Assembly: GCA_026393475.1 (NCBI GenBank)
Contig: JAPLAA010000092.1
Span: 1 to 64,000 of the forward strand
Direction: 5' to 3'
DNA: 64,000 bases
DNA from: Actinomycetota bacterium
GTDB lineage: Bacteria; Actinomycetota; Acidimicrobiia; Acidimicrobiales; Ilumatobacteraceae
Under the pieces are notes generated by a model. That model saw only the letters and a program-made list of their open reading frames with translations. It had not been told where the DNA came from and searched no databases. Position 1 is the first letter of the stretch. Every line of letters begins with the position of its first letter. This document shows, piece after piece, positions 1 through 64,000 of this stretch. The position numbers and the translations under genes were made by a program.

Positions 1-486
1 CCCGGGCGGCAGCTGGCGCATCTGCTCGAGCTGCTGGCGGGCCGCCAGCTGCTGGGCGAACAACGTGGCCTGGATGCCGTGGAACAGGCCTTCGAGCCAG
101 CCCACCAGCTGTGCCTTGGCGATGCGCAGCTCGGCGTCGGAGGGGATCTCGCCGTCGCGGAACGGCAACGCCAGATTGCGCAGCTCGTCCTGCAGGTCGG
201 GCGACAGCGCCTCGCTCAGCTCGACGATCGACCGCTCGTAGATCTCGGCGAGGCGCTCGCGGCTGCGCTCGTCGAGGGGTGCGACCCGCACCTCTTCGAG
301 GAGCTGTTTCACCATCGAGCCGATCCGCATCACCTTGGCGGGTTCGGACACGGTCTCGGTCTGCTCGCCCTCGTGGTCGCGCGGGCCGGCGATCGGCAGG
401 CCGACCAGCTCGCCACGTTCCACCTCGCCACGCTCGATGAGGCCGGGTTCGGCGGCGGATGCGGAGGGGTCGTGGGCGTTGGTCAT
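1..486 (-). CDS. bpa: Bacterial proteasome activator Bpa (C-terminus outside window)
   Basis: Bpa forms a dodecameric ring that opens the 20S proteasome gate without ATP and feeds it unfolded proteins. The visible 162 residues start at an ATG (484-486). They run from a short acidic disordered head into the family core, with recognisable stretches such as MVKQLLEEVRVAPLD, a SDAELRIAKAQLVGWLEGLF segment (helices of the four-helix bundle) and a following QQLAARQQLEQM helix. The C-terminal HbYX-like tail that docks into the proteasome lies beyond position 1 and cannot be checked. The phosphatase-family gene upstream ends 44 bp before this start on the same strand, so co-transcription is likely. 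Presence of Bpa implies a 20S proteasome elsewhere in the genome. The call rests on recalled family sequence and I consider it firm. Confidence 0.88.
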   Translation of the reverse strand, partial: MTNAHDPSASAAEPGLIERGEVERGELVGLPIAGPRDHEGEQTETVSEPAKVMRIGSMVKQLLEEVRVAPLDERSRERLAEIYERSIVELSEALSPDLQDELRNLALPFRDGEIPSDAELRIAKAQLVGWLEGLFHGIQATLFAQQLAARQQLEQMRQLPPG

Positions 487-530
487 GCGGGGTCCTTCGA
501 GAGCATCGGGGCGTGTCGGCAGGCAGGGGG

Positions 531-1634
531 TCAGCCGGCGGCAGCGATCAACGGAACATACACCTCGGCCGACGTCATCGACCCGTGGCGGCACATGAGC
601 TGGAACGGGCCGGAGTCGGCGGCGTCGTGGAAGCTGATGTCGTCGCGGGCGACGAGCGCGACGTCACCCAATCGGGCCTGCACCGGCGGCGACACGACCG
701 GGCCGAACCACTGCTCGTCGATCGTCTGCTCGCGGGTGACGACCCAGGCGACGTCGGCGTGCACCTGCGCTGTTTCGGCCAACTCGGCCGCCGCGCCGGG
801 TCGGGCATGCAGCCACCGGAACCGTCCCTCGCCCGAGCCATGGTGCACCAGGCGGTTGACGGCGGGGTCGAGTTCGACGATCCGGTCGCCCACCTGCACC
901 TGGCCGTGGTCGGCGGTCACCACGAGGACCGCGCCGGCCGGCAGGGCGGCGATCACCTCGGCGACCAGTCGGTCGGCGAAGGCCACCTCGGCGTCGTAGT
1001 ACGGGCCGAAGCCGCGCTCGTGGGCCACCTTGTCGACGCCGTCGTAGTAGGCGTACACGAACCGTTCGCCGGCGCGGAGCTGCTCGCCGACGGTGACGGG
1101 CAGGCTCGACGGCACACGCCACCCGACCGGCGTGCACCCGCGCAGGTGAGCCGTGGAGAACGACGAACGCTCGAGATCGGCCTTGCTCACGACCGGTACC
1201 CGCTCCCCCATGAACGGGGTGAACGGCTGCAGCCTGGTGGGCTCGTGCATCCGGCGGGCGTCGCCGGTGCCGTCGGTGTGCCACCGGAGCACGTTGAGCA
1301 CGTCGCCGCCGACGTCGATGCGATACCCGATGAGCCCGTGCTCGCCCGGCGTGAGACCGGTCGTGATCGACGTGAGCGCCGTCGCCGTCGTGGTCGGGGC
1401 GACCGTGGTGATCGGGCCGCCGGCCATCGCCGCCATCGTCGGGGCGAGGTGCCGACGCGCCTGCAACTGCTCCCACCCGAGGCCGTCCACGACGAACAGC
1501 ACCACCTGGGTCGCGGTCGCTGCCTCCGCCGGCAACCACGACGGGCGGGCGGCACCCCGCGGGCCGAGGAATGCGGGGATCAGGCCCCGAACGTTGGGCC
1601 CGCTGTACTGGGGGATGATCGGTGAGCTCGACAC
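531..1634 (-). CDS. Alkaline phosphatase superfamily (type I phosphodiesterase/nucleotide pyrophosphatase-like) protein
   Basis: The product has 367 residues from the chosen GTG. Metal-site motifs of the superfamily are visible: VVLFVVDGLGWEQL near the N-terminus (the first Asp ligand), a Thr-rich stretch (VAPTTTATALTSITTG) where the nucleophilic Thr is expected, YYDGVDKVAHERG, and VVTADHGQVQVGD (Asp-His pair). The substrate cannot be told from sequence. The frame stays open to 1865, but that would overlap the divergent Rrf2 gene and most of the extension is low-complexity arginine/serine. A GTG at 1634 follows a TGGACT hexamer by 9 nt, and a second GTG at 1643 is possible. The gene precedes bpa on the same strand. 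No signal peptide is evident, so a cytoplasmic enzyme is likely. Confidence 0.8.
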   Translation of the reverse strand: MSSSPIIPQYSGPNVRGLIPAFLGPRGAARPSWLPAEAATATQVVLFVVDGLGWEQLQARRHLAPTMAAMAGGPITTVAPTTTATALTSITTGLTPGEHGLIGYRIDVGGDVLNVLRWHTDGTGDARRMHEPTRLQPFTPFMGERVPVVSKADLERSSFSTAHLRGCTPVGWRVPSSLPVTVGEQLRAGERFVYAYYDGVDKVAHERGFGPYYDAEVAFADRLVAEVIAALPAGAVLVVTADHGQVQVGDRIVELDPAVNRLVHHGSGEGRFRWLHARPGAAAELAETAQVHADVAWVVTREQTIDEQWFGPVVSPPVQARLGDVALVARDDISFHDAADSGPFQLMCRHGSMTSAEVYVPLIAAAG

Positions 1635-1735
1635 GGCTCGCACAGTCCACCACCTCGACGCCCCCATCGCCAACCACCCGGCACATCCGCTCACCCGCCG
1701 CAGCCGCGGTCGAGCCGCAGCGGTGGTCGAGCCAC

Positions 1736-1741
1736 TACGCT
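1736..1741 (+). promoter_or_regulatory. -10 hexamer of a leaderless Rrf2 promoter
   Basis: TACGCT lies 6 nt before the ATG at 1748. At this spacing transcription would start at or next to the start codon, so the mRNA is probably leaderless. This fixes the Rrf2 start at 1748 rather than at the upstream in-frame ATG at 1622. Confidence 0.55.
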
Positions 1742-1747
1742 GCAGGC

Positions 1748-2221
1748 ATGCGAGTGTCGAGCAAGGGCGACTATGCGTGTCGAGCGCTCCTGTCGCTGAC
1801 CTTGCACGCCTCCGACCCGGGCCCCACGAGCGTTCGTGACATCGCCGAGCGCACCGCGATCCCACAGCCCTACCTCGAGCAGATCCTCCTCGCCCTCAAA
1901 GGCGCCGGCCTCGTGCGATCCAAGCGTGGGGTGGGCGGTGGCTACGTGCTCGCCCGGCTCCCCGAGGAGATCCGCCTCAGCGAGATCCTCGCGGCGGTCG
2001 ACGGCCCGATCTCGCTCGGCGACTTCGGCGACCCGCACCAGGACGGCTCGTGCAACCACGAGGGCCAGTGCGTGCTCTACGCGATCTGGAAGCTGGCCGG
2101 CGAACACATGCGTCAGCTGCTGCACGGCTTCACCCTCGCCGACGTCGCGAGCGTGGCCGAGGGCCAGGCCCCGTGGCCCGACCGGGCGAGCATCGTCGCC
2201 GCCCTGGTCGACCCGGTCTGA
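1748..2221 (+). CDS. Rrf2 family transcriptional regulator with two of three cluster cysteines
   Basis: This 157-residue protein is a winged-helix regulator of the IscR/NsrR/CymR family. The N-terminal MRVSSKGDYACRALL is the classic family start. The recognition region is residues 29-60 and the wing contains KRGVGGGYVLAR. In Fe-S-sensing members three cysteines sit in a C-x5-C-x5-C pattern. Here Cys102 and Cys108 are present but the third position (114) is Trp. Cluster binding would need another ligand, or the protein may sense thiols or act like CymR. It is divergent from the phosphatase-family gene with 113 bp between starts, so the shared region probably holds its operator. Family assignment is firm; the ligand is unknown. 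Confidence 0.9.
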   Translation: MRVSSKGDYACRALLSLTLHASDPGPTSVRDIAERTAIPQPYLEQILLALKGAGLVRSKRGVGGGYVLARLPEEIRLSEILAAVDGPISLGDFGDPHQDGSCNHEGQCVLYAIWKLAGEHMRQLLHGFTLADVASVAEGQAPWPDRASIVAALVDPV

Positions 2222-2250
2222 CGCATCCCGTCTGACGCATCCCGTCTGAC
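2216..2250. repeat. 14-bp tandem repeat across the Rrf2 stop codon
   Basis: The unit gtctgacgcatccc occurs at 2216-2229 and 2230-2243, followed by half a unit to 2250. It overlaps the last codons of the Rrf2 gene and fills part of the 75-bp gap to the convergent rluD gene. It re-creates the TGA stop in each copy, as if the gene end had been duplicated. Confidence 0.85.
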
Positions 2251-2296
2251 ACCACCTGACCGGCGCAGCCCATCGGGGCCGCCGACTGCGATCCGC

Positions 2297-3298
2297 TCAG
2301 CTGTCGCTGTCGACGTCGTCGCTGGGTGCGAGGTCGTCGAGTTCGTCGTCCGGCATCCCCAACGAGTCGATCACGGCCTGCAGATCGTTCGGCAGCGGCG
2401 ACTCGAACGACATCGTCTCACCGGTGGCCGGGTGCACGAACGACAGAGCCGCTGCGTGCAGCACCGGGCGTGCGGTGCGTACGGCCGAGCGGTTGCCGCC
2501 GTACGTGCCGTCGCCGACGACCGGGTGTCCGATCGCCGCGAGATGCACGCGGATCTGGTGCGTGCGGCCCGTCTCGAGCCGGCACTCGAGCTCGGCCACC
2601 TCGCCCACCTGGCGATAGGTGCGCAGCGTGCGGTAGTGGGTGCGGGCGACCTTGCCGTCGACGACGACGGCCATCTTCATCGGATCGCGATGGTCGCGCC
2701 CGATCGGCGCGTCGATCACGCCTGAGAGGTTCGCCGGATGTCCCCAGACCAGGGTGCGGTAGCGGCGTCCGACGTCGCGGTTCGACAGCGCCGCCACGAG
2801 CTGGTCGTAGGCGAGATCGGTGCGGGCCACGACGAGCAGGCCAGACGTGCCGATGTCGAGGCGGTGGACGATGCCCGGGCGGCCCTCCTGGCCGATCGAG
2901 GCGATGTCGGGGAACCTCGCGAGCAGCCCGTTGACGAGCGTGCCGTCGGGGTTGCCCGCTCCAGGATGGACCACGAGGCCGGCCGGCTTGTCGATGACGA
3001 TGACATGGTCGTCGACGTACACGATGCCGAACTCCACCGAGGGATCGGGGGCCGGCGGGACGGGCTGCGGCAGATAGCCGGGGTCGACGATGATCGCCTG
3101 TCCCACCGAGAGCCGAAGCTTGCCGCTGGTGACGATCGAGCCATCGACGGTGGCGCCCCCGTCGGCCACCAGGACGGCCGCGTCTGCACGGCTCGCACCG
3201 GTGAGCAGGCTGACGATCCGGTCGAGCCGCTCCCCTGCGAGCGCCTGGGGGACGATCTCGTGGAACAGCCCGTCGGTCTGTGCGCCGTCGTCGCTCAC
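2297..3298 (-). CDS. rluD: RluA/RluD-family 23S rRNA pseudouridine synthase
   Basis: The 333-residue protein isomerises uridines in RNA to pseudouridine. It has an N-terminal S4-like RNA-binding domain (about residues 15-75: LAGERLDRIVSLLTGASRAD) and the RluA catalytic domain. The catalytic Asp is in GIVHRLDIGTSGLLVVAR. Downstream family motifs are RTHYRTLRTY and ETGRTHQIRVHLAAIGHPVV. The C-terminus is a short Asp/Ser-rich tail. The start overlaps the lspA stop (ATGA, 3295-3298), the lspA-rluD arrangement common in actinobacteria. The exact target position (RluD-type versus RluC-type) cannot be read from sequence. Confidence 0.92.
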   Translation of the reverse strand: MSDDGAQTDGLFHEIVPQALAGERLDRIVSLLTGASRADAAVLVADGGATVDGSIVTSGKLRLSVGQAIIVDPGYLPQPVPPAPDPSVEFGIVYVDDHVIVIDKPAGLVVHPGAGNPDGTLVNGLLARFPDIASIGQEGRPGIVHRLDIGTSGLLVVARTDLAYDQLVAALSNRDVGRRYRTLVWGHPANLSGVIDAPIGRDHRDPMKMAVVVDGKVARTHYRTLRTYRQVGEVAELECRLETGRTHQIRVHLAAIGHPVVGDGTYGGNRSAVRTARPVLHAAALSFVHPATGETMSFESPLPNDLQAVIDSLGMPDDELDDLAPSDDVDSDS

Positions 3299-3933
3299 GA
3301 GTCGACCTGCGTGTTCGAGGCGTCCGTGTTCGAGGCGTCCGTGTTCGAGGCGTCCGTGTTCGGCTCGGACGCGGCGGCGATGTCACGACGGCGACCGTCG
3401 AGGATCGTCGCCAGAGCGAACAGCGATGCCCCGACGGTGACGCCGATGTCGGCGATGTTGAAGATGGGGAACCACTGGAAGTCGATGAAGTCGACGACCG
3501 CGCCGTGCAACCAGCCGTCACCACGGAACAACCGATCGATCAGGTTCCCGATCGCCCCACCGATGAGCATCCCGGCTGCGAAGCGTCCGAGGCGGCTCTC
3601 GACGTGCGCCGAACTGACGACGAGCACGATCACGATCAGCATCGCGAGCAGCGCGATCACCGGCCCGAGGCCCTGCCCCTGGGAGAACGCCATGCCCGTG
3701 TTGAACGACAGGTTCCACTGCAACGTCCAGATGACGTGGATCTCTCGATCGCCCGAGAGTTCGTTGACCGCCCAGTGCTTGGTGATCTGGTCGAGCACCA
3801 CGATCACCGCGGCGACCATCAGGCTGAGGGGCGCGATGCGGGCACGCCAGCGCCGACCGGGCGCGGGCGTACCGTTCGCCGGCTCGGTCACCCCGACGTC
3901 CACAGTGGCGTCGGGCGGCATCGCGTCGTCCAT
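3295..3933 (-). CDS. lspA: Lipoprotein signal peptidase II
   Basis: LspA cleaves signal peptides from diacylglyceryl-modified prolipoproteins in the membrane. The 212-residue product has a roughly 28-residue N-terminal head, four predicted membrane segments, and both catalytic aspartates in GAIGNLIDRLFRGDGW and FNIADIGVTVGASLF. The usual WNLSFNTGMAFS signature is present. The C-terminus carries an unusual hydrophilic tail of three NTDAS repeats encoded by perfect 15-bp tandem repeats. The ATG at 3933 lies 8 bp after the stop of the DksA-like gene, and the stop overlaps the rluD start. The window contains a lipoprotein (GerMN protein, 47 kb) that would be a substrate. Confidence 0.94.
   Translation of the reverse strand: MDDAMPPDATVDVGVTEPANGTPAPGRRWRARIAPLSLMVAAVIVVLDQITKHWAVNELSGDREIHVIWTLQWNLSFNTGMAFSQGQGLGPVIALLAMLIVIVLVVSSAHVESRLGRFAAGMLIGGAIGNLIDRLFRGDGWLHGAVVDFIDFQWFPIFNIADIGVTVGASLFALATILDGRRRDIAAASEPNTDASNTDASNTDASNTQVDS
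3313..3357. repeat. 15-bp tandem repeat inside the lspA 3' end
   Basis: Three perfect copies of gttcgaggcgtccgt (3313-3327, 3328-3342, 3343-3357) encode NTDAS units at the LspA C-terminus. The unit length keeps the reading frame, so copy number can change without disrupting the protein. Confidence 0.9.
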
Positions 3934-3941
3934 CGTGTCGA

Positions 3942-4976
3942 TCAACGGCGGCCGATGCCGCCGACCTTCTCCTCCACCAGGACGGTGGCCCACGGGATCG
4001 CCTCGAGGCGCTCCCGCGAGATCGGACGGCCGCTCTCGATCGAGTAGCCGTAGGTGCCGACGATCATCCGCTCGAGCGCGGCATCGATGTCGGCCACCAT
4101 CTGGCGCGCCTGCGCCGACAGGGCGAGGTCGCGTTCGCGCTCGACGACCATCGTGTCGCCTTCGCCGCCTTCGTCGTCGAACTGGACGTCGCCCATCTCC
4201 TGCTCCTCGATGAGCGAGTTGGCCTCGTCCTCGAGCCGGTCGGCCTGACCGGTGAGCGCCGCGCGCTCCTCGAGCAGCAAGGCCTTCTGCACGGTGAGGA
4301 ACTTCGCGTCGAAGTCCTTGGTGTAGGCGATGCCGTCCTTGGTGACGCCCTTGGCGGGCGGGATCATCTCGGCAGCCGTGAGCGGCTTGGGCTCGGGCTT
4401 CTTGGGCTCGGGCTTCTTCGCCACGGGCTTCTCGACGACCTCGGGGGTCGGTTCGGGAGCGGGCGGAGGGGTGGGCGACGTGGCCTTGCTGGCCTTTGCC
4501 GCGGTCGTCTGAGGGGTCGACTTCTTCGGCACGGTGGTGGTGGGCTCGGTTTTCTTGGTGGCGGGGGTGGGGGTGGCGGCCGCACGCGGTGCGGCTTTGG
4601 CTGCCGGCTTGTCTGCCGGCTTGGCTGCCGGCGCGGCGGGCGGTGTCTTCGTGGTCGCCTTCGCGGCCTTGGCGTTCTTCGCAGCGGGCGCTGCGCTGGC
4701 TGCCGCCTTGGTGGACGTGGCCGCCGGCGCCGCCTTCGCGTTCTTGGCCGCGGGGGCCGCTGCGGCCTTCTTCGCGGTCGCGGTGGCAGGCTTCGACGCG
4801 CTCGCCGACGCCTTCGCGGCCTTGCCCGCGGGGGCCGCCGCTGACGTGGTCGACGGCTTCGCGGCAGCGCTCTTCGCGGGCTGCTTGGCGGCCGTCTGCT
4901 TGGACGCAGAGGGCTTCTGCGCCGGCTGCTTCTGGGCGGGCTGCTTCTTGGCAGTTGCCTGCTTGGCAGTGGCCAT
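3942..4976 (-). CDS. Histone H1-like / degenerate DksA-TraR two-domain protein
   Basis: The 344-residue protein has two parts. Residues 1 to about 200 are a Lys/Ala/Pro-rich, histone-H1-like tail (AAKNAKAAKATTK and similar), expected to bind DNA non-specifically. Residues from about 205 are a DksA/TraR-like domain: a coiled coil (FLTVQKALLLEERAAL) followed by the C4 zinc-finger fold with all four cysteines replaced. GTYGYSIESGRP has Ser where CxxC is expected, and WATVLVEEK has Leu and Glu instead of the second pair. From memory, Streptomyces DdbA (SCO2075) is a similar histone/DksA hybrid next to lspA, so this is probably its counterpart. A strong SD (GGAGGTG) lies 8 nt before the ATG. Probable role: nucleoid structure and RNA-polymerase modulation. 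Confidence 0.85.
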   Translation of the reverse strand: MATAKQATAKKQPAQKQPAQKPSASKQTAAKQPAKSAAAKPSTTSAAAPAGKAAKASASASKPATATAKKAAAAPAAKNAKAAPAATSTKAAASAAPAAKNAKAAKATTKTPPAAPAAKPADKPAAKAAPRAAATPTPATKKTEPTTTVPKKSTPQTTAAKASKATSPTPPPAPEPTPEVVEKPVAKKPEPKKPEPKPLTAAEMIPPAKGVTKDGIAYTKDFDAKFLTVQKALLLEERAALTGQADRLEDEANSLIEEQEMGDVQFDDEGGEGDTMVVERERDLALSAQARQMVADIDAALERMIVGTYGYSIESGRPISRERLEAIPWATVLVEEKVGGIGRR

Positions 4977-5059
4977 CTGGGGTGCACCTCCATCGACCGA
5001 ATCGAGGGCCGGATGCTATCTGGCCGCCGCCCCGAACGCTGACCGGGACGCCCTTGGCG

Positions 5060-6769
5060 TCAGGAACCCGTGCCGACGAGCGGGTCGCCGTGCAGCCGCA
5101 CCCGGTCACGCCCCGAGCGCTTCGCCACGTACAGCGCGACGTCCGCGGCCTCCACGAGGTCCTGCAACGGACCGCTCGGCATCGGGTGGGGCGTGGGGTC
5201 GACGGCGACGCCGACGGACACCGTCACCTGCTCGACATCGCCCGACAGCTCGATCGCGGACACCGCCTCACGCACCCGCTCGGCGATCAGCATCGCCGTC
5301 GGCTCGTCGGCTCCCGGGAGCAGGACGCTGAACTCCTCACCACCGAAGCGGTACGCGACGTCACCCTGGCGGATCGACGACGCGATCGCCTGGCCCACCG
5401 CACGCAGCACGTCGTCGCCGCGGGCGTGACCGTGGCGGTCGTTGAACTGCTTGAAGTGGTCGATGTCGACCATCAGCGCCGCCGTCGGGCCCGTCGACCG
5501 GTGGCTGCCGAGGTCGCGGTCGAGCCGGCGCCGATTGCCGAGCCCGGTCAGCGGATCGCGCAGGGTGAGTTCCAGGGTCGACCCGTACCGCTCGGCGGCG
5601 CGGAGCGCTCCCCCGCCGACGAGCGCCACCAGCGACACGACGGACTCGTCGTCGGCGTCGAGCAACTGCGTGGACGGCGAACCGGCCACCAGCACCCCGG
5701 CGACGTGACCGTCGAGCACCATCGGCGCGGCGAGCAGCGACATCGATCGGTCGGCGCCGTCCGCGAGGCCGTCGCCGGTGTCGTCCCGATGGCGCGGGAA
5801 CATCGGGTCGTCGGTCACCACCATGCGCACGACGGCACCGGTGTCGGCCGCTCGGCCGGCGATCCCGCTGCCGAACCGCACCGCGACCGGCACGAGGCTG
5901 CCCTCGGCGACGACGGGCCGCAGCTCGCCCTCGGCGGCCATCGCCAGCACGACCGTGTCGCAGTGCAACAGCTGCTTCAGCTCGCTCACCAGGTTGGCGG
6001 CGACGTCCTCGGTGCCGTCGTCGCCGGTGAGCCGCCGAGCGGTGCCGATCAGCAACCGGAGGTGATCGGCCCGCGACTCGGCCCGTTCGGCACGCCGCTG
6101 CGCCTCCTGCGCGAGGAAGTCGAGCGCTCGTGCGGCGTGCGTGACGCGCCACATCGCCACGATCGCACCGACGATCGCGAGCAGCGCCAACGCGCTCATG
6201 AACCCGAGGAACTCCCCCGAGCGCCAGTACGCGGGCCGCTGGTCGAAGCGCAGCAGCCCGTTCATCGAGTCCTCCGACCGGGTGTCGGCGTCGGCGTACT
6301 CGTCGGTCACCCATCCGTAGGTGCGGCTGTAGGCGTCGCCGTCGATCACGCCCGTCTCACCGTCGAGGATGCGCCGTTTGAGGGCCGGGTCGAGCGGCGA
6401 CAACACCTCGGCGACCGAGTCGGGCACCGGGCCCGCGAGCCGGAGACGGTCGAGCGCCGATCGCCCTTCGGCATCGGCGAGCTCGAACTGCTGCAGCGAG
6501 GTCGACCGATCGACCATCGCCGGTTGCTGCGTGAGCGAGATCAGCGGCGGCGGCACGGTGTCGAGCGCACCCAGGTTGATGAGCGCCACGGTCTCCGACA
6601 TGGACCACGTGTAGGCATCGTCGATCGCGGCACCGCGCGCCGCGTTGGCCGCGAGGCGGGTCACCTGCTCGCGCTCGTTCGACGCGGCGCGCGAGACCAC
6701 CCAGCCCGCTGCCACGACGAGCAACAGGCCCGGGATCACGAACCACAGCAGCAGCGCCCGAACTCGCAC
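5060..6769 (-). CDS. Membrane GAF-GGDEF diguanylate cyclase
   Basis: The 569-residue protein should make cyclic di-GMP from two GTP. Residues 7-27 are a first membrane helix, an extracytoplasmic sensor region follows, and a second helix lies near residues 190-208 (FMSALALLAIVGAIVAMW). Next come a short coiled coil, a GAF-like domain (about 240-385) and the GGDEF domain (about 395-555). The active site RFGGEEFSVLLPG is intact, as is LRDPLTGLGNRR. An RQGD inhibitory I-site sits five residues before GGEEF, so product feedback is expected. The GTG start at 6769 follows a TTGATT/GATACC promoter. The only other recognisable c-di-GMP-linked domain in the window is the PilZ domain of the 1787-residue protein at 51-56 kb. 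Confidence 0.92.
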   Translation of the reverse strand: MRVRALLLWFVIPGLLLVVAAGWVVSRAASNEREQVTRLAANAARGAAIDDAYTWSMSETVALINLGALDTVPPPLISLTQQPAMVDRSTSLQQFELADAEGRSALDRLRLAGPVPDSVAEVLSPLDPALKRRILDGETGVIDGDAYSRTYGWVTDEYADADTRSEDSMNGLLRFDQRPAYWRSGEFLGFMSALALLAIVGAIVAMWRVTHAARALDFLAQEAQRRAERAESRADHLRLLIGTARRLTGDDGTEDVAANLVSELKQLLHCDTVVLAMAAEGELRPVVAEGSLVPVAVRFGSGIAGRAADTGAVVRMVVTDDPMFPRHRDDTGDGLADGADRSMSLLAAPMVLDGHVAGVLVAGSPSTQLLDADDESVVSLVALVGGGALRAAERYGSTLELTLRDPLTGLGNRRRLDRDLGSHRSTGPTAALMVDIDHFKQFNDRHGHARGDDVLRAVGQAIASSIRQGDVAYRFGGEEFSVLLPGADEPTAMLIAERVREAVSAIELSGDVEQVTVSVGVAVDPTPHPMPSGPLQDLVEAADVALYVAKRSGRDRVRLHGDPLVGTGS

Positions 6770-6774
6770 GCTGG

Positions 6775-6803
6775 GGTATCGGCACGATGCGGCCCGGAAT
6801 CAA
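6775..6803 (-). promoter_or_regulatory. Predicted promoter of the diguanylate cyclase gene
   Basis: On the minus strand TTGATT (6798-6803) and GATACC (6775-6780) are separated by 17 nt, and the GTG start follows after 5 nt, implying a leaderless or near-leaderless transcript. Confidence 0.45.
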
Positions 6804-6818
6804 CCGCCGATGTGCGCC

Positions 6819-6838
6819 CGCCCCATGGGTGGGGCGGT
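6819..6838 (-). terminator. Hairpin downstream of ileS
   Basis: A perfect 8-bp stem with a 4-nt loop (CCGCCCCA / TGGGGCGG) begins 25 nt after the ileS stop and precedes the diguanylate cyclase promoter. There is no T-run, as is usual in GC-rich actinobacteria. Confidence 0.55.
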
Positions 6839-6863
6839 GGTGAGGCCGGACGGCCGGCCCGGT

Positions 6864-9800
6864 TCAGGCCTTCGACACCTGCACGACGATCGGTTCGCCG
6901 TCGAGCTCGGCCGTCGGGTCGCCGACTGCGTCGAACGACAGCGACGTCGCCAGGGTCTCGTCGGCCACGAACGCCTGGTGCGCCACCAACTGCCGACGCA
7001 CGGACTCGGGCACACCGAGCCGCAGCACGATGCGGTCGGACACGGCCAGATCAGCGTCGCGGCGCGCCTGCTGCACGAGACGGACGAGGTCGCGGGCAGT
7101 GCCCTCGGCCTCGAGCTCCGGCGTCACCTCGGTGTCGAGCACCACCACGCCGGCGCCACCCGACAACGACGCGCTGGCACCGCCGCCGGCGACCACCAGC
7201 TTGAGCTGGTACTCCCCCGGCTGCAGGTCGAAACCGCCCGCGGTGACGACGTCGCCCTGCTGGGTCCAGTCGCCGGCCTTGACGGCCTTGATCACCTGCT
7301 GCGTCTGACCGCCGAGCCGCGGGCCGAGCGCTGCGGGCACCACCTGCAGCTCGTGCGTGGCCACCGATGCCACGTCGTCGGTGAGGACGAGCCCCTTCAC
7401 GTTCACCTCCTCGGCGATGAGGTTCGTGAAGCCGGCGAGGCGGTCGGCGCCGGGCACCGCCACCGTCAGGCTGGCGAGCGGCAGACGGACGCGGCGCTGA
7501 TGGGCCTTGCGCACCCGCAGCGTCGCCGAGCAGACGTCGCGGGCGAGGTCCATCGTGTCGACGAGGTCGGGGTCGGCGGGCAGCGACGCGGCGTCGGGCC
7601 AGTCGGTGAGGTGCACGCTGCGCTCGCCGGTGAGGTCGCGGTACACGGCCTCGGTGGTGAGCGGCAGCAGCGGCGCGGCCACCCGGCACAGCACCGACAG
7701 CACCGTGTGCAGCGTGTCGATCGCGGCCTGCTCGCCCGCCCAGAAGCGGTCGCGACTGCGGCGCACGTACCAGTTGGTGAGCACGTCGAGGAAGGTGCGC
7801 ACCGATCCGCACGCGGCGAACAGGTCGTAGACGTCCATCTGCGCCGTCACGTCGCGCACGAGGTCGTGGGTCTTGGCCAGGATGTACCGGTCGAGCACGT
7901 CGTCGCTGTCGGTGCGCCACGTGCCGACCTTGCCGTCGGCGTTCGCGTACAGCGACAGGAAGTACCACGAGTTCCAGATCGGGAGCATCACCTGTCGCAC
8001 GGTGTCGCGGATGCCCTCCTCGGTCACGGCGAGGTCGGTGCCGCGCAGGATCGACGAGCTGAGCAGGTACCAGCGCATCGCGTCGCTGCCGTAGGTGTCG
8101 AACACCATCATCGGGTCGGGGTAGTTCTTCAGGCTCTTCGACATCTTCAGGCCGTCGTCGCCGAGCACGATGCCGTGGCTCACACAGGTGCTGAACGAGG
8201 GGCGATCGAACAGCGCGGTGGCCAGCACGTGGAGCGTGTAGAACCACCCGCGGGTCTGGCCGATGTACTCGACGATGAAGTCGCCCGGGTAGTGGCTGTC
8301 GAACCACTCGCGATTCTCGAACGGATAGTGCACCTGCGCGAAGGGCATGCTGCCGCTCTCGAACCAGCAGTCGAGCACTTCGGGCACGCGACGCATCATC
8401 GACTGTCCGGTCGGGTCATCGGGGTTCGGGCGGACGAGGTCGTCCACCTGGGGGCGGTGCAGGTCGGTGACCGTCACGCCGAAGTCGCGCTCGAGCTCCT
8501 CGAGCGACCCGTAGCAGTCGATGCGCGGGTACGCCGGGTCGTCGCTCTTCCACACCGGGATCGGCGAGCCCCAGAAGCGGTTGCGGCTGATGCTCCAGTC
8601 ACGGGCGTTGGCGAGCCACTTGCCGAAGCTGCCCTCCTTGATGTGCTCGGGCACCCAGGTGATCTGCTGGTTGAGCTCGACCATCCGGTCCTTGATCTTG
8701 GTGACCTCGACGAACCACGAGCTGATCGCCCGGTACACGAGCGGCTCCGCGCACCGCCAGCAGTGCGGGTACGAGTGCTGATAGCTGTCGTGGCGCACGA
8801 CGAGGCCGCGATCCTTGAGGTCCTTGATCACCATCGGGTTGGCATCGAACACGTGGACGTGGGCCCACGGCGTGATCTCGCTGGTGTAGCGACCGTGCTC
8901 GTCCATCGGGCAGAGCGTCGGGATGCCGACCGCGTTGCAGACGTTCTGGTCCTCTTCACCGAAGCCCGGCGCCATGTGCACCACGCCGGTGCCGTCCTCG
9001 GTGCTGACGTAGTCGGCGGCGAGGACGTGGAACGCGTTCGGAGTGTCGGCGAAGAACGGGAACAGCGGCGTGTAGCGACGGCCGACGAGATCGGCGCCGG
9101 TGAGCGTGCCGACCTGCACGGCGCCCGTGAACTCGCGTTCGTAGGCGCCGAGCCGCGACTCGGCGAGGATGTAGCGCTGACCGTCCTGCTCCATCACGGC
9201 GTAGTCGATCTCGGGCCCGACGGCGAGCGCGAGGTTGCTCGGCAGGGTCCACGGCGTGGTGGTCCAGGCGAGGATCTTCTCGCCCGAGTCGAGTTGGAAC
9301 TGCACGGTGAGCGCCGGGTCCTGCCGGTCGCGGTACACGTCGTCCATGCGCGTCTCGGTGTTGCTGAGCGGCGTCTCGCAGCGCCAGCAGTACGCCAGCA
9401 CGCGGAACCCCTCGTAGATCAGGCCCTTGTCCCACAAGGTCTTGAAGGCCCACATGACGCTCTCCATGTACGGGAGGTCGAGGGTCTTGTAGTCGTGCTC
9501 GAAGTCGACCCAACGGGCCTGACGGGTGACGTAGCGGTGCCAGTCGTCGGTGAAGCGCAGCACGCTCGTGCGACACGCGTCGTTGAACTTGTCGATGCCG
9601 AACGCGGTGATCGCCGGGTGTCCGCTGACGCCGAGCTCCTTCTCGACCACCGTCTCGGCGGGCAGGCCGTGGCAGTCCCAGCCGAAGCGCCGATCGACCT
9701 TCTGGCCGCGCATCGTGCGGTAGCGCGGCACCGCGTCCTTCACGAACCCGGTGAGCAGGTGGCCGTAGTGCGGCAGACCGTTGGCGAACGGGGGGCCGTC

Positions 9801-9974
9801 GTAGAACACGTACTCGTCGGCGTCGGCGCGTGCGGCGACCGAGGCCTCGAAGGTTCGGTCACCCTCCCAGAACGAGAGGATCTCGCGCTCGATCGCCGGG
9901 AAGCTGGGCTGCGTCGCCACGGCTGGGTAGCCGGTGGCCGGGGTGGGGGCCGGGGTCGTGAGGTCGTGGTTCAT
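6864..9974 (-). CDS. ileS: Isoleucyl-tRNA synthetase, long eukaryote-like type
   Basis: IleRS charges tRNA-Ile. The 1036-residue length and the active-site signature [16 protein letters not shown] (HYGH in place of HIGH) match the eukaryote-like IleRS class found in many actinobacteria, which is generally mupirocin-tolerant. The KMSKS loop is [13 protein letters not shown]. The CP1 editing region lies between these motifs and contains the [12 protein letters not shown] motif. The anticodon-binding and C-terminal regions are complete. An AGGAG Shine-Dalgarno precedes the ATG, and the leader contains a T-box (see that entry), so expression should respond to uncharged tRNA-Ile. No second ileS is seen in the window. 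Confidence 0.97.
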
Positions 9975-9976
9975 GC

Positions 9977-10195
9977 GGGTGGTCTCCTGGATGCCGTGTC
10001 ACGGGTTCCACAGGGACGAGCCGTGCGGCCCGCGGTACCACCCTGCTTGTGCGTCGCCGCAGCGGCGCACCACTCCACTTCGCCAGCGATCACGGGCTGG
10101 TCCCGTCCGGTTCTACTGAGGCCACCGCGCACCGCTCGGTGCGCTGCATGTCCCGTTCTTCCGGAGGCTCGGAGGTGATGGCCTCGTCGTCGCCG
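9977..10195 (-). ncRNA. T-box leader (tRNA-Ile sensing, probably translational, very short stem I) of ileS
   Basis: The conserved T-box AGGGTGGTACCGCG is perfect on the minus strand at 10031-10044. About 130 nt upstream, a short hairpin with arms GAGG/CCTC presents CCATCA in its loop. The ATC at 10177-10179 is the expected isoleucine specifier, matching ultrashort-stem-I T-boxes described for actinobacterial ileS. ACCACCC at 9977-9983, immediately after the AGGAG Shine-Dalgarno (9984-9988), can pair with GGGTGGT of the T-box. The off-state would therefore mask the ribosome-binding site, and uncharged tRNA-Ile would free it. Leader boundaries are approximate. Confidence 0.85.
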
Positions 10196-10268
10196 TTGCT
10201 CGATCGTGCTCGATCCGATGAACGGATCGCTGACTCAGGCTATCGCCGGTCGATCGGCAGCCGCTCGA

Positions 10269-11228
10269 TCAGCGACGGATGCCGTCGGTGGGCGTCGGGG
10301 CGTCGAAGCCGATGCCGTCGACGGGCGTGCTGTCGATGAGGCCCTGACCGGCGAGCTCGGCGCGCTCGGCCTCCTGCCACATCGAGCGCACCTCGTCGGC
10401 CGACGTGGGGCGGGGCGACACCAGCGGCTCGACACCGGGCTGCAGCGGCACCTGACCGGTGATCGGCGGCGGTGGGATGCGGTGCCCACCCGTGTCGTCG
10501 CCGTTCAGCAACGACGGGCTCGAGGGGCTGGACGGGCTCGACTGGCCCAACGGTGCGCGCAGCGCCGGGCGCTCGATCTCCGCCGGCATCTGATCGGCCA
10601 GCTTGCCGATCGCGGTCGACGTCTCGCGCAGCTGATCGCGGTGACGGGCGGCGTGCTGTTCGAGCGTGTCGAGGTCGGCGATGAGCGCGTCGCGACGGGA
10701 CTGCAGTTCCTTCACCTCGGACTCGGCGCGCAGGTGCTGCTCGGTCTTCGCGCGGTGCGCTTCGGTGCGGGCCTCGTCGAGCAGGCGTGCCGCCTCGGCG
10801 CGAGCCTGCTCGAGTGTCGAGGCGGCCTCGAGCTTCGCTGCAGCCGTGACCCCGGCTGCCTCCGCCTGGGCGGTCTCGGTCATCGACGTGGCGCGGGCCT
10901 GCGCCTCGGCCACCGTGGTGTCGGCCGTGCGCTGCGCGAGCAGCAGCGTGCGGCTGATGTTCTCGGCCTCCTCCGCGCCGACGGTGGGCACGGTGGCAGG
11001 TGCGGGAGCGACGATGGGAACGGGCCCCGTGTGCTGCGCGTTCTGCGTGGCGTCCTGGAGCTTCGCGATCGCTGCCCGGGCACGGGCCTCCATCGCGGTG
11101 GCCTGCTGGTGCGAGGCCTCGAGGCTGGCCGACACCTCGATGAGGTAGGCCCGCACCTCGTCGGGGTCGTATCCCCGCTTGACGGTCTTGAAGGTGGCGG
11201 CTGCCACGGCCTGCGGACTCAGTTCCAT
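10269..11228 (-). CDS. divIVA: DivIVA-domain protein (Wag31-like polar growth/septum protein)
   Basis: The 319-residue protein begins with MELSPQAVAAATFKTVKRGYDPDEVRAYL, the membrane-binding DivIVA N-domain (written here only as a landmark: key residues are the FKTVKRGYDPDEV core). A long Ala/Glu-rich coiled coil (about residues 30-230) and a Pro/Ser-rich tail follow. In actinobacteria DivIVA marks poles and septa and recruits cell-wall synthesis. Two upstream starts are in frame (11237 and 11255). The ATG at 11228 is preferred because TAACAT (11236-11241) ends 7 nt before it, the spacing of a leaderless promoter. It follows sepF in the division block and precedes the ileS leader. Confidence 0.93.
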   Translation of the reverse strand: MELSPQAVAAATFKTVKRGYDPDEVRAYLIEVSASLEASHQQATAMEARARAAIAKLQDATQNAQHTGPVPIVAPAPATVPTVGAEEAENISRTLLLAQRTADTTVAEAQARATSMTETAQAEAAGVTAAAKLEAASTLEQARAEAARLLDEARTEAHRAKTEQHLRAESEVKELQSRRDALIADLDTLEQHAARHRDQLRETSTAIGKLADQMPAEIERPALRAPLGQSSPSSPSSPSLLNGDDTGGHRIPPPPITGQVPLQPGVEPLVSPRPTSADEVRSMWQEAERAELAGQGLIDSTPVDGIGFDAPTPTDGIRR

Positions 11229-11235
11229 GCGGGCC

Positions 11236-11241
11236 ATGTTA
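11236..11241 (-). promoter_or_regulatory. -10 hexamer of a leaderless divIVA promoter
   Basis: TAACAT on the minus strand ends 7 nt before the ATG at 11228. It supports that start and an independent divIVA promoter downstream of the dcw operon. Confidence 0.55.
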
Positions 11242-11270
11242 GGCCGAAGGGGCACGCTCGGTCACCCATT

Positions 11271-11289
11271 GCCCACACGTCGTGTGGGC
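11271..11289 (-). terminator. Hairpin between sepF and divIVA
   Basis: GCCCACAC and GTGTGGGC form a perfect 8-bp stem with a 3-nt loop. It lies after the sepF stop and before the divIVA promoter. The preceding 11320-11370 stretch also contains dyads, including CGGCCGA-ACGA-TCGGCCG. Together they look like the transcriptional end of the sepF operon, though no T-run follows. Confidence 0.5.
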
Positions 11290-11379
11290 GCTTGAGGATT
11301 CGCTCCGGGCCGGCGCCGTGCAGTCGGTCGACGATCGGTCGACTGTCGGCCGAACGATCGGCCGACGATCGATGGACGA

Positions 11380-11961
11380 TCAGTCGTCGAGCGAGCCGTA
11401 GCCACCCGGACGCGAGACCGCGGGCTTCAGCAGGTACACGCCCGACGCCACCTTCTCCATGCTCCCGTTGAGGCCGTAGCAGAGGCCGCTGGCGAAGTCG
11501 ATCAACCGCCGCGACACCTCGCGATCGGTTGCCTCGAGGTTCATGATGACCGGCTGGCCATCCTTGAACTTGTCGGCGATCTCCTGCGCGGAGTCGAACC
11601 GCCGGGGTCGGACGGTGTGCGGGTCGGAACTCATGGCCGAACCTCCTCGCGCCGGGGCAGTGGAGCGGGTGGGGTTGATGGGGCGTGGGTGCACGCTGGA
11701 ATCGTCGTTGGCCGCCACCGGACGGCGGCCGACGGGCTCCACGTCCCGCGTCGGGAAGCTCGGACGGGTGGGCACGGTGCGAACCACTGCCTCGGGCTCG
11801 TACTCGGGTGCGCTGCGTCCGCTGCGCACCACCGGCTCGTCGTACCGGGGCTGGCGGCCGCGAGAACCACGCGGCTCCGGCTCGGGCGGGAGGTCGTAGT
11901 CGTCATAGGCGTCGTCGGGCCCCAACCCGAGATAGTCCATGGCCCTCTTCCACATCGACAT
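11380..11961 (-). CDS. sepF: Cell division protein SepF
   Basis: SepF anchors FtsZ to the membrane, the essential FtsZ tether in actinobacteria that lack FtsA. The 193-residue protein has an amphipathic start (MSMWKRAMDYLGLG) that should insert in the membrane and a long disordered Arg/Pro/Asp linker (about 20-110). The SepF core (about 118-185) contains RPRRFDSAQEIADKFKDGQP, VIMNLEATDREVSRRLIDF and ASGLCYGLNGSMEKV. No FtsA gene is present in the window, consistent with SepF being the tether. It lies downstream of ftsZ, pgeF and the PLP-homeostasis gene in the same orientation, the common actinobacterial order. Confidence 0.95.
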   Translation of the reverse strand: MSMWKRAMDYLGLGPDDAYDDYDLPPEPEPRGSRGRQPRYDEPVVRSGRSAPEYEPEAVVRTVPTRPSFPTRDVEPVGRRPVAANDDSSVHPRPINPTRSTAPARGGSAMSSDPHTVRPRRFDSAQEIADKFKDGQPVIMNLEATDREVSRRLIDFASGLCYGLNGSMEKVASGVYLLKPAVSRPGGYGSLDD

Positions 11962-11996
11962 TCACGCTCCTCCTGGAAGTGCGAGGCTAGCCGATG

Positions 11997-12686
11997 TCAC
12001 TCGGCGTGAGGTGGAGCCGCGCGATCGCGCGACGCAGGTGACGGACGGGGGCCGAACAGGGCACTGCCGACGCGCACCTGCGTCGATCCCTCCTGCACCG
12101 CGACTTCCAGATCGTCGCTCATCCCCATCGAGCAGACGGCGAGCCCCAGCCGGTCGAGCAGCGTCCGCACGGCACGGAAGCCGGGCCGCGCCGCCTCGGG
12201 TCCACCCTCGGTGGGACCGACGGTCATCAGCCCGGCGACGACGAGTCCGAGCTCGCGACAGGAGTCGACGAGCGCCGGCGCCGCGGCGATCGGGCACCCA
12301 CCCTTGTCGGGATCGGTGTCGGTGCTCACCTGCACGAGCACCGTCGCGTCCCCCGCGCGCTTGGCGAGCTCGGCCGCGAGCGAGCCGCGGTCGACCGTCT
12401 CGTACACGTCGACGAACGGTGCGACGAGTCGGACCTTGTTCGTCTGGAGCCGACCGATGAAGTGCACCGGCGGGAGACCGACCTCGCCCGCGAACTTGGC
12501 GGCGAGCTCCTGCGCGTAGTTCTCCCCCACCGAGTCGCAGCCGACGGTGGCCGCGGCGCGCACCGCATCGATGCCCCAGGTCTTGGTCACCCCCATCACC
12601 TGGACGTCCGTCCCGCCGGCACGGGCGATCCGATCCCTCACGATGGCGAGGCGCTCGGCGACCAGCTCGGTGTCGATCATCGCCAT
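11997..12686 (-). CDS. YggS/PLPBP family pyridoxal-phosphate homeostasis protein
   Basis: The 229-residue protein is a single-domain PLP-binding TIM barrel related to alanine racemase. It carries PLP and helps keep free PLP and amino/keto acid pools in balance; no catalytic reaction is established for the family. The PLP lysine is in VMGVTKTWGIDAV. Other family motifs are SVGENYAQEL, PVHFIGRLQTNKVR, and SMGMSDDLEVAVQEGSTQVRVGSALFG at the phosphate site (key residues GMSDD and RVG). The ATG at 12686 overlaps the pgeF stop by about 10 bp. The order ftsZ-pgeF-yggS-sepF is conserved in actinobacteria. Identification is firm. Confidence 0.93.
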   Translation of the reverse strand: MAMIDTELVAERLAIVRDRIARAGGTDVQVMGVTKTWGIDAVRAAATVGCDSVGENYAQELAAKFAGEVGLPPVHFIGRLQTNKVRLVAPFVDVYETVDRGSLAAELAKRAGDATVLVQVSTDTDPDKGGCPIAAAPALVDSCRELGLVVAGLMTVGPTEGGPEAARPGFRAVRTLLDRLGLAVCSMGMSDDLEVAVQEGSTQVRVGSALFGPRPSPASRDRAAPPHAE

Positions 12687-13474
12687 GCCCCAGCCGACTC
12701 GGAGTCGTGCTCCCCCGGCGTGTCGGCGTCCATGTCGGCATCCTTCCAGACGGCCATCACCTGCCGGCCACGCTCGCGGCGCGCGCGATGCGAGAACCAT
12801 CGGTCGTCGTGACAACCGGTGCACGAAGACCGGTCGTCGAGCGCCACCCCGAGTTCGGCCAGGGCGAGGCGTACCGTCGCCGGCACGTCGAGCGCCCGTC
12901 GCCCGTCGCGGGTGCGGCCTTCCGCTGCCGGGCCGAAACGGTCGATCACCGCCGCGAGGTCGTCGTCGCCGAATTCGTAGCAGCACGGGTGGATGCACGG
13001 CCCGAGCACCGCCACCATCGGTCGCCCGGCGAGCATCGAGCCGTGCGGCACGGCGCGCATCGCCGCGACGGTCGCGGCCAGGACACCGTCGAGCAAGCCG
13101 CGCCACCCGGCGTGCGCCGCGCCCACGCGGACCGTCCGGACGCCGTCGGCGTCCTCGTGCTCGGCGACGAGGGCGACCGGGGCGCAGTCGCCCACCCAGA
13201 TCCCGAGGACGGCAGCGGCACGATCGGTGACCAACGCGTCGGCGATCGCCCTGTCGTGGTCGCCCGGTCGAGCGACCAACCGCACGTCGGTGCCGTGCAC
13301 CTCGTCGGGTTGGCTCCACGGGAGATCGACGAACCGTCGTCGTGTCGCGTCGAGCGCCTCGACCGGTTGCTCGAGGTGGAAGTCGCCGTCGGCGCGAATG
13401 CTGACGCTGACGCGCACCTCCGGATACGGCCAGGGAGACGTCCGGGAGTGCTGCTGGGGTTGCTCGGGGAGCAT
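12677..13474 (-). CDS. pgeF: Peptidoglycan editing factor PgeF (laccase-domain, YfiH family)
   Basis: PgeF-family proteins were first described as polyphenol oxidases and later as hydrolases that remove mis-incorporated serine from UDP-MurNAc precursors, or as purine nucleoside enzymes. The 265-residue protein shows the metal-binding motifs: EVHGTDVRLV, GIWVGDCAPVALV, GAAHAGWRGLLDGV, and GPCIHPCCYEFGDDD, with zinc-type His and Cys ligands. The ATG at 13474 begins 35 bp after the ftsZ stop, so ftsZ and pgeF are probably one transcript. The C-terminus extends past the core in a hydrophilic tail overlapping the next gene. Precise activity in this organism cannot be read from sequence. Confidence 0.92.
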   Translation of the reverse strand: MLPEQPQQHSRTSPWPYPEVRVSVSIRADGDFHLEQPVEALDATRRRFVDLPWSQPDEVHGTDVRLVARPGDHDRAIADALVTDRAAAVLGIWVGDCAPVALVAEHEDADGVRTVRVGAAHAGWRGLLDGVLAATVAAMRAVPHGSMLAGRPMVAVLGPCIHPCCYEFGDDDLAAVIDRFGPAAEGRTRDGRRALDVPATVRLALAELGVALDDRSSCTGCHDDRWFSHRARRERGRQVMAVWKDADMDADTPGEHDSESAGAWR

Positions 13475-13509
13475 GTCGAGTGAGGAGCGGTCCACCGGGG
13501 ACCGGCGGC

Positions 13510-14607
13510 TCACTTCAGGAACGACGGCACGTCGAAGTCGTCGTCGCCGTCGAGCGGGTCGACCGCGTCGTCGGCGAAGAGATCCTTCAACGTGGAGGCC
13601 GGCTTGCTCTCGACGGCCTTCAGGGCCGGCTTGGCCGACGACTGCCCGGCGCCGGCATCCCAACGGTCGAATCCGGCGGCGATGACGGTGACCTTGACCT
13701 CGTCGCCCATCTCGTCGTCGATCACGGTACCGAAGATGATGTTCGCGTCCTGATGGGCGACGCCGTGGATGATCTCCGCGGCGGCGTTCATCTCGAACAG
13801 ACCCATGCTCGACGGACCCGTGATGTTGAGCAGGATGCCGCGGGCGCCGTCGATGGCGGCCTCGAGCAGCGGGCTGGAGATCGCGGCCTTCGCGGCGACG
13901 ACAGCGCGGTTCTCACCGCTCGCCTGGCCGATGCCCATGAGCGCCGAGCCGGCGCTCGCGAGGATCATCTTCACGTCCGCGAAGTCGGTGTTGATGAGGC
14001 CGGGCGTGGTGATCAGGTTGGTGATGCCCGACACGCCCTGGAGCAGGACCTCGTCGGCCATCTTGAACGCGTTGAGCACGCTGGTCTTCTCGTTCGCCAC
14101 CGTGAGCAGGCGGTCGTTCGGGATGACGATCAGCGTGTCGACCTTCTCCTTCAGCTTGGCCACACCGGTGTCGGCCTGCACCGCACGACGGCGACCCTCG
14201 AAGCTGAACGGTCGGGTGACGACACCGATCGCGAGCGCACCCAGGCTGCGCGACACCTCGGCGATGACGGGCGCTGCACCGGTTCCGGTGCCGCCGCCCT
14301 CGCCGGCGGTGATGAACACCATGTCGGCGCCCTTGATCATCTCCTCGATCTCGTCCCGATGCGCCTCTGCAGCGGCGCGACCCACCTCGGGGTCGCTGCC
14401 GGCACCGAGGCCGCGGGTGAGGTCACGGCCGATGTCGAGCTTGACGTCGGCATCGCTCATGAGCAGCGCCTGGGCATCGGTGTTCACGGCGATGAACTCC
14501 ACGCCCTTGAGCCCGGCGTCGATCATGCGATTGACGGCGTTCACGCCACCGCCACCCACGCCGATCACCTTGATGACGGCGAGATAGTTCTGTGGGGCGC
14601 CGGCCAT
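13510..14607 (-). CDS. ftsZ: Cell division GTPase FtsZ
   Basis: FtsZ is the tubulin-like GTPase that forms the division ring. The 365-residue protein has the GTP-binding start [17 protein letters not shown] and the tubulin signature [16 protein letters not shown]. The synergy-loop region ([11 protein letters not shown]) follows, then a Lys/Ala/Pro linker and the conserved C-terminal peptide [11 protein letters not shown] that binds SepF and other partners. A GGAGGT Shine-Dalgarno is 8 nt upstream of the ATG, so this gene is not leaderless. It is followed by pgeF, the PLP gene and sepF. The ftsQ-ftsZ spacer (14608-14846) gives room for its own promoter. Confidence 0.98.
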
Positions 14608-14846
14608 CAGCGTGACCTCCAGCTTTCGTGACTTGGTGCGAACCCGCTCTGAGCGGGCGCAACGGCGAACGTGACGGACAACATGACCCTGCGATCGTAA
14701 CGAGTGGAGGTTGGCTCCCGCGCAACCCGACCTCGCCCGACCCCGAAGGCCTTCGGGCGACAGTCTGGCACGTCCGGGTGCCGGAAACTGGGAGTGCCCC
14801 GCTCAGGGAGCCGCGACGAGCTGCAGCGGAGGGGCCGACACCGGGG
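14608..14846 (-). promoter_or_regulatory. ftsQ-ftsZ spacer with palindrome and possible ftsZ promoter
   Basis: This 239-bp spacer is the largest gap inside the dcw block apart from those around mraZ. It contains a perfect 16-bp palindrome CCCGAAGGCCTTCGGG at 14742-14757, able to form a hairpin after ftsQ. A smaller dyad CCCGCT/AGCGGG lies at 14643-14657, and a TACGAT hexamer (14694-14699, minus strand) could serve as a -10 for ftsZ. The -35 is not convincing. No open reading frame of note is present. Confidence 0.45.
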
Positions 14847-16643
14847 TCAGCCGATGACGTCGTCGGTCGAGACGTCGATCTTCGCGGTGTCGTCGAGACC
14901 GTCGCGCACCAACTGCAGGAGTCGGGCGAGCTTGCCGTCGAGGCCGTTGAAACTGCCGATGCGCACCTCGACCAGCGGCGGCTCCGACGGCGTCGCCTCC
15001 GGGTCGACGGGGTTCTCAGGGTCGACCGGTGCGATGTTCTGCACGATGAGTCCGAGGTCGCCCGTCGTCGGGTCGAGCGTCGCCGCCACCGTGATGGATC
15101 GGATCTCCGCCGGCAGGGCTCCGACCAGCTGCGCGGCCGCCGAGTACTGCGCGCCGGCCGACGAGCCCGCCTCGAGATCGGGGCCGACGCCATCGATCAG
15201 CATGTAGTTCGACGGTCGACCGTCGAGCACGTCGAGCACGAAGCCGTCACGGTCGATCACCCGGTAGCGGGTGTCCGAGCCGACGAAGGTGGCGAGCGGT
15301 TGGCGTTCGCGCACGTCGATGAGCACCCGGTTCGGGAAATCGGTCGTCACGAACGCTCGCTCGATCCAGGGCAACCGTTCGAGCTCGTCCTCGGCCGCCT
15401 TGGTGTCGACGAGGAGCACGGGCTCGCCCATCATCTGGTCGATCACCGCCTGCATCCGGTCGCCGTAGCGCGCCTGGGTGTAGGGGGCGCCCTGCACGTC
15501 GACGTGTTCGACCGCGAACAGGCTCGACGAGAACACGGCGAGGACGGCGACGATCACGACGACGACGGCGGCGACGGCACCGACCCACACGAGCCGCTTG
15601 CGCCCCTGGGCGCGCTTCACCGCGATGCGGCGGGCCCTGACGCGCGGATCCATCGAACGACTCGGCACCTCGACCGCGTCGAACGCGCCCGATGCCTCGA
15701 GCTCGTCCCCGATCACGATCGTGCCGCGAGCACCCGAACCGTCGGGGGCGACGTCGGGGACGCGCGTGCTGCGATCGGTCGGGTTGCGCGACGACGAGGT
15801 GTCGCCCTCGTCGAGGTAGATCGCGTCGGGCAGCGAGTCGTCGCCGCCGATCACGATCGTGGGACGGCCGGGACGCGCCGGTGCCCGGACCCCGGCAGGG
15901 CCGCCGGCGGCCCCGAGTCCTGGGCCGCCGATCCCCAGGTCGTCGCCCGGTGCCGCTGGGAGGTCGTCGGGCAGACCGCCGAACGGCTGGTCGGCACCTC
16001 GACCCGATGTCGTGTGCCCCGTGGTCGCGACAGCGCCGGTCGCGCCCCGGGGCACGATTCGTACCTCCGGCGTGTCGAGCACCCACGCCGCGGTGGCGTC
16101 GGTCGAACCCACCGCCCCGGTCGCCCCGGTCGCCCCGGTCGGTGCGGTCGGTGCGGTCGGTGCGGTCGGTGCGGTCGGCGTCGTCGGTCGGGGGCCGGTG
16201 GTCCCGGTGCTGAACAGCGAGTCGTCGTCGAGATCGGCCGGTGGCAGGCCGTGCAGCGCCGCAGGTCCGCCCGATCCGCCGGGCCCGTCCGGCCCGTCCA
16301 GCCCGTCCAGCCCGTCCAGCCCGTCCAGGTCGTCGAGATCGGCCAGCGGGAGGTCGTCGAAGGTGAGGTCGAGCGTGCCGTCGAACGTCGGGTCGATGGT
16401 GGGATCGACGAGCGGGTCGTCCGGCCGGACGGGACCCGTCGGCGGTGTCCCGGTGAACGCCATGCGCAACTCGTCGAGGACCACGTCGGGCACGTCCTCG
16501 CCCCGCGCCGGCGTGGGCTCACCCGGCCGGATCACCACATCCGGCATCTCGGGGAGCGATCCCGACGAACCCGACGAGCCCGCGGGCGCGGCGTCACCCG
16601 GCGTGGCGCCGGGTTGCCCCTTCGACCGACGCCAGTTCACCAC
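14847..16643 (-). CDS. ftsQ: FtsQ-type divisome protein with a ~350-residue disordered acidic N-terminal tail
   Basis: The last ~250 residues are a normal FtsQ/DivIB: one membrane helix (about 352-372, VWVGAVAAVVVVIVAVLAVF), a POTRA domain starting at LFAVEHVDVQG, then the FtsQ domain (LPWIERAFVTTDFPNRV, IDVRERQPLATFV). Before it lies a cytoplasmic tail rich in Asp, Gly, Pro and Thr, with DLDGLDGLDGLDG and PTAPTAPTAPTAPT repeats encoded by 9-bp DNA repeats, plus recurring short motifs (VVIRPGE, TIVIGGDDS, TIVIGDEL). Total length is 598 residues; about 300 is usual. The GTG at 16643 overlaps the murB stop (16637-16639) as the other genes here do. An internal ATG at 15653 would give a standard 268-residue FtsQ, but would leave about 990 bp empty in a tightly packed operon. 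Confidence 0.85.
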   Translation of the reverse strand: MVNWRRSKGQPGATPGDAAPAGSSGSSGSLPEMPDVVIRPGEPTPARGEDVPDVVLDELRMAFTGTPPTGPVRPDDPLVDPTIDPTFDGTLDLTFDDLPLADLDDLDGLDGLDGLDGPDGPGGSGGPAALHGLPPADLDDDSLFSTGTTGPRPTTPTAPTAPTAPTAPTGATGATGAVGSTDATAAWVLDTPEVRIVPRGATGAVATTGHTTSGRGADQPFGGLPDDLPAAPGDDLGIGGPGLGAAGGPAGVRAPARPGRPTIVIGGDDSLPDAIYLDEGDTSSSRNPTDRSTRVPDVAPDGSGARGTIVIGDELEASGAFDAVEVPSRSMDPRVRARRIAVKRAQGRKRLVWVGAVAAVVVVIVAVLAVFSSSLFAVEHVDVQGAPYTQARYGDRMQAVIDQMMGEPVLLVDTKAAEDELERLPWIERAFVTTDFPNRVLIDVRERQPLATFVGSDTRYRVIDRDGFVLDVLDGRPSNYMLIDGVGPDLEAGSSAGAQYSAAAQLVGALPAEIRSITVAATLDPTTGDLGLIVQNIAPVDPENPVDPEATPSEPPLVEVRIGSFNGLDGKLARLLQLVRDGLDDTAKIDVSTDDVIG

Positions 16644-17602
16644 GTGACACCCACACCGTGATCGGTCTCGATCCCGTCGAAGCCGACCAGTCGCACCTCG
16701 CTGCGCATCACGTGACCGGTCTCGTCGGCCACACGAGACCGCACCAGGTCGATCAGGCGCACCACGTCGATGGCATGGCCACCGTCGTCGGCCTGGATGA
16801 AGTTGGCGTGCTTGTCGCTCACGTGTGCCGATCCCAGACGGTGGCCGCGGAGCCCACACCGATCGATCAACGCGCCCGCCGTCACCTCGCCCGGTACCGG
16901 GTTGACGAACACCGAGCCGGCGTTCTGACCACCGGGCTGGTGCTCGCGACGCCAGCGGACGATCTCGTCGAGCTCGACCTCGCCCCGCTCACGGTCGCCC
17001 GGGAACAACTGCAGGCGCGCCGAGAGCACGACCTGATGATCGGCCAGATCCGATCCGCGGAAGCGCAACCCCAGCGCACCGGCCGGGAGCGACCGCCGCT
17101 CACCCCGGTACAGGTCGAACAGATCGACGTCGATCAGCGACGCCGCCATGTCCGATCCGTGCCCGCCCGCGTTCATCCGGACACCACCGCCCACCGACCC
17201 GGGCACCCCGACGGCCCACTCGAACCCGGTCAGCGCCGACGCGACGGTGCGTCGGGCGAGCACCGGCAACGCGATGGCTCCCCCGGCCTGCACCACGGTG
17301 CCGTCGATGGCGATGTCGGCGCCGAGGTCGCCCAGCGACACGGCGACGCCGCGGAACCCCTCGTCGGCCACGAGCAGATTGGAGCCACGACCGACGACGA
17401 GCACCGGCAGGCCACCCAGGCGACATGCCTCGGCGACGAGCGCCAGGTCGTCGAACGACCGGGGACGGACGAACAACGCCGCAGCGCCGCCCACCCGGTA
17501 CGTCGTCATCGGGCCGAGCGGCACCTCGTGCGCGGCCAGATCGCCGAGCACCTCGGCAGCGAGCGTCAACCCGTCCGGGTCTCCGGATGCCGGTCGCGTC
17601 AT
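16637..17602 (-). CDS. murB: UDP-N-acetylenolpyruvoylglucosamine reductase
   Basis: MurB reduces UDP-GlcNAc-enolpyruvate to UDP-MurNAc with NADPH and FAD in the cytoplasm. The 321-residue protein has the FAD-binding YRVGGAAALFVRP and LPVLVVGRGSNLLVADEG motifs and the GVPGSVGGGVRMNAGGHG loop. The catalytic Ser is in GQNAGSVFVNP, and a C-terminal Glu sits in RSEVRLVGFDG. The ATG at 17602 overlaps the murC stop (ATGA), and its own stop overlaps the ftsQ start. The start chosen excludes a long upstream shadow reading of murC. Confidence 0.95.
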   Translation of the reverse strand: MTRPASGDPDGLTLAAEVLGDLAAHEVPLGPMTTYRVGGAAALFVRPRSFDDLALVAEACRLGGLPVLVVGRGSNLLVADEGFRGVAVSLGDLGADIAIDGTVVQAGGAIALPVLARRTVASALTGFEWAVGVPGSVGGGVRMNAGGHGSDMAASLIDVDLFDLYRGERRSLPAGALGLRFRGSDLADHQVVLSARLQLFPGDRERGEVELDEIVRWRREHQPGGQNAGSVFVNPVPGEVTAGALIDRCGLRGHRLGSAHVSDKHANFIQADDGGHAIDVVRLIDLVRSRVADETGHVMRSEVRLVGFDGIETDHGVGVTW

Positions 17603-19044
17603 CCGACTGCCCCCGGCTCGAAGCGGTCCGCGCGACGCTCGATCACCTCCGACGGGAACGAGGCGATGTCGCCACACCCCATCGACACGCAGACATCGCC
17701 GTCGCGCAGTTCGCCGGCCACCCAGTCGACCAGGTCCTGGCGCCGCGGCAACCACACCACCCGCGTGTGCGGATGGGCGTCGAGCACCGCGTTGACGACG
17801 AGCTTGCCGGTGATGCCCGGGATCGGCGTGGTCCCGCTCGCGAAGATGTCCGTGAGCACCACGATGTCGGCGTCGACGAACGCGTCCGCGTACTCGGGCC
17901 ACATGACGGCCATCCGGTTGAAACGGTTGGGCTGGAAGACCGCGATCACGCGCCGCCACCCGTCGCCGCTGTGGCGCGCCGCCGCGAGGTCGGCAGCGAT
18001 CTCCGACGGCAGGTGCGCATAGCTGTCGACCAGCGTCGCCCCGCCCGAGTTGCCCCGGATGTCGAAGCGACGAGCAACCCCGCCGAAGCGTGCGAGCGCA
18101 GCGACGGCGGCGTCGAACGGCACGCCGATCGCGAGGGCCAGCGCCAGCGCACCCGTGGCGTTGCGCACGTTGTGGATCCCGCGCAGCGGCAGCTCGACCG
18201 TGCCCAACCGTTCGCCGTGGCGTTCGACCGCGAACCGGTGCGCGCCGTGCTCGGCCACCACGTCGACCGCCCGCACATCGGCGCCCTCACCCGTGCCGTA
18301 CGTGATCGCACCGGTGGCCCGGTGCGCCTCGGCGAGCCGACGACAGACCGGATCGTCGAAGCACAACACCTTCGGCCCGGGCACCTGCGACAGGTACCGG
18401 TCGAAGCTCTCCTCGATCGCCGAGAACGATCCGTAGTGATCGAGGTGGTCGATCTCGACGTTCGTGAGGATGGTGCCCTCGAGCGGCAGCTCGAGATGCG
18501 TGCCGTCGCTCTCGTCGGCCTCGACGACCAACCAGTCGCCGCCGGTCCACTGGGCGCCCGTGCCGGTGTCGGTGACGTCGCCACCGATCACGAAGCTCGG
18601 ACGCAGACCTGCCTCCGCCAGCATCAGCATCAGCATCGACGTCGTCGTGGTCTTGCCGTGCGTGCCGGCGACCGCCAGCGAACGCGCCTGGGCGCAGATC
18701 GATGCCAGCATCCCGGCCCGGCGAAGGGTCGTGACCCCGGTGGTGCGGGCCTCGTCGAGTTCGATGTTCCGCTCGGGCACCGCAGTGCTGTAGGTGACCG
18801 CGTCGCAGCCGTCGACATGGCTGCGCTGATGGCCGACGTGCACGGTGACACCGCCGGCGCGCAGGCGATCGAGCACCGGGCGCTCACGGATGTCGCTGCC
18901 GCTCACGTCGTGGCCCATCTCGGCGAGCACGATCGCGATCGCGCTCATGCCCGGCCCACCGACGCCGACCACGTGCAGGCGCTGCGGCCGGGACAGGTCG
19001 AGCGGCGCCTCGGGGACACCGGCCGTGCGGCCCGGCGCGCTCAC
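17599..19044 (-). CDS. murC: UDP-N-acetylmuramate--L-alanine ligase
   Basis: MurC adds L-Ala to UDP-MurNAc using ATP, the first amino acid of the stem peptide. The 481-residue protein starts at a GTG overlapping the murG stop (GTGA). It has the Rossmann UDP-binding start LHVVGVGGPGMSAIAIVLAEMG (core residues GVGGPGMS), the ATP-binding loop VAGTHGKTTTTSMLML, the EADESDGT motif, TNVEIDHLDHYG, and the C-terminal domain with VIAVFQPNRFNRM and GCGDI. Length and motifs are complete. It lies in the conserved murG-murC-murB-ftsQ order. Confidence 0.97.
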   Translation of the reverse strand: MSAPGRTAGVPEAPLDLSRPQRLHVVGVGGPGMSAIAIVLAEMGHDVSGSDIRERPVLDRLRAGGVTVHVGHQRSHVDGCDAVTYSTAVPERNIELDEARTTGVTTLRRAGMLASICAQARSLAVAGTHGKTTTTSMLMLMLAEAGLRPSFVIGGDVTDTGTGAQWTGGDWLVVEADESDGTHLELPLEGTILTNVEIDHLDHYGSFSAIEESFDRYLSQVPGPKVLCFDDPVCRRLAEAHRATGAITYGTGEGADVRAVDVVAEHGAHRFAVERHGERLGTVELPLRGIHNVRNATGALALALAIGVPFDAAVAALARFGGVARRFDIRGNSGGATLVDSYAHLPSEIAADLAAARHSGDGWRRVIAVFQPNRFNRMAVMWPEYADAFVDADIVVLTDIFASGTTPIPGITGKLVVNAVLDAHPHTRVVWLPRRQDLVDWVAGELRDGDVCVSMGCGDIASFPSEVIERRADRFEPGAVG

Positions 19045-20231
19045 CGCGCACCCGCCCCGCTGCCGGCGGCGATCTCGTCGACGAGCTCGATGAGCGAGTC
19101 GCCGCGATGGCGTGCGCCCGCGGCGTGCGCGGCGGCGCCCACGTCGGCGAGGCGTGCCGGATCGTCGATCAGTGACGTCACGAGGTCGGTGAGCGAACCG
19201 GCCGAGAGCGAGTGCTCCTCGAGCAGGATCGCGGCGCCGACGTCGCTCAACGTGCGGGCGTTGTCGAGCTGGTGGTTCTCGGCCGCGCCGGGCCACGGCA
19301 CCACGACGGCCGGCGTCCCGGTGGCCGCGAGCTCGGCGATCGTGCTGGCGCCGGCGCGGGTGATCATCAGGTCGGATGCGGCGTAGAGCTGGGGCATGCG
19401 GTCCTCGTATCCGATCACGCGGTACATGATGCCCGCTGGGTCGGTGCGCGAAGGTGGCGCGTCGGCGAGCCACCGGTCACCGACCACGTGGTGCACGACC
19501 ACGTCGGTCCGGTCGGACCATGCCTCCACCAGACCGGCGACGGCGTCGTTGATCGCCTTGGCGCCGAGCGAGCCGCCGAAGACCGTGATCAGGAAGCGGT
19601 CGGCCGGGAGCCCGAGTTCGGCCCTCGCGGCGGCTCGGTCGCGGGCCCGATCGACCGCGATGATCTCGGGCCGGATCGGGGCGCCGGTGAGCCGGGCGCG
19701 GGGCAAGGGCGAATCGGGGAAGGCCGCGGCGACGGCGGCAGCACCCCGCGCTGCCAGCTTCGAGGCAAGCCCGGGGCGCAGGTCGTAGCTCACCACGACG
19801 ACGGGGATCCGCAGGCGACGTGCCGCGAACGTGGCCGGCATGCTGGCGTATCCGCCGACGTTCACCACGACCGCCGGCCGGAGCTCGCGCAACACGCGCC
19901 GCGCTCGGCGCGTGGCGACGATGAGCTTGGGCAGCACCGCGAGGTTCCGACGGGTGAGCGACCGCTGGAGACCGACCACGTCGAGCAGCGTGAAGCCGTA
20001 CCCGGTGGGCGGGAGCAGGCGCGACTCGATGCCGCGCTCGGTACCCACGTAGTGCAGCGTCGACGCCGGGTGGCCAGCGGCGACCAGGCGGTCCATGATC
20101 GCCAGCGCCGGCAGCACGTGGCCCGAGGTGCCGCCTCCGGTGACCACCGCGTGGGCACGTCCCGTCGTGGCGTCGCCATCCGCCGCCCCGCCGTCCGCAC
20201 GCCCGCTGGCCGGGGCGTCCACGCCGGTCAT
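19041..20231 (-). CDS. murG: UDP-GlcNAc:lipid I N-acetylglucosaminyltransferase MurG with atypical acceptor-site loop
   Basis: MurG converts lipid I to lipid II at the inner face of the membrane. The 396-residue protein has the N-terminal glycine loop VTGGGTSGHVLPALAIMD. The donor site has VFGGSLGAKAINDAVAG and RAGASTIAELAATGTPAVVV, followed by WPGAAENHQLDNA. The loop normally read as HEQNxxPG is VSYDLRPGLASK here, so the conserved His-Glu-Gln-Asn set is changed to Val-Ser-Tyr-Asp. The N-terminus has about 25 extra low-complexity residues. The start overlaps the ftsW stop (ATGA) and the stop overlaps the murC start. Function is not in doubt given the context. Confidence 0.95.
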   Translation of the reverse strand: MTGVDAPASGRADGGAADGDATTGRAHAVVTGGGTSGHVLPALAIMDRLVAAGHPASTLHYVGTERGIESRLLPPTGYGFTLLDVVGLQRSLTRRNLAVLPKLIVATRRARRVLRELRPAVVVNVGGYASMPATFAARRLRIPVVVVSYDLRPGLASKLAARGAAAVAAAFPDSPLPRARLTGAPIRPEIIAVDRARDRAAARAELGLPADRFLITVFGGSLGAKAINDAVAGLVEAWSDRTDVVVHHVVGDRWLADAPPSRTDPAGIMYRVIGYEDRMPQLYAASDLMITRAGASTIAELAATGTPAVVVPWPGAAENHQLDNARTLSDVGAAILLEEHSLSAGSLTDLVTSLIDDPARLADVGAAAHAAGARHRGDSLIELVDEIAAGSGAGAR

Positions 20232-21424
20232 TTCGCGTGGCGGGCGACGTTCAGGAGCAGGCCGGCCGCCGCCATGCACACGAACAGCGAGCTGCCGCCC
20301 GCCGAGAAGAAGGGCAGCGTGAGGCCCGTGACCGGCATGAGCCCGGTGACGCCGCCGATGTTGATCACCGTCTGCACGACGAGCCAGCCGATGATGCCGC
20401 CCGCCAGCAGGCTGCCGAAGCGGTCGCTCGCGGCCAGTGCCACCTGGATCCCGCAGTACGTGAGCACGAGGAAGCCACCGACGACGGCGACGACGCCGAT
20501 GAGGCCGAGCTCCTCGGCGACCACGGCGAAGATGAAGTCGCTGTGCGCCAGCGGCAGGAAGTCGCCGAGCTTGTTGAGGCCACGGCCCGGTCCCGCGCCC
20601 GTCGTGCCGCCCTGGGCGATCGCGATCATCGCCTGGTACGTCTGGTAGCTGAGGTGGTCGCGATTGCCGGCGACGTCGAGGAACGCCGTGAACCGGTTGA
20701 TGCGCCGCTGGCTCGACATCACGAACAGACCGGCAGCGCCAAGTCCCGCTGCGCCGGCCAGCGCCATGGGCACGAGCGGTGTGCCACCGACGAACGCGAC
20801 CGCGAAGACGATGCCGGCGAGCACGATCGCCGAACCGAGGTCGCCCTGCAGCAGGCAGAGACCGGCGGCGAGGGCGGCGACCATCAACGTCGGCTTGAGC
20901 GTTCGGCTCAGCTCGTGCATCTCCGACTCGCGCTTGGTGAGCAGGTCGGCGCAGTAGAGCAACACGGCGAGCTTCAGGAACTCGCTCGGCTGCAGGCTCA
21001 GCGATCCCAACGACACCCAGGCGCTCGCGTCGTTCACCTGCATGCCCACGCCGGGCACGAACGGCAGGAGCATGAGCCCCGTCGAGATCGCGAGGCCCGG
21101 CACCACGAAGCGGCGCCACGACTGGTACGGGATGCGCGCGCAGATCCACAGGGCGACCGCTCCGAGGATCGCCCACACGACCTGCCGGTTGAACGTGCGC
21201 CACGGCGACTCGCCTTGGTGGAAGAGCCGGATCGACGACGCCGACAGCACCATCACCAGACCGAGCATGGTGAACACGGTGACGATGAGGGCGATGACGT
21301 AGAAGGTGGTCGGCGGCGGGCCGATCTCCTTCGGTGCGCCTGCCGTCGGGTGACGACGGAGGGCGGCGGCCCGTTCGGCGGCCTGGCGGCGCCTGACGGC
21401 GATGTGGGGAGCAGTGGTGCTCAC
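20228..21424 (-). CDS. ftsW: SEDS-family peptidoglycan polymerase FtsW
   Basis: FtsW polymerises lipid II at the septum together with its partner FtsI. The 398-residue integral membrane protein has ten hydrophobic segments after a basic N-terminal tail of about 40 residues. Typical SEDS motifs are LSLQPSEFLKLAVLLY, LLQGDLGSAIVLAGIVF, FVGGTPL, and PLAHSDFIFAVVAEELGLIG, with GLTLPFFSAGGSSLF near the C-terminus. It starts at a GTG overlapping the murD stop and ends overlapping the murG start. The dcw context between murD and murG distinguishes it from RodA. Confidence 0.96.
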   Translation of the reverse strand: MSTTAPHIAVRRRQAAERAAALRRHPTAGAPKEIGPPPTTFYVIALIVTVFTMLGLVMVLSASSIRLFHQGESPWRTFNRQVVWAILGAVALWICARIPYQSWRRFVVPGLAISTGLMLLPFVPGVGMQVNDASAWVSLGSLSLQPSEFLKLAVLLYCADLLTKRESEMHELSRTLKPTLMVAALAAGLCLLQGDLGSAIVLAGIVFAVAFVGGTPLVPMALAGAAGLGAAGLFVMSSQRRINRFTAFLDVAGNRDHLSYQTYQAMIAIAQGGTTGAGPGRGLNKLGDFLPLAHSDFIFAVVAEELGLIGVVAVVGGFLVLTYCGIQVALAASDRFGSLLAGGIIGWLVVQTVINIGGVTGLMPVTGLTLPFFSAGGSSLFVCMAAAGLLLNVARHAK

Positions 21425-22878
21425 GTCGGTCCTCCGGTGGGGGTGCTCGGGGTGCCTGGCGTGGTGGCGTGATCGGACGGGGAACGGTCGGGCGCGTCGG
21501 ACGACGGGGCCAGCGCGGCGACGAGACGGCGGAAGTCCTCACCGCGGGCCGGATATCCGCCGGACGGATACCAATCGAAGCTCGCGCATGCCGGCGAGAG
21601 CAGCACGACGTCGCCGGGACGGGCGGCCGTCCGGGCCAACGCGACGGCCTCGGCCATCGAGGTCGCACGCGACACGGGTCGGATGCCATCGAACGCCTCG
21701 GCGATCTCGTCGGACGCCTCACCGATCGCGACGACGGAACGGATGCGGGCCGACTCGCCGGCGAGCGACCCCAGATCGAGTCCCTTGTTGCGCCCACCCG
21801 CGATCAGCACGATCGAGCCGAACGAGCGGATCGCCGTGAGGGCCGCGTGCGGCGATGTCGCCTTCGAATCGTTGAACCACTCGACCCCGTCGATCTCACC
21901 GAGTGGCTCGATGCGGTGCGGCGGGACGCGGAAGTCGGCGAGGCCGGCGTCGATGCGATCGGCCGCGACCAATCCGCTCTCGATGCACGCCGCCGCCGCG
22001 GCGAGCGCGTTGGACAGGTCGTGCGGGAACCGGCGGCGCAGCGACGACACCGACGCGTAGGCGCCCGACGCGGCAGCCAGCCGGCGGGTGTCGCCCGACG
22101 AGGTGAGGTCGCCGACGATGCGGTGGTCGCCGTCGGCGAGGCCGAACGTGACATGGCGGGCGGCGGCGTCCGCGAGCCGGCGCATGACGACGGCGTCCTG
22201 CGTCCAGCCAACGGCGACGTCCGTCGGCCGTTGGTGCAGCCAGATGTTCGCCTTCGCCTGCTCGTAGGAGTCCATCGAGACGTGCCAGTTCTGGTGGTCT
22301 GGCGCAAGGTTGAGCCAGATCGCCGCCTCAGCGCGGAACGACCGGATCCACGACAGGCGGAAGCTGCTGCACTCGACGGCGAACGCATCGACGTCGTCGT
22401 CGAGCGCGGCGACGAACGGCACCTCGGTGTTGCCGACCGCAGCGGTGCGCAGTCCCCCGGCGGCGAGCAACGACGCCGTCAGCATCGTGGTGGTGGTCTT
22501 GCCGTCGGTCCCCGTGATCGCGACCATCGGCCGCGGACCACCGGGGCGTTCCTGCTCCCACTCGTAGGCGATGTCGATCTCGGTGCGCAGCGGCACGTCG
22601 GCCGCGAGCGCGGCCCGCACCAGCTCGTGGGTCTCCGGGACGCCGGGCGCCGGCATCACGAAGTCGGCCTCGCGGAGCAACCGGCGGATCGTGTCGGCAT
22701 CGGGACCCTCGACGAGCTCGGTGCCCAACTCCCCCGCCAGCGCACGCTTGGCGTCGTCCGGACTGTCGTCGGCGACGAGCACGCGGTGGCCGCGAGCGAC
22801 GAGCGCGCGAGCGACCGCCGCACCGGTGACGGCGACGCCGTGGACGAGTGCCGTGGTGCCGGCTGTGCGCGAGCTCAA
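21421..22878 (-). CDS. murD: UDP-N-acetylmuramoylalanine--D-glutamate ligase
   Basis: MurD adds D-Glu to UDP-MurNAc-L-Ala with ATP. The 485-residue protein has an N-terminal Rossmann-like UDP-binding region, the ATP loop VAITGTDGKTTTTMLTASLL, the VECSSFRLSWI segment, LNLAPDHQNWHVSMDSY (central metal site), VEWFNDSKATSPHAAL, and the C-terminal LIAGGRNKGLDLGSL and LLSPACASFDWYPSGGYPARG motifs. The start is a TTG (22876-22878) forming a TTGA overlap with the mraY stop, consistent with the overlap pattern of the whole operon. The C-terminal 25 residues are a Pro/Thr/Ser-rich tail. Confidence 0.95.
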   Translation of the reverse strand: MSSRTAGTTALVHGVAVTGAAVARALVARGHRVLVADDSPDDAKRALAGELGTELVEGPDADTIRRLLREADFVMPAPGVPETHELVRAALAADVPLRTEIDIAYEWEQERPGGPRPMVAITGTDGKTTTTMLTASLLAAGGLRTAAVGNTEVPFVAALDDDVDAFAVECSSFRLSWIRSFRAEAAIWLNLAPDHQNWHVSMDSYEQAKANIWLHQRPTDVAVGWTQDAVVMRRLADAAARHVTFGLADGDHRIVGDLTSSGDTRRLAAASGAYASVSSLRRRFPHDLSNALAAAAACIESGLVAADRIDAGLADFRVPPHRIEPLGEIDGVEWFNDSKATSPHAALTAIRSFGSIVLIAGGRNKGLDLGSLAGESARIRSVVAIGEASDEIAEAFDGIRPVSRATSMAEAVALARTAARPGDVVLLSPACASFDWYPSGGYPARGEDFRRLVAALAPSSDAPDRSPSDHATTPGTPSTPTGGPT

Positions 22879-23927
22879 CGCAACCCTTCGAGCCGTGTGA
22901 AGTCGCCGATGAAGATCGCGAGCGCGGTGGCCACGCACGCGCCCTGGATGATCCAGAAGCGGATGATCACCGTCGTCTCGGGCCAGCCGAGCAGCTCGAA
23001 GTGGTGGTGGATCGGCGACATGCGGAAGAGCCGCTTCTTGCGGCCCGACGCCTTGAAGACACCCATCTGGATGGCGACCGAACCGGCCTCCATCACGTTG
23101 ATGCCGCACAGGAGCACCAGCAGCATCTGGGTGTTGGTCCCGAGGGCCAACAGCGCGAGCGCCGACCCCACGCCGAGCGCGCCAACGTCGCCCATGAAGA
23201 TGCGCGCGGGCGCGGCGTTGAACCAGAGGAAGCCGGCGCACGCCCCGGCGAAGCCGGCGGCCACGGTCGCCAGGTCGAGCGGGTTCACCACCGCGGCGTA
23301 GATCTCCGGGTTGCGGAACGCCCAGTAGGAGATGATCGCGAACGCGACGAAAGCCATCATCGCCGACCCGCCCGCGAGGCCGTCGAGACCGTCGGTGACG
23401 TTGACGGCGTTGGTGGTGCTCCAGATGATGATGCCGGCCCACACGATCCAGACGACCGTGTTGAGCGTCCACCCCGGATACGTCGCCCGCGTGGTGGAGA
23501 ACGTCTCGCTGATACCGGTGCCGGCGGACAACCAGGCCGCCACGCCGATCGCCAGACCGAACGTGATCCAGCCCTTGCGCTTCCAGAAGATGCCCCGGTT
23601 GTGGGCCTTGGTGATCTTGATGTAGTCGTCGAGGAACCCCATCACCGACATGATCAGGATGCCGCACCACATGATCATCGCCTGGGTGGAGAACACCAGA
23701 CCGTCGCGCACGTGGGCCACCATCCACCCGACGAAGGCCGCCGCGATGATGGCGAGACCGCCCATCGTGGGCGTGCCCTGCTTGGCCATGTGGTGCTCGG
23801 GGCCGTTGTCCTCCTTGCCGAGGATCGGCTGCCCCTTGCCGCGGTTGCGGAAGAACGTGATGAGGAACCGGGTGCCGAACAGCGACACGACCATGGCCGT
23901 CGCCCCGGCGATCATCACCGCGATCAC
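22875..23927 (-). CDS. mraY: Phospho-N-acetylmuramoyl-pentapeptide transferase
   Basis: MraY moves phospho-MurNAc-pentapeptide onto undecaprenyl phosphate to make lipid I. The 350-residue membrane protein has about ten helices and the hallmark motifs QGTPTMGGLAII, MGFLDDYIKI (Asp pair), NAVNVTDGLDGLAGG (catalytic Asp) and MSPIHHHFELLGWPE. The GTG start at 23927 is preceded by AGGAGG at good spacing and overlaps the murE stop (GTGA). The stop overlaps the murD TTG start. murF, whose product makes the substrate, is absent from its usual place immediately upstream. Confidence 0.97.
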   Translation of the reverse strand: MIAVMIAGATAMVVSLFGTRFLITFFRNRGKGQPILGKEDNGPEHHMAKQGTPTMGGLAIIAAAFVGWMVAHVRDGLVFSTQAMIMWCGILIMSVMGFLDDYIKITKAHNRGIFWKRKGWITFGLAIGVAAWLSAGTGISETFSTTRATYPGWTLNTVVWIVWAGIIIWSTTNAVNVTDGLDGLAGGSAMMAFVAFAIISYWAFRNPEIYAAVVNPLDLATVAAGFAGACAGFLWFNAAPARIFMGDVGALGVGSALALLALGTNTQMLLVLLCGINVMEAGSVAIQMGVFKASGRKKRLFRMSPIHHHFELLGWPETTVIIRFWIIQGACVATALAIFIGDFTRLEGLR

Positions 23928-25420
23928 GCGCGGCCTCCTGTCGCATCCCATCCGAGCGCACCGAGTTCGGCCCGCGCGACCTGACGGTCGTCGAACGGGA
24001 CGACGCGGTCGCCGATGGTCTGGGTGGTCTCGTGGCCCTTGCCGGCGATGAGCACCACGTCGCCCGAACGGGCGATCTGCAGCGCGACGGCGATGGCGTT
24101 CCTTCGGTCGGGCTCGATCACAACGGAGCCACGGTAGTCGTCGGGTACCCCCGCCAGGGTGGCATTGATGATCTCCAGCGGGTCCTCCGACCTGGGGTTG
24201 TCCGACGTCACGATCACCTGGTCGGCCCGATCGACGGCCACCGCGCCCATCAGTGGGCGCTTCTCCCGGTCCCGGTCGCCACCGCAGCCGAACACCACGA
24301 TCACCCGTCCACCGTCGGCCGCGCCGCGTGCGGCGCGCAACGCCTCCTCCAACCCGTCGGGGGTGTGGGCGTAGTCGACGAGCACCGAGAACGGTTGGCC
24401 GACGTCGATCGGTTCGAACCGACCCGGCACCGGCGCAGCGGCCGACAGCGCGGCGGCGACGTCGCCGGCGTCCATGCCGGCAGCCACGCACGCCGTCGCT
24501 GCGGCCAGGCTGTTCATCACGTTGAACTCGCCTCCGATGCCCACCCGCACACGGTGACCACGCCATGTGTACCCGTGCCAGGTGGCGGCGACCTCGACGT
24601 CGACAGCGTCGTCGAGCGAGAACGGCACGAGCGGGATGCCCGCCGTGTCGAACAGCAGCCGGCCGTGAACGTCGTCGGTGTTGACCACCCCGACGTCGGA
24701 CAGGCGGGCGTCGAACAGCCGGGCCTTGGCGGCGAAGTAGCGCTCGACGGTGCCATGGAGGTCGAGGTGATCGCGGCCGAGGTTGGTGAACACGGCGACG
24801 TCGAAGTGGGCGCCCGCCACCCGGTCGAGGGCGAGTGCGTGCGACGACACCTCCATGACCACCGACTGCACGCCGGTGTCTCGGCACTCGGCGAGCGCAC
24901 GTTGGAGGTCGGGCGCCTCGGGGGTGGTGAACCGGCCCGAGAGCGTGCCGAAGACCTCGGTCCGTCGACCGAGCGTGTTCATCACGTGGCCGACGAGCTG
25001 CGATGTGGTGGTCTTGCCGTTGGTGCCGGTGATGCCGATGGTCGTGAGCGCGTCGAAGGGATGCCCGAAGACCGATGCAGCGATCCACCCGGTGGCCTCC
25101 CGGGCGTCGGACACCACCACCTGCGGCACCGCCAGCGCGAGCCGACGCTCGACCAGCAACGCGACCGCACCGGCTTCGACCGCTGCCGCGGCGTACTCGT
25201 GTCCGTCGGTGCGCTCGCCGCGCAGACAGCAGAACAGCGTGCCGGTGCGCACCGAACGCGAGTCGAGCGTGACGTCGTCGATCGGGACGTCGACGCCTTC
25301 GACGCCGACGGCATCGTCGAGCTCCACGTCGTCGCCCGACGCGCTGACGAGTCGGCGCGGCGGTCCGCCGCGTACCCCTCGCAGGATCTCGACGAGTGGT
25401 CGCGAACCGACCCCGGTCAT
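23924..25420 (-). CDS. murE: UDP-MurNAc-tripeptide synthetase, meso-diaminopimelate-adding
   Basis: MurE adds the third amino acid to the stem peptide. The 498-residue protein has the N-terminal UDP-binding domain (VTLDSRSVRTGTLFCCLRG), the ATP loop ITGTNGKTTTSQLVGHVM, EVSSHALALDRV, TNLGRDHLDLHGT, VDYAHTPDGLEEAL, VFGCGGDRDREKRP and IAGKGHETTQ. The DNPRSEDP motif is the signature for meso-diaminopimelate, predicting an mDAP-type wall. The ATG at 25420 lies 5 bp after the ftsI stop. The stop overlaps the mraY start, leaving no room for murF. Confidence 0.96.
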   Translation of the reverse strand: MTGVGSRPLVEILRGVRGGPPRRLVSASGDDVELDDAVGVEGVDVPIDDVTLDSRSVRTGTLFCCLRGERTDGHEYAAAAVEAGAVALLVERRLALAVPQVVVSDAREATGWIAASVFGHPFDALTTIGITGTNGKTTTSQLVGHVMNTLGRRTEVFGTLSGRFTTPEAPDLQRALAECRDTGVQSVVMEVSSHALALDRVAGAHFDVAVFTNLGRDHLDLHGTVERYFAAKARLFDARLSDVGVVNTDDVHGRLLFDTAGIPLVPFSLDDAVDVEVAATWHGYTWRGHRVRVGIGGEFNVMNSLAAATACVAAGMDAGDVAAALSAAAPVPGRFEPIDVGQPFSVLVDYAHTPDGLEEALRAARGAADGGRVIVVFGCGGDRDREKRPLMGAVAVDRADQVIVTSDNPRSEDPLEIINATLAGVPDDYRGSVVIEPDRRNAIAVALQIARSGDVVLIAGKGHETTQTIGDRVVPFDDRQVARAELGALGWDATGGRA

Positions 25421-25425
25421 CGTCG

Positions 25426-27720
25426 TCAGCCCTTCGGGCAGCCGCCGGTGGCGGGCGGCGTGATGTTCATCTCGTGGAGGATCGCCGGGGCGATGTCGGC
25501 GAACACCGGGGCGGCGGCGGTTCCACCGAAGTGGGTCGGCTTGGCCTCGCCGACGGCGCCGGGCGGCTCGTCGATCGAGATCAGCACCGTCACCTGCGGA
25601 TCCTCGGCCGGGAAGAACCCGGCGAACGAGGAGTAGTACTTGCGATTGCCCTCGGCGTCCTCGTAGCCACCGCCGTCCTGCGCCTTCAGACCGGTGCCGG
25701 TCTTGCCGGCGACGGTCACGCCGTCGACCTTGGCGAGCTTGGCCGTGCCCTCGCACACCACCTGGCGCATCATCAGGTTCACCTGCTGGGCGACCTCGGG
25801 ACGGACCACCCGGTGGGTGCCGCTGGCAGGCGTGTCGGTGAGCACGCCCCCGGCGTCGATGGTGCCGGCGACCAACTTCGGCGCCACGTACACACCGTCG
25901 TTGGCGATGACGTTGATCGCGCTGACGAGCTGGATCGAGGTCGAGGCGATGCCCTGGCCGTAAGCGACCGTGTACTGCTCGGTGCCCTCCCACTTGGTCC
26001 AGTCGACACCGAGGCCGCGCGACTCGCCGGGGAAGTCGAGCGCCGTCTTCTCCCCCAGGCCGAACGCACGCATGTAGGCGCCCAGCTTCTCCTTGTTCTC
26101 ACGCATGGTGTCGCCCATCGTGAGCATGACCTCGATCGTGCCGATGTTCGACGACTTCGCGAGGATCTGCGTGACGGGCCAGTCGTAGTCGTCGTGCACC
26201 TCTGCGTCGTGCAGCGTGCCATCGGAGTAGTTCTTGCGGTACGGCACGTGGAACATCGTGTCCGGGGTGACAGTGCCCTCGTTGAGCGCCGCGGCGACCG
26301 TGATCGCCTTGACCACCGAACCGGGTTCGGCCGCGTCGACCGCAGCGATGTTGCCGCTCGTCACGCGCACGATCCCGTCCTCACCGCGACGGACGCCCAC
26401 CATGGCGATGATCTCGCCCGTGTCGGTGTCCATCACGATCGCCGAACCACCGCGGGCCATCATGTTGGTCACCTGGTCGACCAAGGCTCGCTCGACCTCG
26501 AACTGCACGGAGCGATCGATCGTGAGCACGACGTCCTGACCGGGCACGGGCGCGACGGTGGTCGTCTCCGAACCGGGCAGCGAACGTCCGTCGCGGTCGT
26601 GCTGGCGCGACATCTCACCGTCCACGCCGGTGAGCAGGAGCTCGTACTGCATCTCGATGCCGGCGATGCCCTCGCCGTCGATGTTCGTCTTGCCGATCAC
26701 GCTCTGACCCACCTCGCCGGCGGGCATCGTGCGACGGTCCTCCTCGATCAGGTCGACGCCGGTGATGTCGAGCATGCCCACGGCGGACGCCTGCTCGTCC
26801 GACACCTGCCGGGCGACGTAGACGAACGACTTCTCCTTCACGGTGAACGACGCGAGCAGCGACTGCTGCTTCTCCGGGGTGAGCGTGAGTGCCTTGTTCA
26901 GGGCGTCGACGGTTCCGGCCGGGTCGGTGATCAGCTTCGGGTTGGCGATGATCGTCGTCGACGGCACCGACAGCGCGAGCTCGTCGCCGTTGCGGTCGAA
27001 GATCACTCCGCGGCTGGCCCGGAGCACCGTGTCGCTGGTGCGCTGGGCGCGACCGGCCTCACGGAGCTGCTCGGCATCGGTGGTCTGGAGCAGTACCACG
27101 CGACCGAGGATGATCGTGAACACGATCGCCGACAGCGCGAAGACGACCCGGAGCCGTCGGGGGTGCTGGCCGGCCTTGAAGTGATGGCGCGTCGTGCGCA
27201 CCTTGACCACGCGCTTCTGCAGGGTGCGCCGTTCGTCGGCGCCGGCGGTCGGTCGGATCCGGGTGGGACGCCGCCGGCCGGTGTCGTGCGTGTCGCGGGG
27301 AGGCGTTCGGCGGGCGCGCACGTCGCGCACCTCCACCACCGTCGGTTCGTCGATCCCGCGCAGCCCACGGGTCTCGCGCGTCGGGCGCGGCTCGCGCATC
27401 TCGCGCTTCTCGCGCTTCTCGCGCTCGTCTCGCCCGCCCGTGGATCGGCCGGGACGACGGGCGTCGGCGGTGCGTCGCTCGCGCAGATCGAGACGCTCCC
27501 CGCGGGTCGCCGGGCGGCCGTGGTCGCCATGGTCGCCGTGGTTGCGGCGTTCGGTCGATCCGTGCGAGCGGTGCCCGAGGGCGGCCGTGACGTGGTCGCC
27601 CTGTCGGCGGGCGTCGGTCGATCGCGCGGGGTCGGCGCCGCGGACATGGCTGCGTGCCGCGTCGCGACCCCGCGACGACCGTCCGGGATCTCGCATCTCG
27701 AGCGGTGGTCGACGGCTCAC
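25426..27720 (-). CDS. ftsI: FtsI-type septal transpeptidase (class B PBP) with 190-residue basic N-tail
   Basis: FtsI crosslinks septal peptidoglycan. Residues 1-190 are a cytoplasmic Arg/Lys/His/Asp-rich tail with REKREKREMREP repeats; a single membrane helix (191-211) follows. The class B dimerisation domain begins at LRASRGVIFDRNGDELA. The transpeptidase domain has its active-site Ser in EPGSVVKAITVAAAL (SxxK), the SSN motif in ILAKSSNIGTIE and the KTG motif in VTVAGKTGTGLKAQ. Total length is 764 residues, about 150 longer than usual because of the tail. The GTG start overlaps the ftsL stop (GTGA). An internal start could give a shorter tail, but the open frame and lack of alternative genes favour the long form. 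Confidence 0.95.
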   Translation of the reverse strand: MSRRPPLEMRDPGRSSRGRDAARSHVRGADPARSTDARRQGDHVTAALGHRSHGSTERRNHGDHGDHGRPATRGERLDLRERRTADARRPGRSTGGRDEREKREKREMREPRPTRETRGLRGIDEPTVVEVRDVRARRTPPRDTHDTGRRRPTRIRPTAGADERRTLQKRVVKVRTTRHHFKAGQHPRRLRVVFALSAIVFTIILGRVVLLQTTDAEQLREAGRAQRTSDTVLRASRGVIFDRNGDELALSVPSTTIIANPKLITDPAGTVDALNKALTLTPEKQQSLLASFTVKEKSFVYVARQVSDEQASAVGMLDITGVDLIEEDRRTMPAGEVGQSVIGKTNIDGEGIAGIEMQYELLLTGVDGEMSRQHDRDGRSLPGSETTTVAPVPGQDVVLTIDRSVQFEVERALVDQVTNMMARGGSAIVMDTDTGEIIAMVGVRRGEDGIVRVTSGNIAAVDAAEPGSVVKAITVAAALNEGTVTPDTMFHVPYRKNYSDGTLHDAEVHDDYDWPVTQILAKSSNIGTIEVMLTMGDTMRENKEKLGAYMRAFGLGEKTALDFPGESRGLGVDWTKWEGTEQYTVAYGQGIASTSIQLVSAINVIANDGVYVAPKLVAGTIDAGGVLTDTPASGTHRVVRPEVAQQVNLMMRQVVCEGTAKLAKVDGVTVAGKTGTGLKAQDGGGYEDAEGNRKYYSSFAGFFPAEDPQVTVLISIDEPPGAVGEAKPTHFGGTAAAPVFADIAPAILHEMNITPPATGGCPKG

Positions 27721-28388
27721 GGCGCGGCCGCCGCAGCAGCCGTCGTGGCCTTCACGTCACGGAAGTCGTCGAGCGTGTTGCCGGCCACACCGAGGTGGGC
27801 CGGATCGATGTCACCCGTCGAGGCGGCCACGAGGGACCGCACGTCCACCGTGATCTCCAGGAACTCGCTGCCGCGGGCGGGCACCATGCCGTTCGCCGCG
27901 GCCACCTGGGCCAGGCGCTCGGGCGAGCGGAGCTCGGCCCGTTCGCGGCGCAGCGACTCGTACAGCTCACGCGCGCTCGAGATGTCGGTGTCGAGCTGGT
28001 CGAGCTGCACCTGACGCTGGGCGAGCCGGGTCTGGAACGCTGCAGCGCCGAGCATCGCGAGGCCGAGCAGCACGCTCATCACCACCGCGACGTGCGCGGC
28101 ACGACGGCCGCGCGGCGCGACGAGCGAGAGATGCCGTTCGCTGGCCTGCAGGTGTGCGGTCGCCCGGACGAGGGGCTGCGGACCGGCTTCCAGTCCCCCG
28201 TGGCGACGGGTCGCGACGACGCGCCGATCCGGATCGCCCACACGACGGGTGGGACGCAGCGACCGCTCTGCCGGCGCGTGCGACCGAGGGCCGTGCGACC
28301 GAGGGGCGGCGCGATCAGGGCGCGACGGGGCCGGGCGGGCAGGGACGGGGCGCGGCGCGACGGCGTGCTGGCGGGCGGCGGCGGCCAT
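27717..28388 (-). CDS. ftsL: FtsL-like bitopic divisome protein with basic N-tail
   Basis: The 223-residue product sits between rsmH and ftsI, the position of ftsL. It has a basic Arg/Pro-rich cytoplasmic region (1-98), one membrane helix (99-119, VAVVMSVLLGLAMLGAAAF), a heptad-like periplasmic coiled coil (about 124-165, QVQLDQLDTDISSARELYES) and a short C-terminal domain (SEFLEITVDVRSL). FtsL sequences diverge strongly, so the call relies on topology and position. The ATG at 28388 lies 1 bp after the rsmH stop (28390-28392), and the stop overlaps the ftsI start. It should form the FtsQ-L-B-type complex; no FtsB is seen in the window. Confidence 0.85.
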   Translation of the reverse strand: MAAAARQHAVAPRPVPARPAPSRPDRAAPRSHGPRSHAPAERSLRPTRRVGDPDRRVVATRRHGGLEAGPQPLVRATAHLQASERHLSLVAPRGRRAAHVAVVMSVLLGLAMLGAAAFQTRLAQRQVQLDQLDTDISSARELYESLRRERAELRSPERLAQVAAANGMVPARGSEFLEITVDVRSLVAASTGDIDPAHLGVAGNTLDDFRDVKATTAAAAAAP

Positions 28389-28389
28389 C

Positions 28390-29361
28390 TCAGATCCGAC
28401 CGCCGGCGCCGCGCCGCGTGGGGGCCACACGCTCGACGACGCGCAGGCGAGCACTGCGGGCGCGCGGGTTCGTGGTGCGCTCGGCCTCGCTCGGCGTCTT
28501 CGGGATGCCGCGGACGACGCGCACCGTCTGCACGGCGTCGCAGACGCACGGCAGCTCGGGAGGGCAGACACATCCGCCGGTCTCGGCGAACCGCATCCGC
28601 TGCTTCACGATCCGGTCCTCGCCCGAGTGGTACGACAGCACCGCGATCCGGCCACCTTCGACGGTGCGCTCGATCGCGAGGTCGAGCGCCGCGGGCAACA
28701 CCTCGAGCTCGCGGTTGAGCTCGATACGGATCGCCTGGAACGTCCGCTTGGCCGGGTGACCGCCGGTGCGGCGGGCAGCGGCCGGGATGGCGGCGACCAC
28801 GATCTCGGCCAGCTGCGTGGTGGTCTCGACCGGTCGCGCAGCGACGATCGCACGGGCGATGCGGGTGGCGAAGCGCTCGTCGCCGTGACGGCGCAGCGCC
28901 TGGGCGAGCTGCGACTCGTCGTAGCCGTTGACGATGTCGCTCGCGGTCCACGGCTCGCGCTGGTCCATGCGCATGTCGAGTGGCGCCTCGTGGCGGTACG
29001 AGAAGCCGCGCTCGGTCCGGTCGAGCTGCGGCGAGCTGACGCCGAGATCGAAGAGCGCACCGGAGAGATGGTCGACGGAGAGTGCTTCCATGGCGTGATC
29101 GAGGTGGTCGAACCTGACGTGCGCAGTGGCCGCCCTGTCACCGTGGACCGCCAGCCGTGCACTCGCCACGGCGAGTGCGTCACCGTCACGGTCGAGCCCG
29201 AGGATCCGCAGGTGCGGATGTGCCTCCAGCAAGGCCGTGGCGTGCCCGGCGCCCCCGAGGGTGGCATCGAGCACCCAGCCCGGCGGGACGCTCGCGAAGA
29301 CCTTGACGATCTCGTCGAGCATCACCGGCCGATGTGAGAAGTCCGTGTCGGACTCCGTCAT
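28390..29361 (-). CDS. rsmH: 16S rRNA N4-methylcytidine-1402 methyltransferase RsmH (MraW)
   Basis: RsmH methylates N4 of C1402 in 16S rRNA using S-adenosylmethionine. The 323-residue protein begins MTESDTDFSHRPVMLDEIV, with the family HxPVMLxEV start. It has the SAM loop VLDATLGGAGHATALLE, GLDRDGDAL, LFDLGVSSPQLD, GFSYRHEAPLDMRMD, HPAKRTFQAIRIELN and VLSYHSGEDRIVKQ. The C-terminal region contains a cysteine-containing GGCVCPPELPCVC patch. Upstream in-frame sequence to 29760 does not resemble the family. The start has no obvious Shine-Dalgarno. Confidence 0.96.
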   Translation of the reverse strand: MTESDTDFSHRPVMLDEIVKVFASVPPGWVLDATLGGAGHATALLEAHPHLRILGLDRDGDALAVASARLAVHGDRAATAHVRFDHLDHAMEALSVDHLSGALFDLGVSSPQLDRTERGFSYRHEAPLDMRMDQREPWTASDIVNGYDESQLAQALRRHGDERFATRIARAIVAARPVETTTQLAEIVVAAIPAAARRTGGHPAKRTFQAIRIELNRELEVLPAALDLAIERTVEGGRIAVLSYHSGEDRIVKQRMRFAETGGCVCPPELPCVCDAVQTVRVVRGIPKTPSEAERTTNPRARSARLRVVERVAPTRRGAGGRI

Positions 29362-29763
29362 CGGTGCCCGCCGGAGCGGAGCGTTCCGGGGAACGGTGAC
29401 CCGAACCTCGAGTGGGGCATCTGCAGCTCGCCGGTCGGCGGGTGTCGCCGGGATGTCTCCCCGGTCGACGAGACGGCAAGCGGGCGGAGTGGGGCTGTCC
29501 ATCTTGCCGGCCGGCGAACTGCAGATGCACCACGCATCGAACCTCGACAAGCGCTCGCTCCGGTGACGACGAGGTCGCCGGTGAGCGCCGTGAGGCAGGT
29601 GGTTCGGGTGCGGGTGGTCATGGGTGGGACGGAGCCATCGGCTCGTCGTCGGTGCCTCGTTCCTCCTTTGCTGGCTCGAATGCGGTTCCTGGATCGGAGA
29701 GGGGTGTCCGGCGGGCGCGAGGCCCGGCGAACGAGAGGGGGAAAGCGTCGGAGACGGCACCGA
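29362..29763. other. 402-bp spacer between the secreted unknown gene and rsmH
   Basis: This is the longest gap within the dcw block downstream of mraZ. It contains an imperfect inverted repeat (29412-29434 with 29511-29533), a smaller dyad inside it (cggcaag near 29474 and cttgccg near 29503), and a short palindrome CGTTCC-GG-GGAACG at 29382-29395 just before rsmH. A minus-strand 87-codon open frame (29358-29621) ends in an ATGA overlap with the rsmH start, but its Thr/Arg-rich product resembles nothing I know and I do not call it. A regulatory RNA structure or secondary promoter for rsmH is possible. Confidence 0.5.
29412..29533. repeat. 23-bp imperfect inverted repeat upstream of rsmH
   Basis: The arm at 29412-29434 (core gcatctgcagctcgccgg) and the reverse complement of 29511-29533 match at 21 of 23 positions, with 76 bp between them. 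An inner 7-bp dyad lies in the loop. The RNA would fold into a long stem with an internal hairpin on the rsmH-proximal leader. Confidence 0.8.
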
Positions 29764-30501
29764 TCACGGCAGGCGCTGCCAGTGGTCGACCCAGACGTCC
29801 CAGTTGAAGCCGCCGTCGAGGTTGCCCCCGAAGCTGCGGATGAGGGCCGGCCCGACGGCGTCGCCGCGCATGCCGGTCACGAGCACGTAGTCCTCCTGCC
29901 AGCGAGTGGTCCACGGCGCACACGACCCGGTGTTCCACTTCGTGGTCTGGGTGGTGCGCCACTGGATGCCCTGACGGCCAGGCGTCACCTCGACGAAGCC
30001 GAGGACTCGCGCTTCCCAGGTGTTGACCCCGGTGCACACGGTGACGCCGTCGAGCTGCTGGGTGACGTTCGACTTGCCGGTGGTGCGCCAGGCACGCCCG
30101 TTCCAGGTACGGGGGATGAACGTGATCGGCGGGCTGTAGATCGTGTCGTGCTTCGGGCCCTCGCACTCGTGGTGCGTGACCGAGTAGACGAGCCGGGTCG
30201 ACTGCCAGGTGAGCTGGTCGTAGTGGCAGCGGTCGAACGGCGCCGAGTTGTACTGCCGGAACGTGCCCCGCCCGAGGTCCTCGAACCACAGCACCGACCG
30301 CTGCGGCGTGCCGCTCGTGTAGTTGAACCCTTCGAGGTAGTAGCCACCGAAGGCCAACGTCGGGTTCGGGTAGTAGCTGCGCAGGTCGTACGAGGTCGCG
30401 GCCCCGGCGGTGCCGGCGCCGCCGGCATCACCGGCGACGACCGGCACGAGCGCGGACAGAGCGATCGCTGCGGCGACAGCGCCGCGACGTGCGGTCTTCA
30501 T
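29764..30501 (-). CDS. Unknown secreted protein encoded between mraZ and rsmH
   Basis: The 245-residue product is not one I recognise. It has a clear Sec signal peptide: basic MKTARR, a hydrophobic Ala/Val core and a likely cleavage after GAGTAGAA near residue 35. The mature part is about 210 residues, rich in Trp, Tyr, Thr and Asn, with four cysteines (in DRCHYDQ, HHECEGP, TVCTGV and GSCAPW) that could form two disulfides. There is no membrane anchor. Phrases such as RTWNGRAWRTTGKSN, followed later by QWRTTQTTKWNTG, suggest a beta-rich domain. The ATG overlaps the mraZ stop (ATGA, 30498-30501), so translation is coupled to mraZ. Secreted proteins are not normally found at this dcw position. 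A role at the septum or in wall remodelling is inference only. Confidence 0.85.
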   Translation of the reverse strand: MKTARRGAVAAAIALSALVPVVAGDAGGAGTAGAATSYDLRSYYPNPTLAFGGYYLEGFNYTSGTPQRSVLWFEDLGRGTFRQYNSAPFDRCHYDQLTWQSTRLVYSVTHHECEGPKHDTIYSPPITFIPRTWNGRAWRTTGKSNVTQQLDGVTVCTGVNTWEARVLGFVEVTPGRQGIQWRTTQTTKWNTGSCAPWTTRWQEDYVLVTGMRGDAVGPALIRSFGGNLDGGFNWDVWVDHWQRLP

Positions 30502-30941
30502 GACGTCACACCTCCTGGTCCGCTCGTGAGCAGACCTGCCAGATCGTTGGTGCCCGCCGCCTGCACGAGCTCGAAGCGCTCGGGCGACCAGATCTCCACC
30601 ACGTCGAAGTTGCCGGTGACGATCACCTTGGCCTCGGTGGCCAGACCGGCGAACGCGCGGAGCTTCTCCTCGACGTTCACCCGGCCCTGCTTGTCGATGG
30701 TGACCGGCGTGGCGCTCGCGGCGACCGCACGCTGGTACTGACGGGTGATCTCACCGGTGCGGACGCGCTCTTTCAGATCGGCGGCCATCGACTCGAACTC
30801 GTCGGAGGGCACGACCTTGACGCACTGGTCCTCGCCGGCGACGAGGTAGCAGCGCTCGCCCAGGTGCGTGCGGAACGAGGCCGGCAGCGCCAGCCGTCCC
30901 TTGTCGTCGAGTTGACGCTCATGCGTCCCGACGAACAACAC
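30498..30941 (-). CDS. mraZ: Transcriptional regulator MraZ
   Basis: MraZ is an AbrB-like DNA-binding protein that represses the dcw operon by binding tandem G-rich boxes upstream of its own gene. The 147-residue protein has two SpoVT/AbrB-like repeats: FVGTHERQLDDKGRLALPAS with SFRTHLG (residues 2-30), and VTIDKQGRVNVEEKLRAFAG (about 80-100). The start is a GTG at 30941 with a GAGGTGAT Shine-Dalgarno about 8 nt upstream. A promoter and two MraZ-box pairs lie about 130-190 bp upstream. It heads the dcw operon and overlaps the secreted unknown gene. Confidence 0.97.
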   Translation of the reverse strand: MLFVGTHERQLDDKGRLALPASFRTHLGERCYLVAGEDQCVKVVPSDEFESMAADLKERVRTGEITRQYQRAVAASATPVTIDKQGRVNVEEKLRAFAGLATEAKVIVTGNFDVVEIWSPERFELVQAAGTNDLAGLLTSGPGGVTS

Positions 30942-31069
30942 CTGGAGATCACCTCGATTCCTGCCTCACGACCACGCACGACCTGTGCGTTCCACCGGTC
31001 GGGACCTTCCCGACGATCGGCCTCCACCGACGTCGGGGAACGGCGCGTTCGGCACGCCGCGTCCTGTCC

Positions 31070-31128
31070 GATTCCCCATTCTTCCCCCCAGAACCCCCCT
31101 GAGTCAACAGTCTTCCCCATCTTCCCCC
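31070..31128 (-). promoter_or_regulatory. dcw promoter with two MraZ-box pairs
   Basis: On the minus strand TTGACT (31102-31107) and AAGAAT (31078-31083) are separated by 18 nt. GGGGGAAGATGGGGAAGAC (31110-31128) abuts the -35, and GGGGGGAAGAATGGGGAATC (31070-31089) covers the -10. Each pair places two G-runs 9-10 nt apart, the spacing of MraZ boxes. Bound MraZ would block RNA polymerase at both elements. Confidence 0.7.
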
Positions 31129-31287
31129 TTTTCGCGCCACCACCGCCCACCTCGCCCACCGGCCCCGACGACACGATCTGGCCGCTGAGCAGGGACGATT
31201 CCTCCACCGGTTGCTCGCCGGCCGCCCAGTGATCCCTGATCGCGCTCTGCGCGGCAGGCTTCGCGCGCGTCGCGCGCTCGCTCGACG

Positions 31288-31317
31288 GCACGGACGGGGC
31301 ACGGACGGGGCACGGAC
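31288..31317. repeat. 12-bp tandem repeat upstream of mraZ
   Basis: The unit ggcacggacggg is repeated about 2.5 times, followed by degenerate copies (cacggacc, acacggacc) to about 31340. It lies in the non-coding region between the dcw promoter and the TGGGG array. Confidence 0.75.
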
Positions 31318-31413
31318 CGTGCACGGCGGGACACGGACCGGTGCTGCGCGGCGCCGCGTCGGCCCTGGTCGGGGCACCCGGACGCGGACGCGGGCGATCG
31401 GCCGACGCACCGG

Positions 31414-31466
31414 TGGGGCGTCGTGGGGAACGTGGGGTGTCGTGGGGAACGTGGGGTGTCGTGGGG
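31414..31466 (+). repeat. Phased TGGGG array after the lipoate-ligase-like gene
   Basis: TGGGG occurs at 31414, 31424, 31433, 31443, 31452 and 31462, with spacings of 10, 9, 10, 9 and 10 nt, about one DNA turn each. A 19-bp block (tcgtggggaacgtggggtg) is exactly duplicated. The motif and spacing resemble MraZ boxes but are on the strand opposite to mraZ and about 470 bp from its start. Confidence 0.8.
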
Positions 31467-31536
31467 CGTGACGCCGGGCCGGTCAGCGCACGGGCGACCG
31501 CTGGCGAACGCCGCTCACGCGGCGGTCAGGCGGTGA

Positions 31537-32229
31537 TCACCGGCTCGCGAGCGCGTCGGCCACCGCGATCCGCAGGGCGGCGGCGTCGCCGCGGTGGACC
31601 GCCGGCGGACGGAGATCGGCCACGGTGGGGGCCGGTGGGGCGAGCAGCGACACGAGCAACTCCCCCTGCCAGGCGAGGTGGATCGACGACTGCAACCGCA
31701 CCCAGTCGCGCGTGCGTCGCTGGCTGATCCCCACCGCCTTGCGCCCGTCGACCAGCACCTCACCCGAGCCGAGCCCGTCGAAGCACACCAGGCGCGACCA
31801 CGGCGTGTGCACGAGCGCCCCACGGTGCACCGTCGCCGACGGCGCACCGACGGCGTGCAGCGCCTCGCACCACACGTCACCCAACCACCACATCGCTGCA
31901 GCCACGTCGTCGTCCCACCGAGGGTCGTGGCGAGGGACGACCACGTCGAGCCAGAGCGATTCGCCCGGCATCAACAGCACCACCCCTCCCCCGCTGCGCC
32001 GGCGGACGACGTCGACGCCGGCGGCGGCCGCCGCATCGTGGTCGACGACCTCGTCCCGTTGGGCCGAGCCGAGCACGAGCGCCGGCCGTTCGACCTCGTA
32101 CCACTCCGCGACGCGTGCGCTGCCGTCCGGGACGAGCCCGTGCAGCGAGGCGGCAGGTCCCCGACGGACGCCGACGTGCCACCCCGGTCCGTCCTCGGGC
32201 AGGACGCGATCGGCGGACGGCTCGTTCAT
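31537..32229 (-). CDS. Lipoate-protein ligase A-like (BPL/LplA/LipB catalytic fold) protein
   Basis: The 230-residue protein has the biotin/lipoate ligase catalytic fold. VVRRRSGGGVVLLMPGESLW is the ligand-binding loop (RRxSGGG). GRKAVGISQRRTRDWVRLQ carries the conserved lysine, and SSIHLAWQGELL follows. Some actinobacterial relatives transfer octanoate or lipoate to carrier proteins; others are of unknown function. It lacks the LplA C-terminal accessory domain. Substrate cannot be decided from sequence. CACACT ends 8 nt before the ATG, suggesting a leaderless start. It lies 102 bp downstream of the HNH gene in the same orientation. Confidence 0.8.
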   Translation of the reverse strand: MNEPSADRVLPEDGPGWHVGVRRGPAASLHGLVPDGSARVAEWYEVERPALVLGSAQRDEVVDHDAAAAAGVDVVRRRSGGGVVLLMPGESLWLDVVVPRHDPRWDDDVAAAMWWLGDVWCEALHAVGAPSATVHRGALVHTPWSRLVCFDGLGSGEVLVDGRKAVGISQRRTRDWVRLQSSIHLAWQGELLVSLLAPPAPTVADLRPPAVHRGDAAALRIAVADALASR

Positions 32230-32276
32230 CGACGACCAGTGTGGCGTCGGCCGCGGGCGACGGCGCGACCGGAGAC

Positions 32277-32324
32277 GATCAGCCCGGATCAGGCCCGGAT
32301 CAGCCCCGGACCAGCCCCGGATCG
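32277..32324. repeat. 12-13-bp tandem repeat between HNH and lipoate-ligase-like genes
   Basis: About four degenerate copies of a unit near ccggatcagccc fill half of the 102-bp gap. They lie within 10 bp of the HNH stop. Confidence 0.75.
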
Positions 32325-32331
32325 GCAGCTG

Positions 32332-32829
32332 TCACGAGGCCCGGGCCAGATACGGCTTCCACGCCTCGGGCACGCGGGCCACGGCGACGGTGACCCAGGC
32401 CATCTCGCGCGGCGCCCGCGGCGGGCGGGCGAGTCGCATGCCCGCCTCGTCGGGGGTGCGGTCACGCTTGGAGAGGTTGCACGGGCGGCAGGCCGCGGCG
32501 ACGTTGTCCCACACGTGCTCGCCCCCTCGCGATCTCGGCATCACGTGATCGATCGAATCGGCCAGACCGCCGCAGTACTGGCAGCGATGCTCGTCGCGGG
32601 CGAACACCGCACGCCTCGACAGCGCCGTCCGACGGTGGAACGGCACCTTCACCACGTACCGGAGACGGATCACGAGCGGGTTGGGCACCTCGAGCGAGGC
32701 AGAGCGGAGCACGGTGCCGTCGTCCTCGACGACGTCGGCCTTGTCGGCGAGCACCAGACAGGCGGCGCGACGTGCCGGCACGACGGAGAGCGGCTCGTAC
32801 GTTGCGTTCAACACCAGCGCGCTCCTCAT
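32332..32829 (-). CDS. HNH endonuclease family protein
   Basis: The 165-residue protein is the common actinobacterial HNH protein starting MRSALVLNATYEPLSVVPAR. After an N-terminal domain of about 70 residues, the HNH fold contains FARDEHRCQYCGG (first CxxC), ADSIDHVMPRSRGG (catalytic Asp-His) and NVAAACRPCNLSKRD (second CxxC). Two CxxC pairs should bind structural zinc. Its cellular role is not established; it is a chromosomal gene with no sign of a homing element or restriction partner nearby. TAGGGT (32838-32843) lies 8 nt before the ATG, giving a leaderless start. Confidence 0.92.
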   Translation of the reverse strand: MRSALVLNATYEPLSVVPARRAACLVLADKADVVEDDGTVLRSASLEVPNPLVIRLRYVVKVPFHRRTALSRRAVFARDEHRCQYCGGLADSIDHVMPRSRGGEHVWDNVAAACRPCNLSKRDRTPDEAGMRLARPPRAPREMAWVTVAVARVPEAWKPYLARAS

Positions 32830-32837
32830 GGGCAGGG

Positions 32838-32843
32838 ACCCTA
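32838..32843 (-). promoter_or_regulatory. -10 hexamer of the HNH gene
   Basis: TAGGGT on the minus strand ends 8 nt before the ATG at 32829, consistent with leaderless transcription. Confidence 0.5.
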
Positions 32844-32959
32844 CCGATCCCCTCGGGGCAGGACCGGCGGGGTTTCCCCGCGGCGGCCCACCCGCAACGC
32901 CCTGGGCATCATCGGCGCCCTCGTCAGCATGGGCGGCATGGGCGCGGCTGCGTCCCCGA

Positions 32960-33259
32960 TCACGTCGTGCTCGTCGAGAGCCCGTGCTGCGCCTTGCACC
33001 ACGTGAGGTAGTTCAGCACATCGTCGGGGACCGGTGGATGATCGGCGTCGCCGTACTGCGTGAGCACGCGGAAGCGCAGGTACTCGCCACCGGGCACCGG
33101 CAGGAACGGTGGGCGTCGCCACCATCCGGGACGCGCCGTGCGGCGCGCCTGCCGCGCCGCGGTGACCCACAGCGACGGCCGACGAGCGACAGCGACCGCG
33201 ACCCGACCCCACGCGGCCGTCGAGGAGGCCCCCGTCGACGAGAACCCGGTGGAGGTCAG
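32960..33259 (-). CDS. Small conserved-looking protein with no canonical start codon
   Basis: The reading frame gives a protein-like sequence: VAVAVARRPSLWVTAARQAR, PGWWRRPPFLPVPGGEYLR, FRVLTQYGDADHPPVPDDV and LNYLTWCKAQHG. I recall similar small proteins of about 80 residues (Trp-Trp-Arg-Arg-Pro-Pro core) in other actinobacteria, but no function. No in-frame ATG, GTG or TTG exists between the acyl-CoA dehydrogenase stop and the conserved part. The frame is open back to an ATG at 33376 inside the dehydrogenase gene, which would give 138 residues with an unlikely N-terminus. A CTG at 33257-33259 overlaps the dehydrogenase stop as CTGA, like the GTGA/TTGA overlaps elsewhere, and would give 99 residues. 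Start is uncertain. Confidence 0.6.
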   Translation of the reverse strand: MTSTGFSSTGASSTAAWGRVAVAVARRPSLWVTAARQARRTARPGWWRRPPFLPVPGGEYLRFRVLTQYGDADHPPVPDDVLNYLTWCKAQHGLSTSTT

Positions 33260-34470
33260 CGCGGCTCTTTCGGCAGCCCGAGCACCATCTCGCCGATGAT
33301 GTTGCGCTGCACCTGTGACGAACCTGCGTAGATCGTGCCGGCGCGGGCGTTGAGGAACGTGCCGACCCAGCTCCACGAGCTGTTCGGCGCCCCCGCGTCG
33401 TCGGCCTGGAACGCCGACGACGGCCGACGACCGGTGGGCACCAGGGCCTCAGCGCCCATGATGTCGACGGCGAGCTCGGTGATCTCCTTGTGGTACTCGC
33501 TCCAGTACAGCTTCGTGATCGCACCGTCGGGGCCGGGGTGGTGGCCCTGCAGGAACTTGGTGAGCACGCGCATGCCGCTGTAGCGCATGATCTGCACCTT
33601 CGCGTAGCACTGGGCCAGTCGCTGGCGGATGCGCGGATCGTCGGTGACGCCGCGCTCCTCGGCCAGCAGGAACAGGCGGTCGACCTCGGCCTGGAAGCGG
33701 ATGGGCAGCGTCGCCGCCGCCTCGCCGCGCTCGTGACCGAGCAGGGTCATCGCCACGGCCCAGCCGTTGTTCACGCCGCCGACCACCTCGCCCTTGGGGG
33801 TGGTCGCATCGGTGTAGAAGACCTCGTTGAACTCGCTGTCGCCGGAGATCATCCGGATCGGACGGACCTCGATGCCGGGCTGGCGCATGTCGACGAGCAG
33901 GAACGAGATGCCCTTGTGCCGCGGTGCGTCGGGGTCGGTGCGGGCGAGGGTGAAGATGTGGTCGGCGAGATGGCCGGCGGAGGTCCAGATCTTCTGACCG
34001 TTGAGCACCCACTGGTCGCCGTCGAGCTCGCCCTTCAGCCCGAGGTTCGACAGGTCGCTGCCGGCGTTGGGCTCGGAGTACCCCTGACACCAGGTGTCCT
34101 CACCCGACAGGATGCGCGGCAGGTAGTGCTTCTTCTGCTCCTCGGTGCCCCACATCAGCAGGGTGTTGCCGAGCATCTGGATACCGAACACGTCGTTCGG
34201 GCCACCCGTCGGCACGCCGGCCTTGGCGAACTCCTCGCCGACGATCACCTGCTCGAGCGCCGACAGGCCGGCGCCGCCGTACTCCACCGGCCAGCCGGGG
34301 GCGAGGTAACCGCCCTCGTACAGCGTCTTGCGCCAGTCGGTGACGAAGTCGACGAGCTCCTGCCCGTCGAGCTGCCCCATGCCCTTCCAGTTCACAGGGA
34401 GCTTCTCGGCGAGGAAGGCCTGCACCTTCTCGCGGTAGGCCTCGGCTTCTGCGGTGTACGTGGGACGCAT
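33256..34470 (-). CDS. Acyl-CoA dehydrogenase family protein
   Basis: The 404-residue flavoprotein should oxidise an acyl-CoA to the trans-2-enoyl-CoA using FAD and pass electrons to ETF. Motifs include WCQGYSEPNAGSDLSNL (FAD and substrate loop), LNGQKIWTSAGHLADHIF, FNEVFYTDATTPKGEVVGGV and the C-terminal GTIYAGSSQVQRNIIGEMVLGLP. The catalytic-base position cannot be assigned with confidence from reading alone. The chain length or ring substrate is unknown; related actinobacterial enzymes act in fatty-acid or steroid degradation. TAACAT (34478-34483) ends 7 nt before the ATG. The ROK kinase gene lies immediately upstream and the small unknown gene overlaps downstream. Confidence 0.9.
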   Translation of the reverse strand: MRPTYTAEAEAYREKVQAFLAEKLPVNWKGMGQLDGQELVDFVTDWRKTLYEGGYLAPGWPVEYGGAGLSALEQVIVGEEFAKAGVPTGGPNDVFGIQMLGNTLLMWGTEEQKKHYLPRILSGEDTWCQGYSEPNAGSDLSNLGLKGELDGDQWVLNGQKIWTSAGHLADHIFTLARTDPDAPRHKGISFLLVDMRQPGIEVRPIRMISGDSEFNEVFYTDATTPKGEVVGGVNNGWAVAMTLLGHERGEAAATLPIRFQAEVDRLFLLAEERGVTDDPRIRQRLAQCYAKVQIMRYSGMRVLTKFLQGHHPGPDGAITKLYWSEYHKEITELAVDIMGAEALVPTGRRPSSAFQADDAGAPNSSWSWVGTFLNARAGTIYAGSSQVQRNIIGEMVLGLPKEPR

Positions 34471-34480
34471 GACGTCGATG

Positions 34481-35509
34481 TTACTCGTCGGTAGCACCCG
34501 GCGACAGTTGACCGGTGGCGGCCTCCCCGCCCTCACGGTCGGCGTCCGCCGGCGTCGACGGGCTGGTCGACGCGCCGGTCGACGCGCCGGTCGACGGGCC
34601 GGTCGACGGGCCGGTGTCGTCGGCGGGCAGCCGGGCGACACCGGCCGGCGGCGAGAACGACTGCGGCGGCGCGAACCGGGCCAGCGCTGCGGCACCGACG
34701 AGCGGCGCATGGTGGCCGAGGCCCACCGGGACGATCTTGAACCCCGACGTGAACCCGAGGCGGGCCCGGACGTCGAGTTCGTGCTGGGCCGCCTCGAAGA
34801 ACACGTCACCGAACCCCAGGGCGAGCGATCCCCCGACCACGGCGAGCTTGAGGTCGACGACGGCCCCGACCGACGCGAGCGCCCGGCCGACGAGCGTGCC
34901 GGTGCGTTCCATGATCGCCCGCGGCGCCCGCTGGGCCGCACGCCCGGTCTCCTCCTCGATCGCGGAGCGGCTGCAGTACGCGTCGAGACACCCCTGCCCG
35001 CCGCACACGCAGTCGCGCCCGTCGGGCTCGACGACCATGTGGCCGATCCCTCCCGCGTTGCCGGAGCGACCCTGCAACAGGCGACCGCCGCTGATGATCC
35101 CGCCACTCACACCCGTCGCGACGACCACACCGATGAAGTCGTTCACACCCTGGGCCGCGCCGTGCCAGGCCTCGCCCGACGCGAGCGCCTTGGCGTCGGT
35201 GTCGACCACCGTGGGCAGACCGGTGAGCTGCTCGATCTGGTCGCGGATCGGGAACCCTCGCCACGACGGCACGTACAGCGGCGACCCGATCCCGTCGGAC
35301 TTCACCGGGCCGCCACATCCGACGCCGCACGCTCCGGGCGGGGTCGGCGACGCGGCGACCACTCGGCGGACCAGCCGAGCGCGCGCCTGCCACACGTCGC
35401 GCGGTGGCGTCGGCACCCGGTCGCGGATCAGCACCGCACCCTGAGCATCCACGATGCCGGCGGTCAGCTTGGTGCCGCCGATGTCGATGGCGAGGTAGAG
35501 CTCGGACAC
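34481..35509 (-). CDS. ROK family sugar kinase (glucokinase-like) with repeat tail
   Basis: The 342-residue protein has the ROK/actin-like ATPase fold. LYLAIDIGGTKLTAGIVD is the phosphate loop, GCGGPVKSDGIGS and VVDTDAKALASGEAWHG follow, and GIGHMVVEPDGRDCVCGGQG with CLDAYCS is the cysteine zinc motif. The sugar is probably glucose, but ROK kinases vary and regulators also belong here; no DNA-binding domain is present, so it is an enzyme. The C-terminus has a 30-residue Thr/Ser/Pro/Gly tail (STGPSTGASTGAST) encoded by 12-bp repeats. The GTG at 35509 follows TACTGT by 7 nt. A second ROK gene lies at 61 kb. Confidence 0.88.
   Translation of the reverse strand: MSELYLAIDIGGTKLTAGIVDAQGAVLIRDRVPTPPRDVWQARARLVRRVVAASPTPPGACGVGCGGPVKSDGIGSPLYVPSWRGFPIRDQIEQLTGLPTVVDTDAKALASGEAWHGAAQGVNDFIGVVVATGVSGGIISGGRLLQGRSGNAGGIGHMVVEPDGRDCVCGGQGCLDAYCSRSAIEEETGRAAQRAPRAIMERTGTLVGRALASVGAVVDLKLAVVGGSLALGFGDVFFEAAQHELDVRARLGFTSGFKIVPVGLGHHAPLVGAAALARFAPPQSFSPPAGVARLPADDTGPSTGPSTGASTGASTSPSTPADADREGGEAATGQLSPGATDE
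34565..34612. repeat. 12-bp tandem repeat in the ROK kinase 3' end
   Basis: Four copies of ggtcgacgcgcc / ggtcgacgggcc (34565-34576, 34577-34588, 34589-34600, 34601-34612) encode the GPST/GAST tail. The two sequence variants occur as adjacent pairs, suggesting a recent doubling. Confidence 0.9.
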
Positions 35510-35669
35510 TGAGCCGACAGTACATCCGCGCCGGGCGCGCAACCCGGCTTGCCGCGCGACACCCCGTCCGTCCCGACTGCCCCGGCACGAGAGCAGCTCC
35601 CAACAAAGTGGGAGATGTCGACCGCGACCGAGGGGACATCGACCGATTCCCCGTCTACGCTGCGCAGCC
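35510..35669. promoter_or_regulatory. Divergent promoter region, ROK kinase / moxR
   Basis: The 160-bp gap carries outward-facing -10 hexamers: TACTGT for the ROK gene (minus, 35517-35522, 7 nt before its GTG) and TACGCT for moxR (plus, 35656-35661, 8 nt before its ATG). Both transcripts would be leaderless. Confidence 0.55.
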
Positions 35670-36671
35670 ATGACGGCGCTGTTCGACCAGCCCCCGGGGG
35701 CACAACCACCTCCCCCGCCGGGCGCCACCCGCAAGACCTTCGCGTCGTTGTTCGAGGCGATCACGGGCAACGTGGCCTCCGTCGTGCACGGCAAGCGCGA
35801 AGCCATCGACCTCGCGGTCATGTGCCTGCTCGCCGAAGGTCACCTCCTCATCGAGGACGTGCCCGGCGTCGGCAAGACCAGTCTCGCCAAGGCGCTCGCC
35901 GGCTCGATCGACTGCTCGTGGAAGCGCGTGCAGTTCACGCCCGACCTGCTGCCGACCGACCTCGTCGGCGTCAGCGTGCTGCAGCGGGCCACCGAGACCT
36001 TCGTGTTCCAGCCGGGCCCGCTGTTCGCCAACATCGTGCTCGCCGACGAGATCAACCGGGCCTCCCCGAAGACGCAGTCGGCCCTGCTCGAGGCCATGGA
36101 GGAACGGCAGGTGTCGGCCGAGGGCCGCACCTATGCACTGCCCGCGCCGTTCATGGTGGCTGCCACGCAGAACCCCATCGAGCAGGAGGGCACCTACCGT
36201 CTGCCCGAGAGCCAGCTCGACCGCTTCCTCATGCGCCTGTCGCTCGGCTATCCCGGCCGTGCCGCCGAGCTCAGCATCCTCGACACCCAGGGTGCGGCCA
36301 CGGCGCTCGGTCAGCTCCGACCGGTCGTCAGCTCGGCCGAGGTGCTCGAGATGGCCGCCGCCGTCCGAGCCGTGCACCTGGCCGATCCGCTGAAGTCCTA
36401 TCTCGTCGACATCGCCGAGACGAGTCGCGCCCACCAGGGCCTCACGCTCGGCCTGTCGCCGCGCGCCACGCTCCAGCTCGCCCGGGCCACCCGGTCGCGG
36501 GCGGCGGCCAGCGGCCGCGACTTCGCGACGCCCGATGACGTGAAGGCGGTCGGCATGGCGGTCCTCGCCCACCGGATCGTCGTGCGACCCGACGCGGCGT
36601 CTCGCGGACTCACGGCCGAGTACGCCATCCGCGAGATCCTCGACACCGTGCCGGTGCCGACCGGGCGCTGA
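35670..36671 (+). CDS. MoxR-type AAA+ ATPase
   Basis: The 333-residue protein is a MoxR-family chaperone-like ATPase. The Walker A is EDVPGVGKTSLAKALAGS, Walker B is FANIVLADEINRASPKTQSA, sensor 1 is FMVAATQNPIEQEGTY and the arginine-finger region is LPESQLDRFLMRL. The first 20 residues are Pro-rich. MoxR proteins nearly always sit next to DUF58 genes, as here, and are thought to help mature or insert partner proteins. It opens a three-gene operon with a DUF58 protein (start 10 bp after the stop) and a transglutaminase membrane protein. Confidence 0.94.
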   Translation: MTALFDQPPGAQPPPPPGATRKTFASLFEAITGNVASVVHGKREAIDLAVMCLLAEGHLLIEDVPGVGKTSLAKALAGSIDCSWKRVQFTPDLLPTDLVGVSVLQRATETFVFQPGPLFANIVLADEINRASPKTQSALLEAMEERQVSAEGRTYALPAPFMVAATQNPIEQEGTYRLPESQLDRFLMRLSLGYPGRAAELSILDTQGAATALGQLRPVVSSAEVLEMAAAVRAVHLADPLKSYLVDIAETSRAHQGLTLGLSPRATLQLARATRSRAAASGRDFATPDDVKAVGMAVLAHRIVVRPDAASRGLTAEYAIREILDTVPVPTGR

Positions 36672-36681
36672 CGGCTCGCCC

Positions 36682-37848
36682 GTGCTCACACGCAGCGGCT
36701 GGGGGGCCATCGCGCTCGCGACGGTCGCGTTCGGCATCGGACGTGTCTTCGGCATCATCGAGCTGTTCGTGCTCGGCGTGGGCGTCGTCGCGACGCTGAT
36801 CGTCGCAGGGTTCACCATGCTGCAGCGGCCGCCTCGCCTCGTGGTCCGACGACTCGTCGAACCCTCGACCGTGCAGGCCGGCGACCACGCCCGCGTCGAT
36901 CTCCAGATCGGCAACGCCGGCTCGCGGCGCAGTCCGGTGCTGCAACTCTGGGAACCCGTCGGCTCGTCCGGTGGCGCCACGATGAACCTCGCGCCGCTCC
37001 GACCCAAGGAACGCTCGACCGCCGCGTACCGGCTGCCGACGTCCACCCGTGGGGTCGTGCGCATCGGCCCGATGCGCGCCAGACGGCGCGACGTCCTCGG
37101 TCTCGCGTCGCGCACGTTCCTGCTGCCCGGCGGCAGCGAACTGCTCGTCATGCCGCGTCACACACCCGTGCGCTTCAACCTCGGCGGGTCCTCCGGACGA
37201 CTCGGCGACCACCTGCGCATGCGCGCCTACGGGCAGTCGGGCAGCGAGTTCCACTCGCTGCGCGAGTACGTCGTCGGCGACGACCTGCGGCGGATCAGCT
37301 GGAAGGCATCGGCGCGCTCGACCGAGATGATCGTCAAGGAGACCGCGCTCGAGGGCGTGAAGCGTTGCACGGTCGTGCTCGACACCGTCGCCGCCGACAG
37401 CGACGACGATGCGTTCGAGCGGGCCGTCTCGGCGGCAGCGAGCCTGATCACCGGCGCCGTCAACGCAGGGCTCAACACCCGCTTCGTGGCGATCGACACC
37501 GACCTGCGCGGTCACGACGTCGCACCGGCGGCGCTGCGATGGCTCGCCACGGTGCAGCGAGGCGACGGCGCCGATGGCCAACTCCCGTCGCTGAAGGCCG
37601 GCGAGGGCATGGGCATCGTCCTCGTCGTCACCGGCAGCCCGGCCGACGAGTGCGCCGGCGAGGTCCGCGCCGCGCTCGGCCCCGATGACGTCCTCGTCGT
37701 CGTCGCCTCGCGTACCGCGGCGGGCCGCCGCGACCGGTTCGTGGTCGACGCCACCTCCGACGACGCGTTCGCTGAGTCGTGGAGCCATCTCACCGGTTCG
37801 CTCGGCAGCGGGCCGAAGCTGCCCGCCGCGTACCGGGAGCCCGCATGA
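36682..37848 (+). CDS. DUF58 domain membrane-anchored protein
   Basis: The 388-residue protein starts at a GTG 10 bp after moxR. Two hydrophobic segments near the N-terminus (about 8-25 and 27-45) anchor it. A beta-sandwich-like region follows (VEPSTVQAGDHARVDLQIGN, a conserved phase in this family), and the DUF58 signature is HSLREYVVGDDLRRISWKAS. The C-terminal half is a vWA-like fold (RCTVVLDTVAADSD). Partner of the MoxR ATPase; the family is linked to cell-envelope assembly, but no biochemical activity is established. The stop overlaps the next gene (ATGA). Confidence 0.92.
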   Translation: MLTRSGWGAIALATVAFGIGRVFGIIELFVLGVGVVATLIVAGFTMLQRPPRLVVRRLVEPSTVQAGDHARVDLQIGNAGSRRSPVLQLWEPVGSSGGATMNLAPLRPKERSTAAYRLPTSTRGVVRIGPMRARRRDVLGLASRTFLLPGGSELLVMPRHTPVRFNLGGSSGRLGDHLRMRAYGQSGSEFHSLREYVVGDDLRRISWKASARSTEMIVKETALEGVKRCTVVLDTVAADSDDDAFERAVSAAASLITGAVNAGLNTRFVAIDTDLRGHDVAPAALRWLATVQRGDGADGQLPSLKAGEGMGIVLVVTGSPADECAGEVRAALGPDDVLVVVASRTAAGRRDRFVVDATSDDAFAESWSHLTGSLGSGPKLPAAYREPA

Positions 37849-40163
37849 CCGCTCCGGCCCCTGCCACGGCGGCTGCTGCTCGCACGCGCCGCGTGCGACG
37901 TGCCCGGCCGAGCGACATCGACCACATGGTGGCGAGCGTCGCCGTGACGGTGCTGAGCGCCGTGACGGCGATCTCGATGTGCCGGGTGTTCGCCGACTGG
38001 CAGTTCCTCGACACCCTGCTCGTGATGGTGATCGGCGTGCACGCCGCGAGCATCGTGCTCCGCATCGCCCGCGTGCCCGGCTGGCTGGCGATGCCGATCG
38101 TGCTGTTGGTCCTGTTCGAGCTGCTGGCGCTCCTCTTCTACCGCGACACGCTCACCGCGCTGTTCCCCACCGGCGAGACGTTCCAGCTGATGAGGGTCGA
38201 TCTGCGCCTCGTGTGGAGCCAGTTCCCCACCGCCGTCGCCCCGGTGCCGAGCGAGGGGTCGTTCCTGCTCGCCGCGGCTCTCGGCCTCGGCCTCGTCAGC
38301 ATGCTCGGCGATGCGTTCGCCTTCCGCGCCTACGGGCGGGCCGAGGCGGTCGTGCCCGGCGGCGTGCTGTTCATCTTCACCGCAGCGCTCGGCACCGACC
38401 GCCTCCGGGTCGGCGTCGCAGCGGCCTGGTTCGCGTCGGCGTTGGTGGTCGTCGCGGTCCTGCGCGCCCTCCACGGCGGCGGCTCCGAATCGTGGCTCGG
38501 TCGCCGCCGACGAGCGGTCGGCGCGGCGCTCCCCGCGACGGCGATGTGTGCGATGGTCGCCGCGCTCGGCGCCGCGCTCATCGGACCGCTCCTCCCGGGT
38601 GCGGGCGCCGAACCGCTGCTCGAGACACGCCAGACCCAGAGCGACGTCACCGAGGTGCTCAGCCCGCTCGTCGACATCCGCTCCCGGCTCGTCAACCGCA
38701 AGAACACCGAGATGTTCACCGTGAGCTCCGCAGCCGGGCGGTACTGGCGCAGCACCGGCCTCACCGTGTTCGACGGCACGACGTGGAAGCTGCCCGAACG
38801 ATCGCTCGACGACGCCGACGGCACGCTGAACGAGCCCGGCCCGGACGCCCAGATCGTGCAGCAGCAGATCATCATCTCGCGCCTCGGCGGCGAGCTCGTG
38901 CCCGCCGCGTTCACGCCGGTGGAGGTCGCCCAGAACGACCTGCTGTGGCTGCCCGAGACCGACACCATCCTGCTCGACGACGGCGACAAGCTCACCGAGG
39001 GCCAGGTCTTCAACGTCACCTCCGACGTGACGGTGCCGTCGCCCGACCTGCTCCGATCGACCAGCGCCACCGGCATCTCCGCCGACTTCACGGCGCTGCC
39101 GAGCGGGGTGCCCGACGAGGCGATCCAGCTCGCCCAGCAGATCACGGCCGGGCAGCCGACCGACTACGACAAGGCGCTCGCGCTGCAGAACTTCTTCCGC
39201 TCCGAGTTCGAGTACAGCCTCGAGGTGCAGCGCGGCCACAGCGACGACGCGATCTCGGCGTTCCTGCGGGTACGGATCGGCTACTGCGAGCAGTTCGCCG
39301 GCACGTTCGCCGTGATGGCCCGCGCCGTGGGGTTGCCGGCACGCGTGGCCGTCGGGTTCACCCAGGGCGAGCTGCGCCCCGACGGCCGCTATCACGTCCT
39401 GGGCAAGCACGCCCACGCCTGGCCGGAGGTCTTCTTCGCCGGCGTCGGCTGGGTGCTGTTCGAGCCCACCCCTGGCCGTGGCGCACCCGGCAGCGAGGGC
39501 GTCACCGGCGCCGCCGCGGCACAGGACAGCACCCCGGGCGAGCCCGGCGACGGCGAGGGCAACGTCCCGGGGCCCAGCACCACGGCGCCACGGGTCACCC
39601 CCACCACCGAACGCGATCCGCTCGGACAGCCGACCCCGACCGGCACCACGGTGCCGCCGGTGGTGGCCGCGTCGAGCGGCGGCGGTGGCGGCGGCCCCGC
39701 GGGATGGATCTTCCTGGCGATCCTTGCCGTTGGTGCGTGGGCGGTGGCGATGCCGTGGATCGTGCGTCGGATCACCCGCACCGGCACCACCCCCACCGAG
39801 CAGGTGATCAACGCATGGCACGGCACCGTCGGCGCACTGCAGCTGGCCGGCGCGTCACCGCAGGGTGGGGCGACCCCGGTCGAGTATGCGACGCAGGTCG
39901 AGAGCGAGCTCGCCGTCGATCACCGGTCGATGCTCGAGCTCGCCCGGTTCGTGACCCGAGCGATCTACTCCCCCGCCGGCGTCGGCGAGCCGGCGGCGCT
40001 GCGGGCGGCGGTGCTGCGCACCCACCTCGATCAGACGGCGCGTGAACTCATGCCGTGGTACCGGAGGGCGTGGTCGCGCCTCGATCCGCGGTTGGTGCGT
40101 CAGCGGCTGGTGGGCGATCGGTCACGGCGACCGGTGCGTTCGTCGGCCGCACAACGCAGCTGA
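37845..40163 (+). CDS. TgpA-like membrane transglutaminase-domain protein
   Basis: The 772-residue protein has a multi-helix N-terminal membrane domain (about six helices, residues 30-250) and an outward-facing transglutaminase-like domain. The catalytic Cys is in RIGYCEQFAGTFAVMARAVG, the His in KHAHAWPEVFF, and GWVLFEPTPGRG has Glu at the third-residue position. A Thr/Pro/Gly-rich linker, one more membrane helix (about GWIFLAILAVGAWAVAM) and a cytoplasmic DUF4129-like tail (STMLELARFVTRAIYSP type) follow. It is the third gene of the moxR-DUF58-transglutaminase set found across actinobacteria. Its substrate is unknown; a protein or peptidoglycan peptide is likely. The ATG at 37845 overlaps the DUF58 stop. 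Confidence 0.92.
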   Translation: MTAPAPATAAAARTRRVRRARPSDIDHMVASVAVTVLSAVTAISMCRVFADWQFLDTLLVMVIGVHAASIVLRIARVPGWLAMPIVLLVLFELLALLFYRDTLTALFPTGETFQLMRVDLRLVWSQFPTAVAPVPSEGSFLLAAALGLGLVSMLGDAFAFRAYGRAEAVVPGGVLFIFTAALGTDRLRVGVAAAWFASALVVVAVLRALHGGGSESWLGRRRRAVGAALPATAMCAMVAALGAALIGPLLPGAGAEPLLETRQTQSDVTEVLSPLVDIRSRLVNRKNTEMFTVSSAAGRYWRSTGLTVFDGTTWKLPERSLDDADGTLNEPGPDAQIVQQQIIISRLGGELVPAAFTPVEVAQNDLLWLPETDTILLDDGDKLTEGQVFNVTSDVTVPSPDLLRSTSATGISADFTALPSGVPDEAIQLAQQITAGQPTDYDKALALQNFFRSEFEYSLEVQRGHSDDAISAFLRVRIGYCEQFAGTFAVMARAVGLPARVAVGFTQGELRPDGRYHVLGKHAHAWPEVFFAGVGWVLFEPTPGRGAPGSEGVTGAAAAQDSTPGEPGDGEGNVPGPSTTAPRVTPTTERDPLGQPTPTGTTVPPVVAASSGGGGGGPAGWIFLAILAVGAWAVAMPWIVRRITRTGTTPTEQVINAWHGTVGALQLAGASPQGGATPVEYATQVESELAVDHRSMLELARFVTRAIYSPAGVGEPAALRAAVLRTHLDQTARELMPWYRRAWSRLDPRLVRQRLVGDRSRRPVRSSAAQRS

Positions 40164-40298
40164 GGGGCAGCTGAGGGGCAACGGGGACCCGGCTGAGACA
40201 CGGCTGTGACGCAGCGACGGCGCCGGTCGAGGAGCGGTCACGACCGCAGACCGGGCAGGACCGGGGCGAGCCCGTCCGGCGGGCCCGCGTCGGCGGCG

Positions 40299-40628
40299 TC
40301 AGCGTTCGCTGTCGCGGCGGGCGTTGGCGGCGTTGCGCCGCATGGTGCCCACCCGCTGCATGGCCTCGTCGCCGAGCGCCCGCAGGTGCCGTTCGGCCAC
40401 CATCACCGCGGCGATGGCGCCGATGAAGGCGGCGAAGGCCAGGTATGGGCTGGTGCCGAGCAGGAGGACGCACACGGCAACGGCGACCACACCGCCGATG
40501 ATGGCGGTGAGCAGGGAACGGCGGGACGCATCCCGGACGGGAGACAGGTCGCGCGCGAAGTTGGGGTCTCGGTGGAGCTGCTCTTCGATCTCTCGAAGAA
40601 TGCGCTGTTCGTCTTCCGAGAGCGGCAT
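40299..40628 (-). CDS. DUF3040 family small membrane protein
   Basis: The 109-residue protein starts MPLSEDEQRILREIEEQLHRDP, the DUF3040 hallmark: an amphipathic cytoplasmic helix. Two membrane helices follow (about 37-57, LLTAIIGGVVAVAVCVLLLG, and 62-80) and a basic C-terminal tail. DUF3040 is widespread in actinobacteria and often located near dcw genes or dinB; function is unknown. The promoter at 40673-40701 lies 44 nt upstream of the start. It faces the end of the transglutaminase gene with a 135-bp gap. Confidence 0.9.
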   Translation of the reverse strand: MPLSEDEQRILREIEEQLHRDPNFARDLSPVRDASRRSLLTAIIGGVVAVAVCVLLLGTSPYLAFAAFIGAIAAVMVAERHLRALGDEAMQRVGTMRRNAANARRDSER

Positions 40629-40672
40629 GTCGTCTCCTCGTGGGAACCGGTCCTCACCGGCCGCTGTGGGTC

Positions 40673-40701
40673 ATTCTTTCATGTTCGACCACGTGTCACA
40701 A
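40673..40701 (-). promoter_or_regulatory. Predicted promoter of the DUF3040 gene
   Basis: TTGTGA (40696-40701) and AAGAAT (40673-40678) on the minus strand with a 17-nt spacer. The -10 matches that of the dcw promoter (AAGAAT). Confidence 0.5.
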
Positions 40702-40856
40702 CGCGGCCGCAAGGTTCGTATCGGCACGAGAGCTGGTCTCCTGCAGTGTGGTGGTCAGTCTGCCCGTTCGCCGCACCGGAGACGGGGTTTCTGAGGTGAA
40801 TTCCGTCCGACGGGTGCTCGACACGTCGGTGTTCGGGTCCGACGATCCGATCGGGG

Positions 40857-40910
40857 CGTGCGGGGCGTGCGGGGCGTGCGGGACGTGTGGGACGTGTGGG
40901 ACGTGTGGGA
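40857..40910. repeat. 9-bp tandem repeat just downstream of dinB
   Basis: Six units: cgtgcgggg twice, cgtgcggga once and cgtgtggga three times, ending 4 bp from the dinB stop codon. The graded change between variants suggests stepwise expansion. Confidence 0.9.
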
Positions 40911-40913
40911 CGG

Positions 40914-42257
40914 TCAGACAGGGTCGGGGTCGTCGGACTGGTCGCGGGCCGGACGATCGGGGCCCCACTGTTGGGCACCGGGTCGGACGAGCCGCAGGCC
41001 GCTGCCCGACAACGCGCTCGCCGGACCGATCGACCTGGTGCCGAACCGTCCCCGAATCGCGTCGATCGTCTCGGAGGCTGCCTCCCATTCCTGGGCCGAA
41101 CTCACCGGTGCGTCCTCGGGGCGGGCGCCCGAGTCGAACAGCTGGTCGAGGCTGAGCTGCTCGGCGGGCGGGCCGAAGCCGCTGACGCTGACGCCGAACA
41201 GACGCACCCCTCGGGTCAGCTCGATCCGCCGGAGCATGGGCTCGACCGCGTCGAGGATCGCCTTCGCGGTCGTCACCGGTGACGGCAGCGAGTGCGAGCG
41301 GCTGATCGTCACGAAATCCGTGAACCTCAACTTGATGCTGATGGTGCGGGCACCGTGCCCCGTGGCGCGCAGCCGGCTGCTCACGGCGTCGGCCAGCCGC
41401 ACCGCCTCGCGCATCAGTTCGTCGTGGGTGTGGCGGTCATGGGCGAAGGTCTCCTCGTGCCCGATCGATTTCACCTCTCGATCGGGTTCGATCGGGCGGT
41501 CGTCGAGTGCCCACGCGAGCTCGTGGAGGTGGCGGCCCTGCGCCTGTCCGAGTGCGGTGACCAGGACGTCGACGTCGAGGCGGGCCAGGTCGCCGATGGT
41601 CGAGATGCCGAACCGGCGGAGGCGTTCGAGCGTCGCCGGACCGACGCCCCAGAGCGACTGCACCGGGAGCGGGTGCAGGAACTGCAACTCCCGACCCGGC
41701 GACACGAGCACGACGCCGGCACCCGGTTCGACGCCGCGGTCGGTGATGCGCGGCTTGGCGCGCTTCGACGCCAGCTTGGCGATGAACTTCGACGGCCCGC
41801 CACCCACCGAGCACACCAGGTCGAGCTCGTCGGCCACCCTGGTGCGGATCTGGTCGGCGATGGCCTGCGCCGAACCGAACAGGCGCAACGAGCCCGTGAC
41901 GTCGAGGAATGCCTCGTCGAGCGCGAGCGGCTCGACGAGCGGGGTGACCGCATGGAAGATCTCGTGCACCTGAGCGCTCACTTCGGCGTAGAGCGCGTGA
42001 TCACCCGGGAGGAACACGGCGTGCGGGCACTTGCGGCGAGCGGTCGACGACGGCATCGCCGAGAACACCCCGTACCGCCGTGCCTCGTACGACGCAGCGG
42101 CCACCACGCCGCGTCGGTCGGTGCCGCCCACCACCACGGGTTGTCCCACGAGCTCCGGCCGCCGACGCAGTTCGACGCTCACGTAGAACGCGTCCATGTC
42201 GACGTGGAGGATCGCCCGCGTGCCGTCGGCACCGAGCGGCGGTGCGGGCGACGCCAT
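40914..42257 (-). CDS. dinB: DNA polymerase IV (Y family)
   Basis: DinB is the error-prone translesion polymerase. The 447-residue protein has the catalytic motifs HVDMDAFYVSVELRRRP (first Asp), AASYEARRYGVFSAMP and PLALDEAFLDVTGS (the Asp-Glu pair), and a little-finger domain. GHEETFAHDRHTHDEL is a conserved little-finger phrase. Near the C-terminus QLSLDQLF resembles a beta-clamp-binding peptide. The last 40 residues are unstructured. A Nudix gene lies 3 bp upstream, so the two are co-transcribed; no LexA box was identified by eye. Confidence 0.95.
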   Translation of the reverse strand: MASPAPPLGADGTRAILHVDMDAFYVSVELRRRPELVGQPVVVGGTDRRGVVAAASYEARRYGVFSAMPSSTARRKCPHAVFLPGDHALYAEVSAQVHEIFHAVTPLVEPLALDEAFLDVTGSLRLFGSAQAIADQIRTRVADELDLVCSVGGGPSKFIAKLASKRAKPRITDRGVEPGAGVVLVSPGRELQFLHPLPVQSLWGVGPATLERLRRFGISTIGDLARLDVDVLVTALGQAQGRHLHELAWALDDRPIEPDREVKSIGHEETFAHDRHTHDELMREAVRLADAVSSRLRATGHGARTISIKLRFTDFVTISRSHSLPSPVTTAKAILDAVEPMLRRIELTRGVRLFGVSVSGFGPPAEQLSLDQLFDSGARPEDAPVSSAQEWEAASETIDAIRGRFGTRSIGPASALSGSGLRLVRPGAQQWGPDRPARDQSDDPDPV

Positions 42258-42260
42258 CGG

Positions 42261-42782
42261 TCACCAGATCCGTTCGACGCGGGTGTCGCGGCGATCGCTG
42301 CCGAGGAGACGGAACCCGAAGTCGATCGTGATCGGCTCGGTGCCGACAGTCGCGCCGAACTGGGCTGCCGTCACGGCCGACTCGATCCATTGGCCGACCG
42401 GCACCTGGATCCAGGCGGGGCTGGCGAGGAGCAGCGCGGGCACGTCGGGGAACGGCACCGCACGGCAGTGCTCGACGATGCCGTCGGGATCGGCGATGCA
42501 CATCTCCCCCTCGGCGTCGGCCTCCCAGGCCTCGACCGTCAGGATCCAGTCGAGCTCGGGCGCCTGGACCTCGACCCTGTAGGCGCAACGGGTGAGCGAT
42601 CGCACGATGAGGCCGGTCTCTTCGCGGACCTCGCGGACCAGCCCCTCGGCGATGGTCTCGCCCGGGTCGATGACGCCGCCCGGCGGGGTCCAGTCGACGG
42701 ACTGGTCACGGCGTCGGTTCGCGACCAGGACCAGGCCGTCGTCCTGCCGGATCAAGGCTCCGCCCACCTGCCACGCACGCAT
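42261..42782 (-). CDS. Nudix hydrolase
   Basis: The 173-residue protein carries a full Nudix box, GGVIDPGETIAEGLVREV followed by REETGLIV, with the Glu residues that bind Mg2+. Nudix enzymes hydrolyse nucleoside diphosphates linked to another moiety; the substrate here cannot be told, and MutT-like cleaning of oxidised nucleotides would suit its position 3 bp ahead of dinB. The start MRAWQVGGALIRQDDG is typical. CAGACT lies 6 nt before the ATG. Confidence 0.88.
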   Translation of the reverse strand: MRAWQVGGALIRQDDGLVLVANRRRDQSVDWTPPGGVIDPGETIAEGLVREVREETGLIVRSLTRCAYRVEVQAPELDWILTVEAWEADAEGEMCIADPDGIVEHCRAVPFPDVPALLLASPAWIQVPVGQWIESAVTAAQFGATVGTEPITIDFGFRLLGSDRRDTRVERIW

Positions 42783-42794
42783 GGGAGCAGTCTG

Positions 42795-43532
42795 TCAGCC
42801 GCCGAGTGCCCGCCGTCGACGCCGGCCTCCGAAGTCGGCGATCCACAGTTTGATCACCAGCAGCAGCGCCTCGCGCACGATCGAGCCGGAGAACTTCGAC
42901 TCGCCCTCCATGCGGTCGCGGAACGTGATCGGGAACTCGACGACCTTGCCGCCCAGGCGCACGATCCGATACGTCATCTCGATCTGGAAGCCGTAGCCCT
43001 CGGCGGTGACGTTGTCGAAGCGCATCTGTTCGAGCGCCGTGGCCCGGTAGGCCCGGTACCCGGCCGTCGCGTCGTTGATCGCGAGGCCCAGCACGCCGGC
43101 CGCGTAGCGGTTGCCCCATCGCGACACCCAACGGCGTCGACGGGGCCAGTTGAGGGTGATGCCGCCGGGGACGTAGCGGCTGCCGATGGCGACGTCGGCA
43201 CCGTGCTCGACCACCGACACCAACGCCGGGAGGGCACCCGGATCGTGGGAGAGATCTGCGTCCATCTGCACGCAGATCTCCGCACCCTGGTCGATCGCGT
43301 GGCGCAGGCCGAAGCGGTAGGCGGCGCCGAGGCCTGCCTTGGCCTGGCGGCGCACCACCTCGATGTTGCCGAGCGATGCGTCGAGCGCTTCGGCGAGGTC
43401 GGCGGTGCCGTCGGGGCTGCCGTCGTCGATGACGAGGATCGAGGCGTCGGGCAGCACCTGGCGGACGGCCTTCACGAGCGTCTCGATGTTCTCTGCCTCG
43501 TTGAACGTGGGCACCACCACCGTGACACGCAT
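42795..43532 (-). CDS. Polyprenol-phosphate mannosyltransferase (dolichol-phosphate mannose synthase-like)
   Basis: The 245-residue GT2 enzyme should transfer mannose from GDP-mannose to polyprenyl phosphate, the donor for extracytoplasmic mannosylation of proteins and lipoglycans. Motifs: VVVPTFNEAENIETLVKAV, ILVIDDGSPDGTAD, VQMDADLSHDPGALP (DxD metal site), GSRYVPGGI, and RDRMEGESKFSGSIVREALL at the C-terminal interface. There is no fused membrane or acyltransferase domain. TAGCCT (43542-43547) lies 9 nt before the ATG. A PimB'-like mannosyltransferase at 63 kb and an inositol-monophosphatase-family gene next door point the same way. Confidence 0.92.
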   Translation of the reverse strand: MRVTVVVPTFNEAENIETLVKAVRQVLPDASILVIDDGSPDGTADLAEALDASLGNIEVVRRQAKAGLGAAYRFGLRHAIDQGAEICVQMDADLSHDPGALPALVSVVEHGADVAIGSRYVPGGITLNWPRRRRWVSRWGNRYAAGVLGLAINDATAGYRAYRATALEQMRFDNVTAEGYGFQIEMTYRIVRLGGKVVEFPITFRDRMEGESKFSGSIVREALLLVIKLWIADFGGRRRRRALGG

Positions 43533-43581
43533 AGTCCGGGCAGGCTATCCGTCACCGGTTCCGGCCATGGGATCCCCTCGT

Positions 43582-43615
43582 CCGATCGTCCGCCCGATCG
43601 TCCGCCCGATCGTCG
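43582..43615. repeat. 12-bp tandem repeat upstream of the small membrane-protein gene
   Basis: The unit ccgatcgtccgc occurs at 43582-43593 and 43594-43605, with a partial third copy. It lies between the divergent mannosyltransferase and membrane-protein genes. Confidence 0.85.
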
Positions 43616-43676
43616 TGAGTGAGGCCGGCGGCCGGCGCAGCGCCGCCGGCTCGGAGATGCCCGTAGATTGGCGGCC

Positions 43677-43970
43677 GTGGTCGACACCGACGAACGCCCG
43701 CTCTCCGCGCTCCCCTCACCCGCTGCACGCATCGCCGCGTTCGCGGCGATCCTCGTCGGCGGCTTCGCCGGCGGGCTCATCGGGTACACGCTCGTGAAGC
43801 TCCAGTGCGAGGGCGACTGCGGTCTGCCGCTCGGCATCGGCTTGTTCCTCGGCGCGGTCCTCGCGGCCGGTGGGATGAGCATCGTCGCGGTGCTCGTGCT
43901 GCGGGCCCTCGGCGAATGGCGCGAGATCGAGCGGCGCGAAGCCGAGCGGCGCACGCCGTCGGCGCGATGA
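43677..43970 (+). CDS. Small two-helix membrane protein
   Basis: The 97-residue protein has two membrane helices (about 20-43, AFAAILVGGFAGGLIGYTLV, and 55-80) separated by a short loop QCEGDCGLPLG with two cysteines, and a charged Arg/Glu C-terminal helix. I do not recognise a family. The frame allows a TTG at 43668, but TAGATT (43664-43669) covers it and ends 7 nt before the GTG at 43677, supporting a leaderless start there. Its stop overlaps the inositol-phosphatase ATG (ATGA), so the two are one operon. Confidence 0.75.
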   Translation: MVDTDERPLSALPSPAARIAAFAAILVGGFAGGLIGYTLVKLQCEGDCGLPLGIGLFLGAVLAAGGMSIVAVLVLRALGEWREIERREAERRTPSAR

Positions 43971-44791
43971 CCGACCGCTCGACGGCCGACCCGGCCGGCG
44001 CCGTCGATCCCGCCGATCTGCTCGCCCTCGCCTGCTCGCTGGCGCGGGCTGCTGGCTCGATGGCGGCCGAGGGACGCCGCCGCGGAGTGCCCGCGGGCGA
44101 CACCAAGTCGACGGCGACCGACATGGTGACCGAGTTCGACCGGGCCTCGGAGCAACTGATCGTCGAGGGCCTGCGCGCCGCCCGTCCGGACGACGGCCTC
44201 ATCGGTGAAGAGGGCAGCTCCCACGAGGGCACGAGCGGCATCGACTGGCTCGTGGACCCGATCGACGGCACCACCAACTTCCTCTACGACCTGCCGGGCT
44301 GGGCGGTGTCGATCGCCGCAGCCGACCGCGACGGCGCGCTCGTCGGCGCCGTGTACGTCCCGGCGCTCGACGAGATGTTCGCGGCGCGGCGCGGCGCGGG
44401 GGCCACGTGCAACGACCGGCCGCTGCGTTGCGGCACGCTCGCCTCGCCCGCCACCGCCCTGGTCGCGACCGGGTTCAGCTATTCGCCCGAGCGGCGCGGT
44501 CGCCACGCCGCCAGGCTCGCCCACGTGCTGCCCCAGGTGCGCGACATCCGCCGCTTCGGTGCGGCCTCGGTCGACCTCTGCCACGTCGCCGCCGGCCGGG
44601 TCGACGCGTACGTCGAGGAGTTCCTCGGCCCGTGGGACCTCGCCGCCGGCGAGCTCATCGCTCGCGAGGCCGGCTGTCGGACGGGCGACCTCGAGGGCGG
44701 TCCGGCGCGTCCGGCACAGGTGCTCGTCGCCAACCCTGCGTTGTTCGAGCCGCTCGCAGCCCTGCTGCGCAAGGCCTGGGCCACCGCCTGA
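43967..44791 (+). CDS. Inositol monophosphatase family protein
   Basis: The 274-residue Mg2+-dependent phosphatase should act on inositol-1-phosphate, histidinol phosphate or a similar monophosphate. The metal-site motifs are LIGEEGSSHEGTSG, WLVDPIDGTTNFLYDLPGWAV and FLGPWDLAAGELIAREAG, all intact. Inositol made this way would feed phosphatidylinositol and mannoside synthesis, consistent with pimB at 63 kb, but a histidinol-phosphatase role (HisN) is an alternative. The ATG overlaps the small membrane-protein stop. Confidence 0.9.
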   Translation: MTDRSTADPAGAVDPADLLALACSLARAAGSMAAEGRRRGVPAGDTKSTATDMVTEFDRASEQLIVEGLRAARPDDGLIGEEGSSHEGTSGIDWLVDPIDGTTNFLYDLPGWAVSIAAADRDGALVGAVYVPALDEMFAARRGAGATCNDRPLRCGTLASPATALVATGFSYSPERRGRHAARLAHVLPQVRDIRRFGAASVDLCHVAAGRVDAYVEEFLGPWDLAAGELIAREAGCRTGDLEGGPARPAQVLVANPALFEPLAALLRKAWATA

Positions 44792-44914
44792 TCCGCCGCC
44801 CCGGTGCTGCTCCGGTGCCGTTTCGGCACCGTTGGCGGCGCTCGAATCCGGCCACCGACCGACTCCTCGTCCCGTGGGCACCTCCGGCACGACGATTCCT
44901 GGCATCATGGGGAC

Positions 44915-45595
44915 GTGGGTACACGCATCCTGGCAGTCGAGGACGACGAGCGCATCCGGTCAGCCGTCAAGCTCGCCCTGGAGGACGAGGGGTGGACCGT
45001 CGACGAGGCGGGCAGCGGTGAGGAGGCGATCGAGATCTTCGGCCGCGCCACGCCCGATGTCGTCCTGATCGACATCATGCTGCCCGGCATCGACGGGTTC
45101 GAGCTGTGCCGCACCCTGCGCCGCACGAGCGACGTGCCGATCGTGATGGTCACGGCCCGCAACGACACCCACGACGTGGTGGCCGGGCTCGAGGCCGGCG
45201 CCGACGACTACCTCACCAAGCCGTTCGCACCGAAGGAGCTGTCCGCACGCATCCGTGCGCTGCTGCGCCGGATCCGACCGATCACGACCGGCCACGCGAA
45301 GTTGGCGTTCGGCAACCTGGAGATCGTCCCCGAGGAGGGCAAGGTCCTCCGCGACGGCACCGAGCTGCACCTCACCAAGACCGAGTTCCGTCTGTTGTGC
45401 GAGCTCGCTCAGAACCCGGGACGGGTGTTCAGCCGCGAGAGCCTGCTCGACAAGGTGTGGGGCTACGACTACTTCGGTGACGGTCGGCTGGTCGACGTGC
45501 ACATCCGCCGCCTGCGCACCAAGGTCGAGGCCGACCCGGCCAACCCGCGCCACGTGGTCACGGTCCGCGGCCTCGGCTATCGCCTGCAGTCGTGA
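44915..45595 (+). CDS. OmpR/PhoB-family response regulator (MtrA-like)
   Basis: The 226-residue protein has a receiver domain (RILAVEDDERIRSAVKLAL, phospho-acceptor Asp in DVVLIDIMLPGIDG, Lys in DDYLTKPFAPKEL) and a winged-helix effector domain (LHLTKTEFRLLCELAQNPGR, LLDKVWGYDYFGDGRLVDVH, VRGLGYRL). The GTG at 44915 follows CATCAT by 6 nt, and no better start exists. It is followed at once by a histidine kinase and a GerMN lipoprotein, the same order as mtrA-mtrB-lpqB of mycobacteria, where the system controls wall metabolism and division. Confidence 0.92.
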   Translation: MGTRILAVEDDERIRSAVKLALEDEGWTVDEAGSGEEAIEIFGRATPDVVLIDIMLPGIDGFELCRTLRRTSDVPIVMVTARNDTHDVVAGLEAGADDYLTKPFAPKELSARIRALLRRIRPITTGHAKLAFGNLEIVPEEGKVLRDGTELHLTKTEFRLLCELAQNPGRVFSRESLLDKVWGYDYFGDGRLVDVHIRRLRTKVEADPANPRHVVTVRGLGYRLQS

Positions 45596-47064
45596 CCGAA
45601 CTGTTGTCCGAGGCGCCGAGCGCGTCCCGGGTGCAACGCCTCGTCGCCAGCCTCTCCGCCGCCCGGCCTGCGCGCCTCGGGCTGCGCACCCGGGTGCTGC
45701 TCATGTTCTCGCTCGGTTCGCTGTTGCTCGCGGTGTTCCTCGCCGCGGCCGCCTACAGCTTCACCCGCAGCAGCCTGCTCACCCAGCGCGATCGCACCGC
45801 GGTCGCCGAGGTCGGCAAGCATGCCGATTTCGCCGCCACCGAACTCGCGAACGACTCCGCCGTGGCCGCGATCGCCGCGCTCGGCGCCCAGGACGTGTCG
45901 CAGATCGTCATCTACCAAGGTGATGATCCCGAGCCGTCCGGCACCTTCGACCCGGCCGAGATCCCGCAGGCCCTGCTCACCCGGGTGCGCAACGACCAGG
46001 TGGCGGCGCGGATGGTGGGTGTGGTCGACGACGCGCCGGCGATCATCGTCGGCATCCCCCTCGACGACGTCGCCGACGACGCTGCCTACTTCGAAGCCGT
46101 CGACATCAGTGAGATCGAGGAGACGCTGAACTCGGTGGGTCTGTCGTTGTTCTTCGGCGCGCTCATCACCTCGATGTTCGGCGTGGTGCTCGGGTGGTTC
46201 GCCGCGAACCGGGCGGTCCGCCCGCTCGCCGATGCTGCCCAGGCCGCGCAGCTGATCGCCGGCGGACGCCTCGACACCCGCCTGGAGCCCTCGGACGACC
46301 CCGACCTGCGCACGCTCGCCCAGTCGTTCAACGACATGGCGTCGGCGCTGCAGTCGCGCGTCGAGCGCGACGCCCGGTTCGCGAGCGACGTCAGCCACGA
46401 GCTGCGCAGCCCGCTGATGACGCTCGCAGCGAGCGTCGAGGTGATGCAGGCCCGTCGCGGCGATCTGCCCGAACGCGCCCAGACCGCACTCGATCTCCTC
46501 GCGAGCGACGTGGTGCGCTTCCAGGGGCTCGTCGAGGACCTGCTCGAGATCTCGCGCTTCGACGCCGGCGCGATCCGCCTGCACCGCGAAGACCTCCTCG
46601 TCGCCGAGTTCGTCCGCGCCGCGGTGGCCGTCAGCAGCGTGCCGTCCACCCCGGTCACCGTCAGCGAACGTGGCGAGTGCATGGTGATGCAGGGCGATCG
46701 TCGGCGGCTGGCCCGCGTGGTGGCCAACCTCATCGACAACGCCCGGCTGCACGGTGGCGGCGAGGCAGCGATCTACGTGAGCGAGGCCGAGAACGAGGGC
46801 GAGCCGATCGGGCACGTGTGGATCGCTGTCGAGGACAGCGGGCCGGGCGTCCCTCCCGAGGAGCGCGACCTGGTGTTCGAGCGGTTCGCCCGCGGGGCAG
46901 TCGCCGGCCGTCGGAGCTCGAGCGACGGCGCCGGCCTCGGGCTCGCCCTCGTCGACGAGCACATCCGCATGCACGGTGGACGGGTGTGGGTCGAGGACCG
47001 CCGCGACGGCGAACCCGGCGCCCGCTTCGTGCTCGAACTGCCGGCCGAGGAGGTGGGGATCTGA
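45592..47064 (+). CDS. Sensor histidine kinase (MtrB-like)
   Basis: The 490-residue kinase has a membrane helix near 33-58 (VLLMFSLGSLLLAVFLAAAA), an extracytoplasmic sensor of about 120 residues, a second helix (about 180-203), a HAMP domain (ANRAVRPLADAAQAAQLIAG), the H-box FASDVSHELRSPLMTLAASV and an ATPase domain (VANLIDNARLHGGGEA, VEDSGPGVPPEERDLVFERF, GAGLGLALVDEHIRMHGG). The GTG start overlaps the regulator stop (GTGA), and the stop shares one base with the lipoprotein ATG (TGATG). Signal unknown. Confidence 0.94.
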   Translation: MTELLSEAPSASRVQRLVASLSAARPARLGLRTRVLLMFSLGSLLLAVFLAAAAYSFTRSSLLTQRDRTAVAEVGKHADFAATELANDSAVAAIAALGAQDVSQIVIYQGDDPEPSGTFDPAEIPQALLTRVRNDQVAARMVGVVDDAPAIIVGIPLDDVADDAAYFEAVDISEIEETLNSVGLSLFFGALITSMFGVVLGWFAANRAVRPLADAAQAAQLIAGGRLDTRLEPSDDPDLRTLAQSFNDMASALQSRVERDARFASDVSHELRSPLMTLAASVEVMQARRGDLPERAQTALDLLASDVVRFQGLVEDLLEISRFDAGAIRLHREDLLVAEFVRAAVAVSSVPSTPVTVSERGECMVMQGDRRRLARVVANLIDNARLHGGGEAAIYVSEAENEGEPIGHVWIAVEDSGPGVPPEERDLVFERFARGAVAGRRSSSDGAGLGLALVDEHIRMHGGRVWVEDRRDGEPGARFVLELPAEEVGI

Positions 47065-47693
47065 TGGACCGATCCCGCGCTCGCCGTTCCGGACGTCCGG
47101 GCCTCGTCATCACCATGGTGGCCGCGATCACGACGCTGGCCGCGTGCGGCATCTCCGCCGAGAGCACTCCTCGCGACATCGAGCTCACGAGCAAGGGCGG
47201 CTCCATCGGTCGGGCTGCCGTCGGCTCCGGTCAGGTCTTCCTGGTGCAGCCGGTCGCCGGCGGCGCAGCGCCTGAGCTGGTGAGCGTCCAGCGCGCGACC
47301 GGTGCATCGGTGGGCAGCGATCCCACGCCCGTGCTCGACGTCCTGTTCGCCGGGCCGAACCCGGCCGAGATCGAAGGGAACGTCACGACGTTCCTGCCCG
47401 AAGGGCTGACGGTGGTCGACTGGAGCGTGCGCAGCGGCGGCGTGGTGACCATCGATCTGCCCGAGGCCTTCGGCGAACTCACCGGCCAGAGCCTCAGGTT
47501 CGCGCTCGCCCAGATCGTGCACACCGTGACCGCCGCGGGTGACGTGAACGGGGTGCGGATCACCATCGGCGGCGAGGCCCGCGAGTGGCCGGACGTCAAC
47601 AGCCAGCTGCAGAGCGACCCGCTCACGATCTACGACTACCCGGGCATGGTGCGCTCCACCCAACCGGCATTCCCCGCCGTCCCGAGCGACTGA
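47064..47693 (+). CDS. GerMN-domain lipoprotein (short LpqB-like)
   Basis: The 209-residue protein has a lipobox, TTLAACG, at the end of a signal peptide, so Cys should be lipidated after LspA cleavage. The rest is one GerMN domain: VFLVQPVAGG, LDVLFAGPNPAEIEGNVTTF, GGVVTIDLPEAFGEL, RFALAQIVHTVTAAGDVNGV. Mycobacterial LpqB, in the same gene order after mtrB, has a GerMN domain plus a beta-propeller and is about 580 residues; the propeller is missing here. By analogy it should modulate the kinase at the outer membrane face. Confidence 0.87.
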   Translation: MDRSRARRSGRPGLVITMVAAITTLAACGISAESTPRDIELTSKGGSIGRAAVGSGQVFLVQPVAGGAAPELVSVQRATGASVGSDPTPVLDVLFAGPNPAEIEGNVTTFLPEGLTVVDWSVRSGGVVTIDLPEAFGELTGQSLRFALAQIVHTVTAAGDVNGVRITIGGEAREWPDVNSQLQSDPLTIYDYPGMVRSTQPAFPAVPSD

Positions 47694-47716
47694 CCCGCCG
47701 TCAGCCGGTCAGCGCT

Positions 47717-47836
47717 CAGCCGGTCGATGTTGGCCTCGCTCGCTGGCGCTCGCTCAGCCGGTCGATGTTGGCCTCGCTCGCTGGCGCTCGCTCAGCCGGT
47801 CGATGTTGGCCTCGCTCGCTGGCGCTCGCTCAGCCG
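47717..47836. repeat. 38-bp tandem repeat between convergent genes
   Basis: Three perfect 38-bp copies (47717-47754, 47755-47792, 47793-47830) plus a 6-bp start of a fourth. Each begins cagccggtcgatgttggcct and ends ggcgctcgct. The array fills most of the 136-bp gap between the GerMN lipoprotein and pfkA stops, and the last copy provides the first base of the pfkA stop codon. There is no spacer variation, so it is not a CRISPR. Confidence 0.95.
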
Positions 47837-48864
47837 AAGAACACGCTCGCCACGTCTCGATACAGGTGCAGGTCGACGGGCCGGGTGCGACCGACGGTCT
47901 CGGCCAGCGGCACCATCACGATCTCGTTGCCCTGCAGCGCGGTCATGCATCCCCACGACTCGCGGTGCACGGCATCGATCGCCTCGACGCCGTACCGGGT
48001 GGCCAGCACACGGTCGAACGCGGTCGGCGTGCCGCCCCGCTGGATGTGACCGAGCAGCACCACCCGCGACTCGAACCCGGTGCGCTCCTCGATCGAGTGG
48101 GCGATCGTCTCGGCGATGCCGCCCAGGCGCACGTGCCCGTAGGGGTCGTACACCTTCTCCCCCATCGGCAGCGTCCCCGGCACCGGCTCGGCGCCTTCTG
48201 CGACGACGACGATCGAGGCGTACCGACCGCGCTCGTGCCGCTGGCGGAGGATGGCACAGACCTCCTCGATGTCGAACGGCATCTCGGGGATCAGGATCAC
48301 CGTGGCGCCACCGGCGATGCCCGCATGGGTGGCGATCCAGCCGGCATGGCGCCCCATCACCTCGACCACCATCACACGGTCGTGGCTCTCGGCGGTGGTG
48401 TGCAACCGGTCGATCGCGTCGGTGGCGATCTGCACGGCCGTCGTGAAGCCGAAGGTGAGCTCGGTGCCCACCACGTCGTTGTCGATCGTCTTCGGCACGC
48501 CGATGATCGGCAGTCCGAACTCGCTGTGCATCTGGCAGGCGACGCTCAACGAGCCGTTGCCACCGATCACCACGAGGGCGTCGAGCCCCATCTCACGGAA
48601 CGTGTCGACCACGCGCTGGGGACCGCCCACATGGTCGTACGGGCTGCCGCGCCGGGTGCCGAGCAGGGTGCCGCCCCGGGGCAGCATGCCGCGCAGCGAC
48701 GACACGTCGAGCGGCATCGTGCGGCGCTCCATCACCCCGTCCCAGGCATCGAGGAAACCCACCAGCTCGTCGCCGTACACGGTCTCGCCCTTGCGGACGA
48801 TCGCTCGGATGACGGCGTTCAGGCCGGGGCAATCGCCACCACCTGTCAAGATCCCGACTCGCAC
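47830..48864 (-). CDS. pfkA: 6-phosphofructokinase
   Basis: The 344-residue enzyme phosphorylates fructose-6-phosphate. Motifs: VGILTGGGDCPGLNAVIRAI, LLGTRRGSPY, VVIGGNGSLSVACQM, GVPKTIDNDVVGTELTFGF, VMVVEVMGRHAGWIA and LLGHIQRGGTP. Two residues that report the phosphoryl donor are mixed: the GGxGS loop keeps Gly where PPi enzymes have Asp, but PKTIDND has the Lys typical of PPi enzymes. This mixed set is known in actinobacterial PFKs, and donor use must be measured. The usual Asp in GGDGS is Asn. The GTG at 48864 follows TAGGAT (48873-48878) by 8 nt, so the longer upstream frame is rejected. Confidence 0.92.
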   Translation of the reverse strand: MRVGILTGGGDCPGLNAVIRAIVRKGETVYGDELVGFLDAWDGVMERRTMPLDVSSLRGMLPRGGTLLGTRRGSPYDHVGGPQRVVDTFREMGLDALVVIGGNGSLSVACQMHSEFGLPIIGVPKTIDNDVVGTELTFGFTTAVQIATDAIDRLHTTAESHDRVMVVEVMGRHAGWIATHAGIAGGATVILIPEMPFDIEEVCAILRQRHERGRYASIVVVAEGAEPVPGTLPMGEKVYDPYGHVRLGGIAETIAHSIEERTGFESRVVLLGHIQRGGTPTAFDRVLATRYGVEAIDAVHRESWGCMTALQGNEIVMVPLAETVGRTRPVDLHLYRDVASVFFG

Positions 48865-48959
48865 GTGTCCCGATCCTAGACGATCCCCAGGGCCGATCCC
48901 AGGGTTTCGCCACGACGTCCACAAACCCCCCTTCGCGATCGGGTCCCCCCTCGTTGCCG

Positions 48960-49025
48960 AGGGCTGCACAAGGGCTGCACAAGGGCTGCACAAGGGCTGC
49001 ACAAGGGCTGCACAAGGGCTGCACA
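48960..49025. repeat. 11-bp phased direct repeats upstream of a membrane-protein gene
   Basis: Six perfect tandem copies of agggctgcaca (48960-48970 through 49015-49025), one per DNA turn. They lie in the intergenic region between divergent pfkA and the 49,068 gene, ending 28 bp before the -10 hexamer of the latter. Confidence 0.95.
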
Positions 49026-49067
49026 TGGATGGGCACTCGGCGAGCGGCCGTGCTAGGAACACAGGCC

Positions 49068-49430
49068 ATGGCGTGGGACAGAACGCGACCGGTGCCCTGG
49101 CAGCGGCTCATCAGGGACTGGCTGATCTATGTGGCGATCATGACGGTGGTGCTCGCCATCGTCTACCGCGACCGGCTCACGGCAGGCCTGTTCGGCGGAC
49201 TGCTCGTGAGCGGACCGGTGTTCGTGCTGATGGGCGCGCTGCTGGCCAAGCTCGGCTACCAACGCAAGACACTGAAGCAGCTCCGCCGGGAGACCGACGA
49301 GCGGGTGGCGGCGAAGGCGGCCGAGGCGGGCATCCAGAGCGCCGGCGCGCCGGCATCGCGCTCCCGACCGGCGCCCACCAAGCGCACGTCGGGTGGCGGG
49401 AGCCGCCCCGGACAGCACAAGAAACGCTGA
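49068..49430 (+). CDS. Small two-helix membrane protein with basic tail
   Basis: The 120-residue protein has an N-terminal MAWDRTRPVPWQRLIRDWL amphipathic segment, two membrane helices (about 21-37, WLIYVAIMTVVLAIVY, and 42-62, LTAGLFGGLLVSGPVFVLMG) and a long Lys/Arg/Ser/Gly-rich cytoplasmic tail. No family recognised. TAGGAA (49054-49059) is 8 nt before the ATG. The frame is open upstream through the 11-bp repeats, but that translation is repetitive and rejected. Confidence 0.75.
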   Translation: MAWDRTRPVPWQRLIRDWLIYVAIMTVVLAIVYRDRLTAGLFGGLLVSGPVFVLMGALLAKLGYQRKTLKQLRRETDERVAAKAAEAGIQSAGAPASRSRPAPTKRTSGGGSRPGQHKKR

Positions 49431-49481
49431 CGCCCGGCCGGCGCCCGTCGCGATCGACGGCGGCCGGTAATGTCGCCGCCG

Positions 49482-51011
49482 ATGTCCGACACCAGCACCA
49501 CCGCGTCCGCTCCGCCCGACCCCCGGCCGTGCGTCATCGCCATCGATGCCGGCACCACCGGCGTGCGCAGCCGAGCCGTGTTCACCGACGCGCCGTCGGT
49601 GTCGTCCTACCGCGAGTTCGCCCAGCACTACCCCGAGCCCGGCCAGGTCGAGCACGACGCGGTCGAGATCTGGGAACGCGTCCGCGAGACGCTGCTCGAC
49701 GTGATCGACCAGGTCACTGCGCAGGGCGCCACGGTGGCCGCGATCGGCATCACCAACCAGCGTGAGACGGTGCTCGCCTGGAGCCGGGCGACCGGCGTGC
49801 CCTACGGCACCGCCATCGTGTGGCAGGACCGGCGCACGGCGGGCCGCTGCGACGAGCTGACCGAGGCCGGTGCGCTGCCACGCGTGCGCGAGATCACCGG
49901 GCTCGTGCTCGACCCCTACTTCTCCGGCACCAAGGTCGAGTGGTTGCTCGCCAACCGCGACATCCCGGTCACCGACGACCTCGCGATCGGCACGATCGAC
50001 TCGTGGCTGCTGTGGAATCTCACCGGCGGCGAGGTGCACGCGACCGACCCGTCCAACGCGAGCCGGACGATGCTGTTCGACATCCGTACGCTCGGCTGGT
50101 CGGCGGAGATGTGCGATCTGCTGCACGTGCCGATGAGCGCGCTGCCCACGGTGATGCCGTCGAGCGGCCGGTTCGGCGTCACCTCCGATCGCTGTGGCGT
50201 CCCCGACGGCATCCCGGTGTCCGGTATCGCCGGCGACCAGCAGGCCGCCCTGTTCGGTCAGGCGTGCTTCGTCCCGGGCACGGCGAAGAACACCTACGGC
50301 ACCGGCAGTTTCGTGTTGATGAACGTCGGCGATCGATGCCCGCCGCCCACCGAGGGGATGCTCACCACGGTCGCGTGGACGCTCGCCGACGGCACGACGG
50401 CCTACGCACTCGAGGGCTCGATCTTCGTCACCGGTGCGGCGATCCAGTGGTTGCGCGACGGGTTGTCGATCATCGACAGCTCACCCGAGGTCGGCCCGCT
50501 CGCGGCGAGCGTGCCCGACACCGGCGGGGTGTATCTGGTGCCGGCCTTCGCCGGGCTCGGCAGCCCGTACTGGGACCCCTACGCACGCGGCACGATCGTG
50601 GGCATCACGCGGGGCACCACGCGGGCGCATCTCGCCCGGGCGACGGTCGAGGCGATGGCCTTCCAGACCCGCGACGTGGTCGATGCCATGGTCGCCGCCT
50701 CCGGCACCCCGTTGCTCGAGCTGCGCGTCGACGGCGGCGCGTCGGTGATGGACCTCCTGATGCAGTTGCAGGCCGATCAGCTCGGCGTCGTCGTGCGCCG
50801 GCCGAAGGACCAGGAGACGACGGCGCTGGGTGCGGCGTTCCTCGCCGGGTTGGCCGAGGGCGTCTGGCCGTCGCTCGACTCGGTCACGAGCCGCTGGGAG
50901 CTCGATGCCGAGTTCACGCCGATCGACGGCGATCTCGCCGTCTTCACCGCCCTGCAGTACGAGCAGTGGCAGCGGGCCGTCGAACGGTCTCGCCACTGGG
51001 CATCGAGCTGA
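49482..51011 (+). CDS. glpK: Glycerol kinase (FGGY family)
   Basis: The 509-residue enzyme phosphorylates glycerol to glycerol-3-phosphate. Motifs: VIAIDAGTTGVRSRAVF, IGITNQRETVLAWSRATG, YGTAIVWQDRRTAGRC, DPYFSGTKVEWLL, GIAGDQQAALFGQACF, KNTYGTGSFVLMNVG, and the C-terminal RVDGGASVMDLLMQLQAD. Of two in-frame ATGs, the one at 49482 is preferred because TAATGT (49468-49473) ends 8 nt before it. No glpF or glpD is in the window; the gene appears monocistronic. It converges with the 1787-residue gene, 57 bp apart. Confidence 0.92.
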   Translation: MSDTSTTASAPPDPRPCVIAIDAGTTGVRSRAVFTDAPSVSSYREFAQHYPEPGQVEHDAVEIWERVRETLLDVIDQVTAQGATVAAIGITNQRETVLAWSRATGVPYGTAIVWQDRRTAGRCDELTEAGALPRVREITGLVLDPYFSGTKVEWLLANRDIPVTDDLAIGTIDSWLLWNLTGGEVHATDPSNASRTMLFDIRTLGWSAEMCDLLHVPMSALPTVMPSSGRFGVTSDRCGVPDGIPVSGIAGDQQAALFGQACFVPGTAKNTYGTGSFVLMNVGDRCPPPTEGMLTTVAWTLADGTTAYALEGSIFVTGAAIQWLRDGLSIIDSSPEVGPLAASVPDTGGVYLVPAFAGLGSPYWDPYARGTIVGITRGTTRAHLARATVEAMAFQTRDVVDAMVAASGTPLLELRVDGGASVMDLLMQLQADQLGVVVRRPKDQETTALGAAFLAGLAEGVWPSLDSVTSRWELDAEFTPIDGDLAVFTALQYEQWQRAVERSRHWASS

Positions 51012-51068
51012 GCGCTCCCGACGCGACGAGGCGCAGGGCCAGGCTGGGCAACGGCCCCGCCGTCGAGG

Positions 51069-54000
51069 TCACCAGCCGCGTCGGCGGCGTCCGCTGACGA
51101 GCACGACCGCGAAGGCCAGCGCTCCCGCGGCACCCCCGAAGCCGAGCAGGTCTGCGGCCCGGAAGTCCCTGGGTGTCATCGGCGTCGCCGGCGTCGTCGC
51201 CGGAACGGGCATGGAGCCCTCGGCGTCCGCGCCCGGTGCCGACGTCGCAGGAGCGGCCGATCCGGTCGATCCCGTCGACTCGCCGGGCCGCACGTCGACG
51301 GTGTCGACGTCGACGTCGTCCTCCGTCGCGGTGTCAGCAGGGTCGGCCGTGAGCATCGCGGTGACCGCGACGTCATCGGTCTCCGTCGCCGGTCCGACCG
51401 AGGCCGTGAGCGACAGCACCGACGAGGTGTCGGGTGCGATCCCGTCCGGGGCGGTGCACACGATGGTGGCGCTCCGTCCGTCGCACGACCAGGCATCGAC
51501 GCCACCGTCGACGGCGACGATCTCGACGCCGACAGGGAGCGCGACCGTCATCGTCACCGGTGTGGCCGACCGGCTGGGTCCGTCGTTCACCACGGTCACG
51601 GCGAGCACCATCCGCTCACCCACGTACGCAACGTCGGGGGCGTCGACGTCGATCGACATCGCCGCCGATCGACCCACCTGCACGGGAGCGGCCGACCGGT
51701 GGGGCACGGCATCGGTGACCCCGATGACCCGGGCCGCCTGGGTGGCGTCACCGTCGGCGGCCGGCACCAACGTCAGGTCGATCGGCGGGAGCGTCTCACC
51801 GACGTCGAGCACCGGCTGCCCGTACTCGGCACGTCGACGTCCGTAGGTGCACTCGACCGTCCGGGTCACGTCCGGGTCGTCGGCGTCGACGCTTCTCGTG
51901 GTGACACCGCAGGCCCACCCGTCGCCGTCGGCCGCCATCAGATCGATCGCCGCGGTCACGGGGATCTGGACGACGACCGGACCGTACTCGCCACTCGGTC
52001 CGTCGTTGCCGACGACGACCTGTACGTCGTGCGGCTCACCGGTGCGCCAGGCGCCCGACGACGTGTCGACGAGCGAGACCGTGTTCGTGGTCTCCGGCGC
52101 CGCGGTCCAGGTGAGAGTGCTGCTGATCGGTTCGGGGCCCGAGGCCGACCCGGTCACGGTCACGGTGTGGTCGAACGACTCCCGAGCGCTCGGCGCCAGG
52201 TTCGACACCGCCTCGGGCGCCACCCTCGCGGTCACCTCGACCGCGGGCATGAGCATGCCCGACACCACCGGCGTCGTCGATGCGTCCCAGGTGCACGTCC
52301 AGCTGCCGTCGGCGATGTCGCTCGGCGCCTCGACGGCGCAGATCCAGCCGTCGCCGACGACCGCACCGATCTCGAGACCGGCGGCGACCTCGGCGCGCAC
52401 CTCGACCTCACCCTCGTCCGCCGCCGGTCCCTGGTTGGTGACGACCACCTCGTAGGTGAGCTGCTCGCCGACCTCGACGAAACGACTGCCGGTGACCGCC
52501 TGGACGGAGAGCTCGGCGACCGGGCCGGGCGCAACACTGCGCTGGGCGAGATCGTTCGACGGGTTGCGATCGCCGGCGAAGGTCACCCGGCCGGGGATCG
52601 GCGGGTCGCCGGCGAACCCCGGATCGATCTGCACGTTGACGACGAGCGCATCGAGCGCGGTGCCGGCACCGACATCGCGGAGCTGGCGGCGGCACGACAG
52701 CACCCCGTTGGTGTCGGGATCGGCGGCGTAGGCGGTGCCGACGCGCGAGCCGCCGCAGGTCCATCCTCTGCCGCGGGCACTCACGAAACGCATGCCCTGC
52801 GGCATCGTGTCCTCGAGCACCAGTTCACCGGTGACGGCTGCCGGTCCGACCACGATCGGCGTGAGGATCCAGTCGACACGCGCACCGGGCGCCATGGGAG
52901 TCGTCCCCGACAGCACGCCGGTGAGTGCCACGTCGGCGTCGCGACGCACGCGGGTCGACTCGCCGTCGGCATCGTTCGACGTGTCGCGGTCGAGTCCGCC
53001 GCCGGCGACGGTGGCGGTCGCGGTGGCGATGGCGAGGTCGGGGTCACCGTCGGAGCCGTCGTCGGCCAACGCTCCCGGGCCGACCGCCACGCCCACGACG
53101 ACCGGTGCCGCAGCGTCACCGACGAGGATCGTCGCCGACGAGGTGCAGTCCACGGTGGCGCCGATCGCACACTCCCAGCCGTCGCCGACCGCACTGATCG
53201 CGACCATGCCGGCAGGGACGTCGACGCTCACCGTGACCGGACCGGTCGTCGCGTCCGGCCCCTCGTTGGCGACGTCGACCCGGTAACGACCGAGACCGCC
53301 CACGACGACGGCAGGGTCCGCGTTGGCCGTCCCGTCATCGGGGCCGACATCGGTGAGCCGGGCCACCAGGTCGACGGTGCGGGCGATGGCGCCCGCTCGA
53401 TCGCCGGCGGATCCGAGCGGGTTCCCGGCCGCGTCCTCGGCGGTGAGGGTCACCTCGCTCACGTGGGCGATGGGCTTGCCCGCTGCGTCGACGACGCCGG
53501 GATCGTCGATGGCCGCCTCCTGTGGTGTCGCCGAGAACGCGAGCACGACCTCCTCACCCTGGTCGAGGTCACACATGTCCGACCAGGTGGCCGTCTGCAT
53601 GCCGGCCACGTCGTCGACGAGCACCACCGGCGCCACGTCGCACGTCGGCGGCGAGACGGACACGGTGGCCGTGTAGACCCAGTTCTTCGGCAGCGAGTGC
53701 ACCAGGTCGATGCCGTGCGCGGTCACGGGGTTCGGCGAGATGTTCGCCACCGTCAGGACCCACGTGAATGGCTGTCCGATCGTCATCTGGTCGACTGCAG
53801 TGCCATCGCCGGCCGACGCCGTCAGCCGGAGCGTGGCCCGCCGGACGACCAGTTCGTCGACGACGGACGGACCGTCGGTGGTGCCCGACCGACCCGCGAA
53901 CCCCTGATCGGTGATGCTCACCGAGCTGGTCACCATCGAGCCGTCCTCCAGCTCCGTCGCCGCCGGCAGGCTCTCGCGCCAGGAGACCGTGCACTCGGTG

Positions 54001-56432
54001 CCGGGCGCGAGCGAGCCGGCGGTTCCGAAGAGGGTCCAACCCACCGTGGCCGGCCCGTCGACCGCCGTGGCACCAGCCTCGGCACCGGCACACGTCCCGG
54101 CGAGCGACGTGGCATCGATGACGCCGACATCGGGTGCGACGAGCACCGAGGCGGAGCTCACCGCGGTGTCACCCTCGTTGCGGAGAGTGGCCGTGTGGGT
54201 GACCACCTGACCGCCCTCCACCTGACGGTCGGCATCATCGACCGACGTCGCGAGGATCAGCCCGTCCACGCTCGACAACGGGCGGGCCCGAGGTGCCGCG
54301 ATCGCGGCCTCCTCCCCCGCCTCGTCGGCGTCCTCGCCGTCGGCTGGGTCCTGGCCGGCGTCTGCGTCGGCGGGCCCGAGCGATGCACCGGTCGTCTCGA
54401 GCGTCGTCTCGGCCGCGTCGCCCGCTGCCTGGTCGGGCTCGGTCGAGTTGGTCGCCCGCTCGGGGGTCGTCGACGAGGTCGACTGCTCTGGTGACTCTGG
54501 CGATTCGGACAATTCGGGTGATTCTGGTGACGTCGTCGCCGTGGGCGCTGGATCTGCGGCGGCGCTCCTGCTGGTCGGCGGCAGCACCGCCACGCCGACG
54601 GCGACCACCGCTGCGGCGGTGAGCAGGCGCAGCACGGGCACGCCACCGGCGCGCACGGGCAGACGGCCCACCACCGGATCGGGCTCACGGCGCGGTCGCT
54701 CCTCGGCCGCGCCCGCCATCTGCCACAGCCAGAGCGCGAGGTAGTCGTCGTGTTCGCCGGCCAGGCCGCCCCCCGCGAGGCGCATGCCCAACACCCAGGT
54801 GTCGGTGCGCTGCTCGACTCGCACCACCTGGGCGCGCACGTCCACGGGGTGCTGCCCGCGGGCGATGAGCTGCACCGGGAACTCGACCAACAGGTCGGCG
54901 GGCGCTCCGAACTCCACCCGCATGCCGCCGGCGGCGAGGTCGAGCACACGGCCCTGGTGCGTGCCGATCCGGGCGGCGATGTCCACCGGCAGCCGACGGC
55001 TGCCGCGGAGCGAGCGGTTGCGACGCAGCACCCGGGCCGACGACAGCAGGCACGCGACGGTCGCCACACCGGCGACGAGCAACGCGCCTTCCGTCAGGAA
55101 TCGGCGGGCATCGTCGTCGGTGACGATCACCTGCCATGCCCGCCATGCCAACGCGACGTCGACGGCGAGCACGAGCGCGAGCAGTTCGAGCTGCGATCGC
55201 CAGCCGCGCCGCGACGGCCCGACCGCCGGGACCTCGATCGTCTGCGCGCCGCGCCGCATCGATCGGGCCACGGCCCGGAGCGATGGTGCGATGTCGTCGG
55301 TCGAGGCCCGGCACATGCCGATGGGTCGGATCAGGCCGCCGGTCAGCAGCAGTCGGGCGAGCCAGGCGAGGCCGATCGCGATCGGCGCTCCCCATGCCCA
55401 TGCCTCGAACGGCAGCGGGAGCTCGCCTGTCGCCAGCGCCGCGACCACCGCGGAGACGGCCGTCACCGCGGCGATGCCGGCGAGGTCCTCGACGAGGGTC
55501 GCGACGTGTGCGAGGCGCTGCCAGCGGGTGAGGCCGCGCGCCCAGATCGGCGACCGGAGGCCGCGCATCGACCGCAGTCGATCGCCCCGCGCGGCGATCT
55601 CGCGGTCGCGGGTCGCGCCCGCATCGACCTGCTCCACCGCGATCATCGGCCGGTGCCAGCGGCCGTGCCAGCCGAGTCGTTGGGCGGCGACGGTGCAGGC
55701 AGCCGCGCCGCGGGCGACGGGCAGGGTGCGGAAGGCGTCGACAAGGACGATCGAGCCGAAGCCGAGCCATGGCATCGCACCGCGGGCGTCGAGCGACGGC
55801 CACCACCGGTCGTGTCGGACATGGTCGAGCAACGCTCGGTCGCCCGGTGCCACCGGTTCGGACTGGACCCACACGGTGCCCCGGTCGAACTGCTCGAGCG
55901 CGGGACGCAGCGCACCCGGCAGGACCGCCGACGCCGCCGACGTGAGCACGAGGTGCCCGCCCGTCGCGGCGGCCACCGCGGCGGCGATCCCGGCCCGCGG
56001 GCCGATGCCGCTCGTGACCCGGCGCACGCCGAGCGATCGTCCGAGTTGGTCGAGGCGCGGATCGGCGCCCACCAGCAGCACCCGCGACGCAGCGCCGGTC
56101 GACGCGATCGCGGCGATGGTCGCCGTGCGCACCAGCACGAGCGATTCGCCGTCGCACACGACCGCGACCTCGGTGCGGTCGAGCGCGGCCTCGGCGGCCG
56201 ATCGAGCCCGACGGTCGGGCGGGGTGGCCCGCGGCCTGCTCCACAGCAGCGACCAGCACAGCAGGCGCACGACGGCGTACACCGCAGCGGCGAGTGCAGG
56301 CGCGAGAACGACCCAGTCCTGCGCGCTCGTGTCGGCGCTCGCGACGGTGCCGGAGACGACACGAACGGCGACCGCCACGGCTACAGCCGCTGCCATCGCA
56401 CCGATCGTGCGCCCCAACCGTGGACCTGTCAT
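51069..56432 (-). CDS. Pseudo-cellulose-synthase / PilZ / DUF11-repeat membrane protein (1787 residues)
   Basis: Domains in order: two N-terminal membrane segments (about 8-30 and 42-64); a GT2 cellulose-synthase-like region (about 85-325) with recognisable framework but no catalytic residues. TSAASAVLP stands where the DAD motif is expected, ACTVAA stands at TED, and ARGDRLRSMRGL stands at QxxRW, while GLTRWQRLAHVATL matches the downstream interface. Four membrane segments follow (about 318-336, 350-368, 414-432, 447-464), then a PilZ domain (about 470-570: RGSRR as RxxxR, VLDLAAGGMRVEF as DxSxxG with Ala for Ser). After another membrane helix (602-618) and a Ser/Pro/Glu linker come about six DUF11-like repeats (725-1700), several ending DGWxC, and a C-terminal helix with basic tail (1762-1787). 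No LPxTG. No function is known; c-di-GMP-gated surface presentation is an inference. Confidence 0.85.
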   Translation of the reverse strand: MTGPRLGRTIGAMAAAVAVAVAVRVVSGTVASADTSAQDWVVLAPALAAAVYAVVRLLCWSLLWSRPRATPPDRRARSAAEAALDRTEVAVVCDGESLVLVRTATIAAIASTGAASRVLLVGADPRLDQLGRSLGVRRVTSGIGPRAGIAAAVAAATGGHLVLTSAASAVLPGALRPALEQFDRGTVWVQSEPVAPGDRALLDHVRHDRWWPSLDARGAMPWLGFGSIVLVDAFRTLPVARGAAACTVAAQRLGWHGRWHRPMIAVEQVDAGATRDREIAARGDRLRSMRGLRSPIWARGLTRWQRLAHVATLVEDLAGIAAVTAVSAVVAALATGELPLPFEAWAWGAPIAIGLAWLARLLLTGGLIRPIGMCRASTDDIAPSLRAVARSMRRGAQTIEVPAVGPSRRGWRSQLELLALVLAVDVALAWRAWQVIVTDDDARRFLTEGALLVAGVATVACLLSSARVLRRNRSLRGSRRLPVDIAARIGTHQGRVLDLAAGGMRVEFGAPADLLVEFPVQLIARGQHPVDVRAQVVRVEQRTDTWVLGMRLAGGGLAGEHDDYLALWLWQMAGAAEERPRREPDPVVGRLPVRAGGVPVLRLLTAAAVVAVGVAVLPPTSRSAAADPAPTATTSPESPELSESPESPEQSTSSTTPERATNSTEPDQAAGDAAETTLETTGASLGPADADAGQDPADGEDADEAGEEAAIAAPRARPLSSVDGLILATSVDDADRQVEGGQVVTHTATLRNEGDTAVSSASVLVAPDVGVIDATSLAGTCAGAEAGATAVDGPATVGWTLFGTAGSLAPGTECTVSWRESLPAATELEDGSMVTSSVSITDQGFAGRSGTTDGPSVVDELVVRRATLRLTASAGDGTAVDQMTIGQPFTWVLTVANISPNPVTAHGIDLVHSLPKNWVYTATVSVSPPTCDVAPVVLVDDVAGMQTATWSDMCDLDQGEEVVLAFSATPQEAAIDDPGVVDAAGKPIAHVSEVTLTAEDAAGNPLGSAGDRAGAIARTVDLVARLTDVGPDDGTANADPAVVVGGLGRYRVDVANEGPDATTGPVTVSVDVPAGMVAISAVGDGWECAIGATVDCTSSATILVGDAAAPVVVGVAVGPGALADDGSDGDPDLAIATATATVAGGGLDRDTSNDADGESTRVRRDADVALTGVLSGTTPMAPGARVDWILTPIVVGPAAVTGELVLEDTMPQGMRFVSARGRGWTCGGSRVGTAYAADPDTNGVLSCRRQLRDVGAGTALDALVVNVQIDPGFAGDPPIPGRVTFAGDRNPSNDLAQRSVAPGPVAELSVQAVTGSRFVEVGEQLTYEVVVTNQGPAADEGEVEVRAEVAAGLEIGAVVGDGWICAVEAPSDIADGSWTCTWDASTTPVVSGMLMPAVEVTARVAPEAVSNLAPSARESFDHTVTVTGSASGPEPISSTLTWTAAPETTNTVSLVDTSSGAWRTGEPHDVQVVVGNDGPSGEYGPVVVQIPVTAAIDLMAADGDGWACGVTTRSVDADDPDVTRTVECTYGRRRAEYGQPVLDVGETLPPIDLTLVPAADGDATQAARVIGVTDAVPHRSAAPVQVGRSAAMSIDVDAPDVAYVGERMVLAVTVVNDGPSRSATPVTMTVALPVGVEIVAVDGGVDAWSCDGRSATIVCTAPDGIAPDTSSVLSLTASVGPATETDDVAVTAMLTADPADTATEDDVDVDTVDVRPGESTGSTGSAAPATSAPGADAEGSMPVPATTPATPMTPRDFRAADLLGFGGAAGALAFAVVLVSGRRRRGW

Positions 56433-56585
56433 TCGCCGAGCGTGCCTTCCTGTGCTCCCGGACTCTCCTCGGGCGCGACCGTCCGGAACGCGGGCGATCT
56501 GTCAACCGGAGGTGCCGTCGTCCCAGCTCAGCGACGTTGCCACAGGCGACGGGCAGGCGGCAGGGCGGGCGCTGGACCCGCCGGA

Positions 56586-57248
56586 TCAGGCGAGGGCGGT
56601 GACGCCGAGAAGTGCCGTCGTCGTGCGGCACAGCAGACCGAGCTGCTGGCGTTCGCGGGCGTGGAACGGCCGCCCGGACCGGCCCACGACCACCACGAGG
56701 TCGCGGCCGCTCACCGCATCGACGCCCCCCAACCATCCCCAGGCGAGATCGCCCGGAGCGCCGGCCGCCTGTGCGGCCTCGTCGAGGTGACGGCTGCCGT
56801 CGAGGAACGCCGCCAACCAGGCCACGTCGGGGGCCGCACCGTGACCGGTCACCACCACGGCGGCAGCGGCATCGAGCGCCGCCACCCAGTCGCCGTCGAG
56901 CAGCACCGCCAGACGGTCGCACAGCAGGTCGAGCCGCCCCTCGAGGGGTGCCTCGGCGAGTTCTGCGGCCATCTCCAACGCCACGAGACCCGAGTCGGGG
57001 CGATCGTTGGCCACCCGCCGCACGTCCTCGACCGCCACCCCGTCCACCTGCATGATCTCGGCCACGAGGAGGTCGACCAGCTCGAGGTCGGGAAGGCTCA
57101 CGACCAGTTCGTCGACCGCTCGACCGCCGCCGCGCTCGAGGATGTCGATGCCCACCACGTCGCCGCGCAGCGCACCGATGCGGCTCGCCACCTGGCCCAG
57201 CGCGCCCGGACGATCGGGGAGCCAGACGCGAACGACGAAGGTTTCCAC
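56586..57248 (-). CDS. ACT-domain protein with C-terminal GAF-like region
   Basis: The 220-residue protein begins with an ACT domain (VETFVVRVWLPDRPGALGQV, then ALRGDVVGIDIL), a small-ligand-binding module that usually senses amino acids. The second half (about 70-220) is an alpha/beta region ending GRDLVVVVGRSGRPFHARER and QLGLLCRTTTALLG, which resembles a GAF-like fold. The GTG at 57248 follows TACCGT (57256-57261) by 7 nt; the longer in-frame start is rejected. It lies just downstream of an alanine-type aminotransferase, so control of amino-acid metabolism is plausible but unproven. Confidence 0.78.
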   Translation of the reverse strand: METFVVRVWLPDRPGALGQVASRIGALRGDVVGIDILERGGGRAVDELVVSLPDLELVDLLVAEIMQVDGVAVEDVRRVANDRPDSGLVALEMAAELAEAPLEGRLDLLCDRLAVLLDGDWVAALDAAAAVVVTGHGAAPDVAWLAAFLDGSRHLDEAAQAAGAPGDLAWGWLGGVDAVSGRDLVVVVGRSGRPFHARERQQLGLLCRTTTALLGVTALA

Positions 57249-57352
57249 GTCGGCGACGGTACCGAGGGCGGTGTCGCCGAGGATCACACCCGTGTGACGA
57301 GCATGTGAACGACTCCCAGTCGAGCCGCTGCCCCAGTCACCCGGTCACCCCA

Positions 57353-58558
57353 TCACCCCAGCTTCGGCAGGCCCTTCTTCAGGTTCCTGATGCCCTGCGC
57401 GATGCGGCGCTCGTTCTCGATCAGCGCGAACCGGGCGAAGCCCTCACCGCCGGGGCCGAAGCCCACACCCGGCGACAGCGCCACCTCGCACTCGCGCACG
57501 ACGTGCGAGCAGAACTCGACCGAGTCCATGTCGGCGTACGGCTCGGGGATCGGTGCCCACACGAACATCGAGCCCTTCGGCTTCGGGATGTCCCACCCGA
57601 TGCGGGCCAGACCGTCGATGAGCGCATCGCGACGGCTCTGGTAGATCGCACACACCTCTTCGGGATAGTCGGGGGCCTCGTTCATCGTGACGGTGGCCGC
57701 GATCTGGATCGGCTGGAACTGGCCGTAGTCGAGGTAGCTCTTCAACTTCACGAGCGCCTGCACGACCTCCTTGTTGCCCACCAGGAACGCGCACCGCCAG
57801 CCGGCCATCGAGAAGCTCTTGGTCATCGAGTACAGCTCGACCGCGCACTCCTTGGCGCCCTCGGCCTGCAGGATGCTCGGCGGCTGGTAGCCGTCGAAGC
57901 CGACGTCGGCGTAGGCGAAGTCGTGCACCACGATCATGTTGCGCTCGCGGCAGAAGTCGACGACCTTCTGCATGAAGTCGAGGTCGACCACGGCGCCCGT
58001 CGGGTTGTGCGGGAACGAGATCACCAACACGCGGGGCTTCGGCCAGCCCACCTCGTAGGCGGTGGTGAGGCTCTCGAAGAAGTCACCCGTGAAGTCGCCC
58101 TGCACCCGCGGGTCGGCGAGGTGACGCATCGGCACCTGGCGCAGGTCGGCGCCGGCGAACAGCGGACCGTAGATGTGGATCGGGTAGCTCGGGCTGGGCA
58201 CGATCGCCGCGTCGCCACGGTCGAGCAGCACCCACATGAGGTGGCTGAAGCCCTCCTTCGACCCGATGGTGTTCGTGATCTCGAGCTCCTGGTCGAGCAC
58301 GACGCCCCACTTGCGCTCGTACAGCGCGGCGACGGCCTCGCGCAGCTTGGGCAGTCCGCGGCTCAGCGAGTACCGGTGGTTGCGCTCGATGTGGGCGGCC
58401 TCGGCCAGCTTGTCGACGGCGATCTGCGGCGACGGGATGTCGGGGTTGCCGAACCCCAGGTCGATCACATCGACACCTGCTCGACGTGCCTCGATCTTCA
58501 GGTTGTTGATGATCGTGAAGACGTACGGCGGCAGGTTGGTGATGCGGCGGAACTCCAT
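57353..58558 (-). CDS. Alanine-type class I/II aminotransferase (AlaC-like)
   Basis: The 401-residue PLP enzyme resembles AlaC/YfdZ-type glutamate-pyruvate aminotransferases. The start is MEFRRITNLPPYVFTIINNL. The PLP lysine is in LYSMTKSFSMAGWRCAF. Other motifs are DLGFGNPDIPSP, YSLSRGLPKLREAVAALY, SFPHNPTGAVVDLDF and the phosphate-binding Arg in RFALIENERRIAQG. LL-diaminopimelate aminotransferase is related and cannot be excluded. TAACCT (58566-58571) ends 7 nt before the ATG. The ACT gene lies 104 bp downstream. Confidence 0.9.
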   Translation of the reverse strand: MEFRRITNLPPYVFTIINNLKIEARRAGVDVIDLGFGNPDIPSPQIAVDKLAEAAHIERNHRYSLSRGLPKLREAVAALYERKWGVVLDQELEITNTIGSKEGFSHLMWVLLDRGDAAIVPSPSYPIHIYGPLFAGADLRQVPMRHLADPRVQGDFTGDFFESLTTAYEVGWPKPRVLVISFPHNPTGAVVDLDFMQKVVDFCRERNMIVVHDFAYADVGFDGYQPPSILQAEGAKECAVELYSMTKSFSMAGWRCAFLVGNKEVVQALVKLKSYLDYGQFQPIQIAATVTMNEAPDYPEEVCAIYQSRRDALIDGLARIGWDIPKPKGSMFVWAPIPEPYADMDSVEFCSHVVRECEVALSPGVGFGPGGEGFARFALIENERRIAQGIRNLKKGLPKLG

Positions 58559-58632
58559 TCGGCCCAGGTTACGAGTTCGGCCCTGCGATGGCGGTGTTCA
58601 TTGCCGTGATCGCCAGGGATTGGAACGGGTTC

Positions 58633-59610
58633 TCACGGACGTTGCGCGAAGTAGGCCTTCACGGCCGCGTCGGTCGACACGAGGCACGCGTTCCAAGCAC
58701 TGTCGCCACCGGTCGCGAGGCACGACCGCATCTCGGCATCGGCGAAGGCCATGTATGCCTCCTCGTCGGCCTGCGTCATCCCTTCGAGCACCGTCGCATC
58801 CACGTCGGGTATGTAGTCGGGCTGTGCCGTCACGAACGTCGACGACCAGGTCTGGACCACACCCAGCTGTCGGCCGTCCTGGGTCACCGGCGAACCCTCC
58901 CCCTGCAACGAGACCGTCGACCAGGTGGTGCGGAGCAACTCCTGACCGGAAGCGTCGAGCGCCACGTACTCGTCGGTCGGTCGGCGATCCGGCAATGGGA
59001 ACGCCGCCACTCCGTCGACCACGTGCTGCCACATCACGTCGTCGCCCCGACGGATCTCCACGATCGCGGCCTCGGCGGGGAGGCCGATCCACATCACCGA
59101 ATCCCCGACGCCCGCGAGCTCGAGTTCGGTCCACGGCAACGCATCGAGTTCGATCGAGGCTGGCACGGACCAGCAGGCACCGAACCCGGACAGCGCCCGA
59201 CAGGGGTGTTGGTCGTAGGTGTCGAAGTACGCCCGCGCATTGACGTAGAAGGTCAGGTGCTCGCCGTTGGCGAGTTCGAAGCCCTGCGCGACGGGCTTCG
59301 TGACATCGCTCACCCACCACGGGGGCGAGATCGTCCCGAGTGCGAGCAACGGCACCTCGGTGCGGGTCGGGCCGGCATCGGGGTTCGCTGCGTCGGCCTC
59401 GTCCGAGCCGCTTCGGGCGTTCACGGCCGCGAGACCGCCGACCAGCAGCGCGAGTCCGCACACCGCGGCCGCTCCCCTGGCGGCAGACCGGCGGCGTCGG
59501 CGGCTGCCGACGCGGCTCATCACGTCGTCGAGCTCGACGGTGGCCCCGTCGGCCCGATGTGCCAACTCGGGCAGCCGGTGCTGCAGGCGGTCTTCGAGAT
59601 CGGTGTTCAT
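58633..59610 (-). CDS. Membrane protein encoded with an ECF sigma factor (possible anti-sigma)
   Basis: The 325-residue protein has a 40-residue cytoplasmic N-terminus (ELDDVMSRVGSRRRRRSAAR), one membrane helix (about 48-64, GAAAVCGLALLVGGLAAV) and an extracytoplasmic domain of about 250 residues. The latter has several cysteines (HPCRALSGFGACW, MRSCLATGGDSAWNACLV) and many Trp. Its ATG overlaps the stop of the sigma-factor gene (ATGA), the usual arrangement for a sigma and its regulator. No zinc anti-sigma HxxxCxxC motif is seen in the N-terminus. I do not recognise the outer domain. Anti-sigma or sigma-controlled envelope sensor are both possible. Confidence 0.75.
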   Translation of the reverse strand: MNTDLEDRLQHRLPELAHRADGATVELDDVMSRVGSRRRRRSAARGAAAVCGLALLVGGLAAVNARSGSDEADAANPDAGPTRTEVPLLALGTISPPWWVSDVTKPVAQGFELANGEHLTFYVNARAYFDTYDQHPCRALSGFGACWSVPASIELDALPWTELELAGVGDSVMWIGLPAEAAIVEIRRGDDVMWQHVVDGVAAFPLPDRRPTDEYVALDASGQELLRTTWSTVSLQGEGSPVTQDGRQLGVVQTWSSTFVTAQPDYIPDVDATVLEGMTQADEEAYMAFADAEMRSCLATGGDSAWNACLVSTDAAVKAYFAQRP

Positions 59611-60149
59611 CCGAGGGTTCCTCTCAGTTGGGCGAGCGCCCGGTTCAACGTGGACTTCACGGTGCCGACCGAGACGCCGAGGGTGGCGGCGATGTCGGCC
59701 AGCTCGAGCTGTTGGTAGAAGCGGAGCACGACGACCGCCCGACGGCGGCGCGGCAGCTGTGCCAGCGCGGCGGCGAGCTCGTCGGTCTCGGCCGGTCGAT
59801 CGAGGTACGACTCCGCCCTGGCGACCTCGGCATCGGTGCGGCGGACGACCGCCCGGTGGCGGTGCCACGAGGTGCACCGGTTCACGACGGCCCGCCGCAG
59901 GTACGCGCCCGGGTCGTCGATCGAGCTCCATCGCTCGTAGACCCTCACGAACGACTCCTGCACCGCCTCCTCGGCCTGGCTCACCGAGCCCGTCAACAGA
60001 GACGCGAGCCGGAGCATCGGATCACGGGTCTCGGCGAAGAACGACTCGAACGAATCCGGGACCGCGGTCACGCGAGGCATGTCGCCGTCGGCGACAGGAA
60101 GCTGCGCCAGCAGCGGCTCCACGTCCCGGGTGATCGCGTCGTCCACCAT
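59607..60149 (-). CDS. ECF-type RNA polymerase sigma factor (SigE-like family)
   Basis: The 180-residue protein has sigma region 2 (about 30-100: FESFFAETRDPMLRLASLLT, EEAVQESFVRVYERW) and region 4 (about 120-175: ALAQLPRRRRAVVVLRFYQQ, LADIAATLGVSVGTVKSTLN). Regions 1.1 and 3 are absent, as in ECF factors; the spacing resembles the actinobacterial SigE/SigM-like subgroup. The first 30 residues are an extension. CAGAGT (60155-60160, minus) lies 5 nt before the ATG and 8 nt before the adjacent GTG at 60146, so either may be used. It is divergent from the pyrophosphatase gene. Confidence 0.9.
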   Translation of the reverse strand: MVDDAITRDVEPLLAQLPVADGDMPRVTAVPDSFESFFAETRDPMLRLASLLTGSVSQAEEAVQESFVRVYERWSSIDDPGAYLRRAVVNRCTSWHRHRAVVRRTDAEVARAESYLDRPAETDELAAALAQLPRRRRAVVVLRFYQQLELADIAATLGVSVGTVKSTLNRALAQLRGTLG

Positions 60150-60274
60150 CGTCCACTCTGACGCACGACCGCCGTCAGAGGTTGCTCGACATCGCCGGAC
60201 AGGGCCTGGGTCGATCGTCCTACCTTGCGAGGTGGAGGTGGGAATCGGTCATCGTTGTGCCACGATTCATGACC

Positions 60275-60781
60275 ATGTCGAACCCCCTTCCCGACGGATG
60301 CATCCACGTGGTCATCGAGATCCCCCGTGGCAGCCGCAACAAGTACGAGATCGACCACGAGACCGGGCGGGTCTTCCTCGACCGCCGCCTGTTCACGGCC
60401 ACCACCTACCCGGCCGACTACGGCTTCATCCCCGACACCCTCGGCGGCGACGGCGACCCGCTCGACGCCCTGGTGCTGCTGGAAGACCCCGTGTACCCGG
60501 GCGTCTGGGTGCAGGCCCGCCCGCTCGGCGTGCTCTACATGCACGACGAGGCCGGCGAGGACGCCAAGATCATCTGTGTGCCGCCCCGCGAGCCGCGCTG
60601 GCAGGACGTGATGGATCTGAACGACCTCACCCCGCAGCTCGTCGAGGAGATCCAGCACTTCTTCGAGGTGTACAAGGCGCTCGAGCCCGGCAAGACCTCG
60701 TCGACCGCCGGCCTCGCCGGTCGTGACGCCGCGTGGCGTGAGATCGAAGAGGCTCGCCGCAACTACGTCCCGCACCACTGA
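60275..60781 (+). CDS. ppa: Inorganic pyrophosphatase (family I)
   Basis: The 168-residue soluble enzyme hydrolyses pyrophosphate and pulls biosynthetic reactions forward. Motifs: HVVIEIPRGSRNKYEIDHET, PADYGFIPDTLGGDGDPLDA (catalytic Asp cluster) and HDEAGEDAKIICVPP. It is the prokaryotic hexameric type. The frame extends upstream to 60182, but the ATG at 60275 gives the canonical family start. CACGAT lies 8 nt before it, a weak -10. It is divergent from the sigma-factor gene. Confidence 0.95.
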   Translation: MSNPLPDGCIHVVIEIPRGSRNKYEIDHETGRVFLDRRLFTATTYPADYGFIPDTLGGDGDPLDALVLLEDPVYPGVWVQARPLGVLYMHDEAGEDAKIICVPPREPRWQDVMDLNDLTPQLVEEIQHFFEVYKALEPGKTSSTAGLAGRDAAWREIEEARRNYVPHH

Positions 60782-60830
60782 CGGGCCCGATCCGTTCGGC
60801 GCCGGCTGACTGGCGCCGAGGGGAAGCGGA

Positions 60831-61754
60831 CTACAGCTGCGTGAGCAGTGCGGCGCCGATGCCACCGGCCAGCGGGCCGAGCTCGGCAAACACGATGCTC
60901 GGCCACGGCCGGTCGTCACCGCCGTACATGCTCTCGTGGAACGCGTGCTCGATCGGCGGCAGGAACAGATCGGGATCGGCCGACAGGCCACCCGAGAACA
61001 CCACGGTGCCCGGGTCGTAGAGGTTGGTGAGGTTCACCAACCCGATCGCGACCCAGTCGGCGAAGATGTCGATCACGGCGAGCGCCTCGGTGTCGCCGGC
61101 CCGTGCCGCGGCGGTGACGTGCTCACCACGGATGGCCTCGACGCTGCCGGCCTCGGCGAGCACGGCCGTGAGCTTGCCCGCCGTCGCCGCCTCACGGGCG
61201 TGGTACCCGAGGCTGTTGCCCGAGGCGTAGCGCTCCCAACACCCCTGCTGACCGCACGGGCACGGGATGCCGTGCGGCATCACGATCATGTGGCCGAACT
61301 CACCGGCGAAGCCGTTGTGACCGCGCTGCAGCGCGCCACCGCTCACGAAGCCGCCACCGATACCGGTGCCGAGACCGACGAGCAGCAGGTCGTCGACCCC
61401 GCGGCCGGCGCCCAGCTTCCATTCGGCGAGGCATGCCACCGTGTTGTCGTTGTCGACCAGAACGCGCAGACCGCTGCGGGCCTCGAGCAGCTCGCGCAGG
61501 CGCAGCATCTTCACGCCGGTGAGGTTCGCTGCCGCGAGCAAGACGCCATCGCGGTTGACCAGACCGGGCACGGCGACGCCGACCGCGTCGACGGCACCGA
61601 GCTCGCTCGCGATGTGGGTGAGGGTGTCGACCAAGCCCTCGGGACTGTCGGGGGTGGGGAGCCGGAGCTCACCGACGACGGAGCCGTCCTCGCCGAGCGC
61701 GACCCCGAGGCACTTCGTCCCGCCGACGTCGATGCCGACCGCTGCGGGAGTCAC
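60831..61754 (-). CDS. ROK family glucokinase
   Basis: The 307-residue protein is a ROK kinase close to actinobacterial glucokinases. AVGIDVGGTKCLGVALGEDG is the phosphate loop, DNDNTVACLAEW and LLVGLGTGIGGGFVSGGAL are sugar/ATP motifs, and GEFGHMIVMPHGIPCPCGQQ with GCWERYASG is the zinc-cysteine signature with catalytic Asp. The GTG start overlaps the SRPBCC gene stop (GTGA). The membrane-protein, SRPBCC and kinase genes form one operon. With the ROK gene at 35 kb this gives two glucokinase-like enzymes. Confidence 0.9.
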   Translation of the reverse strand: MTPAAVGIDVGGTKCLGVALGEDGSVVGELRLPTPDSPEGLVDTLTHIASELGAVDAVGVAVPGLVNRDGVLLAAANLTGVKMLRLRELLEARSGLRVLVDNDNTVACLAEWKLGAGRGVDDLLLVGLGTGIGGGFVSGGALQRGHNGFAGEFGHMIVMPHGIPCPCGQQGCWERYASGNSLGYHAREAATAGKLTAVLAEAGSVEAIRGEHVTAAARAGDTEALAVIDIFADWVAIGLVNLTNLYDPGTVVFSGGLSADPDLFLPPIEHAFHESMYGGDDRPWPSIVFAELGPLAGGIGAALLTQL

Positions 61755-62185
61755 GCCTCGGCGCGAGCCTTCAGCTCGCGCACGGTGTTGAGGATGCGCA
61801 CTTCGGCCCGGCGCTTCACGAAGCCCGGCAGCGGCACGACGAGCTCGATCACCAGGTCGTAGCGCACCTCGGTGCCGCCGTCGTTCATCGCGGTGAACAC
61901 GTAGGCACCGTCGATGGTGCTCATGATGTCGCCACGGACGAGGCTCCACGCGAGCACGTTCGGCGCCTGCGAGTAGTCGTAGGAGAGGGTGTAGTGGGTG
62001 CTGCGGCCCAAAGCTGACGCCCGGAACTCGACCTCGGTGGGGCGGCCCTCGCCGTCGCGGGCGCGGACGACCACGTCCTTCACGTCCTTGGCCCACTCGG
62101 TGTACCGCTCGAAGTCGGCGGCGATGGCCCAGACGCGCTCGGGGGACGTGGCGATCGTGGTGGTCTGCGAGGCCTGCTCTGCCAT
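61751..62185 (-). CDS. SRPBCC (START/polyketide-cyclase-like) protein
   Basis: The 144-residue protein has the SRPBCC helix-grip fold: IATSPERVWAIAADFERYTE at the start and VRYDLVIELVVPLPGFVKRR near the C-terminus are typical. These proteins hold hydrophobic ligands; some are coenzyme-Q- or lipid-binding. Ligand unknown. Similar proteins sit next to glucokinase genes in other actinobacteria. The start lies 12 bp after the upstream membrane-protein stop, and the stop overlaps the kinase start. Confidence 0.88.
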   Translation of the reverse strand: MAEQASQTTTIATSPERVWAIAADFERYTEWAKDVKDVVVRARDGEGRPTEVEFRASALGRSTHYTLSYDYSQAPNVLAWSLVRGDIMSTIDGAYVFTAMNDGGTEVRYDLVIELVVPLPGFVKRRAEVRILNTVRELKARAEA

Positions 62186-62197
62186 AGGAGTCTTGTT

Positions 62198-62746
62198 CTA
62201 GCCGATCTTCTTGTTGGTGGGGCGCACCGACGGGTCGATGCGGGGCCCGTAGGCACCGTGACGGACCGCCCACAGCGAGTTCATCGCCAGGGGGAACATC
62301 GGCACGAGGATACCGAAGGCGAGTGCGTTCACCTGGGAACCGGTGAGCCCGACGGCGCCGATGATGGCCCCGGCGAAGGCCACGACCACCTGGGCACCGA
62401 GCAGCACGCTCATGAGCCGCTTCACCTTCGTCGGCGCCGTGGTACCAGTGAGCAGGTAGAGGTTGGCGACGCCGATCTCGTCGACGCGGGAGCGCTCGAG
62501 CGCCGACACGTACGCCCACAGGCAGCCGACCGCGCCGATGGCGAACAGCACCATCGACACCGCGCCCACGAGGATCTGTGCGGGTCGCTCGTCGCGCAAC
62601 GGGATGCCGATCGCGATCACGATCGCGAAGATGACGGTGCCGATCAGGTTCGCCCGCACCAGCCCCGAACCGGGCTGTTCGGCGGACAGCGGGGCCACCG
62701 CGTCGGGCCGCGCTGCGTCGGGGGTCGTCGGATCGGTGGCGCTCAT
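62198..62746 (-). CDS. Four-helix membrane protein of unknown function
   Basis: The 182-residue protein has a Pro/Ala-rich N-terminal tail (1-30) and four membrane helices (about 32-49, 58-80, 110-132, 137-155). The conserved-looking connector EIGVANLYLLTGTTAPTKVKR lies between the pairs. It ends in a basic tail and a TAG stop. I do not recognise a named family. It heads the operon with the SRPBCC and ROK genes. Confidence 0.8.
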   Translation of the reverse strand: MSATDPTTPDAARPDAVAPLSAEQPGSGLVRANLIGTVIFAIVIAIGIPLRDERPAQILVGAVSMVLFAIGAVGCLWAYVSALERSRVDEIGVANLYLLTGTTAPTKVKRLMSVLLGAQVVVAFAGAIIGAVGLTGSQVNALAFGILVPMFPLAMNSLWAVRHGAYGPRIDPSVRPTNKKIG

Positions 62747-62753
62747 GACCTGC

Positions 62754-63878
62754 TCATGATGGCAGCGCCCCGAGCGAACGGCCCAACCGCTCTGCCAGGA
62801 CGTCGTAGGAGAACTCGGTCACGGCGCGCCGGCGCGCGGCGAGCCCCATCTCGTGTCGGCGGGCGGGATCGTCGAGCAGCGTGGTGTAGGCGGCGACCAC
62901 CTCGTCGAGGTCCTCCGGACGGCGCACGACGATGCCGGTCTCGCCGTCGGCGACCGCCTCGGCCGCTCCCCCGCTGTCGCCGGCCACCTGCGGCACGCCG
63001 CATGCGGCGGCCTCGACGAACACGATGCCGAACCCCTCCTGCTCGAGACCGCCCCACCGGTTGCGGCACAGCATCGAGTAGATGTCGGCACAGCCGTAGA
63101 GGCGGGGCAGGTCGTCGTTGGAGACCCGTCCGAGGAAGCGCACCGGCGCCTCGAGTTCGGTGGCCAACGTGCGCAGGCGCTCCTCGTCGCGTCCGCCGCC
63201 GGAAATGGCAAGCACGAGGTTCGGGCGCGACCGGCGCATCCGGGCGACCGCTCTGATCGCGGTGTCGAAGCCCTTGCGCGGCACGAGGCGGCTGATCGCC
63301 ACGATCAACTCGGCATCGGCGGGCAGGCCGAAGTGGGCGCGGGCCTCGAGCCGTTCGGCCTCGGTGAGGGGGTGGAAGCGCTCGGCGTCGACGCCCGGAG
63401 GTACGACGGTGATCGGCAGCTTCCGCCCGGCCGCGTGCTCGGCCTCCGCCGCCGGATAGCCGCCGGCGGCGACGATGTGGCGCGAGCGGCGAAGCACGTG
63501 CCCGAGCGTCTGCTTCGACAGCGGGAGCCGCCCGGGCACCGTGACCTCGGCGCCGTGGAGCACGACGTCGTACGGCAACCGCAGCGACGGGCCGACGATG
63601 CCGAGCGGCACGGCCGGGTCGAGCACGACGAGTTCGGCGCCCACCTCGGCGGCCAGCGAGTCGATGCGGCGGACCATCCACGGGTGCGGCAGGAGCACGG
63701 GTTCACGGGTGCGCTCGATACGGAACGGCTGGGCCGCGTCGAACTCCGCGGTGCCCTCGAACGGCGAGGTGAGCACGGCGAACGAGTCGGGCGGCAGCCG
63801 ACGCCACCACTCCCACAACAGCGACTGGATGCCGCCGATCTTGGGCGGGAAGTCGTTCGTGACCAGGAGGTGCTTCAC
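62754..63878 (-). CDS. GT4 glycosyltransferase, PimB'-like phosphatidylinositol mannosyltransferase
   Basis: The 374-residue GT-B enzyme starts LLVTNDFPPKIGGIQSLLWE, the GGIQ loop of GT4 enzymes. DVVLHGAEVTVPGRLPLSKQ closely resembles PimB', which adds the second mannose to phosphatidylinositol mannoside. The donor site has PPGVDAERFHP, RLVPRKGFDTAIRAV and the E-x7-E motif EQEGFGIVFVEAAACG. Without experiment another mannosyl or glucosyl acceptor is possible. The GTG start overlaps the upstream gene stop (GTGA). Confidence 0.87.
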   Translation of the reverse strand: MKHLLVTNDFPPKIGGIQSLLWEWWRRLPPDSFAVLTSPFEGTAEFDAAQPFRIERTREPVLLPHPWMVRRIDSLAAEVGAELVVLDPAVPLGIVGPSLRLPYDVVLHGAEVTVPGRLPLSKQTLGHVLRRSRHIVAAGGYPAAEAEHAAGRKLPITVVPPGVDAERFHPLTEAERLEARAHFGLPADAELIVAISRLVPRKGFDTAIRAVARMRRSRPNLVLAISGGGRDEERLRTLATELEAPVRFLGRVSNDDLPRLYGCADIYSMLCRNRWGGLEQEGFGIVFVEAAACGVPQVAGDSGGAAEAVADGETGIVVRRPEDLDEVVAAYTTLLDDPARRHEMGLAARRRAVTEFSYDVLAERLGRSLGALPS

Positions 63879-64000
63879 AGCGGCGCGCTCAGTTCGGCCC
63901 GCACGTCGGCGTCGACGTCGGTGTCGGGCAGCAGGTCGTCGCGGCCGAGCATGCGTGCGGCCCACACGGCATGGCAGCGGAGGACGGAATCATCGTGGGC
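63875..64000 (-). CDS. queG: C-terminal end of a probable epoxyqueuosine reductase (partial)
   Basis: Only the last 41 residues are in the window. HDDSVLRCHAVWAARMLG followed by RDDLLPDTDVDADVRAELS looks like the C-terminal HEAT-type repeat of actinobacterial QueG-like proteins, which reduce epoxyqueuosine to queuosine in tRNA. The evidence is short and the call could change when the upstream sequence is seen. The stop overlaps the glycosyltransferase GTG. Confidence 0.45.
   Translation of the reverse strand, partial: AHDDSVLRCHAVWAARMLGRDDLLPDTDVDADVRAELSAPL

Follow-up and report, generated by a model that had tools for sequence, protein, structure and literature searches.

A candidate c-di-GMP receptor built on a BcsA-type cellulose synthase head and joined to a surface-type repeat tail in Actinomycetota

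When a single open reading frame appears to combine the framework of a cellulose synthase, a c-di-GMP-binding domain and a string of extracellular-type repeats, but not the residues that make a synthase work, two questions arise: is such a gene real, and what could be the use of a dead enzyme at the head of a surface protein? In the window considered here (the whole 64,000-nucleotide stretch of DNA that was analysed), the gene occupies positions 51069..56432 of the minus strand, on which all of its features described below also lie, and, with its ATG start, comprises exactly 1787 uninterrupted codons of coding-like composition (GC1/2/3 of 0.74/0.58/0.88). Its extent follows from the ORF call and from an ortholog in another MAG (L023:10790-16093), an intact gene for 1767 amino acids with the same architecture at the same locus; together, these data bear out the single 1787-residue polypeptide of the initial annotation. 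In a contig search with the single target protein as the query, this ortholog was the sole match. The flanking genes, which encode a glycerol kinase, an ACT-domain protein and an aminotransferase, are metabolic and show synteny with G001; neither a bcs operon nor BcsB genes were found among the neighbours, and no promoter or terminator was called for the target gene.

What, then, is the head of this protein? A Pfam scan of the target matched PilZ and DUF11 but no glycosyltransferase, and, since Pfam alone is blind to the GT2 part, the identity of the latter had to be established by other means. A search profile derived exclusively from catalytically intact GT2-PilZ homologs, 15 in number, matched residues 13-553 of the target with an E-value of 6.9e-20 (in a notional search with Z=1e5 proteins) and showed no match to reversed sequences, and a profile built from the dead fused members alone matched BcsA chains in the PDB (best E-value 8e-36), in particular, Rhodobacter BcsA (4hg6) over positions 25-619 with an E-value of 6e-32. 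The AlphaFold model of residues 1-640 (pLDDT 76.6, pTM 0.75) was matched to BcsA both by Foldseek (E-value 6e-21) and by VIA (Z 28.6, 549 residues, 3.6 A); the intact-only profile is the cleaner test, because the alignment used for the model included intact homologs. Over residues 13-553, the target is a homolog of GT2-PilZ cellulose synthases, and the GT2 framework with membrane helices, read earlier from the sequence by eye, has survived a structure search that could have found no GT2 fold: the GT-A fold with membrane helices, as in BcsA, is predicted. Specifically, TM1-TM2 (residues 10-59, 56256..56405) are apparent from hydropathy and correspond to helices 4-32 and 37-63 of the model, the pseudo-GT2 domain (residues 85-300, 55533..56180) is delineated by the model, the structural match to BcsA and the intact-only profile, and the TM3-TM6 region (residues 317-463, 55044..55484) is defined by hydropathy, model and alignment, with no FxVTxK between TM4 and TM5.

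In active enzymes, the DxD, TED and QxxRW motifs provide for metal and UDP binding, the catalytic base and acceptor binding, and FxVTxK belongs to the loop that PilZ uses to open the active site of BcsA (PMC10374906, PMC10237404). All three catalytic motifs are gone in the target and in its ortholog. The alignments place TSAASAV (residues 164-170, with SAA at 165-167; 55923..55943) at the DxD position, AAACTVAA (residues 243-250; 55683..55706) at the TED position, where a gap lies beside AACT, and ATRDREIAARGDRLRSMR (residues 273-290; 55563..55616) at the QxxRW position, aligned as DREIA/ARGDRLRS, so that the substitution of SAA, ACT and GDRLRSMR for the three motifs, as first noted, is essentially correct. 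The FxVTxK gating loop is missing from the target and from 31 of 31 dead homologs, and FxVT or FxVS is present in 38 of 38 intact ones. The loss of catalysis in the target head is supported by these comparisons. A competent GT2 with shifted motifs was considered and rejected, no aligned TED or complete QxxRW being found in any of the 31 dead homologs.

The PilZ domain (residues 474-553, 54774..55013) is recognised both by Pfam (residues 474-551, 27.3 bits against a cut-off of 22.5) and in the predicted fold. RGSRR (54993..55007) represents the RxxxR c-di-GMP motif, with R476 and R480 invariant in alignments A2 and A3, and DLAAGG (54924..54941) aligns with the D/NxSxxG motif, the serine being replaced by the alanine that is also seen in the intact homologs L067 and L068. 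The four residues R476, R480, D498 and G503 are kept in the target and invariant among its fused relatives. Together with the Pfam match and the fold, this signature supports the assignment of the domain, and the retention of the c-di-GMP-binding residues makes the protein a predicted receptor. The nucleotide is very likely made in the cell, since the genome contains 30 GGDEF matches. PilZ proteins number five by Pfam, two of the genome's three proteins of the head-tail type being among them; the best PilZ match (40.6 bits) belongs to a further protein, G000:C41:281592-281888, which does not appear to be linked to GT2. In the literature, BcsA is given as the example of an effector-PilZ combination (review, PMC10333796), and the mention of PilZ in PMC3482391 relates to PrsW peptidases.

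The head is connected to the rest of the chain by a seventh helix, TM7 (residues 598-628, 54549..54641), whose sequence, VPVLRLLTAAAVVAVGVAVLPPTSRSAAADP, shows the type I signal peptidase pattern of a basic n-region, a hydrophobic stretch and an AxA site, here AAA/D (the slash marks the putative cut). A basic n-region and AxA within 18 residues are found at this helix in 17 of 21 fused proteins, as compared to an AxA pattern in 17 of the 102 other helices of the same proteins, the former count being inflated by near-identical orthologous pairs and made by pattern only. Several junction helices are followed by textbook-like sites, such as PAALA/D in L085 and ASAQA/A in L140. As TM7 resembles an internal signal peptide, head and tail may be separated by cleavage, and the simple reading that the PilZ gate moves the stalk is thereby weakened. 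Beyond TM7, a low-conservation linker rich in Ser, Thr, Pro and Glu (residues 627-715, 54288..54554; 42% identity to the ortholog over 631-715) leads to the DUF11 repeat region (residues 716-1710, 51303..54287), identified by Pfam DUF11 (E-value 1.8e-23, four stretches above the cut-off), by DUF11/TIGR01451 matches of 83.5 and 42.5 bits, both above the cut-off, and by its cysteines. The 14 cysteines of the tail form seven close pairs, one in each of about seven units, so that the DUF11 tail of the initial annotation holds but its count of about six repeats should probably be raised to seven; the pairing fits a predicted exported, oxidised location. The chain ends with a transmembrane helix and RRRRGW (residues 1762-1787, 51072..51149, from sequence and hydropathy), with no LPxTG of a sortase substrate, in support of the extracellular-type tail with a C-terminal anchor that had been proposed. 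The model of residues 600-1787, computed from two sequences (mean pLDDT 31.5), is uninformative.

Between the genomes G000 and G001, the dN/dS ratio is 0.056 in the pseudo-GT2 domain and 0.046 in PilZ, values that indicate strong purifying selection and are similar to that of the adjacent glycerol kinase (0.045); the DUF11 part and the linker have higher ratios (0.135 and 0.415, respectively). Because these ratios are low, the dead domain must be regarded as maintained.

A wider comparison places the target in a family. Samples at the levels of order, class and phylum were searched and the loci read, yielding 69 alignable homologs that divide into two sets without intermediates: in 38, the three catalytic motifs and FxVTxK are all present, and in the other 31 every one of them is missing. 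The four PilZ residues are kept in 28 of the 31 dead homologs. Of the 31 dead homologs, 22 extend at the C-terminus into a stretch that has a further membrane helix, versus 1 of the 38 intact ones (Fisher's p 6e-10, a calculation that ignores kinship); the single exception, L077, an intact protein with a helix after PilZ, is probably miscalled, as it lacks the aligned D..G motif of PilZ. With the motif columns excluded from tree building, a branch with a support of 88 separates the 21 fused proteins included from all the others; the target pair sits on a long branch (2.8). Most simply, the fusion arose once and the tails were exchanged later. Since this amounts to only about one origin, with just two independent pairs, too few for a test, the link between the tail and the loss of catalysis is not independently replicated. 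Sixteen genomes from about eight families (group codes) of Actinomycetota contributed the 22 fused proteins, so that the architecture, for which a search across related genomes had been recommended, is recurrent.

The tails are diverse. The genome of the target encodes three dead-head fused proteins, with a DUF11 tail in the target (A), an SdrD_B tail in paralog B, and, in paralog C (2790 amino acids), eight SdrD_B stretches and an LPVTG end; three sortases are encoded in the same genome. A BcsA-type query of this genome retrieved the two dead paralogs and one active GT2 that lacks PilZ (L135), and no intact GT2-PilZ protein. Elsewhere, the tails comprise CarboxypepD_reg, DUF11 and MG4-like domains, some of them cut by contig ends, and in L140:2615-7915 (minus strand), from another group of the phylum, a sub-threshold thioester domain (20.1 bits, cut-off 22) is followed by DUF11, an order resembling that of the covalent host adhesins of Gram-positive bacteria. 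At the conserved B locus, with mshA and a PPIase-like gene nearby, the tail varies from more than 400 residues to almost nothing, the tail of the syntenic L091 consisting of a second helix. Furthermore, 9 of the 31 dead homologs have no tail, which indicates that the dead head serves some purpose independently of a tail.

Comparison with known systems brings out what is peculiar in this arrangement. Residues 1-605 share the fold and the domain order of BcsA, and the PilZ RxxxR and D..G are kept, but the target lacks DxD, TED, QxxRW, FxVTxK and a bcs operon nearby, and is extended by TM7 and by some 1200 residues of extracellular-type repeat tail. The PilZ domain of the alginate protein Alg44 is related in sequence to the family profile A2, and in Alg44, as is predicted for the target, a cytoplasmic PilZ is joined via a membrane helix to an exported part; a GT2-like membrane core is missing from Alg44, however, and what Alg44 exports is no stalk of surface repeats. 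A functional analogy is offered by the LapD/LapG/LapA system of diderms, where c-di-GMP decides on the retention of a large surface protein; there, separate proteins are involved, including a degenerate GGDEF/EAL receptor and a periplasmic protease, whereas the target is one PilZ-bearing polypeptide. The tail belongs to the DUF11 and SdrD-B families of Gram-positive surface repeat proteins, whose N-terminus is normally a conventional signal peptide rather than a BcsA-like head.

We propose that the protein is a non-catalytic c-di-GMP receptor that evolved from a BcsA-type cellulose synthase and presents a surface protein, a reading to which we assign a probability of roughly 0.4. The head (residues 1-590), with its BcsA fold and PilZ binding residues but neither an active site nor the gating-loop motif, would reside in the membrane and the cytoplasm, the signal-peptide-like seventh helix would lead the disulfide-capable repeats out of the cell, and the C-terminal helix would anchor them. 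Binding of c-di-GMP to PilZ would then change the head so as to control the display, the clustering, or the retention versus release of a stalk that may act as an adhesin or matrix protein. Of the gate that was initially supposed to control the DUF11 stalk, the PilZ signature is kept, but the FxVTxK loop is absent, and control of the stalk by PilZ is a conjecture. The proposed receptor role gains from the tails of the family, which by sequence are of surface types (SdrD_B, CarboxypepD_reg, DUF11 and a weak thioester domain), and loses from the alanine in place of the motif serine of PilZ, from the long branch of the target and from the nearly single origin of the fusion; the tail-less dead heads and L091, which show that the head does not depend on the tail, likewise count against it. 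Even more tentatively, dead BcsA cores in several lineages of Actinomycetota can be envisaged as single-chain effectors that sense c-di-GMP and control the display, or the signal-peptidase-dependent release, of interchangeable adhesins.

Were signal peptidase I to cut after TM7, direct mechanical coupling would be impossible. The repeats would then make an ordinary surface or secreted protein, the head would be a separate c-di-GMP-dependent membrane regulator, and the fusion would secure only joint production or co-localised export. The existence of dead heads without tails makes this the main rival and a serious one, although we consider it rather doubtful: the signal-peptide pattern at TM7 agrees with it, and the LPVTG end of paralog C and the three sortases fit a freed, wall-anchored tail, but signal peptides inside a chain may escape cleavage, no strict AxA is present in paralog C, and the tail of L140, having no obvious C-terminal helix, would leave the cell if cut.

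It is unlikely that the dead head serves as a non-catalytic subunit of a polysaccharide synthase, pairing with an active GT2 that it would regulate in response to c-di-GMP, with the repeats binding or anchoring the polymer. Such a role would account for the retention of the fold under strong selection, the genome does contain an active GT2 without PilZ, and PilZ controls synthesis in BcsA (PMC10374906); however, no polysaccharide genes adjoin the target, paralog B or paralog C loci, no partner emerged, and GT2 enzymes are common in any genome. Least credible of all is a broken cellulose synthase run into a neighbouring surface gene, through decay or misassembly. The loss of every catalytic motif and the strong divergence of the target head might seem to speak for it, but it is ruled out by the intact ortholog at the same locus in another MAG, by the dN/dS of 0.056 in the pseudo-GT2 domain, and by the recurrence of this kind of architecture in 16 or more genomes. 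The fusion, which might have proved an artefact, is repeated in independent genomes and at a conserved locus.

Each of the domains is known; their combination and its consistent link to the loss of catalysis appear to be new. In agreement with the earlier statement that no described system with this domain order was known, none was found in the open-access literature, most subscription papers and preprints being outside that scope, and the dead-head fused family of Actinomycetota is apparently undescribed. The data suggest that, in these bacteria, a polysaccharide-making machine was turned into a signal-controlled surface protein. If so, an entire processive polysaccharide synthase can be put to new use as a receptor that links a second messenger to protein adhesins, and monoderms have a one-chain counterpart to the multi-protein, Lap-type control of adhesins in diderms. 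The family also provides the many diguanylate cyclases of these little-studied Actinomycetota with a concrete target; in the genome studied here, 30 GGDEF matches stand beside few PilZ proteins. Recognition of the family matters for annotation, as these genes would otherwise be called cellulose synthases or left unnamed.

Several minor observations deserve mention. Three tail-less dead GT2-PilZ genes (L028:6961-8934, L079:6141-8009 and L081:6159-8198) directly adjoin a gene for a class A penicillin-binding protein, and this neighbour, present in 3 of 3 genomes, is a hint of a link to the cell wall. The GT2 proteins without PilZ, L135:3869-8857 and L138:5603-9451 (both plus strand), are apparently active, judging by DAD, SED and QYRWARG, and continue, with domains read by eye, into a membrane region resembling an acyltransferase and a C-terminus resembling a beta-lactamase. 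Three intact GT2-PilZ proteins (L064:4194-8123, L115:4652-7627 and L116:5680-8634) have N-terminal extensions of 350-670 residues, which may be start-codon overcalls. The G003 copy of paralog C (L026:6382-10448, minus strand) is split into two frames, with an 899-residue head in one and the SdrD_B tail in the other, and is a frameshift or an assembly error. Finally, an ftsZ-like ORF (13510-14607) and an mraZ-like ORF (30498-30941), both on the minus strand of the window and recognised by eye, seem to belong to a cluster of division and cell wall genes.
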